Position numbers and translations under genes: made by a program | Notes under the pieces: generated by a model | Told to the model about the DNA's origin: nothing | What the model saw: only the letters and a program-made list of their open reading frames with translations | The model's database searches: none | IMG/VR virus record: IMGVR_UViG_3300025846_000019 | Span: 1-49,077 of that record | Reading direction: 5' to 3' (one strand) | DNA: 49,077 nt | Source of the DNA: a virus | Shown here: piece by piece, positions 1 through 49,077 of the stretch | Numbering within the stretch: the first letter of the stretch is position 1 | How the letters are laid out: each line of letters starts with the position of its first letter

Positions 1-146
1 TAGGTTGAACGTCAGGTGTAACGGGCATGACAAGCATGACAGGAGTGATAGGAGTGACGGTTTTCCCGCCGAGTTTCGCCCACTCATCGCCCCACGTGAG
101 CGTCATTATTGAAACAGCCTGTTCAAGCAGTTGCTGTGTTTGGTCA
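1..146. repeat. Direct terminal repeat, left copy (circular join)
   Basis: Bases 1-146 match 48932-49077 with one difference: position 20 is A here and position 48951 is G. The holin-like frame continues through the join and ends properly at 48906, so the molecule was circular or circularly permuted when assembled. The overlap is most likely an assembly redundancy; a physical terminal repeat is possible but would normally be identical. Confidence 0.9.
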
Positions 147-412
147 GCCGGAAGATGAAGCCGCTCATCCAATCTCTCGAACGCTTTTTGGAACTTCTCG
201 CTGTTCGTGAAAGCCTTGTACACGTTCTGGACAATCGCTACGATTCCATTAGCGATGTCCTGATTGTTATCAGCCAGCATCTTCACTTGCGTGAGTCTTG
301 CCGTGTGCGCGTTGATAACGGCAGTAACCATAATGGGAGCTAGTGTAGCGATGACGGTGCTGATGAGCGCGACAATTGCTAAAATGATAGGGTTCCAGTC
401 AATAGGGGTCAT
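1..412 (-). CDS. Holin-like membrane protein, start (gene crosses the join)
   Basis: Residues 1-137 of a 145-residue protein whose last 8 codons lie at 48906-48931. The start ATG at 412 follows AAGGAG and overlaps the TGA of the HTH gene (ATGA). Residues about 7-32 form one hydrophobic helix (start MTPIDWNPIILAIVALISTV). A charged helical region follows, with a segment LPADQTQQLLEQAVSIM and an acidic proline-rich tail. One N-terminal helix, this C-terminal helix pattern and a place beside an amidase resemble LL-H-type phage holins. The role is inferred from architecture and neighbours; a tail-anchored accessory lysis protein is the alternative. Confidence 0.6.
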   Translation of the reverse strand, partial: MTPIDWNPIILAIVALISTVIATLAPIMVTAVINAHTARLTQVKMLADNNQDIANGIVAIVQNVYKAFTNSEKFQKAFERLDERLHLPADQTQQLLEQAVSIMTLTWGDEWAKLGGKTVTPITPVMLVMPVTPDVQP

Positions 413-597
413 GATGCGCTCCTTAGGGTCTCGATGTCGATACCCGTTTCTGCACTCGCACGGGTGAGGTTCTTGCGACTCATCCTGTGCCTCCCGCTTT
501 CCCAAGCGGAGTAGGTCGTGAGGCTTACATCAAGTCTGTATGCGGCCTGAAGCATCGTCAGATGCTCAGACTGACGCCATCTTCGTAGGACTTCCAT
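409..597 (-). CDS. Small HTH (XRE/Cro-type) protein
   Basis: A 62-residue protein. Residues about 13-45 fit a helix-turn-helix of the XRE type (LTMLQAAYRLDVSLTTYSAW, then ESGRHRMS). It starts at ATG 597 after GAGGAGG and ends in a TGA overlapping the holin-like start. A DNA-binding regulator in the middle of a lysis module is unusual; it may control late genes or act as a small Cro-like switch. The fold is visible, but the target is unknown. Confidence 0.7.
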   Translation of the reverse strand: MEVLRRWRQSEHLTMLQAAYRLDVSLTTYSAWESGRHRMSRKNLTRASAETGIDIETLRSAS

Positions 598-606
598 CGA
601 ACCTCC

Positions 607-1233
607 TCAGGTAAGGTGTTGCAGTTTATAGGCAAACCAGCGGAGGACATCATAGGTGACCGGCTCGTCCCCCTTGGTCGATAGACCGATAAGACCTTCA
701 TCCGCGCACCACTTCCGCACCATCTCTATCGTGACAGAAGGCGCGAGCATTTCCCTGTCCTTCAGCGTCTTGATGATGGCATCAAACTGGAAGCCAGCAC
801 CCGGGCAGTTAGGTTTATTGATGGGAGTGATTTGATAGTGTCCGACGATATGTGCGCGGTCGAGTGGGATGATGACACCATAGATGCGCTTGACCTCTGC
901 TCTGATGAATGCGATGAGGTCAATGGTCGTTGCTAGTTGCTTGACTGTCAGGACGCCGTGGGTCGTGAGGTAGGCACCCTCGTGCTCGATGCTGATGGTG
1001 TACTTGTTGGCATTGACCTTGCGCGCGACGACAGTGGACAGGGTTGAGTGTCCGTAATAGGCACTGTTCGATACCAAATCGCTTGTCCCGTTGCACCATG
1101 CCGTATCTTCAATGGAGACGAGTTGTACGACCCGTCCGTCCTGTGCCACGACGAAGTGTGCTGAAGCCTGAGCAGCGGGGTTGCACAGCCATGTGACGGC
1201 CCCACCAAAGGAGCCGTCTGTGATGTGGCACAC
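607..1233 (-). CDS. N-acetylmuramoyl-L-alanine amidase (endolysin)
   Basis: Amidase_2-type zinc amidase that cleaves the bond between muramic acid and the peptide in peptidoglycan. Counting from the GTG at 1233, zinc ligand candidates are H3 (CHITDG), H132 (IVGHYQI) and C143 (NCPG), with E83 in SIEHEG. A short C-terminal region follows residue 160. The GTG start is doubtful because it removes the first strand. The same frame continues upstream to an amber at 1311-1309, and those 25 codons encode a normal amidase N-terminus (TNIVQKASPNKDAGRGTWKP) with no ATG, GTG or TTG start. See the 607-1572 entry. Confidence 0.85.
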   Translation of the reverse strand: MCHITDGSFGGAVTWLCNPAAQASAHFVVAQDGRVVQLVSIEDTAWCNGTSDLVSNSAYYGHSTLSTVVARKVNANKYTISIEHEGAYLTTHGVLTVKQLATTIDLIAFIRAEVKRIYGVIIPLDRAHIVGHYQITPINKPNCPGAGFQFDAIIKTLKDREMLAPSVTIEMVRKWCADEGLIGLSTKGDEPVTYDVLRWFAYKLQHLT

Positions 1234-1308
1234 GATGATGTCGGGTTTCCACGTCCCCCGACCGGCGTCCTTATTCGGTGAAGCCTTCTGGACGATGTTC
1301 GTGGGAGC

Positions 1309-1572
1309 CTACTTTGGCGACTCAGGCTCGACGACCGCCTTGATAGCATGTTCCAACTCGAACGCGGCGAGTTCGTCCGTGTACTCCTTGCTGCCGACTG
1401 GGGACACGGAGACGAAGGTTGCGTCATCCTTCTTCTCGACGACCACCTTCGTTGCCGGCTCTTTTGCGACAGCGTTCTTCTCGGCAATCTCGGCTGCGGC
1501 AACCTTCTCAGCCGCGGCTTTTTCCTTCGCTGTTTCTGTCACTACGACGACTTTCTTCTCTGACTCAGACAT
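1309..1572 (-). CDS. Ala/Lys/Glu-rich 87-residue protein, in frame with amidase
   Basis: Starts at ATG 1572 with GAAGGAG eight bases upstream and stops at TAG 1311-1309. Residues 5-50 are alternating Lys/Glu/Ala/Val, probably helical; residues 51-87 are acidic and end VEPESPK. It resembles a linker or anchor rather than an enzyme. The amidase frame follows directly after the amber, so this may be the N-terminal part of a longer endolysin, read separately or by readthrough. Confidence 0.6.
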   Translation of the reverse strand: MSESEKKVVVVTETAKEKAAAEKVAAAEIAEKNAVAKEPATKVVVEKKDDATFVSVSPVGSKEYTDELAAFELEHAIKAVVEPESPK

Positions 1573-1598
1573 TGTGATTCTCCTTCGGCTCATTGAGC

Positions 1599-2144
1599 CT
1601 ACCTGAAATACTGGTTCCACACGGCAGTTGCAATAATACCGAGAATGAAGATGACTGCCCACTGTATCACTCTCCACATCGTTTCTTTCAGCGGCCTGAT
1701 GCGGTCTTTTCGTTCCTGTTCCAATACACTAGCCGTCCCCTTTCGTTCCGCTTCCAACGACTTCGCTGTATTCCTCCGCTCGTTTTCTACTTCGACAATA
1801 GCCTCTTTCTTCTCCCGTTCCTCTGTATCACGGAAAACACTCTGTTGCTTCTGCCATTCCTGCATCTCCCGCCATTGACGCTGACTCTCGATAACAAGTT
1901 CATGGTCGGCCTTGACAGTCTCGGCAAGGGTCTTCATGGCTTCATTCGTCGTTGTCATACTCTGTGCCAGTGACGCAAGGGCCATTTTCAGTTCATTGTT
2001 GGAGACGATTGCTGTCTTCTCCAACTCATTCTTCCATTGCCGGCCCTCTGCCAATGCTCGTTCAGTTGCTAGGTCGCATTCAGGCATCCGCTTCATACAA
2101 CCCTCTACCTTCCCTGCGCCCATGTATGTCTCTTTGTCCGTCAT
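1599..2144 (-). CDS. Coiled-coil protein with C-terminal membrane helix
   Basis: A 181-residue protein starting at ATG 2144 after AAGGGGG. Residues about 25-155 are charged heptad-like helix rich in Glu, Gln and Lys; residues about 160-177 (VIQWAVIFILGIIATAVW) form one membrane segment near the C-terminus. The arrangement recalls XhlA-like or spanin-like lysis accessories, in which a coiled coil is anchored in the membrane beside holin and amidase. I infer a lysis-related role from position; a tail-associated function is possible. Confidence 0.7.
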   Translation of the reverse strand: MTDKETYMGAGKVEGCMKRMPECDLATERALAEGRQWKNELEKTAIVSNNELKMALASLAQSMTTTNEAMKTLAETVKADHELVIESQRQWREMQEWQKQQSVFRDTEEREKKEAIVEVENERRNTAKSLEAERKGTASVLEQERKDRIRPLKETMWRVIQWAVIFILGIIATAVWNQYFR

Positions 2145-2154
2145 CTCAGCCCCC

Positions 2155-2247
2155 TTATAGGTTACAGAGAATCATCACGTCGACCAACGCCACTATGACT
2201 AGTATAGCACATGCCACGACCCTTATCCATTTCGGAAACCTCATCAT
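2155..2247 (-). CDS. 30-residue single-helix membrane peptide
   Basis: Begins at ATG 2247, which overlaps the fibre gene stop (ATGA), after GGAGG. It encodes MMRFPKWIRVVACAILVIVA followed by LVDVMILCNL and ends with TAA at 2157-2155. It is almost entirely one hydrophobic helix with a basic N-terminus. Position and coupling support a real gene; a small holin or antiholin is one possibility. Confidence 0.6.
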   Translation of the reverse strand: MMRFPKWIRVVACAILVIVALVDVMILCNL

Positions 2248-4262
2248 GCCTCCTTAACCTTGCACAACGCCCTGAACTGCTTCCACCAAGGGAAGGAGTG
2301 AATAGCGGTCTTACCCTCAATAACAGGGGGCAGGGTAGAAAGAGAACCAAAGGTAACAGAGAACCAACCCGCACTTACTGGAAGCACTCTTTGCGTCCAA
2401 GTAATGCCATCAAGAGAGGTCGCAACAATAGTAGAATCGGCTGCCACCACTACAAACTGTCCGCCGCCATAAGTGACCCCGCGCCAATTTGCACCCACGG
2501 GAAGATTCCCCGTCACCCACGTGATGCCATCGGGGGAAGAAACGCAGACGGCTGTATTGAGTGCCGTTATGACAAATCTTCCATTGCCGTAGGCACTGGA
2601 GTACCACCCCAAGGTTGCCGGAAGCATCCTACTCGTCCATGTGATGCCGTCCGGCGATGTGATGACAATCGGTCCGCCATTATCCGCAACTACGAACAGT
2701 CCATTACCATAAGTGACTGTGTACCAGTTTGCACTTGCTAAAAGTGTCCTCTGCGTCCAAGTAATACCGTCGGGAGAAGTTGCAGCGATGTTGCCTCCGA
2801 CTGCTATTGCGACGAATACCCCGTTGCCATAGACAACAGAAAGCCACCCAGTATTTACTGGAAGCACTCTTTGCGTCCAAGTGATTCCGTCAGGTGAGGT
2901 TGCGGCAACATTGGTATTGTAAGCCACTGTGACGAATACCCCGTTGCCATAAGCAATACCGCGCCAGTTTGCGCTTATCGGGAGCGTTCTTTGTGTCCAC
3001 GTTATACCATCGGGAGAGGTGGCAATAACATCACTATCCATCGTTGTTGCTACAAACATCCCATTGCCATAGACGACACTGACCCAGTGCGCACTTATCG
3101 GAAGGGTTCTTTGTGTCCATGTGATGCTGTCGGGAGAAGTTGCAGCAATAGTGCTTCCCCAAGCCACGGCAACGAACGTCCCAGAGACTTCGATGCCACA
3201 CTCTACAAAATACCAGTCGCAATAGGGGGTCATAAAGGTGGCAGCACCACGAGGATAGATGTCAATTGTCGCAGAATCATAGATGCGAATGCCAATGTAA
3301 TTGTTCACATCCCCGCCGGTGCATACCAGTTTCATTGTATAAACTGCGCCAGCCCACAAGACGGGGTTTGTCGTGAAGGTGAATGTGTAAATTGTCTGGT
3401 CTGGATTTGGCAAAGTAGAGGCCATTGCTATTGCATTGGAAACGCAGATAACGGTCGCTCCGACAAAAATTGACACGGTCATATCCCCGACTGGAGAACC
3501 TATTTTTGTCAATTTCAATCGTACCTTGTAAATGGCATGAGACAGTTGCGGAGTGAATGTTTGTCCAGTGTCTAACCCTACAGACGAACCCTCCCCATAT
3601 CCATTTTCTGTAGTATTGCTCTCAAATACCGTTCCGCCGACTTCTGCACTTGTTGTCTCAACGTCCGTTGCAGCCGATGACTCCACGCCACTGTCCGTCG
3701 CTTTGACCGTGAACGTGTACTGTGTGCTTGGCGACAAATTGACGAAGGTATAAGTCGTTACTCCTGCCCCGACCGTTGCCCTTAGAACGCCATCCTGATA
3801 ACAGTTGAACCCCGTCTCGTTGTTCGAGTTGTCTGTCCAACTAGTGACAACCTGAACATCGGTTTTGGAGATGGTAACCATATTCGTAGGTGCATTAGGG
3901 GCAACTGTAACCGTGACAGTAGGCGTATTGGTCGAGTACATCGTCGCGGGCGTACTCGCATCAGCCCTCGCACGAATGGAATAGACTCCCGCTGACTTGC
4001 AAGTGACGGTTCTGGAATAGGTTGTATCCGCTACCGCAGGGTCCTGCCAGCCATTATCTGCAACAAGTCCTGTAGAGCCACTGGTGGGTATGTCAATCCA
4101 TGTTCCGTCTCCTTGGTCATACTGCCAATAGAGTATGACGGTCGGCGTACCTCCATTGCCGGAGAGGGTGAAACTCTCCGACATCAGGAACGTCGCGTCA
4201 ACAGCAACTGCTATGTCTGAGTAGGGCGGACTAAGGGAAACGGAGGCGAGGATTTTTGCCAT
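2244..4262 (-). CDS. Tail fibre with FN3 and 40-residue propeller repeats
   Basis: A 672-residue fibre. Residues 1-120 form an Ig-like start and about 121-207 a fibronectin type III domain (SWTDNSNNETGF, YTFTVKATD). About 210-360 is a beta-rich domain, and seven tandem repeats of about 40 residues run from 363 to about 640 with the pattern FVAVAxxxxIAATSPDGITW, then TQR, then YGNG. Such repeats usually fold as beta-propeller blades. The last 30 residues are unrelated. It is probably a virion-surface adhesin for host or mucus binding. The FN3 domain is close to that in the fibre at 4766-6745. Confidence 0.8.
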   Translation of the reverse strand: MAKILASVSLSPPYSDIAVAVDATFLMSESFTLSGNGGTPTVILYWQYDQGDGTWIDIPTSGSTGLVADNGWQDPAVADTTYSRTVTCKSAGVYSIRARADASTPATMYSTNTPTVTVTVAPNAPTNMVTISKTDVQVVTSWTDNSNNETGFNCYQDGVLRATVGAGVTTYTFVNLSPSTQYTFTVKATDSGVESSAATDVETTSAEVGGTVFESNTTENGYGEGSSVGLDTGQTFTPQLSHAIYKVRLKLTKIGSPVGDMTVSIFVGATVICVSNAIAMASTLPNPDQTIYTFTFTTNPVLWAGAVYTMKLVCTGGDVNNYIGIRIYDSATIDIYPRGAATFMTPYCDWYFVECGIEVSGTFVAVAWGSTIAATSPDSITWTQRTLPISAHWVSVVYGNGMFVATTMDSDVIATSPDGITWTQRTLPISANWRGIAYGNGVFVTVAYNTNVAATSPDGITWTQRVLPVNTGWLSVVYGNGVFVAIAVGGNIAATSPDGITWTQRTLLASANWYTVTYGNGLFVVADNGGPIVITSPDGITWTSRMLPATLGWYSSAYGNGRFVITALNTAVCVSSPDGITWVTGNLPVGANWRGVTYGGGQFVVVAADSTIVATSLDGITWTQRVLPVSAGWFSVTFGSLSTLPPVIEGKTAIHSFPWWKQFRALCKVKEA
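2343..3176 (-). repeat. Seven tandem 120-bp repeats in the fibre gene
   Basis: Seven in-frame units of about 120 bases, each encoding a 40-residue blade with a conserved SPDGITWTQR core and YGNG end. The plus strand repeats variants of 'ccgttgccataagc' and 'tttgcgtccaagt'. Units are diverged but alignable, so recombination between them could change fibre length. Confidence 0.85.
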
Positions 4263-4266
4263 TGTA

Positions 4267-4749
4267 TTATGACTTTATCGGTTTCGCTGCCTTGACTGTT
4301 GCCTTCTGCGTCACAGTCATCACACCCTTTGCCACTGCTACATCAAGCATGGGGTCTGACCACAGACCGTTGTTGTAGTTCTTCTGGATGATAGTCATGT
4401 CTCCAGCGGTCACATTCTTGGGGTCTGCGACAGGAAGAGCAAGGATGTTGTTGAACTCTGCGGCAGCCGCAATCCGCTCTTCAGGAGAGATGACCACGGG
4501 AGCGGGTGTGTTGATGATGGTCTCAATGGCCGTGATAGCCTCTGCTTCTGAGAGTGCGGGGTCGATATTGTGAATACCCCGCATCGCAGCCAAGTTCTCG
4601 ACCGCCTGACAGACATCACCGTTGACCTCGATGATGTGCGTGAATGAGTCGACAGCGGGAAAGTGTGCCCTGATTTTGGCAGGGTCAGCGACCTCACCGT
4701 TGGGGAACATGTACGTCTTGTTGCCAGTGAACTTCTCTAACTTGAGCAT
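4267..4749 (-). CDS. Conserved tail-region protein, unknown function
   Basis: About 160 residues. The second ATG (4749) is chosen because it sits at a better distance from AAGGAGG than the ATG at 4752. The N-terminus MLKLEKFTGNKTYMFPNGEV and the phrase HIIEVNGDVCQAVENLA look like a family often found beside phage tail fibres. Residues 120-160 are Ala/Lys-rich. It lies between two fibre genes, so a fibre assembly or baseplate role is likely; no enzyme motif is visible. Confidence 0.7.
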   Translation of the reverse strand: MLKLEKFTGNKTYMFPNGEVADPAKIRAHFPAVDSFTHIIEVNGDVCQAVENLAAMRGIHNIDPALSEAEAITAIETIINTPAPVVISPEERIAAAAEFNNILALPVADPKNVTAGDMTIIQKNYNNGLWSDPMLDVAVAKGVMTVTQKATVKAAKPIKS

Positions 4750-4765
4750 CATTCCTCCTTAGGTT

Positions 4766-6745
4766 TTATGCAGTATAGACATCAACAACATTATAGTAGG
4801 TCGCCCCACTTCCTCCACCAAAGAGAGCGAAACTACCTACGGTAGTTGCCGCATTGTTCCCCCGCCCCACAGAAAGAGCCGTAGGTGTAGAGCGCGTCAA
4901 AGACGTATCATAGGCATCGACAACCGTACTGTTGGAGCCTCCTCCTCCGAAGAGTGCATACGTTCCAACGGTAGTGGCCTTCAGGACAGTTCGTGCTACA
5001 GAAAGTGCTGTCGGCGTAGAACGCGTCAGTGAAGCATCATAAGCATCAACAACCGCACTGACAGCACCGGAATATCCTCCTCCGAAGAGTGCGTAGTTCC
5101 CAACGGCGGTGGCTGCAGGGGATTGACGCGCCACAGAAAGAACGGTAGGTGTAGTACGAGTCAAAGACGCATCGTAGGCGTCAACAACAGCACTGATGGC
5201 ACTTCCCACCCCACCGCCAAAGAGTGCATAGTTGCCAACACTGGTAGCAGCGAGGTACTGTCGCGTCGCAGAGAGAACAGTTGGCGTAGTACGGGTCAAT
5301 GAAGTGTCATAGGCATCGACGGTATCAACCCAAGAACTAGCGATATTCCCGCCGCCAAACAGAGCATAGTTCCCAACGATAGCAGCAGCAAGTCGAAACC
5401 GTGCCACAGAGAGAGCGGTTGGGGTCGAACGGGTCAAAGAAGTGTCATAAGCATCAACGACCGCACTGGCACTAGGAGTCATCCCGCCACCGAAGAGTGC
5501 ATAGTTGCCGATGGTAGCGGCAGCAAGTTCGTAACGACCTAAAGAAAGTGCTGTAGGTGTAGAATGAGTAAGCGAAGTATCATAAGCGTCAACGATGTCA
5601 CTGGTAGGAACCCCAACACCGCCACCGAAGAGTGCATAGTTGCCGATGGAGGTCGCTGCCTCATAATATCTTGTACTAGAAAGTGCTGTTGCTGTACCGT
5701 AATAAGACAGAACACCGGGCCAGATTTTCCTCCAAACATCTCCGACGTTATTCTGTATTCCTACCACGTCCTTCCATACGTCTCCTATGTTGATTTTCAG
5801 TGTTCCCGCTGCGAGAGTATTTACTTGTTTCCAGATGTCCCCGATGTTCAGTTGAATCACAGAGTTTGCAATAGTCGCATCAGTCAACTGCGCTTCTGCT
5901 GAATCTCCTGCCCCATTCGTCGCCTTGACTGCAAGGTCATAGGTGACGCCGCCAGACAATCCAATGAATGTGTACGAGGTAGAACCCGCTGCAATCGTTT
6001 CGATGTACACGTCATTCTTGTACATCTTGAACCCTGTCTCATTGTTTGAGTTGTCCGTCCATCCCATGACAATCTGTACGGAGGTCTTACTGTCTTCATG
6101 CGCGTTAGAAGGGGCTGTCGGGGGAAGTAATTCCTTGAATGCCGCCATGACCATTCCCCAGTCATCTGCGGCAATGGTGAATTCCATCGTGACCGCGCCA
6201 GAACCAGCAATGAGTCCGTATTGGATGGCTGCGACATACTGACCCCAATCTTGTGTCGCAAGAGACGTATGCGTTCTTGCTGTTGGGACACTCGCAGCTC
6301 CATCGGCGAGTACCTCCACCATGACATCGCCAGCAACAGCAGGTGTGATAGAGAGTGATGGGTTGAGGGTTGCGCCCGTGTTGCCTACCGCTGAATCAAG
6401 AACAGTTCCGTACCCAGTCTGCGCCTTGAACGTGACGACAGCCCCCCATATTGAGAGTGCTCCGGTATTCGGGATGGAGAGAGTATATGATGTGCCTGTC
6501 GGTGGAGTAAGTAGATACCACAGTTCGGCACTCGCCTCTGGCGATGTCGCGTACTTGCGCGTAATGTCCGCTTGTGTCAGAGTCACGCCGTTATAGGTAG
6601 GCGCACCTCCAGCACGAGCGGTCGCTCCACCGACACCAATGGCAAGGACAAGTACCGTCGCTCCAGCACCACAGGTATAGGCTATGGTCTTCGGGTTGGT
6701 AGTTCCTGCCGTTATAGTTGCTGAGGTATCAAGGGTATGCGCCAT
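4766..6745 (-). CDS. Tail fibre with FN3 and kelch-like repeats
   Basis: A 659-residue fibre. Residues 1-205 are a beta-rich head, 208-290 an FN3 domain (GWTDNSNNETGFKMYKNDVY), and 295-345 a short triplicate IGDIWK / IGDVWK / VGDVWR linker. From about 350 to the end there are seven kelch-like units of about 45 residues (GNYALFGGG, VVDAYDTSLTRSTPTALS). Seven blades would close a propeller. It is probably a receptor-binding fibre. The start ATG lacks a strong ribosome site and follows the upstream stop closely, so it may depend on coupling. Confidence 0.8.
   Translation of the reverse strand: MAHTLDTSATITAGTTNPKTIAYTCGAGATVLVLAIGVGGATARAGGAPTYNGVTLTQADITRKYATSPEASAELWYLLTPPTGTSYTLSIPNTGALSIWGAVVTFKAQTGYGTVLDSAVGNTGATLNPSLSITPAVAGDVMVEVLADGAASVPTARTHTSLATQDWGQYVAAIQYGLIAGSGAVTMEFTIAADDWGMVMAAFKELLPPTAPSNAHEDSKTSVQIVMGWTDNSNNETGFKMYKNDVYIETIAAGSTSYTFIGLSGGVTYDLAVKATNGAGDSAEAQLTDATIANSVIQLNIGDIWKQVNTLAAGTLKINIGDVWKDVVGIQNNVGDVWRKIWPGVLSYYGTATALSSTRYYEAATSIGNYALFGGGVGVPTSDIVDAYDTSLTHSTPTALSLGRYELAAATIGNYALFGGGMTPSASAVVDAYDTSLTRSTPTALSVARFRLAAAIVGNYALFGGGNIASSWVDTVDAYDTSLTRTTPTVLSATRQYLAATSVGNYALFGGGVGSAISAVVDAYDASLTRTTPTVLSVARQSPAATAVGNYALFGGGYSGAVSAVVDAYDASLTRSTPTALSVARTVLKATTVGTYALFGGGGSNSTVVDAYDTSLTRSTPTALSVGRGNNAATTVGSFALFGGGSGATYYNVVDVYTA
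4770..5698 (-). repeat. Seven tandem kelch-like repeats of about 135 bp
   Basis: Each unit encodes the ALFGGG turn, then DAYDTSLTRSTPTALS. The DNA is highly similar between units ('gcatagttgcc', 'cgtcaaagacgtatcata' and variants). The array could expand or contract by recombination and could collapse during short-read assembly. Confidence 0.85.
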
Positions 6746-6748
6746 AGA

Positions 6749-7057
6749 TTACGATATGTACTTCACAAACAAGGACCCTTCTGGCACAGTATTCGCAGCA
6801 GGAGGATTGCCCGTGCCGTAACAGGTAGCAACGACCTCGCCGTTCGCAGCCGTGCCGTGGTCAGCGGTGATGAGTGCGCTGGTCAATGTACCACCGGTAA
6901 ACTCCCCACCAGCCCCGCCATTTACTTTGTGATTGGTCGCGCCATCGCCAATGTAGAGGTCATAAGTATCCGTCTCATACCCCAGTTCTCCAGCGGCCAG
7001 AGTCGGGAGGGTAGCATGTGTTCCACGTTTCAGTTGGAGGTGATTTCCTTCAGCCAT
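6749..7057 (-). CDS. Short tail protein with MTD-like N-terminal fold
   Basis: A 102-residue protein, ATG at 7057 after AGGAGG. Residues 6-43 (LQLKRGTHATLPTLAAGELG, then TDTYDLYIGDGATN) match the N-terminal segment shared by major tropism determinant and many fibre proteins, also present at the start of the 7495-8415 protein. It is probably a small fibre or fibre hub subunit. No reverse transcriptase or variable repeat accompanies it. Confidence 0.7.
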   Translation of the reverse strand: MAEGNHLQLKRGTHATLPTLAAGELGYETDTYDLYIGDGATNHKVNGGAGGEFTGGTLTSALITADHGTAANGEVVATCYGTGNPPAANTVPEGSLFVKYIS

Positions 7058-7066
7058 GATAGCCTC

Positions 7067-7495
7067 CTACTTCTTCTTCGGCTTCTTTACAGTTTTAGGA
7101 ATTGCGTCAACCTGCTTCTGGAGAGCATCACATGTCCGCTGGAGGGTCGCATAGTCATCACGAACCTTAGTCAGTTCTGCCACGACCTCATACTTCCCTG
7201 CCTTGAACCCATCGCGCTCGAGAGCGACCTCATGGACTTGGTTCTCCATCTGGAGGACACGTTCATCAGCAGCCTTGCCCGCTTTCCGCAGTTGCTCGAG
7301 TTCAGGTGAAACAGGAACAGGTTTGGACTTCAATGTCGACAGTTCAGCGGCCATCGCAGCAGCCTGTTCCTGCATCTTCTTGATGCCTTGGTCACGAACA
7401 AACCCCTCCACGTCGCGGAGGCCGATGACCTGTAGCAGTACGTCAATGGAGACGCCCTGATTGACTTCATTCTCGTTCATATCCATGTCCGGCAT
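7067..7495 (-). CDS. Coiled-coil structural protein
   Basis: A 142-residue protein whose ATG overlaps the upstream stop (TAATG). Residues about 35-130 are long amphipathic helix rich in Glu, Lys, Ala and Gln, and the last eight residues are basic (VKKPKKK). It lies between two proteins with MTD-like N-termini, so a fibre chaperone or trimerising connector is plausible. No conserved enzyme motif is seen. Confidence 0.65.
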   Translation of the reverse strand: MPDMDMNENEVNQGVSIDVLLQVIGLRDVEGFVRDQGIKKMQEQAAAMAAELSTLKSKPVPVSPELEQLRKAGKAADERVLQMENQVHEVALERDGFKAGKYEVVAELTKVRDDYATLQRTCDALQKQVDAIPKTVKKPKKK

Positions 7496-8415
7496 TAGAC
7501 GAAGGCTCCGAAGTCCATGTCATTTACGACGGTGGAAAGAACACCGTTCGTACAGGCAAGTCCTGCGCCCGCGAGAGCAGAGACTGCTGTCTCCGCATAG
7601 TCAAACGGAGTGCCACCCGACATCAGGAACTTGTACTGAGCAGTTGCCGCTTTGAGTTTCAGACCAGCCGCTGCCATAGCAAGGGTTGTCCCATCCAGTT
7701 TGATACCAATTTCATTGCCCGTGAGAGCAAGACCAGCATTGGCAAGGATGTCAAGACGGAAGTCCGAGCCAGAGAGTTCCACACCGAGACTTGCCGTGTA
7801 AGTTCCACCACCACCGTTGAACTGTGCAAACGTGAGTGCATCCGTTCCGATGTTGACCGCGTTCTCGTTCGTCATAATCCAGCCCGTGTGATGCAGAGTA
7901 CCTTCCTCGACGAACATATACGCGCCAGTTGAGTATCCAGCACCCGTAGACATGTCCACTGCTCTGGTAGGCGCACCAGTCGCATTGACCGTGTAGATAC
8001 CGTTCTCAGAACCAGATGCCTGATTCTTGATGAGGATGCGGTCTCCCGTAGCCAGTGTGACGCCATCAACCACTGAACCGTTGGCAAATGAGGATGCCAG
8101 TGTTCCCGCTGCTATGGTTGCGACGACAACAGAACCCTTGACGTCCAGACCCATCCTTGCGGCATCAACATAGGCTTTCGTTGCCGCCATGTTGTCGGTT
8201 GTCGGCAGACCCTTCAGTGTCAGGTCTGCGTTAGCAAGGGTGATACCTGCAGCCACATCGCGCAGGACGCCGATACCGCCGACGAGGTCATTGCTCGCGC
8301 CGTTGCCCATGTAGAGCAACTTCGTGTCAGTCGTGAATCCAAGTTCACCGAGAGCCAGCGTCACGAGACTAGCGGCTGTCCCACGTTTGATTTTTAGAAT
8401 CGGCCCTGCTGCCAT
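7495..8415 (-). CDS. Tail fibre protein with MTD-like N-terminus
   Basis: A 306-residue protein, ATG at 8415 after AGGAGG. Residues 6-43 (LKIKRGTAASLVTLALGELG, YMGNGASND) match the MTD N-terminal pattern. Residues 65-80 read LKGLPTTDNMAATKAYVDAA, a motif of many fibres. A beta-rich middle (RILIKNQASGSENGIYTV) and a long beta/helical C-terminus follow. It is probably part of the distal tail or fibre. Confidence 0.75.
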   Translation of the reverse strand: MAAGPILKIKRGTAASLVTLALGELGFTTDTKLLYMGNGASNDLVGGIGVLRDVAAGITLANADLTLKGLPTTDNMAATKAYVDAARMGLDVKGSVVVATIAAGTLASSFANGSVVDGVTLATGDRILIKNQASGSENGIYTVNATGAPTRAVDMSTGAGYSTGAYMFVEEGTLHHTGWIMTNENAVNIGTDALTFAQFNGGGGTYTASLGVELSGSDFRLDILANAGLALTGNEIGIKLDGTTLAMAAAGLKLKAATAQYKFLMSGGTPFDYAETAVSALAGAGLACTNGVLSTVVNDMDFGAFV

Positions 8416-8424
8416 CTCATCCTC

Positions 8425-8751
8425 CTAAATGAATGAACCTAAGTCGAGTATTTCCCAATTACCGGCTGCCGCAGCTACGATAGACCAGTTTGCTTCTGTC
8501 GTCGGAACCACTCCAGTACAAGCGACTTCACAGAGATATGAGCCTCCGTTGTAAAGCACGACATCCAACACCGCATATGCCGTCTCTTCATTATAGTCCC
8601 CTCTCCACACGATACCCCTTCCCGCGTCACCCTTTGGTCCTGCCACTGAGAACGTGACGCTGGCAGGAGAGGAAACCAAGAAGTTCTGATAGTCGGTCAA
8701 TGAGGAGAGAATGACTGTTGGCATCAGAGACGTGAGGACAACGCGACTCAT
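8425..8751 (-). CDS. Small tail protein with carbohydrate-binding-like module
   Basis: 108 residues. The start at ATG 8751 overlaps the upstream TGA (ATGA); longer frames upstream run out of phase through the neighbour. Residues about 38-95 (GPKGDAGRGIVWRGDYNEET, then AYAVLDVVLYNGGSYLC and W87) resemble the small W-Y-W carbohydrate-binding or phage-tail repeat seen after GPKGD collagen-like turns. Probably a baseplate or fibre adaptor. Confidence 0.65.
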   Translation of the reverse strand: MSRVVLTSLMPTVILSSLTDYQNFLVSSPASVTFSVAGPKGDAGRGIVWRGDYNEETAYAVLDVVLYNGGSYLCEVACTGVVPTTEANWSIVAAAAGNWEILDLGSFI

Positions 8752-9065
8752 GACACCACCTGCACCGTTCCCCGACCGAGAGGTATTGTGTCCGTACCGA
8801 CCGAGAAGATGGAGAAGTAGTACAGTCCCTCCGTCAGTGCCGCTGTCTGTACCTTGGTCAACGCGAACAGACCGATGGTATGTCCTGCGGTTGGCGTCCC
8901 GAACGCAGCCCATAAGATGGTTGCGGTTGTATCGGGAGTGCCGCCGAGAGCAACCTTGGCATTGGTCGTACCGAGTCGGAAGGTCGTTGCCTCCGTATGA
9001 CTGTCATAGTCCACGTCAACCTGATACCGATAATCTGCACCCTTGGTGATTTTCTCTAGGCTCAT
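8748..9065 (-). CDS. Tail/baseplate protein, unknown
   Basis: 105 residues from ATG 9065, which overlaps the upstream stop (ATGA). The sequence is beta-rich (YRYQVDVDYDSHTEATTFRL) with no recognised motif. The run of ATGA overlaps from 10883 to 8425 suggests these proteins are made in fixed proportion as parts of one tail-tip structure. Confidence 0.65.
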   Translation of the reverse strand: MSLEKITKGADYRYQVDVDYDSHTEATTFRLGTTNAKVALGGTPDTTATILWAAFGTPTAGHTIGLFALTKVQTAALTEGLYYFSIFSVGTDTIPLGRGTVQVVS

Positions 9066-9361
9066 ACGTCCTCCTGTTCTATCCCTTCGCCCTTTGCTTC
9101 CCAGTTGTACCAATCGCAGTTCGTCAGCAAGACCGTGGCTCCCGTGTAGTATCCTCCAACGTCCTGCGTCAGTGAAACGAGGTTGACCGTGGCAGAACCG
9201 GTCGCAGCACAACCCGTCAGGAGCAGCCCGGGCTCAGACCTGAACTTGAACTCCCAGTCGATAGTCACCCCTGTCCAATGAACGCCATAACGGACTACAG
9301 ACGGGTTGCTTTGTGATGCCGTCTGGACTTTCGTTTCTACTGCGCCACTGAGTCGGCTCAT
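9062..9361 (-). CDS. Tail/baseplate protein, unknown
   Basis: 99 residues from ATG 9361, coupled to the upstream stop by ATGA. Mixed beta sequence (VVRYGVHWTGVTIDWEFKFR) and an acidic C-terminus (KGEGIEQEDV). No family recognised; the position between hub-like and fibre genes indicates a tail-tip component. Confidence 0.65.
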   Translation of the reverse strand: MSRLSGAVETKVQTASQSNPSVVRYGVHWTGVTIDWEFKFRSEPGLLLTGCAATGSATVNLVSLTQDVGGYYTGATVLLTNCDWYNWEAKGEGIEQEDV

Positions 9362-10434
9362 ACCGGCATACACTCCAGAGACATTTGTCCGCTCGTTCCG
9401 CCTGCTAGACTGACATTGAAGCCCGTGACCCGCCATGTCCCACCGTTGCCGTTCTTGTCGACCCAGTAGATGTCTTTCCAGAGGGGACTCTGAAGGATGG
9501 TTGTGGATGTGATGACGAGGGTCTGTGCCGCACGTCGGTCAGTTCTCAGCATCGCCAGAGCCACATCCTTCAACTTCAAGTTCGTGACTCGATAGACCGT
9601 GGCGAACAAGGGATTGAACCGCTTGGAGATGTTGTATCCGCTGGCAACATATTCCCGATAGGCAGTCAGGGACTGTCCGACCATAGACGCACCGACTGCC
9701 GCGCCCTTGCCTGTCTCATTGGATGCCACCACGACGTCAGAGTGGATGCCGCCGTAGTCAATGGTGAACTGCGCGCCGAGCAGATTGAAGTCCGTGGACG
9801 CTATCTCGACCAAGCCTCGTGCGGGGGTCGACAACGGAGCAAGGATAGTCAAGTTGTTCTGGTCGGCAGGGTCAGCATAGACGACATATCCGTACCAGCT
9901 CAGGATGCGATTCACTTCGGCAAGGTAGGAACTGTTAGAGACGGTATACGTCTCCCGTTCTGCTGTCGTGTCCCCTGAACCCATGTCATCCATCGTGTCT
10001 TGCGGGTCGATAAGTTTGTTGACCCCGATGAGTGAGACTAGTTCTGCTCCGTCCGCGAGTGCCTGAAGCAAGTCCCCCACGGTGGTCATCCCCTCGAAGA
10101 CCTTCTGTGTGAGCAATACTTCCCACATACACGTCTTGTCGACCAATTGGTATGACCGCTCCTGCAAGTGAGAACTGTTTTCCTTGTCCATCATGTACCA
10201 GAAACTACCGCCGGCACAGTACAGTTTCCACTCCCCGCCAGCAGCAAGACCAGACATGTATCCGCTGAATGGGTCTGCGACCTCGATACCATTGATATTC
10301 GCACTCCCGCGTGAGAAGATGCTGCCCGACCATGAAGCCTGTATCGGATGGAAACGCGGCGTATGTCCGCCCGTGATGTTCCCGTAGGTCGGGACTGCTA
10401 TGTCAAGTCGTGGGGACGCACAGATGATGCTCAT
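9358..10434 (-). CDS. Baseplate hub-like tail protein
   Basis: A 358-residue protein, ATG 10434 overlapping the upstream TGA. It opens with beta strands (SWSGSIFSRGSANINGIEVA), has a helical section around 105-135 (VGDLLQALADGAELVSLIGV) and alternates strands to the C-terminus. Size, order after the tape measure, and segments such as YLAEVNRILSWYGYVVYADP fit the gpD/XkdQ-like hub group. I infer a hub that joins tail tube to fibres; sequence similarity is weak. Confidence 0.55.
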   Translation of the reverse strand: MSIICASPRLDIAVPTYGNITGGHTPRFHPIQASWSGSIFSRGSANINGIEVADPFSGYMSGLAAGGEWKLYCAGGSFWYMMDKENSSHLQERSYQLVDKTCMWEVLLTQKVFEGMTTVGDLLQALADGAELVSLIGVNKLIDPQDTMDDMGSGDTTAERETYTVSNSSYLAEVNRILSWYGYVVYADPADQNNLTILAPLSTPARGLVEIASTDFNLLGAQFTIDYGGIHSDVVVASNETGKGAAVGASMVGQSLTAYREYVASGYNISKRFNPLFATVYRVTNLKLKDVALAMLRTDRRAAQTLVITSTTILQSPLWKDIYWVDKNGNGGTWRVTGFNVSLAGGTSGQMSLECMPV

Positions 10435-10883
10435 TCTACCATCAGGGGATGCTCTCCCCCGCCACCGCCGAGACCGCCGACATCCTCGACACTCTTGATG
10501 AGGCCGGATGACTTCACGAACTCGAGATGATACCGCCAGACCTGCTTCAAGGGAATCTCTCTGTCCCCCTCAAACAATGACTCAGTACAAGACATGCCTA
10601 TCACAAGATAGTCAGGGTCTGCCACGATGGTCGCGCAGCCGAGACTTGCCATGAGTCCTTGATTGAGTTCTTCCCGTGCCTCTGCCGTATAGACCTGATA
10701 GTCAATCCAGCGAGTCCAATAGGGAACACCCGGCACGAAGACGGGACTGTTGATGCCGTCCTGTACGGAGTTGACAGGATGAAAGACGTCATGGGAATCG
10801 CCCGTTATCCGCCACTTGGCAGTATCCTTGTCCGCTTCCGGCGGGTCGTTCTCAATCACATATGGTACGGTCTGGTCTGCCAT
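10431..10883 (-). CDS. Distal tail protein candidate
   Basis: 150 residues, ATG 10883 eight bases after GGGGG and just after the tape measure stop. Beta-rich with a glycine-rich tail (VGGLGGGGGEHPLMVE). In siphoviruses the gene after the tape measure usually encodes the distal tail protein or an adaptor, so this is the best guess; no motif confirms it. Confidence 0.55.
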   Translation of the reverse strand: MADQTVPYVIENDPPEADKDTAKWRITGDSHDVFHPVNSVQDGINSPVFVPGVPYWTRWIDYQVYTAEAREELNQGLMASLGCATIVADPDYLVIGMSCTESLFEGDREIPLKQVWRYHLEFVKSSGLIKSVEDVGGLGGGGGEHPLMVE

Positions 10884-10884
10884 G

Positions 10885-12927
10885 TCATCCCCCTGCGAAA
10901 GACCAACTCTTGTTGTTCATCATCTGCGTGATAACGGCTCTGCCAATCTTCTCGATGTTCTCATGAGACAGGGCAGAATTCGTATCAACCTTGATGGTCT
11001 TGCCATCTATCTTGACGTCGACCAACAGCGTCTGTTTCTTCTCCTTGCCACCTTGCAGAGATGCGATGAACCCCATGAGCGGAGATACGTTCGTCCCCTC
11101 GACGGAGACAGGAGCAAACTCCTTGGTCGAGACCTTCTTCTTGGCTGCCTCGATGTTGTACAGTTCATTCCCCTGCGCCTTGGTCATGCTTCCTGCCGCC
11201 ACCATGTCATCCATGCGCTTACGGGTATTATACAGGTCAGTCTCCTCGGACGTGTGGGTCGCAGCATACAGTTCATCCTTGTATCCCTGTTTGGCCTCCT
11301 TGATGAGCAAAGCCTTCTGTCCTGTCTCCCACTTGTCTACCAATGACCTGTCGATACCTTGGATGGTTCTTAGTTTCTCAGCCTCCAACGTCAGGACTTG
11401 CAGAGAGTTTGCCAAGCCCGTGTTCGCTAACTTGAATATCTTGGCAGTAAGGTCTTCGTTCGCAGCCTTTGCCTCGTCGGAGAGAGCGGTTGGCTGCTTG
11501 ATATTTGTTCCTTCTCCTCCAAGATGGATGCCAACGTCTCCGCCATATCCCTGAGTGATGGTCGTAGGAACTGGCAGCCGGTCTGGATTGGAGTAATAAT
11601 TGGAAGTCTTGCCCTGTACACTAGAAGGAATCCCGCTCGGAAAGAATGTGTCTGCTGCACTGACCGCGTTCCTATTTGCCCTGTCCCCATAAGCAAGGGC
11701 GGCTATGGCGGCTATAGGCAAAACAACGGCAGCGGCTGTTCCCAGAGAAACAATCCCTAAACTGGCAAGGAGTCTTACAAGCCAAGCGACTGCTGGAGAT
11801 GCTTGAAGAGTCTGGATGGCTAACAGGAACTTTGCAAGGTTGGCAACCATCCCCGTGATGTATGAGGTCGCAAGCAGGATGCCCGCAGCCCATTCTGCAG
11901 TCTTGATAGCAGACTTCTTCTCCTCGGGGGTCAACTTTGCAAACTCATCGACTAACTTCTGTGCCCAAGTAACCAACTTCTGCGCTTCAGGAATCAACTG
12001 GTCTCCGAAAGATGAAGCAAGTTCTTTGGACGTTCCCTTGAGAATATCCAACTGACCAGAGAGTCGTTTGCCGGCAGCCTCGGCCTGTCCAGATGATGCT
12101 GAGAGAGCATTCAGGATTGCCTGAAAGGAGATTGTCCCGTCCGCGGATGCCTTGATATGGATGCCGTATCGGGCAAGCATCGTGGTTGACCCAGCAAGGG
12201 CATTGGTCATCAACTTGAAGGATGTGGATAGTGGGATATGGAGCGGTCCTTCCTGCAAGTCGGCAAGGTGCGGGAGCAGGGCAGTTATCTGGTCATTCGT
12301 CAGCCCGTATGCCTTGCCCATGCTCATCGCTTCAATCGTGGCGGTCTTGTCCATGCCAGACAAGCGGAGAAGGGCTTCTGCCTGTCCCTCAAAATTATCC
12401 TGTGCGACCTGAGACCAACTCCCAGTCGCCTTCATCGCCTGACCAAGTCTTGAAAGAGCATCCTCGTCCGATGACGCTGCGGTGACGAGACCCACCAAGC
12501 CTGTAACGATTGCTGCGCCAGCGATACCAGTAGCCTTGCTGATGCCGCCGAAGGTCGTCTTGATGGCAGTCAGAGAGTCTACATATGTCTTGCTCGCAGC
12601 ATCTGCCTGTTTGATAGCATCGAGTACGGTGATATATGCCGCGTTCCCTATCTTGCCGGTATCCGCGAACTCCTGCCGCATCGACTTTGTCCAGCCCGCA
12701 AGGTTGGACATGGCGACTTGATTGTCCTTGAACGCCTTGCCGAAGCCGAAGATGTCTGCAATCTTCCCGCCGCCCCGTGAATCGACGGATGCGCTCAGGG
12801 CTGCTTCTAATTTGCCGTGAAGGTCATCCCCCTTGCCCTCGGCATAGGTGACAAGGGAGTCCATCTGTGCCTTGGCATCGTCGATATTGAGGGAGACTAC
12901 TCCCCTGACTTCTGCTTCATCGGCCAT
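10885..12927 (-). CDS. Tape measure protein
   Basis: 680 residues from ATG 12927 (AGAGG upstream; an in-frame TTG six codons earlier is less likely). Long helical sequence with a hydrophobic, membrane-like stretch at about 345-420 (WLVRLLASLGIVSLGTAAAV, VLPIAAIAALAYG) and Ala/Ser/Lys-rich ends. It is the longest tail gene and follows the G/GT chaperones, as expected. It sets tail length: at about 1.5 angstrom per residue, roughly 100 nm. Its start lies inside the GT frame, which overlaps it by 11 bases. Confidence 0.85.
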   Translation of the reverse strand: MADEAEVRGVVSLNIDDAKAQMDSLVTYAEGKGDDLHGKLEAALSASVDSRGGGKIADIFGFGKAFKDNQVAMSNLAGWTKSMRQEFADTGKIGNAAYITVLDAIKQADAASKTYVDSLTAIKTTFGGISKATGIAGAAIVTGLVGLVTAASSDEDALSRLGQAMKATGSWSQVAQDNFEGQAEALLRLSGMDKTATIEAMSMGKAYGLTNDQITALLPHLADLQEGPLHIPLSTSFKLMTNALAGSTTMLARYGIHIKASADGTISFQAILNALSASSGQAEAAGKRLSGQLDILKGTSKELASSFGDQLIPEAQKLVTWAQKLVDEFAKLTPEEKKSAIKTAEWAAGILLATSYITGMVANLAKFLLAIQTLQASPAVAWLVRLLASLGIVSLGTAAAVVLPIAAIAALAYGDRANRNAVSAADTFFPSGIPSSVQGKTSNYYSNPDRLPVPTTITQGYGGDVGIHLGGEGTNIKQPTALSDEAKAANEDLTAKIFKLANTGLANSLQVLTLEAEKLRTIQGIDRSLVDKWETGQKALLIKEAKQGYKDELYAATHTSEETDLYNTRKRMDDMVAAGSMTKAQGNELYNIEAAKKKVSTKEFAPVSVEGTNVSPLMGFIASLQGGKEKKQTLLVDVKIDGKTIKVDTNSALSHENIEKIGRAVITQMMNNKSWSFAGG

Positions 12928-13341
12928 GTCGCCTCTGGAAGTCAATCGAGACTTCCTTCTTGTTGATATGCTTCCCCGCCAGCCGACTCAGGATGGCGTA
13001 GATGAGTTGCAAGGGTGCTTGGTCTACTTCGGTCTTCGTCCAGCCGAGTTCCTTCAGGGAGACGTAGAGGGAGGCGCGTCCACCCCAGTATTCGGTTTCT
13101 CCTCTGTTCCAACTGTCGGGAGACTCAGACCGAAAAAATCACGAATCACGGCTGCAAGTTCATCACCATCGGGCTTCTCCTTCGGGTCGATAGGCGGCTT
13201 CTTCGCGTCAGCCCGAAACTCGTTCAGCATTGCCCGATGACACTGGGGGCTGGCGTTTATCAGCTCCAAGACCCCCTGTGACCCGATGTTGACGTGGCAG
13301 ACAGAGTAGATGCGGTCAAGGACTTCCCAAGACCATAGCAT
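12917..13341 (-). CDS. Tail assembly chaperone G-T fusion by -1 frameshift
   Basis: Slippage at 13138-13132 joins G residues 1-70 to a -1 frame that reads RSESPDSWNRGETEYWGGRA, then SLYVSLKELGWTKTEVDQAP, then helical sequence to TGA at 12919-12917, for 141 residues. The phrase ASLYVSLKELGW is typical of the second chaperone domain. The T part has no start of its own with a ribosome site. The end overlaps the tape measure start by 11 bases. Confidence 0.8.
13054..13341 (-). CDS. Tail assembly chaperone (G-type)
   Basis: 95 residues. ATG 13341 follows directly on the upstream TAG. Helical N-terminal half, charged linker, and an ending GVDAPPSTSP before TGA. At codons 69-70 the frame reads T TTT TTC, a textbook -1 slippery site, and the -1 frame stays open for another 71 codons. 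In lambda-like tails such G proteins coat the tape measure with the frameshifted GT product. The ratio of G to GT is set by slippage. Confidence 0.85.
   Translation of the reverse strand: MLWSWEVLDRIYSVCHVNIGSQGVLELINASPQCHRAMLNEFRADAKKPPIDPKEKPDGDELAAVIRDFFGLSLPTVGTEEKPNTGVDAPPSTSP
13132..13138 (-). other. -1 ribosomal frameshift slippery site T_TTT_TTC
   Basis: On the minus strand the heptamer is TTTTTTC, in the 0 frame of the G gene as T TTT TTC. It meets the X XXY YYZ rule and is the only such site before the G stop. The open -1 frame downstream encodes a plausible chaperone domain, which supports real use. Confidence 0.85.
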
Positions 13342-13722
13342 CTACGCGCCCACCGCATTGAGTCTGATGGTTGCGTTGCAATTCCACGCGCCCCTGTTTC
13401 CCGTGAAGCCACAATCCTCGACCGTGCCGGAAGCGAAGTCTTTGCCGAGACTGGGGTCAGAATCATCAAACGCGGCAAAGGTCGCAACCTGTCCGCGCAT
13501 GACCGTGGGACGCTCGACGGTATTCACTTCACCGGAGACTGAGACCATGTCCCCCACTTCGGAGAACCGCGTCCCGATAACCGTTTGTCCGACGTTGTTG
13601 CCTCGGAGTTGGAACTTCGTGCCTTCGCCCTTGATGTCGAAGTTCTCGACGACGACGAAGGAGATGGTGCCGATGGTGCAGAGAGTCCCCGCACCAAGTC
13701 CAAAAAGGAAAGGAGTATCCAT
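13342..13722 (-). CDS. Major tail tube protein candidate
   Basis: 126 residues, ATG 13722 after AGGAGG. All-beta sequence with many Gly, Thr and Val (TISFVVVENFDIKGEGTKFQ) and a small size typical of tube subunits. Its place directly before the G/GT chaperones and after the terminator is where siphoviruses put the tube gene. The adjacent 13732-14097 protein is the rival candidate. Confidence 0.5.
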   Translation of the reverse strand: MDTPFLFGLGAGTLCTIGTISFVVVENFDIKGEGTKFQLRGNNVGQTVIGTRFSEVGDMVSVSGEVNTVERPTVMRGQVATFAAFDDSDPSLGKDFASGTVEDCGFTGNRGAWNCNATIRLNAVGA

Positions 13723-13731
13723 AACAGCCTC

Positions 13732-14097
13732 CTACGCGGTCGGAGAGAACGTTGAGTCGACGAACGCCATCTTGACGTCCGTGATTGAGGAACACGTGAC
13801 AGTGGTATTCTTCGTGGTCGGGTCAGCAAAGACGGCAGCCGCGAGAACGGTGCTTATCCATGACTCTGCGGCAGGAACTGCCTTCTCGACGTCATGGTAG
13901 TATCCCCGATTGCAAGCCACGGGGCAGTCGATGGTCACGGTCACAGGAGATGCGCTGTCGTTCCTGACGAGACACTGAACATGCCCTGTCAGGTTCTCAA
14001 AGGTGTCTCCGTCCGTGGCGGTCGGTGTGAACCAAGTGATAGCATGTCCGAGGACGATGCTTCTTGCGTCATCGGGAACGTGCAATGTTGCGGCCAT
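13732..14097 (-). CDS. Tail or head structural protein, unknown
   Basis: 121 residues from ATG 14097 after AGGAGG. Beta-rich, with FENLTGHVQCLVRNDSASPV and Ala/Thr-rich strands and three cysteines. It lies between the tail terminator and the tube candidate, so it could be a tube subunit, tube decoration or adaptor. No family recognised. Confidence 0.5.
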   Translation of the reverse strand: MAATLHVPDDARSIVLGHAITWFTPTATDGDTFENLTGHVQCLVRNDSASPVTVTIDCPVACNRGYYHDVEKAVPAAESWISTVLAAAVFADPTTKNTTVTCSSITDVKMAFVDSTFSPTA

Positions 14098-14107
14098 AGC
14101 GAACCTC

Positions 14108-14443
14108 CTAGTTCAAGGTGAACACATAGGTACGATGAGCCAAGCCCTTCGTACCATCGTTGAGCGTAATCATCGAGTCAAACAAGTCAGCCCAGTTGGT
14201 TCCCGTGGCCGACCGGCGGTGCAGTTCCTTTATCCGAGCATTGAGCAAGTCCGAGTACCAGAGGTAGTCCTTCAGGGAACACCAGAGGTCAAGGTTGATG
14301 GTCTGTTGCCGGCGATTATCCGGCCCTGACTCTGAGACCCGATAGGTGATGCAGGGGATGTTGTCGAACAACGGGGTCATCGGGAACATGTAGAACACGG
14401 GCAGGATGGTCTCGAACCAACTGACGATTTCATCGTGCATCAT
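14108..14443 (-). CDS. Tail terminator candidate
   Basis: 111 residues, start ATG 14443 or the next codon. The pattern of an N-terminal helix (EIVSWFETILPVF), a central strand pair (QTINLDLWCSLKDYLWYSDL) and a Thr-rich strand end fits gpU-like terminators that cap the tube at the head-facing end. It sits between the gp10-like gene and the tube candidates. Confidence 0.6.
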   Translation of the reverse strand: MMHDEIVSWFETILPVFYMFPMTPLFDNIPCITYRVSESGPDNRRQQTINLDLWCSLKDYLWYSDLLNARIKELHRRSATGTNWADLFDSMITLNDGTKGLAHRTYVFTLN

Positions 14444-14444
14444 G

Positions 14445-14912
14445 TCAGCCCTCCAATGCCCACTTCATCATGTCCAAGACCAGTTCACGGTTCGCATCGA
14501 ACGCGTTCTTTATCCAAGGGTCGGGGTGCTGTCCCTTGTGATGGGTGTGTCTCGTGAAGACCGTTCCCCCATTCTGTGTCTTGGCATTCCCGTTAAAGAC
14601 CTGCAAGCCGTAGACATCCCATTCTGAACGAGCATCGGGGGTATGGTAGATACCTGTGCCGAAGTGGACGAACGCGGCATATGGCGCACCCACTGTGACC
14701 GCGCCCTCAATACCGTTGGCTGTGCGAAGTGCGGGGATGCCAACCGTCGTGATGTCAAGATTCCCTGACCGACTGATGAATCTGTGGGTTCCCCTTGCAT
14801 ACAGGACGAGCAGTTCCGTTGCCTTGTTGATGGCAAGGGTTTCTCTGGCCTCAATCTGCGAGGTTATCTTCTGCAATCCGCTGGCGTCAAACGAGATGCT
14901 AAGTGAGGGCAA
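14445..14912 (-). CDS. HK97 gp10-like tail component
   Basis: 155 residues from a TTG at 14912 inside the end of the previous gene (GAGG nine bases upstream). The segment GAPYAAFVHFGTGIYHTPDA is the signature of HK97 gp10-like connectors, and the preceding helices (ETLAINKATELLVLYARGTH) agree. It acts at the head-tail join or as a tail completion factor. The start is uncertain because no ATG lies near. Confidence 0.7.
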   Translation of the reverse strand: MPSLSISFDASGLQKITSQIEARETLAINKATELLVLYARGTHRFISRSGNLDITTVGIPALRTANGIEGAVTVGAPYAAFVHFGTGIYHTPDARSEWDVYGLQVFNGNAKTQNGGTVFTRHTHHKGQHPDPWIKNAFDANRELVLDMMKWALEG

Positions 14913-15216
14913 GGAGAGCGACCTCAGTAAAGTCGTCGAGAGGGATGATGCTCTGGACAAGATACTTCTTCCCGTCGGCATCATCTATCCGGTCTCCCAC
15001 GTTCAGGACATCGGCGGTGTAGAGCGTATGCGTGTGTTCTTCCAGAACCCCTGCCTCGAGCGCACGGACAGACCGTGAGACGGGCATGAGGACTCCGGCA
15101 ATGGGAAGGGATTGCGGCGAGAACGTGGCAATTTGCATACCAGCCTGTGACGTGACGGTCGGTATCTGCCGTGTGTAGTTTCGCTTCTTACTCGCGAAGG
15201 CGTCAAGTAGACTCAT
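14899..15216 (-). CDS. Head-tail connector / head closure protein
   Basis: 105 residues. Its start overlaps the previous gene by 14 bases. Beta-rich with a turn LYTADVLNVGDRIDDADGKK then YLVQSIIPLDDFTEVALLAL, the usual pattern of small head-closure (head-tail joining) proteins. Follows the adaptor and precedes gp10, the standard order. It would close the portal channel after packaging. Confidence 0.65.
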   Translation of the reverse strand: MSLLDAFASKKRNYTRQIPTVTSQAGMQIATFSPQSLPIAGVLMPVSRSVRALEAGVLEEHTHTLYTADVLNVGDRIDDADGKKYLVQSIIPLDDFTEVALLALT

Positions 15217-15547
15217 AATACGTCCCCATGTTGATGACCGCGACCTGTCCTTCTTTCAGTCTTCGGATTGCGTTCTCGATAGCCTCATAGGTAACGGACA
15301 CCCCGCCCATCGACTTGCCTGATGGAGCAACAGGAGCGACCATCTCCAAAAGTTTGATTGCGGCAGACGTCGTATCATACACGACCGTATCAGTGGCAAT
15401 TTCGTATTCATCCTTGACCGACTCCGTGCGGGAATACTTCACGGTGAGGTCTTGCACATCTTCATCGGTCACGATGGTCACAAACTCCGGCTGGAGCGCA
15501 TATCGTGCTTTCCGTCGAACTTCTATGATTGCTTCCGTGAGAGTCAT
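15203..15547 (-). CDS. Head-tail adaptor
   Basis: 114 residues from ATG 15547, better spaced from GAGGGGG than the ATG at 15553. All-helical pattern with an early Arg-rich helix (LTEAIIEVRRKARYALQPEF) and a later helix (AIENAIRRLKEGQVAVINM). Size and position fit the gp6/gp15-like adaptor that binds the portal ring. Confidence 0.6.
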   Translation of the reverse strand: MTLTEAIIEVRRKARYALQPEFVTIVTDEDVQDLTVKYSRTESVKDEYEIATDTVVYDTTSAAIKLLEMVAPVAPSGKSMGGVSVTYEAIENAIRRLKEGQVAVINMGTYYEST

Positions 15548-15553
15548 CGCCAT

Positions 15554-15716
15554 CCCCCTCTAGCATGGTCTCAGGGAGGCTTTGGGGCGGGTGGGTGTCC
15601 CTATGGACAGAAGTCCCCCTTGACCCCTACAGCGACCCCCTATCAAAGCCACAGCATGTATCAGGCGGGGGCGGGGTAGAGGGGTATCCTCACACCCACA
15701 ACCCCCGCATAGGTCG
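15554..15716 (-). promoter_or_regulatory. 163-bp G-rich gap with strong hairpin
   Basis: The only real gap in an otherwise tightly packed head-tail operon. On the minus strand GCGGGGG (15708-15702) pairs with CCCCCGC (15671-15665), with a nested GGGT/ACCC. No T-run follows, so it is not a clear terminator. The plus strand has a G-quadruplex pattern at 15574-15595. The stretch 15592-15640 is a copy of an element also found near 35816 and 45181. It may set the level of capsid versus connector expression. Confidence 0.55.
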
Positions 15717-16247
15717 TCACGTGAGACGAGGCTTCTCGACGTTCGTATAGGTCTGCGAGATTGCCGCAGCACCCGACCGATGAATCTTGGTAGTTCCGAG
15801 ACGCACCCAGTAGTTGCCCGCGCCGACAGCAGCCTGAATGACCGCAGCAGTTGGAGCAACGACGAGTGCCGCCGTGTTCTTCGTGCCGGGGACGGCTGCA
15901 TAGGTGATGGCATGGGAAGTCTTGTCACAGACTGCCACGATGACATAGATAATGTCACACGTTGTCGCGCCAACAGGGGCAACTCCAGCACCACTAGCCA
16001 CATTGAAGTCACCTTGAGCAACGTGTTCATCACGATACCCTCCAGCAGCAACCATACCTGCCGAGAGGTTGGCGTTATAGTCGAACGGACCCGCGTCTGC
16101 GTGAGTGGATGGAGTCGTGGGTGCGGCAATGACAAGACCACTCTCAATGTGATTGGTCTGCCAATACTTCCACCGTCCGAGCAGTTCCCGAAGTTCAATC
16201 GGGATGCTTCTGACGTTGATATCGCTCATGAGGTTCTGTGTGGACAT
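15717..16247 (-). CDS. Head decoration or structural protein candidate
   Basis: 176 residues, ATG 16247 after TAGGAGG, which also contains the capsid stop. Helical start (VRSIPIELRELLGRWKYWQT), then Gly/Ala/Val/Thr-rich beta sequence. The position next to the capsid gene suggests a virion protein such as head decoration. No family recognised. It is the last gene before the structured gap at 15554-15716. Confidence 0.6.
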   Translation of the reverse strand: MSTQNLMSDINVRSIPIELRELLGRWKYWQTNHIESGLVIAAPTTPSTHADAGPFDYNANLSAGMVAAGGYRDEHVAQGDFNVASGAGVAPVGATTCDIIYVIVAVCDKTSHAITYAAVPGTKNTAALVVAPTAAVIQAAVGAGNYWVRLGTTKIHRSGAAAISQTYTNVEKPRLT

Positions 16248-16256
16248 GTCACCCTC

Positions 16257-17228
16257 CTAAGCAGCGTCGCGAACGGTCGGCAGTCCAGTGATGACGCCGT
16301 GGAACTCGCCCATACCATAGTCGAGTCCGATTTCACCGTATATCTGCTCCTGCGTGGAGGCTCCAGTCTTGGCGAGCGGCTCCGTGAACAGGTATCCCTT
16401 GCCCTCAATGTTGAGGAAGACAGGGAAGACCTTGGCGACGTCCACAATGGCGAGGACGCCAGCAGGAAGATAACGTGCGAGGGTGATGCCGAAGTTCCCG
16501 AAGTCTGTGACAATCTGCTCGATGTTCAAGCCACCGATTGTCCGAGACTGCGGTGCATAGCCCCATGCGTTGCTGATACGCGTCTTGGTATACGCGGAGC
16601 AGAAGACGATGGGTGAGACGAAGGGAGCATTGACGCCCTTCATCGCGAGCAGGAGGTCAGTGAACATGAAAGAGTCCAACTGAGCCCCGCCGGATGCGAT
16701 GGTCGTGAGGTTTACAGCATTGAGGATGCCTCTCGACTTGCGGGCAGAGTTGTTGTCGGCAGGACGAGCATACACACCGTTCCAGAATGTATACTCGACG
16801 TCCTGTGCAATCTTCTTCAGTTTGAGAGCCAGTTGGTTCGACATCTCATCCTGAATGGGCTGAATCCCGCCAATCTCGTCAGCCGTTGAGCCGGCAAGAA
16901 TGGGGATGTGCTGACCCTTGTCTGCCTGCTTGGTGTACGAGATGGAGACGGACTCATGGAAAATCTGGACGCAGTTCTGTGCGCCCGGGACCCGCCCGAT
17001 TTCCGTAGGGGTAGGTGCAGCCTCGCCTTCAAGGTTGGCGGGCTGAGAAGCAGCGGGCAGTTCCTCGGTTGTGAAGCCGAAGTCGAGAGTGTCCGTCGAA
17101 TGCGCCCCGTTCAGTCCACCGATGGCAGAGAGAAGAGGGGTATCCGTCGGAGAGACAAGGAACAGTTCTCCGACGTAGTTGGGAAGGTTGAAGGTTGTAG
17201 CCATCCCAGTGATAATCGTTGCGGCCAT
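16257..17228 (-). CDS. Major capsid protein (SU10-like)
   Basis: 323 residues, normal for the family. The N-terminal phrase YVGELFLVSPTDTPLLSAIG and the later DVEYTFWNGVY are typical of the SU10 major capsid group (HK97 fold). It assembles the procapsid shell with the scaffold encoded just upstream. ATG 17228 follows AGGAGG, which overlaps the scaffold TAG. There is no long N-terminal delta domain, consistent with a separate scaffold protein. Confidence 0.85.
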   Translation of the reverse strand: MAATIITGMATTFNLPNYVGELFLVSPTDTPLLSAIGGLNGAHSTDTLDFGFTTEELPAASQPANLEGEAAPTPTEIGRVPGAQNCVQIFHESVSISYTKQADKGQHIPILAGSTADEIGGIQPIQDEMSNQLALKLKKIAQDVEYTFWNGVYARPADNNSARKSRGILNAVNLTTIASGGAQLDSFMFTDLLLAMKGVNAPFVSPIVFCSAYTKTRISNAWGYAPQSRTIGGLNIEQIVTDFGNFGITLARYLPAGVLAIVDVAKVFPVFLNIEGKGYLFTEPLAKTGASTQEQIYGEIGLDYGMGEFHGVITGLPTVRDAA

Positions 17229-17237
17229 TGAATCCTC

Positions 17238-17849
17238 CTAGGTTTTGGCAGCCAGCTCCGCTATTTGTCGTTTGATAGCGATTGCTCCTGTCACGTTGTT
17301 CTTCTTCATCGCTTCAGCATAGGCGGCTTGTAGAACCGCTTTCTGGTTGGGCTTCAATGGAGGTTTGCCCCCGCCCGAGATGATGAACGGAACACCGTTC
17401 TTCGTCTGGACTTGAACAACAAAATAGGACTTCTCCTCTATCAGTGTCGCAACCAGTTCGTCCATCTTCTCGCCTTCTGCAGCCGCTGGCAGAGCCATGT
17501 ATGCAACCTTGGGGTCATTGATGCCGACCTTTGATGCCTCAACGAGGAACGCGTTGTAGCGCGTAGCCTCTAGGAGACGGGCTTCAGCATCCTTTGCCTT
17601 CTGGTCTGCTTCCTCTGCCAACTTCTTGAAGTTGCCGGCTTCTTCGTCAATTGCCTTCTGCTTCTTGGCATCCGCCTCATCCCTCTTGGTCTGTTTCTCC
17701 AGAAGGAGACGGTTCTTCTCCAACACTTCGTCGAGGCGAGACTTTGGAATCATGATGTCTTCGGGTTTCCCGTCTACAGTTTTATCGTCCTGCGACGTGA
17801 CGGGTTCTACAACCACAACTATCTCTTTGCCATCTTTATCTTTAGTCAC
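17238..17849 (-). CDS. Scaffold protein
   Basis: 203 residues from a GTG at 17849 (AAGGAG seven bases upstream). Residues 35-115 are highly charged coiled coil (KQTKRDEADAKKQKAIDEEA). The C-terminal third is compact, with GGGKPPLKP, then Ala/Lys-rich helix. Size, composition and location before the capsid gene are those of GP20-like scaffolds. A promoter at 17901-17930 reads directly into it, which would give extra scaffold and capsid mRNA. Confidence 0.75.
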   Translation of the reverse strand: MTKDKDGKEIVVVVEPVTSQDDKTVDGKPEDIMIPKSRLDEVLEKNRLLLEKQTKRDEADAKKQKAIDEEAGNFKKLAEEADQKAKDAEARLLEATRYNAFLVEASKVGINDPKVAYMALPAAAEGEKMDELVATLIEEKSYFVVQVQTKNGVPFIISGGGKPPLKPNQKAVLQAAYAEAMKKNNVTGAIAIKRQIAELAAKT

Positions 17850-17900
17850 AGTATTCTCCTTGGCACCACTATCGCAGGTGAGCGCGGATTTGTTGTCAAT

Positions 17901-17930
17901 AGTATATCACATCACGTCAATGAGTGTCAA
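17901..17930 (-). promoter_or_regulatory. Sigma70-type promoter before scaffold and capsid
   Basis: Minus strand TTGACA (17930-17925), an 18-base spacer, then TATACT (17906-17901). It lies in the gap before the GTG of the scaffold gene and is the only internal promoter I see in the late operon. Confidence 0.65.
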
Positions 17931-17934
17931 ATGT

Positions 17935-18072
17935 TTATCGTTTCTTCTTTTTACCACGACGCGCGACGGCATATGCAATCGCGACTGCTTGTTTGACCGG
18001 CTTGCCCGCGTTGACCTCTGTTTTGATGTTCTGTCCAATCGTCTTCTTACTCCTTCCCTTCTTGAGTGGCAT
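17935..18072 (-). CDS. Small basic DUF6496-like protein
   Basis: 45 residues from ATG 18072 after GAGGAGG. The pattern MPLKKGRSKKTIGQNIKTEV, then NAGKPVKQAVAIAYAVARRG and a KKKKR tail is a small basic family common in phages beside head genes. An in-frame ATG at 18165 (MSRIRGRAKK) with AAGGAG would extend it to 76 residues. Function unknown; the charge suggests nucleic acid contact. Confidence 0.7.
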   Translation of the reverse strand: MPLKKGRSKKTIGQNIKTEVNAGKPVKQAVAIAYAVARRGKKKKR

Positions 18073-18145
18073 GACTTCCTCCTCTGTACTTCCCTGCCAT
18101 TCCTCCGTAGCCGCTTTTACCAAGTTGCGAAAGACCTTCTTCGCC

Positions 18146-18385
18146 CTACCCCTTATTCGCGACATCCATCTCCTTCGCCCATGGATAGACTTCAACTGCG
18201 CGCGCCCATTCCGGCGTCTTCATGTAGAACTCAAGCGAGAATCCCTTTTTCCCTAGCCATGTATCGAACTTCTCCCGCGTATCAATCCCCATATCCACGA
18301 TGTCGACGCGGAGCCAATCACTCTTCTTGCCGCCATCATCCAAGATGATAGTCCCTTCCCACTCTTCCGGCATCCATTTGTTCAT
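18146..18385 (-). CDS. Small phage protein, unknown
   Basis: 79 residues; ATG 18385 overlaps the upstream TGA by one base (TGATG). Acidic and aromatic (EEWEGTIILDDGGKKSDWLR). No family recognised. It lies between the head-effector gene and the small basic protein and is translated by coupling. Confidence 0.6.
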   Translation of the reverse strand: MNKWMPEEWEGTIILDDGGKKSDWLRVDIVDMGIDTREKFDTWLGKKGFSLEFYMKTPEWARAVEVYPWAKEMDVANKG

Positions 18386-20874
18386 CAGTCTTCCCCCTTG
18401 TCGATGTCCTTCTCTGAATAGACATAATTTCCATTCGTGGCAAGGAGCATGGCAGCTACCCGAGCCGCGGCTATGTCCCCAAACTCGCCAGTCGCCCCGA
18501 AGACCTTATCCCGTCCGACCTGTGGACCCAAGACCACGAACTCCTGCTCTACTGCGCAGCCATACCCCGTCAGGAAGGAACCTATGATGCGCTCAACGGG
18601 TATTTGTGCTGCGAACATCATCGGGACGGACGAGTCACTTGAACTCTCCGGCTCACAGAACGTGGTTGCCGTATCAAGGGAGAGGGAGAAGGATGACATG
18701 GGTGACAGTTGTGCTTGACCAAACCCCCTTGTGAGCGACCGCGTTCCCCCGAAGATATCCTTGACGACAGATGGCTCAACTCCCATGCCACGGAACAGGG
18801 TCAATGATGTGATGCCCTTGTCTGCGAAACTCCTCTGTGTCGTAACATACATCGCTTTCAGGAATGCGTCGACGAAGTCCTGATTGCCCCCCTGTGCCAA
18901 GAAGTCCATTGCGCGTCGTGCCGTGTCCTCCGCCTTGAGGAAGTCCACATAGGACGCATTGAGACCGAACACCCGCAGGGCTTCTTCCTGTGCGGCACAG
19001 GAGATGGCATCACCACTAGATGAGGTCACGGCCCATGAGTGGATGAGCATGTCAACCGCGTTGTGGATATTGTCCTCATAATGGATTGGCTCTGCCGTTG
19101 CCTTGTCTCTCCGTATATCCATCATGGCAGCGACTATCTCATAAGCATCCCCGTCCTTGTACCCCGCTGGAAGGAACTCCGTGATGGCATCCGCAATCTT
19201 ATTCGTGACGACATCCTTCTGCCGATAAGATTCATTCTTTGCCACCTCACCTTCAATGATGATGGCAAGGTTCTCATTATTGAACCGTTCAGTCACGGCC
19301 AGCACAGCATTGGGATTATCTTCCTGCTCCTTGAACTCCCTGTCAGCATCAAACACGGACCCGTCTGCCATTGTCCAGATGCTGCCAGTCCTGAGATTGC
19401 CAGTCCCGACCTCTCCCTTGTCTACCGTGAAGTCACGCCACTTATCAAACTGCGCGTTCTCACCAATGGCTTGTGTATAGATGGAGTCAATAGCTCGCTG
19501 GTCGCGCTCACGCAATTCAGTAACCCGCACCTCGAACCGACGCTGTTCTTCTACATTGGCGACGATATCCCCATAGAAACTGCGAATCTCGCCGATGGTC
19601 ATGTGAAGAGTCTCAAAGATGAAGTGCTCCTCCCTTGCCGCCGTTACCTTGTCCGCCATCTCATCCCCATAGAAGATTCGGATTTCCTCAATGGATTTGT
19701 AGTCTTGTGTCATGAGGACATCAAACTGGGTCGTTATCCCCTTGTCCACCATCTCCTTCCTAGCCGCTGCGACCTCATCTGCCACCGCGTCCCCATAGAC
19801 GTTACGGAGTTGGTCGATAGTCCAGTAGCCGTTATACTCTGGCGTCAATGCTCCCTGTGTCGCCTTGAACTCCTCAAACACCTTGGCTTTTGCTGCCTCA
19901 GACGCCTTGAAGGATTCTACCGCTTGGTCTGCGACTGCCTGTATGTTTGCTTCTATGGCCTCTGGTGCCATCGTTGCCAGTTCTTCATCTGTGGGAAGCA
20001 TCACGGTCAGTGTCGGGTTCTTTGCTACCATGAGAGCCATCACCTTGGGAGAGCCAACCTCGCCGTTGAGGAACGCCCGCATGGATTCCTTGCTTGGCAT
20101 CTTGGGTGAGGCCGTACACCCGCACCACGGATGATAGGGTGGCAGGAACGCGTAGTCCATCGGGACTTCAATGGACGCGCCCGGGCCATCCCCGATTTCC
20201 TCGCCGCAGATGTCACACTCATAGCCCGTATCTGACCTGCTGAGGATGATGGTGTCAATGTATCCAGTGTCTGTCCACTGTTGTCTCTGCGCTACGATGT
20301 GGTTCCGCTTCACTTGGTCAACCCACAGACGACGAGTGTTGTACCCGACGTTTGCCCGACCCTTCTCAGTCAACAATTCTGCCAGTTCGTCCTTGGTCTC
20401 ACTGTACGCCCAGTGTTCGGTCTCCGACTGCTTGATGATGTCATTGATTTGATTCTGTGCATCCTTCGTGGCGTCCCACAGACGGTTCGAGATGTTGAGG
20501 CCGAGTGCTTCCCTTTCTCCCTCTATCTGTTTCCAGACTCCTTCACTCCACTCCGTATTGAACACGCCGCCAAGTTCTGCTGCTGTCGGGAATGCCGCTC
20601 CGACTGAATAAGGAAGACGGTCAGGGAGAGAAGCAATATCTGCAATGCCTTTGTCCTTGACCATATTGACCTCTTGCCACACATCCTTGTCAAGTTTCTG
20701 TGCCGTGTCCTTTGCCCATGCCTTGCTTTCCGTCTTGACACCATCTTCAATGTCCTCCATCGCTTCTTCACTCTCATCATCTGGAAGCAGGGCAAGGATG
20801 CGCATGACATAGTCCTTCAGCGCGCCATTGGCCTGAGTAAGTGCGAGACGCGCTATCTCGTTGAGCGGTTTCAC
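18385..20874 (-). CDS. Minor head protein (MuF-like) with ADP-ribosyltransferase domain
   Basis: 829 residues, much longer than a plain MuF protein. Residues 1-260 are helical and end in the MuF-type zinc motif: C220, C223, then H248, C251, C253. Residues 350-450 hold three related helices with an R-x-(F/V)-YGD core. Residues about 560-690 are helical, and 690-785 carry an R-S-E ADP-ribosyltransferase pattern: R695 in LFRGMG, SSFS at 727-730, and EQE at 776-778. Such proteins sit inside the head and can be ejected with DNA to modify host proteins. The start is a GTG overlapping the portal TGA. Confidence 0.8.
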   Translation of the reverse strand: MKPLNEIARLALTQANGALKDYVMRILALLPDDESEEAMEDIEDGVKTESKAWAKDTAQKLDKDVWQEVNMVKDKGIADIASLPDRLPYSVGAAFPTAAELGGVFNTEWSEGVWKQIEGEREALGLNISNRLWDATKDAQNQINDIIKQSETEHWAYSETKDELAELLTEKGRANVGYNTRRLWVDQVKRNHIVAQRQQWTDTGYIDTIILSRSDTGYECDICGEEIGDGPGASIEVPMDYAFLPPYHPWCGCTASPKMPSKESMRAFLNGEVGSPKVMALMVAKNPTLTVMLPTDEELATMAPEAIEANIQAVADQAVESFKASEAAKAKVFEEFKATQGALTPEYNGYWTIDQLRNVYGDAVADEVAAARKEMVDKGITTQFDVLMTQDYKSIEEIRIFYGDEMADKVTAAREEHFIFETLHMTIGEIRSFYGDIVANVEEQRRFEVRVTELRERDQRAIDSIYTQAIGENAQFDKWRDFTVDKGEVGTGNLRTGSIWTMADGSVFDADREFKEQEDNPNAVLAVTERFNNENLAIIIEGEVAKNESYRQKDVVTNKIADAITEFLPAGYKDGDAYEIVAAMMDIRRDKATAEPIHYEDNIHNAVDMLIHSWAVTSSSGDAISCAAQEEALRVFGLNASYVDFLKAEDTARRAMDFLAQGGNQDFVDAFLKAMYVTTQRSFADKGITSLTLFRGMGVEPSVVKDIFGGTRSLTRGFGQAQLSPMSSFSLSLDTATTFCEPESSSDSSVPMMFAAQIPVERIIGSFLTGYGCAVEQEFVVLGPQVGRDKVFGATGEFGDIAAARVAAMLLATNGNYVYSEKDIDKGED

Positions 20875-22322
20875 TTAGTCGGCGGGAAAACCTTGGGAGG
20901 CATGGGGTTCAGGGCTGAGGCCTGTTGTGCAAGGGCAAAGTCCTGTTCATCCTTGACCTTTGCCTCTGCATCTACTTCGTCGACGATGGTTGCCGCTTCC
21001 GTCTCATCCAAGCCGCGCCGCATGTGGTAGCGAATCTTGGAGATGAGGCCGGCCTTGTACTCCGCCATGTCATTGATGAACGAATCACCCTTGAACGCGT
21101 CCTTCCACTCCAGTGTTACCTCTGCTGTAACAGACTGCATGAGACAGGCAAGGTTGAACATGTCTTCCCATGCCTCGCCGAAGGTTGTCTGTGCTTCCTC
21201 TACCTTGTCGCTGAGTGGTCCCGCAATCTCCTGAAGTGCCACGCCCGAGGGAACTGCCTGTCCTTTCAAGTAAGCAACGGGGGTCTGAGTGCAGTTTGCC
21301 ATGTCATCCGTCAACTTGTCACAGTAGGCGATGAACTGTGTCAGGTCATCGGGAGCAATTCTCCCGAGTTGTGTCGTAGGGGACGGGAAGTTCCAGACCG
21401 TCCACGGGTCACGACTTAGTTTGGGGACGGCTTCAAAGGGGTGCTGTCCTTTCCATGCTGCCTCATACTCGAGTTGGTTGTACCCCGTGACCCAAATCTG
21501 CCCTGCGGCAGAGAAGGTTGCCCTGAGAGCCAGTTCCTGTTCTGCCCTATCCTTGTCTATCTGGATGGGAAGCGCAGAGAGCAGTTCACTGTTGCCGAAG
21601 TCACCCTCATCTGGACGGTTGCGGAAGTGGATGATGGGGATGCGACCCCAGGCATACGGGATGGTGTCTGGTTCCCCGTCCCCCAAGTATGGCTCCCATG
21701 AACCCGTATCCAGTGTCACGATGCCGTCAATGGTTGTCCAGATTCCCGCGCCCCCGTTCATCGTAGAGACGAATCGCTCCAGATGGTCGGGGTAGTAAAT
21801 GTCTTTCCTGCGGAAGAACTGGACATCCCCCGTTGCTGTCCCGTCGACCAAGCCCTGAACATCCAGCCACTCAACCTTGCACCAGAGCATCTTCTGAGAG
21901 CCATCCTGACTGTAGACGGGTCGCACGTTGATGGGGTCGAGGACTTGCATGGACGGCACGACTTCGCCCGGCCACAGGCGCACATACGAATCCCCATACT
22001 TGGCTCCTGCCTTGTGGACACGGGACTGGACAAGCGGGAAGTGGTTCAACTTGGCGATGAGGTCAACCTTGTCCTGTGCCGTAGCGGATGTGATGGAGGA
22101 GACGCGCAGTTTGGAGCAATAGGTGTTCACGACCAGAGCGCAGAGGTTGCGGACGACGCCATACTCCTCCAAGGCTGTCTCCAGCAGGGTAGGGAGCGGG
22201 ACGAGTTGCTTCCCGTCGTAATAGGTGTCATACGCCTCATAGCGTTCCTTCGCTTCTGTCTCTGCCGCCATGACCATACGGGCAAAGGACATGTCCACTT
22301 CATTGATTTGTGCGATAGCCAT
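20871..22322 (-). CDS. Portal protein (SPP1 gp6-like)
   Basis: 483 residues from ATG 22322, preceded by AGGAGG within the terminase stop. Typical phrases are an early EAYDTYYDGKQLVPLP, ALVVNTYCSKL and KYGDSYVRLWPGEVVPSMQV, then IPIIHFRNRP and FGNSELLSALPIQIDKDRAE. The acidic C-terminus is disordered. It forms the 12-subunit ring through which DNA is packaged and ejected. It comes after terminase and before the MuF-like gene, the usual order. Confidence 0.9.
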   Translation of the reverse strand: MAIAQINEVDMSFARMVMAAETEAKERYEAYDTYYDGKQLVPLPTLLETALEEYGVVRNLCALVVNTYCSKLRVSSITSATAQDKVDLIAKLNHFPLVQSRVHKAGAKYGDSYVRLWPGEVVPSMQVLDPINVRPVYSQDGSQKMLWCKVEWLDVQGLVDGTATGDVQFFRRKDIYYPDHLERFVSTMNGGAGIWTTIDGIVTLDTGSWEPYLGDGEPDTIPYAWGRIPIIHFRNRPDEGDFGNSELLSALPIQIDKDRAEQELALRATFSAAGQIWVTGYNQLEYEAAWKGQHPFEAVPKLSRDPWTVWNFPSPTTQLGRIAPDDLTQFIAYCDKLTDDMANCTQTPVAYLKGQAVPSGVALQEIAGPLSDKVEEAQTTFGEAWEDMFNLACLMQSVTAEVTLEWKDAFKGDSFINDMAEYKAGLISKIRYHMRRGLDETEAATIVDEVDAEAKVKDEQDFALAQQASALNPMPPKVFPPTK

Positions 22323-22332
22323 CACAGACCTC

Positions 22333-23559
22333 CTAGAGATTGTTGAAGCCGCCAAGGAACTGGTTCTGCCGCATATGCCAGTAGACGAGAGCGAAGGCAC
22401 AGACGGTATCGTCATGCTCCCCCTCTACAGCAGCATAGCGGATATTGCCAGCCCGTGTCAATTCATATTCAAACGAGGACAGTTCCCCCTCCAGCTCAGG
22501 ACAGTGCGGGAAGGTCGCGTCACGTTGTTCCAATGCCACAACCAGCGTCTCAATCAACTGCTGCTTGCTCTGTTGGGTAAAGACATAGCCCTCAATCTTG
22601 AGACCAAACCCCTCTTTCTTTGCTTGCTCGAGAATCGCGTCCCCTACGCCCGTACAGTCGAGCAGTCCTGACGCCCAGTTGTACCGCTTGCAGATGTCGA
22701 CAAAACGGGTAACTTGGAGACTGTAGTCCAGATTGGAAGCGCGCCACTGATAGACGAGATGGTGACTCGCGCTGTCGATGACGTAGATGACAGAGAAGTC
22801 CTGATGCTTCGCAGGGTCCCATCCGACAAAGTAGCGATGTCCCTCCTGTGGTTCCTCCCATGTGCCAGTGATACAGTTCTGGACGTTGTGGAACACGCCA
22901 GCCGCTTCCTCCAAGAACTCGGCTCCGTACTCTTGCCGGAACACATCATCAGGCAGGGTGCGTCGGGCTTCCTCAATCTCGCCCGGGTCCATGTAGGGAT
23001 TCGTCCATGCAGGGAGCGACCATGATTTCCACTCGGGGAACTCAGGGTCTTGTCCGCGCAGGTACAGATGCCAGAAGTAGTTCCTGCCCTTGGGCGTCGA
23101 ACTGAGGATGGCATGTCCTTTGGTGTCAGACAGGGAAGGACGGAGTTGATTCTCCCACGTTTCCTTGTCGATGAAGGCAGCCTCGTCCACAATCATGAAG
23201 CCGATACCCTCTCCACGGAGTGCGTCCCCTGCTTCTGCAGACTTGAACTCAATCGTGCCGCCAGACTGGAGCATGATGCGCTTCTCGTTCTTGTGGTTCT
23301 CGTCGATGGCTTCACTGAAGTGCTTCTGGATGAGGCGGTAGGCACGGGCAGTCTGTGCTTTCGTCTTGCTGACCCACCATGCCGGATAGCGACCGTCTTC
23401 CCATGCATACTTGACGATTTCGTTGATGTCCAAGTCCGTCTTGCCCCACCGTCTGCCAGCATTGACAACACGGAAGCGGTGGGTGTCTTCGTCGATGACA
23501 CGTTCCAAGTCAGTCGGATTGTAGAGTCGTATCTTCTTGGGGGCAGACAAGACCATCAT
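22333..23559 (-). CDS. terL: Terminase large subunit
   Basis: 408 residues, full length. Walker A NAGRRWGKT (33-41), Walker B FMIVDEAAF (121-129), coupling motif SSTPKG (153-158). RNase H-like nuclease acidic residues are D248 (GWDPAKHQDF), D301 (DCTGVGD) and D383/D384 (EHDD). ATG 23559 overlaps the small subunit stop (ATGA). It drives packaging and cuts concatemers. The packaging type (cos, pac or terminal repeat) cannot be settled from the sequence alone. Confidence 0.93.
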   Translation of the reverse strand: MMVLSAPKKIRLYNPTDLERVIDEDTHRFRVVNAGRRWGKTDLDINEIVKYAWEDGRYPAWWVSKTKAQTARAYRLIQKHFSEAIDENHKNEKRIMLQSGGTIEFKSAEAGDALRGEGIGFMIVDEAAFIDKETWENQLRPSLSDTKGHAILSSTPKGRNYFWHLYLRGQDPEFPEWKSWSLPAWTNPYMDPGEIEEARRTLPDDVFRQEYGAEFLEEAAGVFHNVQNCITGTWEEPQEGHRYFVGWDPAKHQDFSVIYVIDSASHHLVYQWRASNLDYSLQVTRFVDICKRYNWASGLLDCTGVGDAILEQAKKEGFGLKIEGYVFTQQSKQQLIETLVVALEQRDATFPHCPELEGELSSFEYELTRAGNIRYAAVEGEHDDTVCAFALVYWHMRQNQFLGGFNNL

Positions 23560-24044
23560 TTCGGCTTTTCCTCAGAGATGGTAGGCTCAATAACGGTTCC
23601 AGCCTGTAGTTCCTTGATTTCGTTCTTGCCCCACTCTGCGATGTAGACTTCCTTCTTGTCTCCCGCAGGAGCCACATCCCCGAGTGCAATCTTGCCTATC
23701 TGTTGCGCCCGCTGAAGCGTCCACGCAATCTCACTCGTCTTGGCTCCGTTCTTCCTATCTGCCAACGCTTGTCCGATGAGCCAGTTGGACAGGGAGAACA
23801 TTCGGTTGTTGAACGCGCCTATCTTCTCTGCGGGCGTCTGTCCCGTCAATGCAGCAGACTCTTCCTGTACCTTCTTCTGATAGACAACACGACGCGCCCG
23901 CCAGTTCTCCTTCTTGCTCACACGGGAGAAATGTTCACGGGTTCCATTGTACTTTTTTGCGAGCAAACTCATCGTCTGCGGGAACTGGGCCGTAATGAAA
24001 TCCTCAGCTATGGCACCCCAGTCAAACTCGGTTTTCCTACCCAT
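23556..24044 (-). CDS. terS: Terminase small subunit
   Basis: 162 residues. The N-terminal DNA-binding helices (WGAIAEDFITAQFPQTMSLL, then KKYNGTREHFSRVSKKENW) resemble small terminase HTH domains with the typical NW motif, followed by a long helical oligomerisation region. It lies first in the late operon, with the large subunit downstream. The ribosome site is weak (AGGA). Confidence 0.8.
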   Translation of the reverse strand: MGRKTEFDWGAIAEDFITAQFPQTMSLLAKKYNGTREHFSRVSKKENWRARRVVYQKKVQEESAALTGQTPAEKIGAFNNRMFSLSNWLIGQALADRKNGAKTSEIAWTLQRAQQIGKIALGDVAPAGDKKEVYIAEWGKNEIKELQAGTVIEPTISEEKPK

Positions 24045-24121
24045 CGCAGTCCTGATGAGCGATTGCAGTCTTGTGGTACATCCGTCTCATGGCGCACACA
24101 TCTCCTCTTGTCCATATAATT

Positions 24122-24150
24122 GTATCACGGCGCATGGATGAGTGTGTCAA
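24122..24150 (-). promoter_or_regulatory. Candidate late promoter before terminase
   Basis: Minus strand TTGACA (24150-24145) with TGATAC 17 bases on (24127-24122), or TACAAT at a 20-base spacing. The -10 is poor, so an activator may be needed. Eight bases upstream of the -35, plus strand ATGAAGAAA (24159-24167) matches the start of the 16-bp element found at the early promoters, in the same position. Confidence 0.45.
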
Positions 24151-24167
24151 GAGTAGGGATGAAGAAA

Positions 24168-24189
24168 GCGGGAGTGTGACGGCTCCCGC
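24168..24189 (-). terminator. Rho-independent terminator of the early operon
   Basis: On the minus strand GCGGGAG (24189-24183) pairs with CTCCCGC (24174-24168) around an 8-base loop, followed by TTTCTTC. It lies after the last early gene (stop at 24215) and just upstream of the terminase promoter, so it separates early from late transcription. Confidence 0.75.
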
Positions 24190-24214
24190 CTTGTAAGGAG
24201 ATGACGCAACTGTA

Positions 24215-24691
24215 TTATACGCCCATCTTATCCGGCGAGCAAGGGATGATGGTCGTGATGGATGTATGATACTTGGCTTTCCACAGGATGGTCTTCCGTC
24301 TGCCCTGTCTCCCCCGTTCATAGACGTACCCCACAATACCGGCAGGAAGACCCTGCTCTACATGGACGGACACCCCCACGGCTTGACCACTGTGTCCCAT
24401 GCGACTGAAGGGGTCATGGCGGTCCTGCAACTGCCAGCCTCGTTCAACGGCGTCCCATATCACATCTTCCTGCTCTTGTGTGAGATAGGAGATGTGAGCG
24501 TCTGCCCACCATGCGTTCAGGCCGTAGTTCTCCTCAGGGATGAGGCTGAAGCCGGCAGAACGCAGTCTCTCTTTCCATACTGATTCCATGACCTCCAGAC
24601 AGGAACGGCAGTAGAACTTTCCGTCGTCAAACCTGCACACAAGGTTGAGACTTCGGTGACATAACGCACATTCCCGCAACCTGTTTCTCAT
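24215..24691 (-). CDS. Zinc-finger protein, unknown
   Basis: 158 residues from ATG 24691, coupled to the upstream TGA (ATGA). The N-terminus has two CxxC pairs (CALC and CRSC around SLNLVCRFDDGKFY), a zinc ribbon. The rest is mixed helix and strand with several Trp and His. It is the last gene of the early operon before the terminator. Probably DNA- or RNA-binding; not identified further. Confidence 0.65.
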   Translation of the reverse strand: MRNRLRECALCHRSLNLVCRFDDGKFYCRSCLEVMESVWKERLRSAGFSLIPEENYGLNAWWADAHISYLTQEQEDVIWDAVERGWQLQDRHDPFSRMGHSGQAVGVSVHVEQGLPAGIVGYVYERGRQGRRKTILWKAKYHTSITTIIPCSPDKMGV

Positions 24692-25278
24692 CGCGTCTTG
24701 ATACAGAACTCTTTGCCGGTCATCTTCAGGAACGTGGCTTTGAGTCGCACGTTGGCTTCCTCTATCTGCAAGGGGCCGGTCTTCTGTCCTGTTTCCCTTC
24801 CGCGCTCGAGCAAGTAGTCCAAGTCCCCACGCCTTGCCATGTAGGGGGCAGCCCACGCATCAAAGACGGCAGGGTCATCATGCGCGCTCCCCCTTGCCAA
24901 GACATGCTGCCAACTGTAGATGCATATCCCGTCCCGCAAGTCCCATCGCAAGTGTGGATACAGTTCCTTCCGCAGATAGTGGTGGCTGTTCAACTGTCGT
25001 GTCGGATGGTCACGTTGTTCCTCAAAGGTAGGGGGCTTCTCACTCTTTCCTCCCGCCCTCATCTTGACCATGACCGACCACATGGCCTCGTTCTCCTTAT
25101 ACGTCTTTTTGAGTGCGGCCTTTCTTGCCTCTCCTGCCGTTCTTGGCGTCTTTGACTTTTTGGTTGTGCGATGGAGTGTGTTCGGCCCTTCTGTCGTGCT
25201 TGGCCGCAGTTCGGACTTCCTTCTCAGCGGGGTCGATTTCAGCGAGGACTTTGTCTTTCTCAGCGGTGTTGCCTTCAT
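24688..25278 (-). CDS. NinG/Rap-like recombination protein candidate
   Basis: 196 residues. ATG 25278 follows GGAGGG. A very basic N-terminus (MKATPLRKTKSSLKSTPLRR) and the core QLNSHHYLRKELYPHLRWDL, then RDGICIYSWQHVLARGSAHD and DLDYLLERGR, follow the layout of lambda NinG, with its sequence H..., R-(F/W)D-R-, HxxxxxG. The zinc cysteines of NinG are missing. If correct, it is a Holliday-junction or HNH-type nuclease accessory. Its first 182 bases overlap another frame (25097-25372). Confidence 0.5.
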   Translation of the reverse strand: MKATPLRKTKSSLKSTPLRRKSELRPSTTEGPNTLHRTTKKSKTPRTAGEARKAALKKTYKENEAMWSVMVKMRAGGKSEKPPTFEEQRDHPTRQLNSHHYLRKELYPHLRWDLRDGICIYSWQHVLARGSAHDDPAVFDAWAAPYMARRGDLDYLLERGRETGQKTGPLQIEEANVRLKATFLKMTGKEFCIKTR

Positions 25279-25372
25279 GCGTCACCCTCCGTCTAGGATT
25301 TTCCTGCCGTTCCTTCCATTGGTCGAGATAAGGCTTGTGGATAGGGTCAAACTGGCTATGGTCACTTCCCAT
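25097..25372 (-). CDS. Small protein overlapping the NinG-like gene
   Basis: 91 residues from ATG 25372, which has a strong ribosome site (GGAGG six bases upstream) and a TGATG overlap. The start reads MGSDHSQFDPIHKPYLDQWK. Only the first 31 codons are unique; the last 182 bases lie inside the NinG-like gene in another frame and are Lys/Arg/Glu-rich. The real signal may be just the N-terminal part, or a truncated older gene. Function unknown. Confidence 0.45.
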   Translation of the reverse strand: MGSDHSQFDPIHKPYLDQWKERQENPRRRVTHEGNTAEKDKVLAEIDPAEKEVRTAAKHDRRAEHTPSHNQKVKDAKNGRRGKKGRTQKDV

Positions 25373-25488
25373 CACATCCCTCCAAAGACTATCACGAGAA
25401 CGTCCACGCTCACGAATCGGAACCTGCGCCATGACCATCGACGTTCAGTTTCATGATACGTTCTCCACGGGTACAGGATTGCCATCAT
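25372..25488 (-). CDS. 38-residue small protein
   Basis: Starts at ATG 25488, overlapping the TGA of the preceding membrane peptide (ATGA), with GGGGG upstream. It begins MMAILYPWRTYHETERRWSW and has a hydrophobic end (VDVLVIVFGGM). One in a chain of three coupled tiny genes. Function unknown. Confidence 0.5.
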   Translation of the reverse strand: MMAILYPWRTYHETERRWSWRRFRFVSVDVLVIVFGGM

Positions 25489-25583
25489 ATCCCCCTTGGA
25501 TATGTCAAGAGACATACAATGATAAGACAAATGACCGCGATGCAACAGAGGACAATCTGCCAGACAACTCTACGCTCAATCAT
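25485..25583 (-). CDS. 32-residue membrane peptide
   Basis: ATG 25583 overlaps the upstream TGA (ATGA). It encodes MIERRVVWQIVLCCIAVICL, then IIVCLLTYPRGI: a basic end and one membrane helix. Position and coupling make it likely real. Could be a small regulator of a membrane protein. Confidence 0.55.
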   Translation of the reverse strand: MIERRVVWQIVLCCIAVICLIIVCLLTYPRGI

Positions 25584-25948
25584 GACTTCCACTCCAACAC
25601 CTTCATCACTACTTCTGCCAGTGCGTCGGCAAGGGTAACTGCTGCTCCATGTACGACATCCCCGCCGAGCATCTGGTCAACCACAACATAGGAGACTCGC
25701 TTGTCATCTCCGTGCAACAACATCCGTCGAATGGTGAGACTTGCCGCTCTCTTGGAGAAGATGGGAACGGTGAACAACCAGTCTTCCAGTTGCGCTCGAG
25801 CATAGCCATATACCCCGACATATGCCTCCTCATCATTGGCACTTACAGGCTCTCTGACCTTTTCATCTGCGACAAGCATTGGAAAGTCGGTCTTGAACCC
25901 TGTTGCTGCCAGTCGTTTACTGACCTCAATGGATGTGTGTTCAATCAT
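25580..25948 (-). CDS. Conserved small phage protein, unknown
   Basis: 122 residues, ATG 25948 overlapping the stop of the protease-like gene. The start (VSKRLAATGFKTDFPMLVAD) and the end (DALAEVVMKVLEWKS) resemble a small family common in early regions of phages, in which a GF-containing start is followed by a helical C-terminus. No catalytic motif. Confidence 0.6.
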   Translation of the reverse strand: MIEHTSIEVSKRLAATGFKTDFPMLVADEKVREPVSANDEEAYVGVYGYARAQLEDWLFTVPIFSKRAASLTIRRMLLHGDDKRVSYVVVDQMLGGDVVHGAAVTLADALAEVVMKVLEWKS

Positions 25949-26472
25949 GGCTTCTTCCCTCCTTTGATGACAGGAACGACAATGTGTGGCACATGCCCGA
26001 CCTTCTTCTTGGACTTTGCCACGACCTTCTTCTTGAACCCCTCAGGCGGCAACTCAAACCGCCGTGAGATAATCAGTGATACTTGGTCGATGAACCGCTC
26101 TCTGAGTTGATTTACGATTTTCCAAGCCGTCGGTGTAGCCTCAAAACCCTCTCGGATTGCGTTCATGTACGCGGCTTCAAGAACGTGCAGCAGTTCATGG
26201 ACGACCGACCATCGCTGTTCATACTGATTCTTCGTCCAGAAAAGGTCTCCCACACAATAGATGACCTTGACTGCCTGTGCGCTGATGAAGACCTGAGCCG
26301 TACATTCCTCGTTATCTTGCATTGCTGCCTCTGGCGGTTCACGGGACAGGGTAAAGAACCACTCGGCAAGACCCATCGCGTCGGCAATCTTCCTGATGTA
26401 CTTTCCGAGTTCATTCCACCGTGGGTCATGCCCGTCGCGCTTCGGGATGGTCAGGACTGGCTTCTTACTCAT
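25945..26472 (-). CDS. Small HELLH zinc-metalloprotease-like protein
   Basis: 175 residues. The helix WSVVHELLHVLEAAYMN contains HExxH (HELLH at about 92-96), the zinc site of gluzincin and ImmA-like proteases. The N-terminal half is a compact alpha/beta region with a strand AQVFISAQAVKVIY before the helix. The C-terminus is very basic (FKKKVVAKSKKKVG). It could cut a host or phage regulator, as ImmA does; without a known third ligand the activity is inferred. Confidence 0.6.
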   Translation of the reverse strand: MSKKPVLTIPKRDGHDPRWNELGKYIRKIADAMGLAEWFFTLSREPPEAAMQDNEECTAQVFISAQAVKVIYCVGDLFWTKNQYEQRWSVVHELLHVLEAAYMNAIREGFEATPTAWKIVNQLRERFIDQVSLIISRRFELPPEGFKKKVVAKSKKKVGHVPHIVVPVIKGGKKP

Positions 26473-26663
26473 GAACCCTCCACTGGTATCGGCGTAGGCA
26501 CGATGTCTTCCTCATCAATGGTCACGACGGACGCCATCGCTCCTGTAGTCTTTCCAACTTGAACGTCGATGCCACATGCTCCAACCCACGTCACACGACC
26601 CGTCTTAAATATTTCACATGAACCATCGCGGAACGTAATGATGTCTCCAACCTTCGGTCTCAT
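26469..26663 (-). CDS. Small VGD-type barrel protein
   Basis: 64 residues, coupled upstream and downstream by ATGA. The pattern PKVGDIITF, TGRVTWVGACGIDVQVG and DEEDIVP gives five short strands, like a KOW or SH3-type barrel. Closely parallels the 37061-37270 protein (TGTVTHAGLCGLDVRV). One of at least seven such small proteins in this genome. Confidence 0.6.
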   Translation of the reverse strand: MRPKVGDIITFRDGSCEIFKTGRVTWVGACGIDVQVGKTTGAMASVVTIDEEDIVPTPIPVEGS

Positions 26664-26881
26664 TGTGACCGCTCCGGCGCAAGGATGTCGCCCGGGTGCA
26701 TCGTGCCATCTTTGATGAGGATTTCATACACCGCGTTCAGGACAGTCATGTCTCCCATCAGTTCCAGAATCTTGTCCGCGGTGAACGCCTGTGCTATGTG
26801 ACCTAGCGATGTTCCTGATTCTGCTTCCTTGACATAGGCTCTATACGGATTCCGTTCAGCGACAACATAGATGTACTTCAT
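26660..26881 (-). CDS. Small phage protein, unknown
   Basis: 73 residues from ATG 26881 (TGATG with the upstream stop; a GTG one codon earlier is possible). It begins MKYIYVVAERNPYRAYVKEA and has a helical middle. No family recognised. Confidence 0.55.
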   Translation of the reverse strand: MKYIYVVAERNPYRAYVKEAESGTSLGHIAQAFTADKILELMGDMTVLNAVYEILIKDGTMHPGDILAPERSQ

Positions 26882-27051
26882 CACATCATCTCCTCATTTA
26901 GAACCCACTTCAAAGTCAATATTTTCGTTTCTAATTCCAATTGAATTAGTGCCAGTGGTGCATTTACAAACACTGTTGCACTGGGAGATTTTAACCTATC
27001 ATCATTTTTTAATTCTTGCAGTTTTGCCTTAACTTCTTCTATCGTTCTCAC
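26881..27051 (-). CDS. Small helical protein, unknown
   Basis: 56 residues from GTG 27051 with AAGGAG five bases upstream. It begins MRTIEEVKAKLQELKNDDRL and ends LTLKWVLNEEMM. The DNA is clearly more AT-rich than its neighbours, which suggests recent arrival. Function unknown. Confidence 0.55.
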   Translation of the reverse strand: MRTIEEVKAKLQELKNDDRLKSPSATVFVNAPLALIQLELETKILTLKWVLNEEMM

Positions 27052-27052
27052 A

Positions 27053-27664
27053 TCATCTCCTTGGGATGTATAAGACCTGAACTCGGACGTTACGCCTGCG
27101 TCCCCAGTGGATTGCCGCATGTGCTGACCATAAGAACACATCCAGTTTCAGTCCTTTGATGGCTCCTCCCGTGTCTATCACGGTGCAGGGTTTGCCGCCA
27201 TTGTAGCCCGGGATAATGACTTTGCTGCCAAACGGAAGGATTCTCAGGTCTGCCGCGATGCCTCCCACATACACGGTCTTGCCTGATGCTGTCCGTAGGG
27301 GATTGCCATCACACTCAGCCGCAGTCGGTGAATACGCACTGACCTCCATGTAGAGTATCTTGACTGGTTTTGATGCCCGTGATACAATCTTGTCCAGTGG
27401 CGCAGGAGGCTTTACCGCGACAAGGACACCAGTTGCGGAGACCTGCGCCGCTCGTGTTGAAGACCTCGTTGCCACTCGCAAGTTCACCCAGTCATCAGCA
27501 CTCGTCAGTCTTGGATTCATGAGACCCCACAGCAGGACAATCACACATGCGACGATGGCTGTGATACATGCCGCCAGAGCCACGAAACCCAAGAGGTCAT
27601 ACCACGCCCACCAGTTATCGCTATGCGTCCGTCTTCTCTCATACTTGCCTTCTGTCCACTTCAT
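27053..27664 (-). CDS. Membrane-anchored 3D-domain cell-wall protein
   Basis: 203 residues. Residues about 23-48 form one membrane helix (FVALAACITAIVACVIVLLW). Residues 100-200 are a 3D domain: MEVSAYSPTAAECDGNPLRT, then the G-IAADLRILPFGSKVIIPGY segment and the key VIDTGGAIKGLKLDVF, with an ending WGRRRNVRVQV. 3D domains are double-psi barrels found in lytic transglycosylase-like and resuscitation proteins such as YocH. Its place among early genes, far from the lysis cassette, suggests early cell-wall remodelling or exclusion of other phages. Confidence 0.75.
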   Translation of the reverse strand: MKWTEGKYERRRTHSDNWWAWYDLLGFVALAACITAIVACVIVLLWGLMNPRLTSADDWVNLRVATRSSTRAAQVSATGVLVAVKPPAPLDKIVSRASKPVKILYMEVSAYSPTAAECDGNPLRTASGKTVYVGGIAADLRILPFGSKVIIPGYNGGKPCTVIDTGGAIKGLKLDVFLWSAHAAIHWGRRRNVRVQVLYIPRR

Positions 27665-28137
27665 GGCTTCCTCCTGTTCATCCTCCCAAACATAAACCTG
27701 CTGAACGAGTAGTCCCTCTTGTCTTTCAAGATGCGCTCCTGCCGTTCCGTCGCTGTCTCCTTGTGCTTCTCCTTCTCAGGTCTGAAGTTGATGGCCTGAA
27801 TCATGATGTCATCGACGCTCTTTGTGAATGCCTCGACCATCTTGTCCTGTGCTGCGGTCTCTTCTGGCGTCATAGCCTTCTCCTTCGGGTCGGGGATGGA
27901 ACACTTGCACATAGGGTAAGGATGTCTACTCTGTCCTGTCCACTGTTCCCACTTCGCGTTCTCCTCCAATGCTCCCTCTGCCTTGCCTTTCTCAAAACCC
28001 TGCTCATGTGCACTGGATAGTCCGCTTACGATACGGTCTCTCATCAGTCTGTATCTGTCTTTGAGCGGGAGCATTGGCTCAGACACGTCCAGCCATATCT
28101 TCTGTGACATGTTATCCGCAAGTTCATCAATGGTCAT
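27661..28137 (-). CDS. Helical phage protein, unknown
   Basis: 158 residues, ATG 28137 eight bases after AGGAGG. Mostly charged helix with one CKC motif (PMCKCSIPDPKEK) and a basic C-terminus. Couples to the 3D-domain gene by ATGA. No family recognised. Confidence 0.55.
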   Translation of the reverse strand: MTIDELADNMSQKIWLDVSEPMLPLKDRYRLMRDRIVSGLSSAHEQGFEKGKAEGALEENAKWEQWTGQSRHPYPMCKCSIPDPKEKAMTPEETAAQDKMVEAFTKSVDDIMIQAINFRPEKEKHKETATERQERILKDKRDYSFSRFMFGRMNRRKP

Positions 28138-28149
28138 TTGTCTACCTCC

Positions 28150-28389
28150 TTATGTTCTCAGTCCCAGTAACCGATAAAATAGAGCACCAATCCGCTTGCC
28201 CTCCAGCCATCTCAGTCCACGCGCCCTTGCTCGGGAAATCAACTTACTGCGGGTCGAGTGCCAATACCAACCCTCCCAGTGACCAACCTCTAGCGCATTG
28301 TGGTATTCCCATGTGATAATCGTGACGCGAACCCGCTCTCCTTCATTGACGAAGGCCGGCTCATAGACGTGCGACCTGTCACGGGACAT
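28150..28389 (-). CDS. Small basic protein, unknown
   Basis: 79 residues from ATG 28389 (TGATG overlap). Begins MSRDRSHVYEPAFVNEGERV; Trp- and Arg-rich second half (LGLRT end). No family recognised. Confidence 0.55.
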   Translation of the reverse strand: MSRDRSHVYEPAFVNEGERVRVTIITWEYHNALEVGHWEGWYWHSTRSKLISRARARGLRWLEGKRIGALFYRLLGLRT

Positions 28390-28700
28390 CACGACTTCTC
28401 CTCCTTCACTTGGGCTATCGGTGGCGTCGACGGCTTGTTCAATTCCAGTATCACAAGCATGCGATAGTATCGCCGTGCGTTATGGTATGGTTCTGCTCCG
28501 AAGACGGGGTCTCCCTCATCCTTCTCGGTCTGCAACATGTGGAAGGAAGCGATTGGAACGTCCAGTGTCACTTCCTTGCCACGCGGCATCCACGGGGCAT
28601 AGAAAATCCATCGTCCGTCTTTGAGTATGAGTTTCGCGCGCCAGTAGTAACAGAAGGTGACTGGAATCATCTCTCGTGATGGAACGATACTCTTTCTCAT
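28389..28700 (-). CDS. Small phage protein, unknown
   Basis: 103 residues, ATG 28700 overlapping the upstream TGA. Beta-rich (MIPVTFCYYWRAKLILKDGR, then WIFYAPWMPRGKEV). No motif that allows a function. Confidence 0.55.
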   Translation of the reverse strand: MRKSIVPSREMIPVTFCYYWRAKLILKDGRWIFYAPWMPRGKEVTLDVPIASFHMLQTEKDEGDPVFGAEPYHNARRYYRMLVILELNKPSTPPIAQVKEEKS

Positions 28701-29062
28701 GGCTTCACTCCGATAACCTCATGCTCATTGTGCGGGACAATGTCCTCTGGCTTCGGGTTCTCGGGCCAGTCCTTGGGATACCCATTGGCGGTGAACAGTA
28801 ACGGGGATTTGCTCCGTAGACAGACCTCACGGCCACCGTATTGCATCGCGATTGCACTTTCTGGCACAACAGGAATGATGTAGTCCTGACTTCTCTGTCC
28901 CCCGTAAAAATGGTCTATCTCAGTTATCGTCATACGCAATCGGTAGAAGGTCATCATCGCATCATCCTGTCGCGCTCGGATAACGGCTTGTGTAAAGTTC
29001 TTTGCATCCTGTCGACGCGCATCCGCAAGCCGCATCTTCAGGTCATGCTTCAGGGTTCTCAT
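28697..29062 (-). CDS. Small phage protein, unknown
   Basis: 121 residues from ATG 29062 (ATGA). Basic helical N-terminus (MRTLKHDLKMRLADARRQDA) followed by strands and a proline-rich end. The N-terminus could bind nucleic acid; no family recognised. Confidence 0.55.
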   Translation of the reverse strand: MRTLKHDLKMRLADARRQDAKNFTQAVIRARQDDAMMTFYRLRMTITEIDHFYGGQRSQDYIIPVVPESAIAMQYGGREVCLRSKSPLLFTANGYPKDWPENPKPEDIVPHNEHEVIGVKP

Positions 29063-29220
29063 CCATACCACCTCGTCTGCGACTTCAACAGTTCGGTCAC
29101 GCGGATGTCATTGATGTACGCAATCAAGAGGTCATCTATCATGCCGTGCGCTATCTCCGGGTCATGTCCATAGTTGGCTATGACCTCCATCAACTTGCCT
29201 ATCAGTTGCTCAACGGTCAT
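29059..29220 (-). CDS. 53-residue helical protein
   Basis: ATG 29220 with GGAGG six bases upstream lies inside the end of the zinc protein gene; the longer frame upstream is out of phase with that gene and is rejected. Sequence MTVEQLIGKLMEVIANYGHD, then a second helix. Couples by ATGA to the next gene. Function unknown. Confidence 0.6.
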   Translation of the reverse strand: MTVEQLIGKLMEVIANYGHDPEIAHGMIDDLLIAYINDIRVTELLKSQTRWYG

Positions 29221-29443
29221 GTTTTGCCTCCAGTTCCGCCTTCGTCCTTGTGATGACCACGACGCTTCCACCAAGAGGGAACTCTGCGCGACATTTCTTG
29301 CATCGTGCGCCCATCGTCTCGACACCGTAATGCTTGCAGCGAATGACCGGACGGCTGCCGACCGAGTCAGGCCAGAATACATGATTGAAGTGACAGTCAT
29401 AACAGTCCGCCATTGATGGGATAATGTATCGGTCTTCTCTCAT
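29210..29443 (-). CDS. Small zinc-ribbon protein
   Basis: 77 residues from ATG 29443 (TGATG overlap). Cysteines C14, C17, C36, C48 and C51 (CYDC, RCKHYG, CKKC) fit a zinc ribbon. A small nucleic-acid or protein adaptor is likely. The C-terminus is charged helix. Confidence 0.6.
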   Translation of the reverse strand: MREDRYIIPSMADCYDCHFNHVFWPDSVGSRPVIRCKHYGVETMGARCKKCRAEFPLGGSVVVITRTKAELEAKHDR

Positions 29444-29781
29444 CAGAACAGCCTCTCGTCAGCGTGTGCATCACCCGTGCGCGTCATCTTGTTCTCTGCC
29501 AAGAACACTTGCATCCCGTTCCCGATGTCATCCTTGATGGTCCATTCCTCCGGCTTGCTGACAAGAGTATAGCCGTCCCAGTGATGAATCACGATGGATT
29601 CCACGCCCGCCTTGCGTATCATTGCTAGCGCGTCCTCCTGCAACCCGAAGCCATGATACTTCCAGCAGAAGTGTTGCTTCTTGACGTCATGGTGGAACTC
29701 CTGCTTCACGATGACCCCGACGTAGACCATCTTCTTCTTCGCCCTATCCCACACACAGACCTGACGGCTCATATCACTCAT
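29443..29781 (-). CDS. Small phage protein, unknown
   Basis: 112 residues, ATGA-coupled. Alternating strands and a short helix (HGFGLQEDALAMIRKAGVES), many His, Trp and Lys. No family recognised. Confidence 0.55.
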   Translation of the reverse strand: MSDMSRQVCVWDRAKKKMVYVGVIVKQEFHHDVKKQHFCWKYHGFGLQEDALAMIRKAGVESIVIHHWDGYTLVSKPEEWTIKDDIGNGMQVFLAENKMTRTGDAHADERLF

Positions 29782-29972
29782 GTGCGTATCTCCAGAATCT
29801 CACTAGTCAGCACTTGGTCTGTGTCCGTATAATAGACAGTGCGACCGGCAATGGGACCATCCACGAGACGGTGTGATGGTCTTTGTTCCTTGACGTAGCG
29901 GACGATGCCAATCTTCAGTCCAAAGTCAGTCGAAAACAGAATCCAGTCTCCAACCTTCGGTATATAGTCCAT
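29778..29972 (-). CDS. Small VGD-type barrel protein
   Basis: 64 residues, ATG 29972 after GAGGAG. Pattern IPKVGDWILFSTDFGLKIGI, VRYVKE and TSEILEI fits the same small barrel family as 26469-26663. Function unknown. Confidence 0.55.
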   Translation of the reverse strand: MDYIPKVGDWILFSTDFGLKIGIVRYVKEQRPSHRLVDGPIAGRTVYYTDTDQVLTSEILEIRT

Positions 29973-29981
29973 GTCATCTCC

Positions 29982-30191
29982 TCATGGTCTTCCCCACCAA
30001 GTTCGCGTCAGGGCAATGTTCTGTTCCGCCGTAGGTATCGCCGTCTCTTTCATCTTGGTAACACTCATAGCCTTGCGGTGTCGCGCAATCCCGTCCTTGT
30101 TCTTCATCTGGTACGCACGTTTGACAGCACAGACATGTTCTTGGTGCTTCAGGTAATACAATCTGTTCCTCTCGACCTGCGTCAGTGCCAT
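29982..30191 (-). CDS. Small basic helical protein
   Basis: 69 residues from ATG 30191 (TGATG overlap). MALTQVERNRLYYLKHQEHV and the following Arg/Lys/Gln-rich helix resemble small phage proteins with zinc-less 'RNRxYYxxH' starts. The competing frame 29974-30207 is rejected because it ignores the coupled start. Probably nucleic-acid binding. Confidence 0.55.
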   Translation of the reverse strand: MALTQVERNRLYYLKHQEHVCAVKRAYQMKNKDGIARHRKAMSVTKMKETAIPTAEQNIALTRTWWGRP

Positions 30192-30343
30192 CACTCCACC
30201 TCATCATCGTCTTCTACAGACGTATCCTGACAAATCTCACCGCTCGTGCAGCCGTCAATGATAAGTTTAGCGATGTGTCTCAGGTCAATATTATTTGGCT
30301 CTACATCACAGTCAAGACTCCACCAGCCCGCTTGTTTAGCCAC
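30191..30343 (-). CDS. 50-residue small protein
   Basis: Starts at GTG 30343 with AAGGAG seven bases upstream and ends with TGA at 30193-30191. Sequence begins MAKQAGWWSLDCDVEPNNID and ends with an acidic tail (VEDDDEVE). Fits exactly between its neighbours. Function unknown. Confidence 0.6.
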   Translation of the reverse strand: MAKQAGWWSLDCDVEPNNIDLRHIAKLIIDGCTSGEICQDTSVEDDDEVE

Positions 30344-30344
30344 G

Positions 30345-30593
30345 TCACATCTCCTTTGCTTGCCTCATGACCCCTTCTCGGATTCCATTCTCGTAGACAT
30401 GCTCCTGTTCCGTGCGGATTTCCTCATTCTCCTTCTCGATTGCCGTTTCATTGTCGACCATGCCCTTGATGTGTCCGCGCTTGAATGCCGTGCGCCAGAC
30501 ACCATTCAGAACACTCCGTGTCTGCTCAAAGTCATCACAATAGGTCAAGGCAACCCGCGCAGTCTCAATGATGGCTTGCATCCCCTTTTTCAC
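30345..30593 (-). CDS. Small helical protein, unknown
   Basis: 82 residues from a GTG at 30593 overlapping the upstream TGA (GTGA). Helical and charged throughout (MKKGMQAIIETARVALTYCD). No family recognised. Confidence 0.55.
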   Translation of the reverse strand: MKKGMQAIIETARVALTYCDDFEQTRSVLNGVWRTAFKRGHIKGMVDNETAIEKENEEIRTEQEHVYENGIREGVMRQAKEM

Positions 30594-30766
30594 TTGACTG
30601 CCTCTATCTTCGTCGTCTCAAATGAACGGGCAACGTATGTTATCTTCTTCTCCTCGACGTAGACCGCGAGATACTTGTCACTACCGCCGACAAGTTTTCC
30701 CTCCATCACGTCGCCAGTTATGATGTTCTTGAACCTCACTCTGTCCCCTATCTGCAAGTCATTCAC
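30590..30766 (-). CDS. Small VGD-type barrel protein
   Basis: 58 residues from GTG 30766 (GTGA overlap). MNDLQIGDRVRFKNIITGDV, then strands to FETTKIEAVK. Clear member of the small barrel family; next to another member at 30763-30933, probably by duplication (both end EAVK and have GD-(R/K)-VRF). Confidence 0.65.
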   Translation of the reverse strand: MNDLQIGDRVRFKNIITGDVMEGKLVGGSDKYLAVYVEEKKITYVARSFETTKIEAVK

Positions 30767-30933
30767 TTGACCGCCTCCTTGATGTCCCCAAAAAGAACGA
30801 CATGTGACGTATTCGTCTTCCCTTCCTCTGAGACCATCGCCCCGTCAACCCCCACGGTCAAGACCCATCCGACAATGACCCTGCCCGACCCTGACTGGAC
30901 AAACCGCACCTTGTCTCCGACCTTGACCTTCAT
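30763..30933 (-). CDS. Small VGD-type barrel protein
   Basis: 56 residues from ATG 30933 (ATGA overlap). MKVKVGDKVRFVQSGSGRVI, then VGWVLTVGVDGAMV and DIKEAVK. Five short strands. Tandem neighbour of the 30590-30766 protein. Confidence 0.65.
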   Translation of the reverse strand: MKVKVGDKVRFVQSGSGRVIVGWVLTVGVDGAMVSEEGKTNTSHVVLFGDIKEAVK

Positions 30934-31139
30934 GTCCTATCCTTCGGGTTTGCAGGGATGATGTAGTACCGTTTGCCAGCCACCATGCGCTTTCCCTTCA
31001 CGCATCGGAGTCCTTCCGGCAACGGCTCACACTCGACCGTCAATACCGCGACCGTTACCTCCTCAAGATACGTTTCAAGGTAACCCTTCATCTTCTCCGT
31101 AAGCAGGCGACGTCTCTCCTCATAATCCAGACTACCCAT
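30930..31139 (-). CDS. Small phage protein, unknown
   Basis: 69 residues from ATG 31139, overlapping the previous stop by eight bases. MGSLDYEERRRLLTEKMKGY is helical, followed by strands and a basic end (GKRMVAGKRYYIIPANPKD). Function unknown. Confidence 0.55.
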   Translation of the reverse strand: MGSLDYEERRRLLTEKMKGYLETYLEEVTVAVLTVECEPLPEGLRCVKGKRMVAGKRYYIIPANPKDRT

Positions 31140-31353
31140 TTGGCTGTTCCTCCCCGTTCGTCTTCTCAATCTCTGCCAGTTTGACCATGTATCTCCGCGG
31201 CCTTACCTTTGTCCGAATATAGTCAAACGGCACAGCTACGATGTAGGTCGGGAAGAACTCGACCGACTCCACCTTCCCCTCCAGATGCAAGGTCTTCTGC
31301 CATGACTGCTTTATCCAGAATTGCACAGCGTCTCCTACATGGATTGTACGCAT
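31132..31353 (-). CDS. Small VGD-type barrel protein
   Basis: 73 residues from ATG 31353 (TGATG overlap). MRTIHVGDAVQFWIKQSWQK, then LHLEGKVESVEFFPTYIVAV and MVKLAEIEK. Close to the 36828-37064 protein (AGDQIRFWF) and to residues 105-165 of the 31858-32451 protein. Confidence 0.65.
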   Translation of the reverse strand: MRTIHVGDAVQFWIKQSWQKTLHLEGKVESVEFFPTYIVAVPFDYIRTKVRPRRYMVKLAEIEKTNGEEQPNG

Positions 31354-31577
31354 CACTCCTTCTCCTTTTGATACTTCAACATGGTGCTTAGTTGATTCGG
31401 CCAGCCCACGAATTGAAGGACAACGGCATTCAAAAGGAAGTCACACTCTCTGCAGATTGGCACGAACCGTCCTCCGAGAGCGCAGATTGACCACTGTTCT
31501 GTTGCCTGTTTACCGCAACGGATACACTTCTTGCGTCGTATACCGATTGCAGTATATGGCTTCATCCGCTTCTTCAT
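31353..31577 (-). CDS. Small zinc-finger protein
   Basis: 74 residues, ATG 31577 (ATGA overlap). CIRC (18-21) and CREC around 43-46 frame a zinc ribbon; the pattern KCIRCGKQATEQWSICALGG is common in small phage proteins. Probably nucleic-acid or protein contact. Confidence 0.6.
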   Translation of the reverse strand: MKKRMKPYTAIGIRRKKCIRCGKQATEQWSICALGGRFVPICRECDFLLNAVVLQFVGWPNQLSTMLKYQKEKE

Positions 31578-31861
31578 GGACGAAACTCCTTTCCGATAAG
31601 GCGTTCACCGGCAGCAACATACCCTTTGGCAACAGCCGCCATCGCGTTCGCACGTTCTTTCATCTTCGCCATACCGCCACCGACAAGGTAGTGTGTCCGC
31701 CAGATTTGATATAGCATCTCCATCATCTTGCCAAAGATGTTCAGGAACCGCCCCTCGTCGAAGCCCATGTTCCCTTCATTGGCCCGCACTCGGAGGTCAC
31801 CAAGCATCCTCAATGCCCGCTCGTACTTCTCACGTTCTTCATCCTGCATAGCAGATTTCAC
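31574..31861 (-). CDS. Helical protein, unknown
   Basis: 95 residues from GTG 31861 (GTGA overlap, GGAGGAGG upstream). Helical with a Met-rich centre (FGKMMEMLYQIWRTHYLVGG). Weakly amphipathic, could associate with membranes. Function unknown. Confidence 0.55.
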   Translation of the reverse strand: MKSAMQDEEREKYERALRMLGDLRVRANEGNMGFDEGRFLNIFGKMMEMLYQIWRTHYLVGGGMAKMKERANAMAAVAKGYVAAGERLIGKEFRP

Positions 31862-32451
31862 TTTGCCTCCTCCACTTGTTTCTTCACGGCCGCAAAGTCA
31901 GCAGGGGCATTAGCATCAGACATGCCATCGGCTCCCACGATACGGATGAAAGCAGTCTCTGTGACCCAGTACAACTTCTGTATACTCGTGATACTGGAAC
32001 CGGACAAGAAGCCATCAACTTGGACGTCAATGAGAACCCCGAGCGTATGATGGTCCAGTGTAATCATCTTGACCACGCCGGTCATCTTCTGTTCATTCAA
32101 CAGGACGCCGTACCAGAACTCGACCGTGTCCTGCAACTTCGCATCCGTAATCCACAGTTCAGGTGGTAGGTCTGGCTCTCGCGGATGGACTTCCCTATTG
32201 ATACTGACACAGTAGCCACCGGCAGTAGGACAACCCTCTACGTCACATTCACACTCCGGGTCCCCGGGCAGATGAGTGCCGAGTCCGCAAGTCTCACAAT
32301 GGTGGACGTACCCTGCTTCACACTCATCACCAATCTCGTCACAACACGGAGCAAGGTCTCCGAGAACGCAGCCACACGGAACCTCCGTATTGACAAGTCC
32401 TCCAAAGCCGTGTTCCTTCAGGTAGTCCTCAACCATCTCTCGTACATTCAC
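31858..32451 (-). CDS. Cys-rich phage protein with barrel domain
   Basis: 197 residues from GTG 32451 with AAGGAG. Residues 1-85 follow a widespread phage pattern (MNVREMVEDYLKEHGFGGLV, then CGCVLGDLAPC and several Cys pairs), a zinc-binding module. Residues 100-170 (KLQDTVEFWYGVLLNEQKMT, GVVKM, IDVQVDG) resemble the small barrel family. A fusion of the two, function unknown. Confidence 0.65.
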   Translation of the reverse strand: MNVREMVEDYLKEHGFGGLVNTEVPCGCVLGDLAPCCDEIGDECEAGYVHHCETCGLGTHLPGDPECECDVEGCPTAGGYCVSINREVHPREPDLPPELWITDAKLQDTVEFWYGVLLNEQKMTGVVKMITLDHHTLGVLIDVQVDGFLSGSSITSIQKLYWVTETAFIRIVGADGMSDANAPADFAAVKKQVEEAK

Positions 32452-32452
32452 G

Positions 32453-32650
32453 TCATCTCCTTTTTGTCAACTTTGCTTCATTCATCGCCTTCTTGTAGAG
32501 GTCACAGCGCAGACAGCGCAACATCCCAATCTTTTCATCTTCAATGTCTCGACGAGCGCACCAGTATCCCTCTTTGTATCCAACCCACAGCAGGATGAAA
32601 GGCATCAGGATGACGAACAGGACAAATGCTACCGCGAACCATCCTCTCAT
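32453..32650 (-). CDS. Small membrane protein
   Basis: 65 residues, ATGA-coupled. Residues 4-24 (WFAVAFVLFVILMPFILLWV) form a membrane helix; the rest is charged with CLRC. Single-pass with cytoplasmic C-terminus likely. Function unknown. Confidence 0.6.
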   Translation of the reverse strand: MRGWFAVAFVLFVILMPFILLWVGYKEGYWCARRDIEDEKIGMLRCLRCDLYKKAMNEAKLTKRR

Positions 32651-32841
32651 TTTGCCGGCCTCCTGCTCAATATCTCGACAGACTTCTCTTGAACTTGTAT
32701 CACCGTCGGATGTGCTGGCAATTCTGTGATAACGCGCATCCGTTCATCACTTGTCAATTCAGGCAACCTGTAGACCGCATCACCGCTCTCCAACTCCATT
32801 TCCTTCTTATCGCCTTGCATGTTTATCATGTTGTACCTCAT
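32647..32841 (-). CDS. Small protein after the helicase, unknown
   Basis: 64 residues from ATG 32841 with AAGGAG within the helicase stop. MRYNMINMQGDKKEMELESG, then helix and strand to EILSRRPAK. Unknown; could assist the helicase given the coupling. Confidence 0.5.
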   Translation of the reverse strand: MRYNMINMQGDKKEMELESGDAVYRLPELTSDERMRVITELPAHPTVIQVQEKSVEILSRRPAK

Positions 32842-32842
32842 A

Positions 32843-34207
32843 TTACTCCTTGGGCGCATCCGACCACCTCTGCGTCTTCCCGTCAAAGTACGCAATCATC
32901 TCTCCCGTTCGCCCGTTCCTGTTCTTGACCACTTTCATCTTGATACGCTTCACGTCATCCAACACCATGCCTCCAGCGTCCATGCGCTCATCCGTATCGT
33001 TCAGACTTATCATCACGTCCGTGTCATAGCCAATACTGTCTGACCCGCGCACATCTGACACTTCCACGTTCCTTCCCTCCTTCACGTTGCCTCGATTGGC
33101 GGTCACGACAGCAATCAATGGGATGTCCAACTCCAGACAGATTCCCTTCGTCTTGTGGCTCACGTTGTCCAGTTCCTGTGTCTGGTTATCCGTATGTCCG
33201 TCATGGAACAGTTGCAGATAGTCCATGCCGGCAATCTCAATCTTGTGTGCGACCTTCTCCTTCCGTAGTGCCAGTGCCACGTCGTCAATCTGTCCAGACC
33301 GTACAGGGATGAAGTAGATTGGCATGTTCGCAAGACGCTGGACGGCAGGATAGAACTTCTCCAAGTCACCGTCGCTCATCGGCACTCCCTGTAAGTGTTG
33401 CATGATATCCGTCAGGTTCACGCCAGACAGGGTTGCCAGCATCCGTTGCGTCAGAGATTCAGGAGACATCTCGGCCGTCACATAGGCAAACGGTATTCCT
33501 GCAGACGCGCTTTGCAGGGCAATCCATGACAGGAAGGACGTCTTTCCCACGCTCATACGGGCAATCACGGTGTACATCGAAGACGGGTGCAGTCCGTACA
33601 GGAGTTCGTCCAGTCCGTAGAGACCCGTCCGCACCATCCTCCGCTTTACTTTCTTCTCTGTCGTCATCATGTGGGTCACGATACTTTCCACGGAGATGCT
33701 CTCTCCCGTTCCAGTGTGGACGAGCCACTCGGACACCATGCCTATCATCGTGTCAAGCATCCCGGGCTTGTTCCCCGTTTCATACAGGTCACGCCCCATG
33801 TTCTGGCACGTCCTCTGTTCATACATCTCATGGAGTTCATCCCTGTAGAATAAGGCATTGTCCAAGTCAGTAGGCGCATACTCTATCAGTTCCTCGACGT
33901 ACATCGATATCGGCTTTTCCCCGACCGCGTCCTCCAGATGGTGCATATCCTTCAGCCACGAGTTCACGGTCAAGGGTGAGATGACACTTCCCTTGCCGAC
34001 CAGAGCCTCTATCGCCTGTGCAATGTTCCAGTGGTCGAACAGGTAGAACTCTTTTGAGGGAAGCGGAGCTGTAAAGTAAATCTTTCCTGCTTCGTCTGAC
34101 ATCCATGCCCCGAGCAGGGTATGCTCATAGTCAAAGTCATGTCGGAACCGCAACGCGACATACTTTCCCTCATCATAGGCGGGATTTATTTCCTTCTTAG
34201 AAACCAA
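32843..34207 (-). CDS. DnaB-like replicative helicase
   Basis: 454 residues. N-terminal helical domain (EHTLLGAWMSDEAG) and a RecA-type motor: Walker A ARMSVGKTS (216-224), Walker B around D329 (IEIAGMDYLQLF), and later motifs (VVTANRGN, SDVRGSDSIGYDTDVMISL). It unwinds DNA at the phage fork. The start is probably a TTG at 34207, overlapping the upstream stop, with GAAGG before it; no ATG lies upstream of the N-terminal domain. Confidence 0.85.
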   Translation of the reverse strand: MVSKKEINPAYDEGKYVALRFRHDFDYEHTLLGAWMSDEAGKIYFTAPLPSKEFYLFDHWNIAQAIEALVGKGSVISPLTVNSWLKDMHHLEDAVGEKPISMYVEELIEYAPTDLDNALFYRDELHEMYEQRTCQNMGRDLYETGNKPGMLDTMIGMVSEWLVHTGTGESISVESIVTHMMTTEKKVKRRMVRTGLYGLDELLYGLHPSSMYTVIARMSVGKTSFLSWIALQSASAGIPFAYVTAEMSPESLTQRMLATLSGVNLTDIMQHLQGVPMSDGDLEKFYPAVQRLANMPIYFIPVRSGQIDDVALALRKEKVAHKIEIAGMDYLQLFHDGHTDNQTQELDNVSHKTKGICLELDIPLIAVVTANRGNVKEGRNVEVSDVRGSDSIGYDTDVMISLNDTDERMDAGGMVLDDVKRIKMKVVKNRNGRTGEMIAYFDGKTQRWSDAPKE

Positions 34208-35114
34208 ACTTCGCCTTCAACGCATCGAGTGCGCTATTCGTTTCTTCCAGCATCTTCTCCTTGTCCGATTTCTCAATCCCTGATTTCAAGTCAGATGGTT
34301 CGACCTTGAACGGGTCCATCTCGGACGGCGGGACGAAACTTTCCATGTGGAACGGGTCAGCCACCACGTCCTTTCGCTCCTTCCACGTCGTGGCTTCCTC
34401 AAGATAGGTCGCATAGTGGACAAGGGCAAACAGCGTCTGGTTATTCAGGTAGTCGCGCATCTTCGCGTCATGTCCCCACCTATCGACCTTGTAGTCCACG
34501 ATGAGGTTCAGTTCTGCCACGGTCGCCCCGCCACGCAGTCGAGCCAAGATGTTTATCACGGCTTCGGGCATCACATGATACTTGTGGTGTGCCTTCTCAT
34601 TTAGGTGAACGAGTACGGCATAGGCATCGGTCAATTCTGGACTTTCTTTCCCTATACCTTTCTTTCTCTTTGTCTTTTCTGTAGTACGTTCTTTCTCTAG
34701 TACAAAAGAATCTTCTAAAGATATGGGAGGAATTGCATCCTGTCCATTTTGGACTACATCAGGTTTCAATCCCGCGTCTGAACTTGTCTCAGGGGGTGTC
34801 AAGCCAAGGTGTCCATTTTGGACAGGTACTTGTCCATTCTGGATACCTTCTGGCATCAACAGTTGATACAGATTGGTTCTGAGGGCTGTCCTTTGCCTAT
34901 TTGATAACCATCGTGTCTTAGCGAGGCTCCGTAGGCTTCTCCTGACCGTATGGATGGCCATTTTGGCTACGTCTGCCAGTTCATCAACGGACATGAAATA
35001 CTGTCCCTTCTCATCGGTGAACTCAGACATAATAATCCAAAGATATTTGTCGGTAGGAGTAAGTCGTCTATCCGCTTGCAATTCTTCAGGTAACGGTGCG
35101 TGTCTGTGTGTCAC
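34197..35114 (-). CDS. Replication protein, DnaD/O-like
   Basis: 305 residues from GTG 35114 with AGGAG. N-terminal winged helix (LTPTDKYLWIIMSEFTDEKG, then VDELADVAKMAIHTVRRSLR). A low-complexity linker (about 120-175) follows, then the conserved phage C-terminal domain ending YLNNQTLFALVHYATYLEEA. Such proteins load the helicase, here the next gene. A promoter at 35272-35299 and a structured leader precede it, so replication has its own control. Confidence 0.8.
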   Translation of the reverse strand: MTHRHAPLPEELQADRRLTPTDKYLWIIMSEFTDEKGQYFMSVDELADVAKMAIHTVRRSLRSLAKTRWLSNRQRTALRTNLYQLLMPEGIQNGQVPVQNGHLGLTPPETSSDAGLKPDVVQNGQDAIPPISLEDSFVLEKERTTEKTKRKKGIGKESPELTDAYAVLVHLNEKAHHKYHVMPEAVINILARLRGGATVAELNLIVDYKVDRWGHDAKMRDYLNNQTLFALVHYATYLEEATTWKERKDVVADPFHMESFVPPSEMDPFKVEPSDLKSGIEKSDKEKMLEETNSALDALKAKFGF

Positions 35115-35157
35115 ATCATCTCCTGTCACTCGTCCCGTCATCGCGTCCAAGGTGGAT

Positions 35158-35265
35158 GAGCGGCAGAGGTAGGACGAGTACCACTGGGTCTGTAGCAAGC
35201 AGACCTTTACTGCCGCTCTATGATTGACACAAGGGGCAATCGGTTCGCCTTGTATATCCCCTTGT
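35158..35265 (-). promoter_or_regulatory. Structured mRNA leader of the replication operon
   Basis: On the minus strand the transcript would open with a hairpin ACAAGGGG (35265-35258) / CCCCTTGT (35236-35229). A 9-bp stem GAGCGGCAG (35218-35210) / CTGCCGCTC (35166-35158) then encloses two arms. One is GGTCTG-7-CAGACC with loop CTTGCTA, the other GGTA-7-TACC. The pair of 7-nt loops and a closing stem resemble a D-armless tRNA. A regulatory RNA is likely; the function is unknown. Confidence 0.6.
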
Positions 35266-35271
35266 CCCCCT

Positions 35272-35299
35272 ATACTACCAGTCTGCCCAGCCTTGTCAA
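35272..35299 (-). promoter_or_regulatory. Promoter for the replication operon
   Basis: Minus strand TTGACA (35299-35294), a 16-base spacer and TAGTAT (35277-35272). The expected start of transcription coincides with the first base of the leader hairpin. Confidence 0.6.
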
Positions 35300-35327
35300 G
35301 TCCACCCGCAGACCCGCTCTGGAAGCA

Positions 35328-36161
35328 CTACGAGCGGTTTGTGTTTCCGAACTCGGTCAACAGGGCGGAATTGAGACTGCGGAGCATATCGCACTCATAC
35401 TTCTTCGCCTCGATTGCTTCTCGTCCCGCGCTTGCCATCACTTCCCAACGGTCAGCGTCCAATTCCCGCGTCGACATGTCTACGATAACCAGCGCGTCAA
35501 TATCTCCGACGGTCAACTTCTTGCCCGCCGTCTCTGCCTTGAGTTTTATTTCTCCGCGTTTCAACGCACAGTCGCGTTCATAAGCATGTCGTACCATGAC
35601 AGCCCTGAGTCCCGTCATTCGATGTTCCTTGACCAGCGCAACCAGTTGAATCTGCGCTTTCATGTATCCCGATTGCACCTGTGCGGGCGTCAGGTGAGCC
35701 ACATCATCCTCTGTCATCTCGAATGAGGACAGGGCATCAAACTCTGGCGTATCTTTGACAATCGCAGGATTCTTATTGATACTTGCCTCGGCCTCCCTAA
35801 GACGCTCTGCCTTCGTGGGTGTCCCTTTGGACGGATGTGGCCCTACAGCCTCACCTTGCCCCTGAGACCCCCCTTCCTTGCCACCTTCCACAGGGGCCAG
35901 TCCAGCAGCCTGTAGGAACTTGTCGGGGTCGACGGGTTTGTCTGCAAAGTCGATACCCAACAGGTCATCATCGTCAAACGGGACACTGTGTTTCTCTGCG
36001 GGCGGTTCAGGCAAGTGTTCCAACATCTTCTCAAACTCGGGCAGGGGAGGAGTCGTAACCTCCCCCGTCTCCTTGTTCACGTTCTTCATGGCTTGTGCAT
36101 GGCGTTCGGCCAGTCGCTCCGTCATGTGATTGGCAATATCCTTCCGCTCTTCGTCATTCAT
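35328..36161 (-). CDS. Early protein, unknown (277 residues)
   Basis: Starts at ATG 36161 after GGAGG. The first 130 residues are acidic and proline-rich with a disordered linker (GGKEGGSQGQGEAVGPHPSK). Residues 150-277 are helical and charged (YMKAQIQLVALVKEHRMTGL, EAIEAKKYECDMLR). It sits directly before the replication genes, so it may be a replication or recombination accessory. The linker contains a copy of the repeat also seen at 15592. Confidence 0.55.
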   Translation of the reverse strand: MNDEERKDIANHMTERLAERHAQAMKNVNKETGEVTTPPLPEFEKMLEHLPEPPAEKHSVPFDDDDLLGIDFADKPVDPDKFLQAAGLAPVEGGKEGGSQGQGEAVGPHPSKGTPTKAERLREAEASINKNPAIVKDTPEFDALSSFEMTEDDVAHLTPAQVQSGYMKAQIQLVALVKEHRMTGLRAVMVRHAYERDCALKRGEIKLKAETAGKKLTVGDIDALVIVDMSTRELDADRWEVMASAGREAIEAKKYECDMLRSLNSALLTEFGNTNRS

Positions 36162-36162
36162 G

Positions 36163-36465
36163 TCAGTCCTCCATAGTAATGAGAATCCTCTTGACAACAT
36201 GGAACTTGATGCGTCGTCCAATGTTGTCGAGCAATACTTCAGCCGTTACCCCACAACACGGACCTTCCTGATGCAGTTGACCGTTGCGCGTCGTACCGTG
36301 AGATAGGTTTGCCAGTACAGCAGCATTGTCAGCCGTTCCAGCGGCAACTAACATATAGACGCCGCCCGGCTGTCCACGCTCACTGTCTTCAATCTCAATC
36401 AACGTCCCGAGAGGGTATCTCGTTGCATCCGGTTCAGGCACTTTCTGCACCGCGACCCTGTTCAT
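36163..36465 (-). CDS. Small protein, unknown
   Basis: 100 residues, ATG 36465. Beta-rich with a pattern YPLGTLIEIEDSERGQPGGV and a basic end. Distantly like the small barrel family. Function unknown. Confidence 0.55.
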   Translation of the reverse strand: MNRVAVQKVPEPDATRYPLGTLIEIEDSERGQPGGVYMLVAAGTADNAAVLANLSHGTTRNGQLHQEGPCCGVTAEVLLDNIGRRIKFHVVKRILITMED

Positions 36466-36831
36466 CTATATCCTCACGGTCATGACGGAAGGTTGTTCCT
36501 TCGCATGATGAATCTTCGTGTACCGTTCCCCTGCACTCTTGAGGAAGTGGATGAAGAAGTCCCAGTCGTCTACAGAATACGTTTCACTGACCTTGTAGTC
36601 GCGATACCCGTCACTCACGAGGAAGAGTCGCTCATGTTGATTGGCAATCCTGACCGTGTTCGGTTCACCGATGGTTGCCAGTGTATAGTAGCAGCGACCG
36701 TGGTAGTAGCGGTTCTTCTTTTCATTGCCAAGTTCCCGTTCAATTTCGTTCTGGGCGGCAACGTGTCTGAGCATCATGAACTCGATGCGTCCGTTCGGCA
36801 ATACTCGGTAATCAATCTCCGTCTGTCTCAT
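36466..36831 (-). CDS. Small protein, unknown
   Basis: 121 residues, ATGA-coupled. MRQTEIDYRVLPNGRIEFMM, aromatic and charged with YHGRCYYTL and DDWDFFIHFLKSAG. No family recognised. Confidence 0.55.
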   Translation of the reverse strand: MRQTEIDYRVLPNGRIEFMMLRHVAAQNEIERELGNEKKNRYYHGRCYYTLATIGEPNTVRIANQHERLFLVSDGYRDYKVSETYSVDDWDFFIHFLKSAGERYTKIHHAKEQPSVMTVRI

Positions 36832-37064
36832 GTGGTCTCCTCTTCCTTCTTCTTGCGGATACGTTTCGGTTTCACTTCAGTCTTCCCGATAACCTCCGAG
36901 AGCCAGACCGTCCAGACTCTGTTGTCTTTCAATAGGAACACGTTGACCGAGTTCTCCTGTACTTCTGCAATCGTTCCGATTCCCTCCTTGCCCGTGTGTC
37001 CAAACCAGAACCGTATCTGGTCACCCGCTTGATACGGTGCAATCATCTTCTCTTTGTCCGTCAT
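36828..37064 (-). CDS. Small VGD-type barrel protein
   Basis: 78 residues, coupled at both ends. YQAGDQIRFWFGHTGKEGIG, then TIAEVQENSVNVFLL and WLSEVIGK, and a basic tail (KRIRKKKEEE). Parallels 31132-31353 closely. Confidence 0.65.
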   Translation of the reverse strand: MTDKEKMIAPYQAGDQIRFWFGHTGKEGIGTIAEVQENSVNVFLLKDNRVWTVWLSEVIGKTEVKPKRIRKKKEEETT

Positions 37065-37270
37065 GCTGTCTCCTTTGTGGCCTTCTTGACCTTGATGACC
37101 TCGCTGCGATAGACGTTGTAGATTTCATCCAAGTTGCGACTCTTCACGCGCACATCAAGTCCGCAGAGTCCCGCATGGGTAACCGTTCCAGTATGAGGCT
37201 TTCCATGCTTCATGTAGTCAAACGTCACGGTGTCCCCGACCTTGATTGCGTCACGCTCCTCGACTGTCAC
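37061..37270 (-). CDS. Small VGD-type barrel protein
   Basis: 69 residues from GTG 37270 (GTGA). IKVGDTVTFDYMKHGKPHTG, then TVTHAGLCGLDVRV and SEVIKVKK. The AGLCGLDVRV segment matches 26469-26663. Precedes other barrel genes, arguing for local duplication. Confidence 0.65.
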   Translation of the reverse strand: MTVEERDAIKVGDTVTFDYMKHGKPHTGTVTHAGLCGLDVRVKSRNLDEIYNVYRSEVIKVKKATKETA

Positions 37271-37959
37271 TCTGCACCTTCCTTCGGCATCTTGGCAATC
37301 AGGGTAATGAGGTCATCAATCATGGTGGTGGCTTCTGCCTTTGTGATGTCATTCCACAGCACCTTCTTCTCGGTCAGGTACTTCTGGACCTCTGTTGACT
37401 TCCAGCCGAGTTCGTGCGCCTGTGCCACAATCTTGTTCTTCTGCGCTTCCGTGGCAGGGTCGGTACTCGTTGTCTTCTTTGGTGCATCCGACTTCGCAGC
37501 AGGTTTGCTCTCACTGGAACTGTTCGCGTCATCGTCCTCAGTTGCTACGCCAAGCATGGCAGCCAAAGCATACCGTCGCATGTAGGTCATGCTCGACCCG
37601 TATCCCTGCGACTTGTTGACCTGTTTGGTCTTCTTGACCTCGTTCCCGTTTGCGTCCCGCTCCTCCGGCGTTTCCGGCTGGACAGGAACGAATACGGGCA
37701 TGAATCCACGGATGTACTGACCAGACTTGTGAATCAGTTCCGTGTAGAGGACGGGCTGGTTGTTGTCCTCGAACCCGCCGTACTGCACGACCGTAAGATT
37801 GTTCGCGGTCATCGCGTCACGACAAGCATCATAGATTGCAGCAAGGTCGGCATACTTTGCATGGAAGAATGGATTTTCCTCCGACCTTACGGCATTTTTG
37901 ATGCCCTTCTGAGCCAAAGTCAGTGCGGTTGCAAGTTCCTCAATATCCTCACTCTGCAT
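37267..37959 (-). CDS. ERF-family single-strand annealing protein
   Basis: 230 residues, ATG 37959 after GAGGAG. Conserved ERF phrases: AVRSEENPFFHAKYADLAAI, YGSSMTYMRRYALAAMLGVA. A Ser/Lys/Ala-rich linker is followed by a C-terminal helical domain (residues 170-225). It anneals single strands in phage recombination and circularisation, probably with the NinG-like gene. No exonuclease partner is recognisable, though ERF proteins can act alone. Confidence 0.85.
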   Translation of the reverse strand: MQSEDIEELATALTLAQKGIKNAVRSEENPFFHAKYADLAAIYDACRDAMTANNLTVVQYGGFEDNNQPVLYTELIHKSGQYIRGFMPVFVPVQPETPEERDANGNEVKKTKQVNKSQGYGSSMTYMRRYALAAMLGVATEDDDANSSSESKPAAKSDAPKKTTSTDPATEAQKNKIVAQAHELGWKSTEVQKYLTEKKVLWNDITKAEATTMIDDLITLIAKMPKEGAE

Positions 37960-37976
37960 GTGTCATCTCCTCTGCG

Positions 37977-38210
37977 TTACTTGTGTCTCGCCCACTTGTT
38001 CCATTGGGCGGTCAACGTCACGACTGGAACCTCCATCAGGGTTGCCAGCAATTCAAGATTCTTGTCGCCCGGGTACTGCCATCCGCTCTCCCACATGCTG
38101 ATAAGTGATATGGGCTTGCCCAGTTTCAGGGCCACATCCGCCTGAACAATCTCGTTCTGTCTCCGCCACTTACGCAGAGGGTTTGCTTCCTTTCGTAACA
38201 TCGAGAACAT
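37977..38210 (-). CDS. HTH (XRE-type) regulator
   Basis: 77 residues, ATG 38210 with GGAGG five bases upstream, inside the end of the previous gene. Residues 13-50 form an XRE HTH (QADVALKLGKPISLISMWES, GWQYPG). A candidate to bind the 16-bp promoter elements at 41459, 42887 and 43308, though this is inference. Confidence 0.7.
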   Translation of the reverse strand: MFSMLRKEANPLRKWRRQNEIVQADVALKLGKPISLISMWESGWQYPGDKNLELLATLMEVPVVTLTAQWNKWARHK

Positions 38211-38544
38211 CCTTACCTCCTTTCAATACGCTCAAGACCTTGATGTCCTGTTGCAATCGCATCAGGGAGCCGATATGCTCGCGAATCTGGAACAACTGCT
38301 CCATCAGTTGATTCCACTCGGGGTTGTCATTCCCGCCGACCCTGCCATGAAATGGAACGTACGTCCCCTGACTGACCACCTTGTAGATGTCTGCTTCGTC
38401 CTGTGTCATGTTCAGAGTTGACGGGACATCCACACGACAAACAAGAGTCGCTTCCTCCTTTGACACAAAGATACGGGCAAAGTTGTAGTCGTCCTGCTTC
38501 AGGATTGCTATGCCGTGACTCTCAATCTCTTTCGTAATTCTCAT
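38170..38544 (-). CDS. Small protein, unknown
   Basis: 124 residues, ATGA-coupled. Beta-rich start (IAILKQDDYNFARIFVSKEE) and helical C-terminus. No family recognised. Confidence 0.55.
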   Translation of the reverse strand: MRITKEIESHGIAILKQDDYNFARIFVSKEEATLVCRVDVPSTLNMTQDEADIYKVVSQGTYVPFHGRVGGNDNPEWNQLMEQLFQIREHIGSLMRLQQDIKVLSVLKGGKDVLDVTKGSKPSA

Positions 38545-38912
38545 ATCGTTCCTCCCGTTGATATGAACACTCTCAGAAACTTGTCAAATGCTCGCCAGAC
38601 CAGTTGATTGCGGTTGTACGGGTTCATTGCCAGTGGGTCATCCCTCTGCCACCCCTTGATGACCTCGAATGGCGTGGTTACATCATTGTCATCCATCAGA
38701 GTCGCTAAGAAACTGTTCAATTCGTGTGCATGTCGCTCAAAGACCGCTCCCGTCTCCGAGAAGTAGCACAGCCCGGGGAATCCCTGTTGTACTCCGCCAT
38801 TCTGCAAGAACTTCAGGGCATAGGAGCGGAGAGCAAGTTCATCCCCCGTATAAACCTCTGCTGCATCTCGCAGGAGTTGGGCAAACTCCTCAGTTAGCGT
38901 TTCCACCACCAT
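38541..38912 (-). CDS. Small protein, unknown
   Basis: 123 residues, ATG 38912 after GGAGG. Helical and aromatic (LTEEFAQLLRDAAEVYTGDE; RNQLVWRAFDKFLRVFIS). No family recognised. Confidence 0.55.
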   Translation of the reverse strand: MVVETLTEEFAQLLRDAAEVYTGDELALRSYALKFLQNGGVQQGFPGLCYFSETGAVFERHAHELNSFLATLMDDNDVTTPFEVIKGWQRDDPLAMNPYNRNQLVWRAFDKFLRVFISTGGTI

Positions 38913-39303
38913 CGCCGGTTCCTCCTTTCAGGATGTCCGTCATCTGTTTCATCCGCTCCAGTTGTGACCTCAGGGCGCAGGTGTTCTCCTCACAGACCAT
39001 GCCCTTCTGCAACATCACAATCAGGGTAATGGTCACGGTGCTGACGTATGACTCCATGAGCAGACCGAACTCAGTCTCCTCCAGTTTCCTGCCAAGGTTC
39101 GCCTCTGCCACATCACTACCCACTTTCAGGGAAGCCCGTACCGAGGCAGACGTGTGTCCTGCTTCCAGTACCATGTCACGGACGCGGTCATACTCCTTCA
39201 TGGTCAGTCCGGCTTTCTTCATCACCACATCCATAAACTTGTCAAGGGCAGCCGTGTCGCCGTCCTCGACCGTTACTTTCTTCCCATTCAGCTCGTCATC
39301 CAT
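38890..39303 (-). CDS. Helical protein, unknown
   Basis: 137 residues. Acidic N-terminus, long helices, a cysteine pair (VCEENTC) and a Gly-rich tail. Overlaps the next gene by 23 bases. No family recognised. Confidence 0.55.
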   Translation of the reverse strand: MDDELNGKKVTVEDGDTAALDKFMDVVMKKAGLTMKEYDRVRDMVLEAGHTSASVRASLKVGSDVAEANLGRKLEETEFGLLMESYVSTVTITLIVMLQKGMVCEENTCALRSQLERMKQMTDILKGGTGDGGGNAN

Positions 39304-39619
39304 TGCTTCCTCCTACTCTCTTTAGCAGTTCCGCGAACGTGCACGGCTTGAAGTACAGGTCACGTTCAATAGCAGGAACGCCTCCAGCAAATGTACACTC
39401 CTTCATCTCAAACAGACTGAAGTCACCCCACTCATTCTCCATCCCCATGACATAGCCGAAGAACGTCTTGGTTATAGGGTCATACTCACAGGCGTACCAG
39501 TGCCAGTTCGATATGATGCTGAAGTAGGCAACGTGCATCACATGGTCATCCAGTGACAACTTCTCCTGCGCGCCATAGGCCGGCAACGTCTTGGCAAGTC
39601 CGTCAGGCAGGAGATTCAT
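39296..39619 (-). CDS. DUF2958 family protein
   Basis: 107 residues from ATG 39619, preceded by GAGGAACAGG. The phrases MNLLPDGLAKTLPAYGAQEK, WHWYACEYDP, FFGYVMGMENEWGDFSLFEM and IERDLYFKPCTFAELL match the DUF2958 pattern, common in plasmids and phages and of unknown role. The 41504-41803 protein is a diverged relative. Confidence 0.7.
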   Translation of the reverse strand: MNLLPDGLAKTLPAYGAQEKLSLDDHVMHVAYFSIISNWHWYACEYDPITKTFFGYVMGMENEWGDFSLFEMKECTFAGGVPAIERDLYFKPCTFAELLKRVGGSNG

Positions 39620-40082
39620 CCTGTTCCTCGACATGCTCTGCCCACTTTGCCACGTCCTCAATGTCCTTCACAAATTGTTCAGCCACAAGCCACTTCTTCG
39701 GGTATGAATGATAGACACGAACCATGAGTCCCTTGTCCGTGTTGACGACGTCATACTCCCACTCCTGTCCCGCGTCCACTCCCTTGAAGTACAGGTAGAC
39801 GTTCCCGTTGGGATTCTCATTCTTCAGGTCGCGGATGAGTTTGACTCCCGTCTCCGCGAACCCGTTGTCATGGTCTGCGTTCTCTTTCTCACTCAATGAC
39901 CCATCCGTACTGACCGTCAGACCATTGACCAAGACGCGCTTCTGCATCCACTTGACCAGTATCTCGCCAAGTCCCGTCGGGTAGCCGTCCATGTGGACAT
40001 AGACCGTGGCAAGGTGCTGTTCCTTTTTGTCAAACGTATCAATGATGTTGACCAATGCTCGAGTGCTCACCCATGCCTCCAT
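39603..40082 (-). CDS. Early protein, unknown
   Basis: 159 residues, ATG 40082 (TGATG overlap). LATVYVHMDGYPTGLGEILV resembles a small family from phages and mobile elements. Mixed alpha/beta with no catalytic motif seen. Confidence 0.55.
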   Translation of the reverse strand: MEAWVSTRALVNIIDTFDKKEQHLATVYVHMDGYPTGLGEILVKWMQKRVLVNGLTVSTDGSLSEKENADHDNGFAETGVKLIRDLKNENPNGNVYLYFKGVDAGQEWEYDVVNTDKGLMVRVYHSYPKKWLVAEQFVKDIEDVAKWAEHVEEQDESPA

Positions 40083-40786
40083 CAGATGTGATAATCAAAT
40101 CGGAACGGCTTCAGGTTTATCGCCAGCGCATCTTTCACGGCCGTGAAGTACAGGTCGTGCCAGACGTTCTCCTCTTTCCTGTCATAGGTCATGCCCCACC
40201 AACCGAGTGTCGAACCTTCCTGCCAGCCATGCATCGGGGTCACGATGGCAAACGGGACCGACTTCTTCTCGTCCTTCTCATCATCCGGCTTCAGGGCAAC
40301 CTCCCATGACGTCCACGGACCGCGACCATATTCTGAGAACTCATAAGAGAAGTAGTCATGTTTGGCAAGCGGATTGTACTTCGTTTTCCGCAGTCCCGTA
40401 CCATGACACTCCTCACAGGCGGGGTCGGCAGAATCCTTGTTCGCGAATGTATCAAGGACGACCAGTTCCAGTTTGTGGCGGGGGTTATAGTATTCCTGTT
40501 GCCACAACTCATTCCGCTTCATCATCCCGTCATACATCGTCTCAGCATCAGCATCCTTGGGATACGGTTCTTTCGGGTACTTCTCATCGAACAACGCCCT
40601 TTCTTCCTTATCTGTCTGACCAAGAATGACGTCAACCATACTCTCGGCTTCCTGTTCTGCTTTCTTCCCGACACAGTTGCAACGAACGTCATGCTCATCA
40701 ACTTCCAACTGTTCCGAGTACGGATGCAACAGATGCTCGGCTTGCTCCAGACTTGCGGCAAAGACAACGACCGTGGCATGGCTCAT
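40082..40786 (-). CDS. Early protein with CxxC, unknown
   Basis: 234 residues, ATGA-coupled. It holds CNC near residue 36-38 and CEEC around 124-127 (CEECHGTGLRK, a DnaJ-like zinc phrase), and many aromatic residues. It may bind zinc. Function unknown. Confidence 0.55.
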   Translation of the reverse strand: MSHATVVVFAASLEQAEHLLHPYSEQLEVDEHDVRCNCVGKKAEQEAESMVDVILGQTDKEERALFDEKYPKEPYPKDADAETMYDGMMKRNELWQQEYYNPRHKLELVVLDTFANKDSADPACEECHGTGLRKTKYNPLAKHDYFSYEFSEYGRGPWTSWEVALKPDDEKDEKKSVPFAIVTPMHGWQEGSTLGWWGMTYDRKEENVWHDLYFTAVKDALAINLKPFRFDYHI

Positions 40787-41106
40787 CGTCTCACCGTTGT
40801 CCTGATATTCGTCGCAACCTGTTCCAGTTCGTCCATGACCGCGTTCAGGTAGTCCATCCCTATTTTCTCATTATGGATAACGTGATTGAACTCCCGAACG
40901 ATTGCGTTCCAGCGTACCTGTTCCGTCTGCGTCAGGACGTGTGCTGCGCGGGTCGCCCTCAACATCTCCTGTGCCTTGTGCGCTCGCGTGTCAAACTGTG
41001 CAAGCAGGTCAAGTCGCAGATGCTTGTACTGACCGAGTGTTGCGGCTTGACTTACGGCCGTACCTCTCTCCGCCATCAATTCGTCATCAGTCTTGTCACC
41101 AACCAT
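40783..41106 (-). CDS. Helical early protein, unknown
   Basis: 107 residues, ATG 41106 after GGAG. Helical and Arg/Ala-rich (AHKAQEMLRATRAAHVLTQT). Possible nucleic-acid contact. No family recognised. Confidence 0.5.
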   Translation of the reverse strand: MVGDKTDDELMAERGTAVSQAATLGQYKHLRLDLLAQFDTRAHKAQEMLRATRAAHVLTQTEQVRWNAIVREFNHVIHNEKIGMDYLNAVMDELEQVATNIRTTVRR

Positions 41107-41121
41107 GTCATCTCCTTTCTC

Positions 41122-41379
41122 TTACTTGCAGGACTTGACCATGTCGTTCAGTTCTTTCTTCACGCGGCGGGCGACATCTCCGCGCCATGTGGTTGCATTG
41201 GACAGGAAATACAGAACAACGCTCTTGCCGGTATCATAGATATACATGTCTTTGATGGAGTCCAGTTCGTCCATTGCCTCCAGATACGGTCTTGCAGCGT
41301 AATTGACTTTCTCGTCCCAGTCACGCCATATCTCTTTGGCAATCTCGGACAACTTTCTGACCTGCGTCACATCTGCCAT
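41122..41379 (-). CDS. Early protein, unknown
   Basis: 85 residues, ATG 41379 after AAAGGAG. First gene after the strong promoter at 41423-41450. Helical, Trp/Lys/Asp-rich. Being first in the operon, it is expected to be made early and at high level. No family recognised. Confidence 0.55.
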   Translation of the reverse strand: MADVTQVRKLSEIAKEIWRDWDEKVNYAARPYLEAMDELDSIKDMYIYDTGKSVVLYFLSNATTWRGDVARRVKKELNDMVKSCK

Positions 41380-41393
41380 AGCTCATCTCCTTT

Positions 41394-41416
41394 AGACCCC
41401 CTGCTCATCAGGGTCT
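41394..41416 (-). promoter_or_regulatory. 5'-end hairpin of the early transcript
   Basis: AGACCC (41416-41411) pairs with GGGTCT (41399-41394) around an 11-base loop. It begins at the expected first base of the transcript and ends just before the ribosome site. Confidence 0.5.
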
Positions 41417-41422
41417 ACAGTC

Positions 41423-41450
41423 ATTATATATTTATTTATGTCCCTGTCAA
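41423..41450 (-). promoter_or_regulatory. Strong consensus promoter for early genes
   Basis: Minus strand TTGACA (41450-41445), 16-base spacer, TATAAT (41428-41423): both boxes perfect. A 16-bp element (41459-41474) lies eight bases upstream of the -35. Confidence 0.85.
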
Positions 41451-41458
41451 GTCACAAT

Positions 41459-41474
41459 ATGAAGAAATTGTATA
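41459..41474 (-). repeat. 16-bp operator copy 5, outside the origin
   Basis: Plus strand ATGAAGAAATTGTATA, 14 of 16 matches in reverse. It lies eight bases from the -35 of the consensus promoter at 41445-41450. Confidence 0.7.
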
Positions 41475-41499
41475 GGGGCGGCTGACCCGCTCCGCCCCT
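41474..41499 (-). terminator. Terminator-like hairpin after 41504
   Basis: AGGGGCGG (41499-41492) pairs with CCGCCCCT (41481-41474), then ATACAATTTCTTC. The T-rich tail overlaps the 16-bp element at 41459-41474, so termination and the operator share bases. Confidence 0.6.
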
Positions 41500-41503
41500 T
41501 GGT

Positions 41504-41803
41504 CTAACGGTTTGGAAGCACTCGCAACGTATTCGCGGCAGACAGTTCACTCATGGTCGCTGGCTGGAACCATTTGTCGAGAACTATCTCAGGGTCGGTC
41601 AAGTCGCTCATGCCAAACTCGAATATCAGCGTCCCGTCATCCAGACCGGCAAGTCCTATCACCGTTCTGCTCTCCCGTTCATAGGCGGCAGCATACCAGC
41701 AACGACCCGAGAACAGGTGCAAGAATCGCTGTTGGAGTATGACAGAACTTCCCCGCATCTGAACGGTGCGGGGCAGTTGGCTGAGTGCAGTCTGCACTCT
41801 CAT
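41504..41803 (-). CDS. DUF2958-like diverged protein
   Basis: 99 residues. CWYAAAYERESRTVIGLAGL and LDKWFQPATMSEL parallel the DUF2958 pattern of the 39296-39619 protein (WYACEYDP, DLYFKPCTFAEL). Weak ribosome site. Function unknown. Confidence 0.55.
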   Translation of the reverse strand: MRVQTALSQLPRTVQMRGSSVILQQRFLHLFSGRCWYAAAYERESRTVIGLAGLDDGTLIFEFGMSDLTDPEIVLDKWFQPATMSELSAANTLRVLPNR

Positions 41804-41805
41804 GG

Positions 41806-42120
41806 CTACACGAACGGGAAGTAGCAGCCGTTGACGTCATCCATCTCCTGTACCTTCTGGCACCACTTCACTGACGCCTCATTCCTCAGGTCACTCGGGG
41901 CGGTCGCGTAGGCATGGATGACGCGATTGATAGTACGAAAGAAGTTCTGTTGGTGAGTACGATATTGGACGACGACATAGTTGGTAATTGCCGTCAAGAC
42001 CTCTTCCTCATTCCCCATATAACCTAGTTCGGTGAACAAGGACTCCAGCGACTTCTGAATCTTTTCTGTGGTGGTCTCTGCGATAACCTCTGTTGATTCG
42101 ATGTGAACTGGATGTATCAC
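41806..42120 (-). CDS. Early protein, unknown
   Basis: 104 residues from a GTG at 42120 with AAGGAGG six bases upstream. Helical (TTEKIQKSLESLFTELGYMG) then basic. Reading depends on passage through the terminator at 42139-42167. No family recognised. Confidence 0.55.
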   Translation of the reverse strand: MIHPVHIESTEVIAETTTEKIQKSLESLFTELGYMGNEEEVLTAITNYVVVQYRTHQQNFFRTINRVIHAYATAPSDLRNEASVKWCQKVQEMDDVNGCYFPFV

Positions 42121-42138
42121 GGATTGCCTCCTTAGGGC

Positions 42139-42167
42139 AAAAAGAATGGGGGCAGTTCCCTGCCCCC
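42139..42167 (-). terminator. Rho-independent terminator
   Basis: GGGGGCAG (42167-42160) pairs with CTGCCCCC (42155-42148) around GGAA, followed by ATTCTTTTT. A strong terminator after the first two or three leftward genes; downstream genes need readthrough or antitermination, since no promoter follows before 41450. Confidence 0.8.
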
Positions 42168-42174
42168 TCTTTCC

Positions 42175-42441
42175 CTACGCAGTCGGCAGTTCGGCTTCAG
42201 CGTTGGCCTTGGTCTGGTCGGGCAACGGGCTTGCACCCATCGTCTTCAGCATCCCATAGTAAACGCCCCACCGGGCCTTCTCGACATCGGTCATGGCGTT
42301 CCCGCCCCACGTCCTCTGCTCTTGGGACTGGACGTACTCGACCAACTCTTTGCGGGTGGCTCTGTGCTCCCTTGGAGTACGGGGCTTTCTCGCAATCACG
42401 TTTCCGTCGGCGTCAGTCTTGACCTTGAGTGCTTTCTTCAT
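42175..42441 (-). CDS. Small basic early protein, unknown
   Basis: 88 residues, ATG 42441. Basic N-terminus (MKKALKVKTDADGNVIARKP) and a mixed C-terminus (WGVYYGMLKTMGASPLPDQT). Likely nucleic-acid associated. It ends just before the terminator. Confidence 0.55.
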   Translation of the reverse strand: MKKALKVKTDADGNVIARKPRTPREHRATRKELVEYVQSQEQRTWGGNAMTDVEKARWGVYYGMLKTMGASPLPDQTKANAEAELPTA

Positions 42442-42542
42442 GTCTGTTCCTCCTGTGGTTCTCTGTTCTGTGGTACGAACTGGATTTGGTTCACGGCAGG
42501 GTCTCCCTTGCCGTCAGCCAAACTCAGGTAACTTCGCACCAC
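42438..42542 (-). CDS. Possible 34-residue coupled peptide
   Basis: From GTG 42542 to TGA 42440-42438, overlapping the next gene by ATGA. The sequence ends VPQNREPQEEQT. The ribosome site is weak, so this is uncertain, but it fills the gap between two genes and keeps the coupling pattern. Confidence 0.35.
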   Translation of the reverse strand: MVRSYLSLADGKGDPAVNQIQFVPQNREPQEEQT

Positions 42543-42745
42543 TTCATCGCAGTCTGGAGCAGGTGGGCATAGTCGCCGGCGGTCGCTTCGTCGTGGAACT
42601 TGGTCACATCACTTTCTGGAAATCCGGCCTTCTTCATCGCTTCTTGGCAAATTGCCAAAATGTTGAACGCATTCCCGTCTTCTCCAACTAGACCAACTTC
42701 CGGCCTTGGCATTCCGTTTGGTGCAAGGACAACTTCTTTTGACAT
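42524..42745 (-). CDS. Conserved early phage protein, unknown
   Basis: 73 residues, ATG 42745 after GAGGAGG. GEDGNAFNILAICQEAMKKA and ATAGDYAHLLQTAMKW match a family found in early regions of many phages, of unknown role. First gene leftwards from the origin, under the promoter at 42851-42878. Confidence 0.65.
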   Translation of the reverse strand: MSKEVVLAPNGMPRPEVGLVGEDGNAFNILAICQEAMKKAGFPESDVTKFHDEATAGDYAHLLQTAMKWCEVT

Positions 42746-42850
42746 GTTGTTCCTCCTCTTGTCTTTGTCTCAGTTGTAAAAGTGCAGTAGTTCAGGTTCG
42801 GTTGGTTCTGTAAGGCGGGGTCCCTGTCGGGTCCTTCCTTTCCTGTCCTT

Positions 42851-42878
42851 ATTATATACTTCTATATAACCATTGCAA
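42851..42878 (-). promoter_or_regulatory. Leftward early promoter
   Basis: Minus strand TTGCAA (42878-42873), 16-base spacer, TATAAT (42856-42851). A 16-bp element (42887-42902) lies eight bases upstream of the -35. Confidence 0.75.
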
Positions 42879-42886
42879 GTCAATTC

Positions 42887-42902
42887 TACACAATTTCTTC
42901 AC
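42887..42902 (+). repeat. 16-bp operator/iteron copy 1
   Basis: TACACAATTTCTTCAC. With 42943-42958 it forms a 24-bp direct repeat beginning GTCAATT (one mismatch). It lies eight bases upstream of the leftward -35 box. Confidence 0.75.
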
Positions 42903-42942
42903 GGAAAAGCCAGCGGTGGACTGGGAATTGCAAGGTCAATTA

Positions 42943-42958
42943 TACACAATTTCTTCAC
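42943..42958 (+). repeat. 16-bp operator/iteron copy 2
   Basis: Identical to copy 1, 56 bases away. A TTGCAA lies at a similar distance but with no -10 box, so this may be an auxiliary or duplicated site. Confidence 0.7.
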
Positions 42959-43251
42959 AATTCCCCTGTGGATAACCTGTGGATAACTTTAGGGTCTACC
43001 TGTGGATAACCTGTGGATAACTTATTTTGGGGGTTGGGGTCGCAAATTGGAAAAAGCGGCAGACACCCTCCTGACGGGGCCTACAGGGTCATACTCGTAA
43101 TTTGCCTCAGTTACCGTCCCGATATAAGGAGTAGGGGGCTTTTGCCTCACCTTGACGGTCGACGGTCTATGACCGGCTTCCCAGTCTTTTTACCTGTGGA
43201 TAACCTGTGGATAACTACGGTCAAGTTATCCACAGGTTATTAACATTCTTA

Positions 43252-43267
43252 TACACAATTCCTTCAC
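43252..43267 (+). repeat. 16-bp operator/iteron copy 3
   Basis: TACACAATTCCTTCAC, one mismatch from copies 1 and 2. It lies between the last DnaA box and the rightward promoter. Confidence 0.7.
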
Positions 43268-43307
43268 AATAAGACCTTGTAAACCGCTGGCAACCCCTTT
43301 CTTTGAT

Positions 43308-43323
43308 ATGAAGGAATTGTGAA
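43308..43323 (-). repeat. 16-bp operator/iteron copy 4, inverted
   Basis: Plus strand ATGAAGGAATTGTGAA, 14 of 16 matches to copy 3 in reverse. It lies eight bases upstream of the rightward -35 box. Confidence 0.7.
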
Positions 43324-43331
43324 CCTTTGAC

Positions 43332-43359
43332 TTGACAATGTGAATAAAAAGTTTATATT
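43332..43359 (+). promoter_or_regulatory. Rightward promoter
   Basis: TTGACA (43332-43337), 16-base spacer, TATATT (43354-43359). Drives the plus-strand operon. Confidence 0.8.
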
Positions 43360-43365
43360 GAGTAT

Positions 43366-43401
43366 GGTGGAAGGAACTAGGGGCGAAGCCCCTATACCAC
43401 C
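43366..43401 (+). promoter_or_regulatory. 5'-end hairpin of the rightward transcript
   Basis: Outer GGTGG (43366-43370) / CCACC (43397-43401) and inner TAGGGGC (43378-43384) / GCCCCTA (43388-43394) with a GAA loop. It begins at the expected first transcribed base. Confidence 0.6.
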
Positions 43402-43450
43402 GAGACCCGAACCCGAAGGATGCACCTTGAGAAGTGACAGGAGGAGTGAG

Positions 43451-43675
43451 ATGCAAAGAGCCAAGGAATTGAAACAACAGGATAAGACGTGGTCAGAATA
43501 CCTTGAGCGTACCTTGCGGGATGCAACTGGAATTGAGGGAATCAAGGTGACCGCGAACAGGAACTTGGTCTATGTGATTGAGATGGACGAGAAAGAAGTG
43601 GATGAGATGGTCGATGAGAACATGGAGTCCATGAAAGAAGAGGATTACGCCAAAGCTCACCCTGAGGAGGAATAA
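43451..43675 (+). CDS. Small acidic protein, rightward operon gene 1
   Basis: 74 residues from ATG 43451 after AGGAGG; earlier in-frame ATGs lie before the transcription start. MQRAKELKQQDKTWSEYLER is helical, followed by strands and an acidic end. No family recognised. Confidence 0.6.
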   Translation: MQRAKELKQQDKTWSEYLERTLRDATGIEGIKVTANRNLVYVIEMDEKEVDEMVDENMESMKEEDYAKAHPEEE

Positions 43676-43676
43676 C

Positions 43677-43880
43677 ATGGTTGGACCGAACCTAATGCCG
43701 ACCCCGAAGTGGTTGACCCCGCAGGAAGTGATTGCGGAGAACGTGGCTTGGCTGAGACAGATTGCCAGAGATGGAGCAGAACGTAGCTTCGAGAAACTGG
43801 ATGCAGACCTGAGAGGGATTGCAGACGAGATTGAGGAGAGTGTGGCAGAGATGGCGAAAAAGACGGAGGTCGAGAAATGA
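43677..43880 (+). CDS. Small helical protein, rightward gene 2
   Basis: 67 residues, ATG 43677 after GAGGAGG. Helical and acidic (VAWLRQIARDGAERSFEKLD). Unknown; single helix bundle possible. Confidence 0.55.
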   Translation: MVGPNLMPTPKWLTPQEVIAENVAWLRQIARDGAERSFEKLDADLRGIADEIEESVAEMAKKTEVEK

Positions 43881-44137
43881 AACAGAGGCAAATAGTCACA
43901 GTATCAGACTTGCATGCTGGATTGCATAACACTTTACGCGCCTTCTTTCATGGCAAGATTGACGAGAGTAGCGTCCTTGACCGTGTACAATTCATGGCGA
44001 TGCTCGCCTACCCGACTGAGGAGGCACATCGGGTACAACGACAGATGGACGAGGCGCGTGAGTGCTATCAGAATGACGATGAAGCCACAGTTCAAGACTT
44101 CATCCAAGCATTGAACACTATTGAGCAAATCATATAG
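43877..44137 (+). CDS. Small protein, rightward gene 3
   Basis: 86 residues, ATGA-coupled. MKQRQIVTVSDLHAGLHNTL then acidic helices. The segment VSDLHAG resembles the start of metallophosphatases but no further metal motifs follow, so I give no function. Confidence 0.55.
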   Translation: MKQRQIVTVSDLHAGLHNTLRAFFHGKIDESSVLDRVQFMAMLAYPTEEAHRVQRQMDEARECYQNDDEATVQDFIQALNTIEQII

Positions 44138-44147
44138 AGGAGGAGTG

Positions 44148-44405
44148 ATGATATTCCCGAACGGATTGACGGAGGAACAGACGCACGACGCGGATGTGGA
44201 CTATCGCGGTGATGAGGAAAAGCGGGACAGGAAAGAGCGGGAGATGAAAAGTCTTGTGTCCTTTGACGTGGTGAGGGAACTGTGGCATCACCACATCCTG
44301 TCAGAGACGCGAACGCCGAGAGGGTTGCGACTGAACATCCTGATGACCTATGGTGAAGCGAAGAAACTGGTCGAGTTGTTGAAGAAGGCGGAGGTAGAGG
44401 AATGA
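44148..44405 (+). CDS. Small charged protein, rightward gene 4
   Basis: 85 residues from ATG 44148 after GGAGGAG. Acidic and basic patches (YRGDEEKRDRKEREMKSLVS), then strand-helix. Unknown. Confidence 0.55.
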   Translation: MIFPNGLTEEQTHDADVDYRGDEEKRDRKEREMKSLVSFDVVRELWHHHILSETRTPRGLRLNILMTYGEAKKLVELLKKAEVEE

Positions 44406-44683
44406 TTGAATGGACGGTCTCCAAAGAGGACATGAATCTGATACTCGCGATTACACTACGGGCAGAACGCATGGGAATCGCGGGCAAGCCCCAACGGACG
44501 AGAGCACTCATGGACCTTACTGCCTGTCATGCCAACGGGACACCGCTCCGGCTGCCTGACCTGCTCCATGCTGCCGACGGGGACTTCATCCATGATATTG
44601 CTGGAATCTGCGCACACATGAACAGGGAAACGGGGCAACTGCAAGACTGTTTCCTGCCACGATATGCTGCCAAGGGGGAATGA
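44402..44683 (+). CDS. Small protein, rightward gene 5
   Basis: 93 residues, ATGA-coupled. MIEWTVSKEDMNLILAITLR, helical, with a short DLLHAADGDFIHDIAGICAH segment. No family recognised. Confidence 0.55.
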   Translation: MIEWTVSKEDMNLILAITLRAERMGIAGKPQRTRALMDLTACHANGTPLRLPDLLHAADGDFIHDIAGICAHMNRETGQLQDCFLPRYAAKGE

Positions 44684-44684
44684 C

Positions 44685-44900
44685 ATGATTGAGGGATGCG
44701 GACCATTCTTGACAAGGGTGAGGAACATGCGTGACAAACAGAAGGAAATCGTGGATTCAGAAACGAGAGTGAACTTCTCGAATGCCAAGAACTACTCTGT
44801 TCTCGACATAGAGAAGGAAGCCCTATCCGTCCTCTCTGGCATCGTGAGAGTCGCGGAAGCAATGCTCCTTGGCGATGGTGATGAACATGACGCGGTATAG
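44685..44900 (+). CDS. Small protein, rightward gene 6
   Basis: 71 residues from ATG 44685 after AAGGGGG. MIEGCGPFLTRVRNMRDKQK then helix. Unknown. Confidence 0.5.
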   Translation: MIEGCGPFLTRVRNMRDKQKEIVDSETRVNFSNAKNYSVLDIEKEALSVLSGIVRVAEAMLLGDGDEHDAV

Positions 44901-45180
44901 GGTCTATATTGCCGGCCAGCATCCGACGATTCTCCCGATGGTCATCATCAGTCCTGACGAGAAGGATGCGTTGATGATAGACGAGAAAGAATACCGGCGG
45001 CAGATTGTCGGTGCAATCAGACACATCCTGTGGAGCCTGAGAGAGCGTGACTTCCAACTGTACTGCTTCAAGGAGACGTATGATGCACGGTGGAAGGAGT
45101 GGAAACGGGACAGCATCGTATGGGCTGCCGGACGGGTCGGTTGGGACGGGTCATCGCTGCGTCCTACGGGTTCACTGTAA
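44887..45180 (+). CDS. Small protein, rightward gene 7
   Basis: 97 residues from ATG 44887, overlapping the previous gene. MTRYRVYIAGQHPTILPMVI and a Trp/Arg-rich C-terminus. It ends at the terminator, inside the repeat element at 45170-45215. Unknown. Confidence 0.55.
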   Translation: MTRYRVYIAGQHPTILPMVIISPDEKDALMIDEKEYRRQIVGAIRHILWSLRERDFQLYCFKETYDARWKEWKRDSIVWAAGRVGWDGSSLRPTGSL

Positions 45181-45188
45181 GGGTCAAG

Positions 45189-45224
45189 GGGGTTGGTGGT
45201 CTATCGGGACGGCCAACCCCTTTT
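45189..45224 (+). terminator. Rho-independent terminator of the rightward operon
   Basis: GGGGTTGG (45189-45196) pairs with CCAACCCC (45213-45220), followed by TTTT. It separates the convergent plus and minus operons. Confidence 0.8.
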
Positions 45225-45243
45225 CCTATCACCTGAGAGGGTG

Positions 45244-45783
45244 CTAGACGGTTCGAGTGACAAAAGCTTTGTTGAATCCCGTTATTCCCTTCGTCATGAT
45301 TTCCAAGAAGTCATCCCGTGTAAAGTCGGATAGTCGGAAGATTTCCTCTTTCGTCATTCCCAGTTGCTTCTCGATTTCAGGGACGGTCTCTCCCTTGTCG
45401 AGTAGTTTCTTCACGACGACTTTCATCGGCTCGAGCAGATGGGTTCCCCGCGCGCGATTATGCGTGATAGTACCATAGATGTCTTCCTCCTCCGTTGCAT
45501 GAGTCACGATGACACAGGGAATCTTCCCACCCGTGAGGGACTTCAATGGTTCCTCACCGAGAATGAGCCAGCGATGATAGCCGTCGATGATGGTCATGTC
45601 AGGACGGATGACGATGGGCATCGTGAAGCCGTTGGTCAGGATGGACTGCCGGAGCAGGTCAAGGTTGACACGCGTGACCTTGTTTGGATTGTAGTCATTC
45701 GGGATAATCTTGTCTCGGTCGATGAACTGGATATGACGGACAGCACCAAAGATGTCTTTTACCTGCTCATGTTTTGTTTTCAT
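45244..45783 (-). CDS. ParB/sulfiredoxin-fold protein (IbrB-like)
   Basis: 179 residues, last gene of the late operon. An N-terminal ParB-like domain (IIPNDYNPNKV; DGYHRW at 67-72; NRARGTH at 109-115) is followed by a helical C-terminus with an HTH-like segment (EIEKQLGMTKEEIFRLSDFT). The DGxHR and NRxRGxH motifs are those of the ParB-sulfiredoxin superfamily, including IbrB-type proteins that pair with PAPS-reductase-like partners. The partner here is the previous gene, overlapping by ATGA. It could act as a kinase or nuclease-like enzyme or as a DNA-binding regulator; the exact reaction is unknown. Confidence 0.8.
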   Translation of the reverse strand: MKTKHEQVKDIFGAVRHIQFIDRDKIIPNDYNPNKVTRVNLDLLRQSILTNGFTMPIVIRPDMTIIDGYHRWLILGEEPLKSLTGGKIPCVIVTHATEEEDIYGTITHNRARGTHLLEPMKVVVKKLLDKGETVPEIEKQLGMTKEEIFRLSDFTRDDFLEIMTKGITGFNKAFVTRTV

Positions 45784-46907
45784 GCGATGTTACTCCTTTC
45801 TTTTGAGCCGACCTTCACGACCTTTATCATCATTGCACGCAATGTCCTCCCCTTCGGGTCACCGTGTGTCAGTGCCTCATCAATGGTCTGCCAGTCCTGG
45901 TCCTGAAAGAAGGGTGAGAATTTCAACAAGAATCGTCGGTATCGGTAGGGTGACTCTCGGAGATGGACGGTCTCGAAATATTTTGGGATATCCGAGAGCA
46001 GTTTCATCACGTGGTTGCGAGCAAGGACGGGGTCTTTTATGCCCTCGAGTTCCTTGCGCTTCTTCGTTTTCCCCTTGAACATCTCCGAGTCCCAGTAGAG
46101 CGCAGCAAGATAGGCATTGGGTTCCCGTCTCACGATGGATTCCATCAGACCCGGGTACAAGGCGCCGAGTTGGACGAGAGAAGCCGCCGTATCAATGGAG
46201 AAGAATTGTGAGATGCGGAGACGGTTCTTCGGGATACCGACTTGATACATCTTCAGATAGGCCTCAGGGAACTCGATGTGACGATTCTTGATGTAGAGCC
46301 AGACGTCCCCGTCCGTCCAGTCATAGATTGGGAACGCGGCATGACCCCGAAAGATGAAGTTGTTGCTCGCCCCCTTCGCCATGAAGGTCAGTCGCTGGAC
46401 AGATTCACTCTCGCGGATGCCGATGATATCCAGCGAACCCTTCCCCTTACGGGCGAGGAATTGCTGGTAGCGGTCAATCCGTGGGATGAGCAGGGGGTCT
46501 TCCCGGGTAGCAAAATCGGGCGGACTCCTCACCCATTCCTTCTCCTTGAAACGGTCGAACAGGATGAATGACTCATCATTGGTGAGCGAGTTGAAACAGT
46601 TGTAATGCTTCATCTCCATTGCATACCAGATGAACTTGATGTCGCGCTGGAGACAGAGGAGTCGATACTTCTTGACGACCTCAATGACATCGGGATACAT
46701 GGCTTCTTCATCAATGAACAGGACGGTCGTATTGCTAGTATCAATCCTTCCTTCATCCTTGAGGCACAGGATGAGGTCAAGCAAGCAGAGAGAATCCTTC
46801 CCACCCGAGAAGGATACCGTGATGGGACAAGTATTCGTGAACAGTCCGATGATACGCTGTCGGGCCGCTTCGACAACATCAATGGTGAGATAGGTCTTGA
46901 CTCTCAT
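45780..46907 (-). CDS. PAPS-reductase-like (IbrA-type) protein
   Basis: 375 residues, ATGA-coupled on both sides. The pyrophosphatase loop SFSGGKDS (32-39) shows an adenine nucleotide alpha-hydrolase fold of the phosphoadenylyl-sulfate reductase family. IGIRESESVQR and AAFPIYDWTDGDVW follow, as in IbrA and DndC-like enzymes. Family members move sulfur or adenylate substrates; DndC acts in DNA phosphorothioation. No iron-sulfur CxxC cluster motif of the DndC type is obvious. Late expression with two ParB-like proteins suggests a DNA or nucleotide modification, which is inference. Confidence 0.85.
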   Translation of the reverse strand: MRVKTYLTIDVVEAARQRIIGLFTNTCPITVSFSGGKDSLCLLDLILCLKDEGRIDTSNTTVLFIDEEAMYPDVIEVVKKYRLLCLQRDIKFIWYAMEMKHYNCFNSLTNDESFILFDRFKEKEWVRSPPDFATREDPLLIPRIDRYQQFLARKGKGSLDIIGIRESESVQRLTFMAKGASNNFIFRGHAAFPIYDWTDGDVWLYIKNRHIEFPEAYLKMYQVGIPKNRLRISQFFSIDTAASLVQLGALYPGLMESIVRREPNAYLAALYWDSEMFKGKTKKRKELEGIKDPVLARNHVMKLLSDIPKYFETVHLRESPYRYRRFLLKFSPFFQDQDWQTIDEALTHGDPKGRTLRAMMIKVVKVGSKERSNIA

Positions 46908-47497
46908 GTTTCCTCTTGGACGTTGTCTCCCTCAAGATAGATAGTCTGTCCACAGTCAGGACAGAGGACGTACTTGCGATGATGGGAATCCTCCTGTGTT
47001 TTCGTGACAGGAATAGTGGAGTTCTCCGGCGCCTTGAACTTGTCCTGCTCCTCCTGCGGAATCTTGCCGTATTGTTCCATGCGCTGTGCGGCTTCTGTCG
47101 CCCCGATGACGAGCATCTTCATGTTCTCATTGTCGAAGCCCGGGATGTCGATGGCATTGTCTTCCGCGTAGACCTCTCGGATGAGTGCCTCGATTTCCTC
47201 ATAGTCATCCATGCCGAGGGAGTAGGTCTTGTTATCAGCAAGGACGAGACGCTTCTTCATGGCATCGGACATGCCCGTCATGCGAAGACAGTCCAACTTC
47301 TCATATCCCAGTTCCTTCGCGGCAAGCCACAACCCGTTCCCGACAAGGATGACGTTCTTCTCATCAATCACGACGGGGCGGGTCTGCTTGAACAATTCCA
47401 GACTCTTTTTCAATTCCGCAATCTGGTTCTTCCCGTGCTTTCTGACCTGATGTGGGAACAGGGTCAGTTTGTCAATCAGGATAGATTCAGTTTTCAC
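46904..47497 (-). CDS. ParB-like protein with C-terminal CxxC
   Basis: 197 residues from GTG 47497, overlapping the symporter TGA (GTGA). Residues 1-130 follow the ParB-like nuclease pattern (LFPHQVRK; ILVGNGLWLAAKELGYEKLD; LVLADNKTYSLG). The usual GHGR is GNGLW here, so the conserved Arg is missing. Residues 140-175 are linker and 176-190 hold CPDCGQTIYL, half a zinc ribbon. Proteins of this form often sit beside phage DNA modification genes. Function in this cassette is unknown. Confidence 0.75.
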   Translation of the reverse strand: MKTESILIDKLTLFPHQVRKHGKNQIAELKKSLELFKQTRPVVIDEKNVILVGNGLWLAAKELGYEKLDCLRMTGMSDAMKKRLVLADNKTYSLGMDDYEEIEALIREVYAEDNAIDIPGFDNENMKMLVIGATEAAQRMEQYGKIPQEEQDKFKAPENSTIPVTKTQEDSHHRKYVLCPDCGQTIYLEGDNVQEET

Positions 47498-48909
47498 CTT
47501 GCCCCCTCATATTTCAACCAGAGTCGCCCCCTATAGACCAATGTCCCGAGACTGGCGATGACGACGGGAGAAAGGAAGGCCATAAGACTTCCTGCCAAGC
47601 GCATCGGGTTGTCTTTGGTGATGGTTCCGATGACAAAGAGACCTGTCCCGACCACCATACCTGTTATCATGCCGGCAATGAATCCCCTCTCATCAAACAT
47701 CACGTCCTTCAGGGTAAGAAGGGTCAGGAGGAAGACTGATGCACGGAATGTCCCATAGGTCAAGAACAGATTGGTAATTGTCATGGACGGCAGACTGGCA
47801 ATCCCTACGGCGAGTACGGCAAGGATAATCATTGCCCACCGGGTCATCGGGAGGGTAAACTTGACGGGGAACAGGTCAGAGCAAAGTGAGGCAAACGCGC
47901 ACAGATGCGAGTCGACCGTAGACAGTAGTCCTGACAGCATCATGAAGGCAAAGATATAGAGTGTCCATGGCGGGAACAGAGCACGGATGAACTCGAAGTT
48001 TGCAATACCGGCATTCTTCGCCATGAATCCCGAGCCAGCAGCGACGAATCCTATGATACCCATGCCGATAGGCACGATGGCAAACTGGATTGCAGCCCAT
48101 CGGAATGCCGTGACAATCTTGGACTTCTCCGAGGAGAAAACCCGTTGCCAGAAGGACTGGTCTCCCCACGGCCCTGACATGAGTCCGATAGCGGTGATGA
48201 TACCGAACGTCATCATGACCCCCCGACCTGCAACACTGAAGGGGTTCCCGAACTTCCCACTTATTCCTGCGAGACCGGTAAAGAGTGGAGTGAATCCCTT
48301 GGTTGCCAAGACCATAATGGTAAAGATAATGATGGGAATAAGGATGGTCGCCATCTGGAAGTCATCTGTAATAACTGAGGCACGGATGCCTGAATACACG
48401 GAATAGATGATGGCAATGGAGACCATGACGATGGATAAGACGATGGTCGGGACGTTTGGAGCAAGAAGGTGTAAGACAGTTCCCCCCGCGACTAACTGTA
48501 CTGCGGTGCTTAGGATGGAGAGAAAGGCCAACTCGAAGGTTGAGACGAGTTGAGTTTTCCGTGAGTAACGCTCCTTGAAGAATCCGGCGATGGTAAATCC
48601 CTTCGGGAAGACATCTCGTACCTTACGGGCAATCCTGCCGAAGAATATCAAGGTGACGACATTGGGGATGAAGAACCATAGAAAGCCCGTGATTCCTTTC
48701 TCATAGGCATACTGTGCAGAAACGAACAGGGCTGGTGCCCAAATCCAGGTAGCTGCGATGGAGAGAGACATCTTCCATGGTCCAATATTGCGGTCGGAAA
48801 CAAGGAAGTCTTCTTTGGTCGCAGACTTTCTCGTGAAGATGAGGGTCAGTCCCATGACGATAATGAAGTAGACGGCAAGTAACAGGAACGTACTCACGGT
48901 TCCGCTCAT
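47494..48909 (-). CDS. Sodium:solute symporter (SSS family)
   Basis: 471 residues, full length, with about 12-13 membrane helices. Family signs: YFIIVMGLTLIF in the first helix, DFLVSDRNIGPWKMSLSIAA, GDQSFWQRVF (249-258) and SGLLSTVDSHLCAFASLCSD (326-345), which corresponds to the helix 8 sodium-site segment. The closest known group by eye is the urea/amine-type branch, but the substrate is not determined. It is coupled upstream to the holin-like gene (ATGA) and downstream to a ParB-like gene (GTGA). A sodium symporter this size is very rare in a phage and appears intact. Confidence 0.9.
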   Translation of the reverse strand: MSGTVSTFLLLAVYFIIVMGLTLIFTRKSATKEDFLVSDRNIGPWKMSLSIAATWIWAPALFVSAQYAYEKGITGFLWFFIPNVVTLIFFGRIARKVRDVFPKGFTIAGFFKERYSRKTQLVSTFELAFLSILSTAVQLVAGGTVLHLLAPNVPTIVLSIVMVSIAIIYSVYSGIRASVITDDFQMATILIPIIIFTIMVLATKGFTPLFTGLAGISGKFGNPFSVAGRGVMMTFGIITAIGLMSGPWGDQSFWQRVFSSEKSKIVTAFRWAAIQFAIVPIGMGIIGFVAAGSGFMAKNAGIANFEFIRALFPPWTLYIFAFMMLSGLLSTVDSHLCAFASLCSDLFPVKFTLPMTRWAMIILAVLAVGIASLPSMTITNLFLTYGTFRASVFLLTLLTLKDVMFDERGFIAGMITGMVVGTGLFVIGTITKDNPMRLAGSLMAFLSPVVIASLGTLVYRGRLWLKYEGAR

Positions 48910-49077
48910 ACAGGTTTCTCCTCCTCTGGAGTAGGTTGAACGTCAGGTGTGACGGGCATGACAAGCATGACAGGAGTGATAGGAGTGACGGTTTTCCCGC
49001 CGAGTTTCGCCCACTCATCGCCCCACGTGAGCGTCATTATTGAAACAGCCTGTTCAAGCAGTTGCTGTGTTTGGTCA
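48906..49077 (-). CDS. Holin-like membrane protein, end of the same gene
   Basis: C-terminal part of the gene that begins at 412. The unique codons read TPEEEKPV then TGA at 48908-48906. This TGA overlaps the ATG of the symporter at 48909 (ATGA), so the holin-like protein and the transporter are probably translationally coupled. The overlap across the join is what ties the lysis module to the symporter cassette. Confidence 0.6.
   Translation of the reverse strand, partial: DQTQQLLEQAVSIMTLTWGDEWAKLGGKTVTPITPVMLVMPVTPDVQPTPEEEKPV
48932..49077. repeat. Direct terminal repeat, right copy
   Basis: Second copy of the 146-base overlap (matches 1-146 with one G/A difference). The unique genome length is therefore 48,931 bases. 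Both copies lie inside the holin-like gene. Confidence 0.9.

Follow-up and report, generated by a model that had tools for sequence, protein, structure and literature searches.

Why would a phage place a gene for a sodium:solute symporter (SSF) among genes for ParB-like and PAPS-reductase-like proteins? Pairs of the latter two are widespread in phages, and to our knowledge their biochemical role is not known. In the viral DNA analyzed here (49,077 nucleotides in total, hereafter the window), four such genes form a cassette, which a preliminary description had interpreted as a transporter that feeds a modification carried out by the products of the other three. Co-occurrence strongly supports the first part of this interpretation, a joint action of the transporter and the ParB/PAPS-like genes, while DNA modification as the outcome remains putative.

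All four genes lie on the minus strand, and their coordinates and overlaps were verified as previously described. The first encodes the SSF (47494..48909, 471 aa; PF00474, 1.1e-18; PHROG_20720, 1.8e-116). It is followed by the genes for ParB1, a ParB/Srx-like protein with a C-terminal CPxCG tail (46904..47497, 197 aa, GTG start; phrog_620, 3.8e-36), a PAPS-reductase-like PP-loop ATP-pyrophosphatase with SGGKDS at residues 34-39 (45780..46907, 375 aa; PF01507, 2.2e-12; phrog_2302, 2.2e-72), and ParB2, a second ParB/Srx-like protein, marked by the motifs IDGxHRW and HNRARG (45244..45783, 179 aa; phrog_2159, 2.5e-59). Directly upstream on the same strand is a Holin_LLH-like gene, which is split by the circular join of the record (5' part at 505-1, 3' end at 48906..49077), and which scored 24.2 bits against PF09682, just under the Pfam cut-off of 24.9. 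The record ends in a direct repeat of 146 bp with one mismatch between the copies (1..146 and 48932-49077), indicating a closed length of about 48,931 bp, with the holin-like gene reading through the join as a 176-aa frame. Along the operon, the genes for the holin, SSF, ParB1, PAPS-reductase-like protein, and ParB2 are joined by successive 4-nt overlaps (ATGA, GTGA, ATGA, and ATGA), and the gene starts in the cassette are preceded by purine-rich stretches.

Genes for the large terminase subunit (22333-23559, minus strand; phrog_2, 1.4e-40) and the portal (20871-22415, minus strand; phrog_104, 2.2e-46) head the late operon. As these, together with the major head protein and tape measure genes, lie upstream on the same strand, the cassette forms the promoter-distal end of this operon, in agreement with the preliminary description. 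Its boundary with convergent plus-strand genes is marked by a terminator-like hairpin (45180..45243; RNA fold -24 kcal/mol, z -2.7), for which a consensus scan gave no call. The identical gene order in more than 100 other cassettes and the end repeat make it very unlikely that the contig is chimeric between 47.5 and 49 kb.

The cassette is common in phages of the gut and rumen, with many copies in prophages, and its hosts include common gut genera. Unlike in the window, where it lies behind the holin-like gene, the cassette is positioned directly before the terminase in most sampled relatives, and the earlier notion of a late placement thus holds for the window but not in the same form for these. 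TerL was found within 3 kb of 9 out of 10 sampled cassettes, the tenth having a ParB-DNA methyltransferase fusion, and these terminases belong to several unrelated families. Neighbor clustering for another constant enzyme gave mainly terminase subunits downstream. In a cultured carrier, Faecalibacterium phage FP_Taranis, the cassette lies near a late regulator and the terminase.

A non-redundant set of related cassettes with 3.8 kb or more of upstream DNA numbered 107, composed of 106 cassettes (105 with transporter) and one locus, L005, from a separate scan; a transporter was thus present in 105 of them. In L306, one of the two exceptions, an SSF gene is found further upstream, with transposase-like genes in between. 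In L005 and in phage PJN03, no transporter lies near the ParB/PAPS genes, so that some lineages can do without the importer. A single-protein scan of viral contigs with the window SSF gave no match; an alignment-based search yielded 180 relatives, and in the SSF-seeded scan the full ParB1-PAPS-ParB2 set was found at 70 of the 71 loci with room for it. The same association was seen in whole bacterial genomes: in one family (250 genomes), the PAPS gene occurred in 3 genomes and an SSF gene in the same 3 (p 3.9e-7), and in a second (250 genomes), the PAPS gene occurred in 7, 4 with a short SSF-like transporter and 3 with a long SSF (p 9e-14). Long and short transporters were mutually exclusive in these whole-genome tests. 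The preliminary description had regarded ParB/PAPS genes without the symporter, or the symporter alone, as the mark of a chance association. Within the clade, one is almost never found without the other, and the association is near-obligatory. Outside it, no multi-transmembrane gene was found near distant IbrA-type loci. A search of open PMC papers returned no published description of a transporter-coupled ParB/PAPS set, in line with what had been supposed for a secondary transporter in such a system.

The window SSF covers the PF00474 profile in full (1-406 of 406) at 67.8 bits (gathering cut-off 22.8), and its relatives in the PDB are DUR3, CHT1, and vSGLT. It shares homology with these and with PutP over the transporter core, and the Ser-Thr motif of the sodium-site helix is conserved, but the window SSF differs from them in being phage-encoded and tied to a ParB/PP-loop set. 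Residues S330 and T331, which we take to be the equivalents of the sodium-site hydroxyl residues S340/T341 of PutP, are invariant across 45 phage SSFs. For both long and short SSF types, dN/dS was 0.04-0.20, indicating purifying selection.

Three types of transporter were found in the cassettes: the long SSF, a short SSF-like protein, and an ABC permease accompanied by an SsuA/NMT1-type binding lipoprotein. The short type is a reduced form of 331 aa, matched to SSF by hhalign (94%), and its predicted model is nearest to the choline transporter CHT1. Taurine/sulfonate importers are the nearest relatives of the ABC type, and the five loci of this type gave no ABC ATPase signature. As these transporters are interchangeable and one of them depends on a binding protein, solute import appears to be the conserved function, with the binding-lipoprotein version pointing to uptake. 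The cassette is thus very probably a transporter-dependent unit that imports a solute. Family-level hints at its identity conflict and support no single substrate: DUR3 (urea) and CHT1 (choline) for the SSF disagree with SsuA/TauC (sulfonate) for the ABC type.

The PAPS-reductase-like protein contains a PAPS_reduct domain, and its SGGxDS PP-loop motif shows little or no variation across 53 relatives. An AlphaFold model (pLDDT 83.6) matches PP-loop enzymes, and dN/dS against L002 was about 0.05-0.07 for the PAPS-like and ParB2 genes, which are thus likewise under purifying selection. True PAPS reductases (CysH) carry the C-terminal catalytic motif ECG(L/I)H. No such motif was found in the window protein, which is free of Cys beyond residue 104 (of 375), ruling out that it is a true PAPS reductase. 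DndC had been put forward as a related enzyme. This kinship stands at the level of the fold, but identity was rejected, as the protein scored 18.6 bits against TIGR03183 (cut-off 290.4), and none of the DndC cysteines (a 4Fe-4S set and a Cys dyad; PMC10853773) are conserved in the family alignments. A second PP-loop enzyme is added in about 70% of cassettes, though none was present in the window.

Both ParB proteins match ParB-like PHROGs and fall below the cut-off for partition ParB (21.6 and 20.4 bits against 58.45 for TIGR00180). The two cysteines of the ParB1 CPxCG tail are invariant in 12 relatives, and the IDGxHRW and HNRARG motifs of ParB2 are conserved among its relatives. ParB/Srx proteins can act as NTPase or nuclease (PMC10853773, PMC12839542), and DpdB, a ParB-like ATPase, participates in the insertion of dPreQ0 into DNA (PMC12839542).

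Taken as one functional cassette, the four genes would comprise an importer and an ATP-dependent modification module, whose enzyme types are suspected to act in DNA modification. In the reading that we favor, the cassette could well serve a late, import-fed modification of phage DNA prior to packaging. The symporter would raise the cellular level of a small molecule late in infection, and the PP-loop enzyme, or often two, would spend ATP to adenylate either this molecule or a DNA base. The ParB/Srx proteins would then bind NTP and DNA and direct the reaction onto phage DNA, ParB1 perhaps acting through its CPxCG tail, and the modified DNA, once packaged, would be protected on entering the next host. 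More tentatively, the imported metabolite itself might end up on the DNA, after activation by PP-loop enzymes and delivery by ParB/Srx NTPases, so that the chemistry of virion DNA would be set by the surroundings of the host. Against DNA modification, no base-synthesis enzyme was found among 20 further window ORFs searched.

The ParB/PAPS-like proteins might instead be an IbrA/IbrB-like co-activator of phage genes, with the transporter supplying or sensing an effector. As the preliminary description had noted, adjacent PP-loop and ParB-like proteins resemble the IbrA/IbrB pair of phages and prophages, and the records of relatives are so labeled. Identity between the PP-loop protein of the window and proteins with this label is only about 25-37%, however, and the cassette goes beyond the pair by a further ParB, in many cases a further PP-loop enzyme, and almost without exception an importer. 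A helix-rich segment in the C-terminal part of ParB2 that was matched to other proteins, and the late regulator near the FP_Taranis cassette, would fit regulation. We consider it rather unlikely nonetheless, as the presence of two PP-loop enzymes in most cassettes speaks for metabolic turnover, the three types of transporter speak for the need for a bulk substrate, and the window cassette closes the late operon rather than opening it.

A module for superinfection exclusion or anti-defense, with nucleotide pools or incoming DNA as its target, would suit the possible NTPase or nuclease activity of ParB/Srx proteins (PMC10853773, PMC12839542) and the many prophage copies, but is unlikely given that the genes come last in the late operon, or before the terminase in relatives, and not in lysogeny regions. 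Assistance to host sulfur or sulfonate assimilation during infection, suggested by the sulfonate-type ABC importer and the PAPS_reduct domain, is quite improbable: the CysH motif is absent, neither a desulfonating oxygenase nor a sulfite reductase is present in the cassettes, the solutes indicated by relatives of the SSF are different ones, and two ParB proteins are left unexplained. That symporter and holin jointly collapse the sodium gradient for lysis, as their translational coupling in the window might suggest, is very improbable, since most sampled relatives have the cassette beside the terminase and an ABC importer can substitute for the SSF. A chance neighborhood with an unrelated moron gene, for which the sole argument is that phages gain morons easily, is ruled out in practice by the co-occurrence across 500 genomes and 105 of 107 cassettes.

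The cassette also has parallels among other known systems. Late expression and DNA modification before packaging are known from mom of phage Mu, a timing that is only proposed for the cassette; Mom has no sequence relation to it and needs no importer. Phage-encoded nutrient uptake is known from cyanophage PstS, where it is regarded as nutritional support during infection. In the cassette, too, the phage supplies an uptake component, but one linked to a putative modification module. Dnd systems share a PP-loop ATP-pyrophosphatase (DndC) and have a ParB-family partner, DndB (PMC10853773), but the cassette lacks DndA, DndD, and DndE as well as the DndC cysteine set. Dpd systems likewise employ a ParB-like ATPase for DNA base modification (PMC12839542), but their DpdC and their TGT-like DpdA are missing from the cassette.

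The tightly linked importer narrows the ParB/PAPS problem, as it suggests that the module needs a solute from outside. A handle for identifying this solute is offered by the transporter, most of all where the ABC variant supplies a binding lipoprotein, and the function of the family thereby becomes testable. Should the solute end up on DNA, this would constitute a modification of phage DNA that draws on uptake from the medium. One further SSF gene, in phage record MT836430, has ATP-synthase-like ORFs beside it and was therefore taken as an ordinary bacterial gene rather than a member of the cassette.

The symporter gene is part of a compact minus-strand cassette in the window. As the preliminary description had proposed, the holin-like gene, the sodium:solute symporter (SSF, 47494-48909), ParB1 (46904-47497), the PAPS-reductase-like PP-loop enzyme (PAPS-like, 45780-46907), and ParB2 (45244-45783) are joined by 4-nt overlaps (ATGA, GTGA, ATGA, and ATGA). 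The symporter, which is of the long type (471 aa), matched PF00474 (1.1e-18, Pfam) and phrog_20720 (1.8e-116, PHROGs), the PAPS-like enzyme matched PF01507 (2.2e-12) and phrog_2302 (2.2e-72), and both ParB proteins were recognized as ParB/Srx-like (phrog_620 and phrog_2159). Positions 1-146 are a direct repeat of 48932-49077 (146 bp, one mismatch), and the genome is therefore closed, with a length of about 48,931 bp. The edge at the holin is not a true genome end; the holin frame crosses the circular join and continues into the symporter. Genes for terminase, portal, major head protein, and tape measure lie upstream on the same strand, so that the cassette closes the late operon, the place already ascribed to it. 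A stable hairpin (45180-45243, z -2.7) separates it from convergent small genes on the plus strand (43340-45180).

The suggested association between the symporter and the ParB/PAPS genes was confirmed in relatives, which were gathered from IMG/VR and GTDB genomes with the PAPS-like protein as query. A profile HMM was built for each component, with which all ORFs in the loci were searched. After removal of near-identical sequences, 106 cassettes had 3.8 kb or more of DNA upstream, and these contained a long SSF (66/106), a short SSF-like transporter (34/106), or an ABC permease (5/106); a single cassette (L306) had none in range. In that genome, the SSF is present further upstream, past ORFs that resemble a transposase and its ATPase partner. 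One locus excluded as redundant (L005) yet genuinely lacks a transporter, and with this locus added back, a transporter accompanies 105 of 107 cassettes. Reciprocally, a scan with the long SSF only yielded 80 loci, with ParB1-PAPS-ParB2 downstream in 70 of the 71 that had enough room, and a scan with the short transporter led to the same result. The cassette is thus a unit, although L005 and phage PJN03, with no transporter nearby, demonstrate that ParB/PAPS sets can exist without an adjacent one. In Eubacterium plexicaudatum (L306:4924-7063), the transposase-like and ATPase-like ORFs split the symporter from the cassette, and the second PP-loop gene is shortened. Another locus (L105), where the symporter and second PP-loop gene were found and ParB1 and the main PAPS gene were unrecognised, is possibly a decaying cassette.

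As an unbiased check, whole genomes of two bacterial families, for which Acetatifactor muris (L300) and an Oscillospiraceae MAG (L348) served as seeds, were searched with the profiles (250 genomes each). In the first, strong PAPS matches (>500 bits) occurred in 3 genomes, and strong SSF matches (>600 bits) in the identical 3, on the same contig. A further 16 genomes of this family had weaker IbrA-type relatives (~107-141 bits), and none of the 16 had a cassette-type SSF. In the second family, the PAPS gene was present in 7 genomes, with a short transporter in 4 and a long SSF in the remaining 3, and no genome among the 250 had either transporter without it. Transporter and PAPS gene were 0.6-1.6 kb apart. 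Because the genomes are related and counts small, the Fisher p values (3.9e-7 and 9e-14, respectively) are indicative only. In one genome (G470, contig C1:49580-50725), the PAPS gene contains a single in-frame TGA, reflecting either decay or an assembly error.

The transporters are exchangeable. The N-terminus of the short type (~331 aa) corresponds to the SIAATW motif in the SSF core, and a profile comparison matched this type to the long SSF with 94% probability; its AlphaFold model (pLDDT 86, pTM 0.82) had the choline transporter CHT1, a human SSF member, as best LeuT-fold match (TM-score ~0.65-0.69). In the ABC type (L237, L250, L251, L253, and L261), a BPD_transp_1 permease, closest to SaoP, TauC, and SsuC models, and an NMT1/SsuA-family binding lipoprotein replace the symporter upstream of ParB1 or the second PP-loop gene. 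No ABC ATPase signature was found in the DNA of these five loci, and the ATPase may be borrowed from the host. In two phage contigs (L258 and L259), the SSF follows ParB2 rather than preceding ParB1. ABC transporters that depend on binding proteins are importers, and the ABC variant therefore predicts import as the most likely shared function. In 45 phage SSFs, the predicted sodium-binding residues do not vary, and strong purifying selection acts on both the long and the short transporters (dN/dS 0.04-0.20).

The PAPS-like protein retains the SGGKDS motif. It has no C-terminal CysH cysteine motif, and the cysteine set of DndC has no counterpart in it. Its model (pLDDT 83.6, pTM 0.72) matched tRNA thiolases, FAD synthase, TilS, PAPS reductase, LarE, and GMP synthetase, at uniformly low TM-scores (~0.3 on query), which limits the assignment to the PP-loop class. 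Another PP-loop enzyme (phrog_424-like) lies between transporter and ParB1 in 75 of 106 cassettes and is missing from that of the window. An invariant CPxCG tail forms the C-terminus of ParB1, and the IDGxHRW and HNRARG motifs of ParB2 are strongly conserved; neither protein reached the cut-off for partition ParB.

The cassette is best read as an importer that supplies a solute for ATP-dependent modification of the phage's DNA at a late stage of infection. Rival readings are regulation in the manner of IbrA/IbrB, a known PAPS-reductase-like/ParB-like pair, sulfur metabolism, and conflict functions. The ABC variant suggests the direction of transport, and the PP-loop class would imply adenylation chemistry. 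DNA as the putative target is suggested by the ParB folds, the position by packaging genes, a methyltransferase gene near the L333 cassette, and the example set by DpdB, a ParB-type protein (PMC12839542). A survey from 2025 of proteins with the ParB-CTPase fold shows binding of CTP, ATP, or GTP by phage members as well as their fusion to DNA methyltransferases; a search of its text gave no mention of PAPS-like partners, and none of its transporter mentions reads as a link to a PAPS-like/ParB set (PMC12704722). Among openly available PMC papers, no account of a ParB/PAPS set coupled to a transporter was found.

In most of the relatives sampled, the cassette lies close to the packaging genes. 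The cultured Faecalibacterium phage FP_Taranis has, in sequence, a RinA-like activator, the transporter, ParB, PAPS, ParB, a small gene, and terminase. A terminase large subunit was found at most 3 kb downstream in 9 of 10 randomly sampled cassettes, and clustering of neighbour genes agrees with this placement. Since these subunits belong to several PHROG families, the cassette has passed from one phage lineage to another and yet stayed beside the packaging genes. The tenth had a ParB-DNA methyltransferase fusion instead (L333:11718-12914, phrog_498), about 1 kb downstream. The window differs from its terminase-adjacent relatives in that the cassette lies behind the holin.
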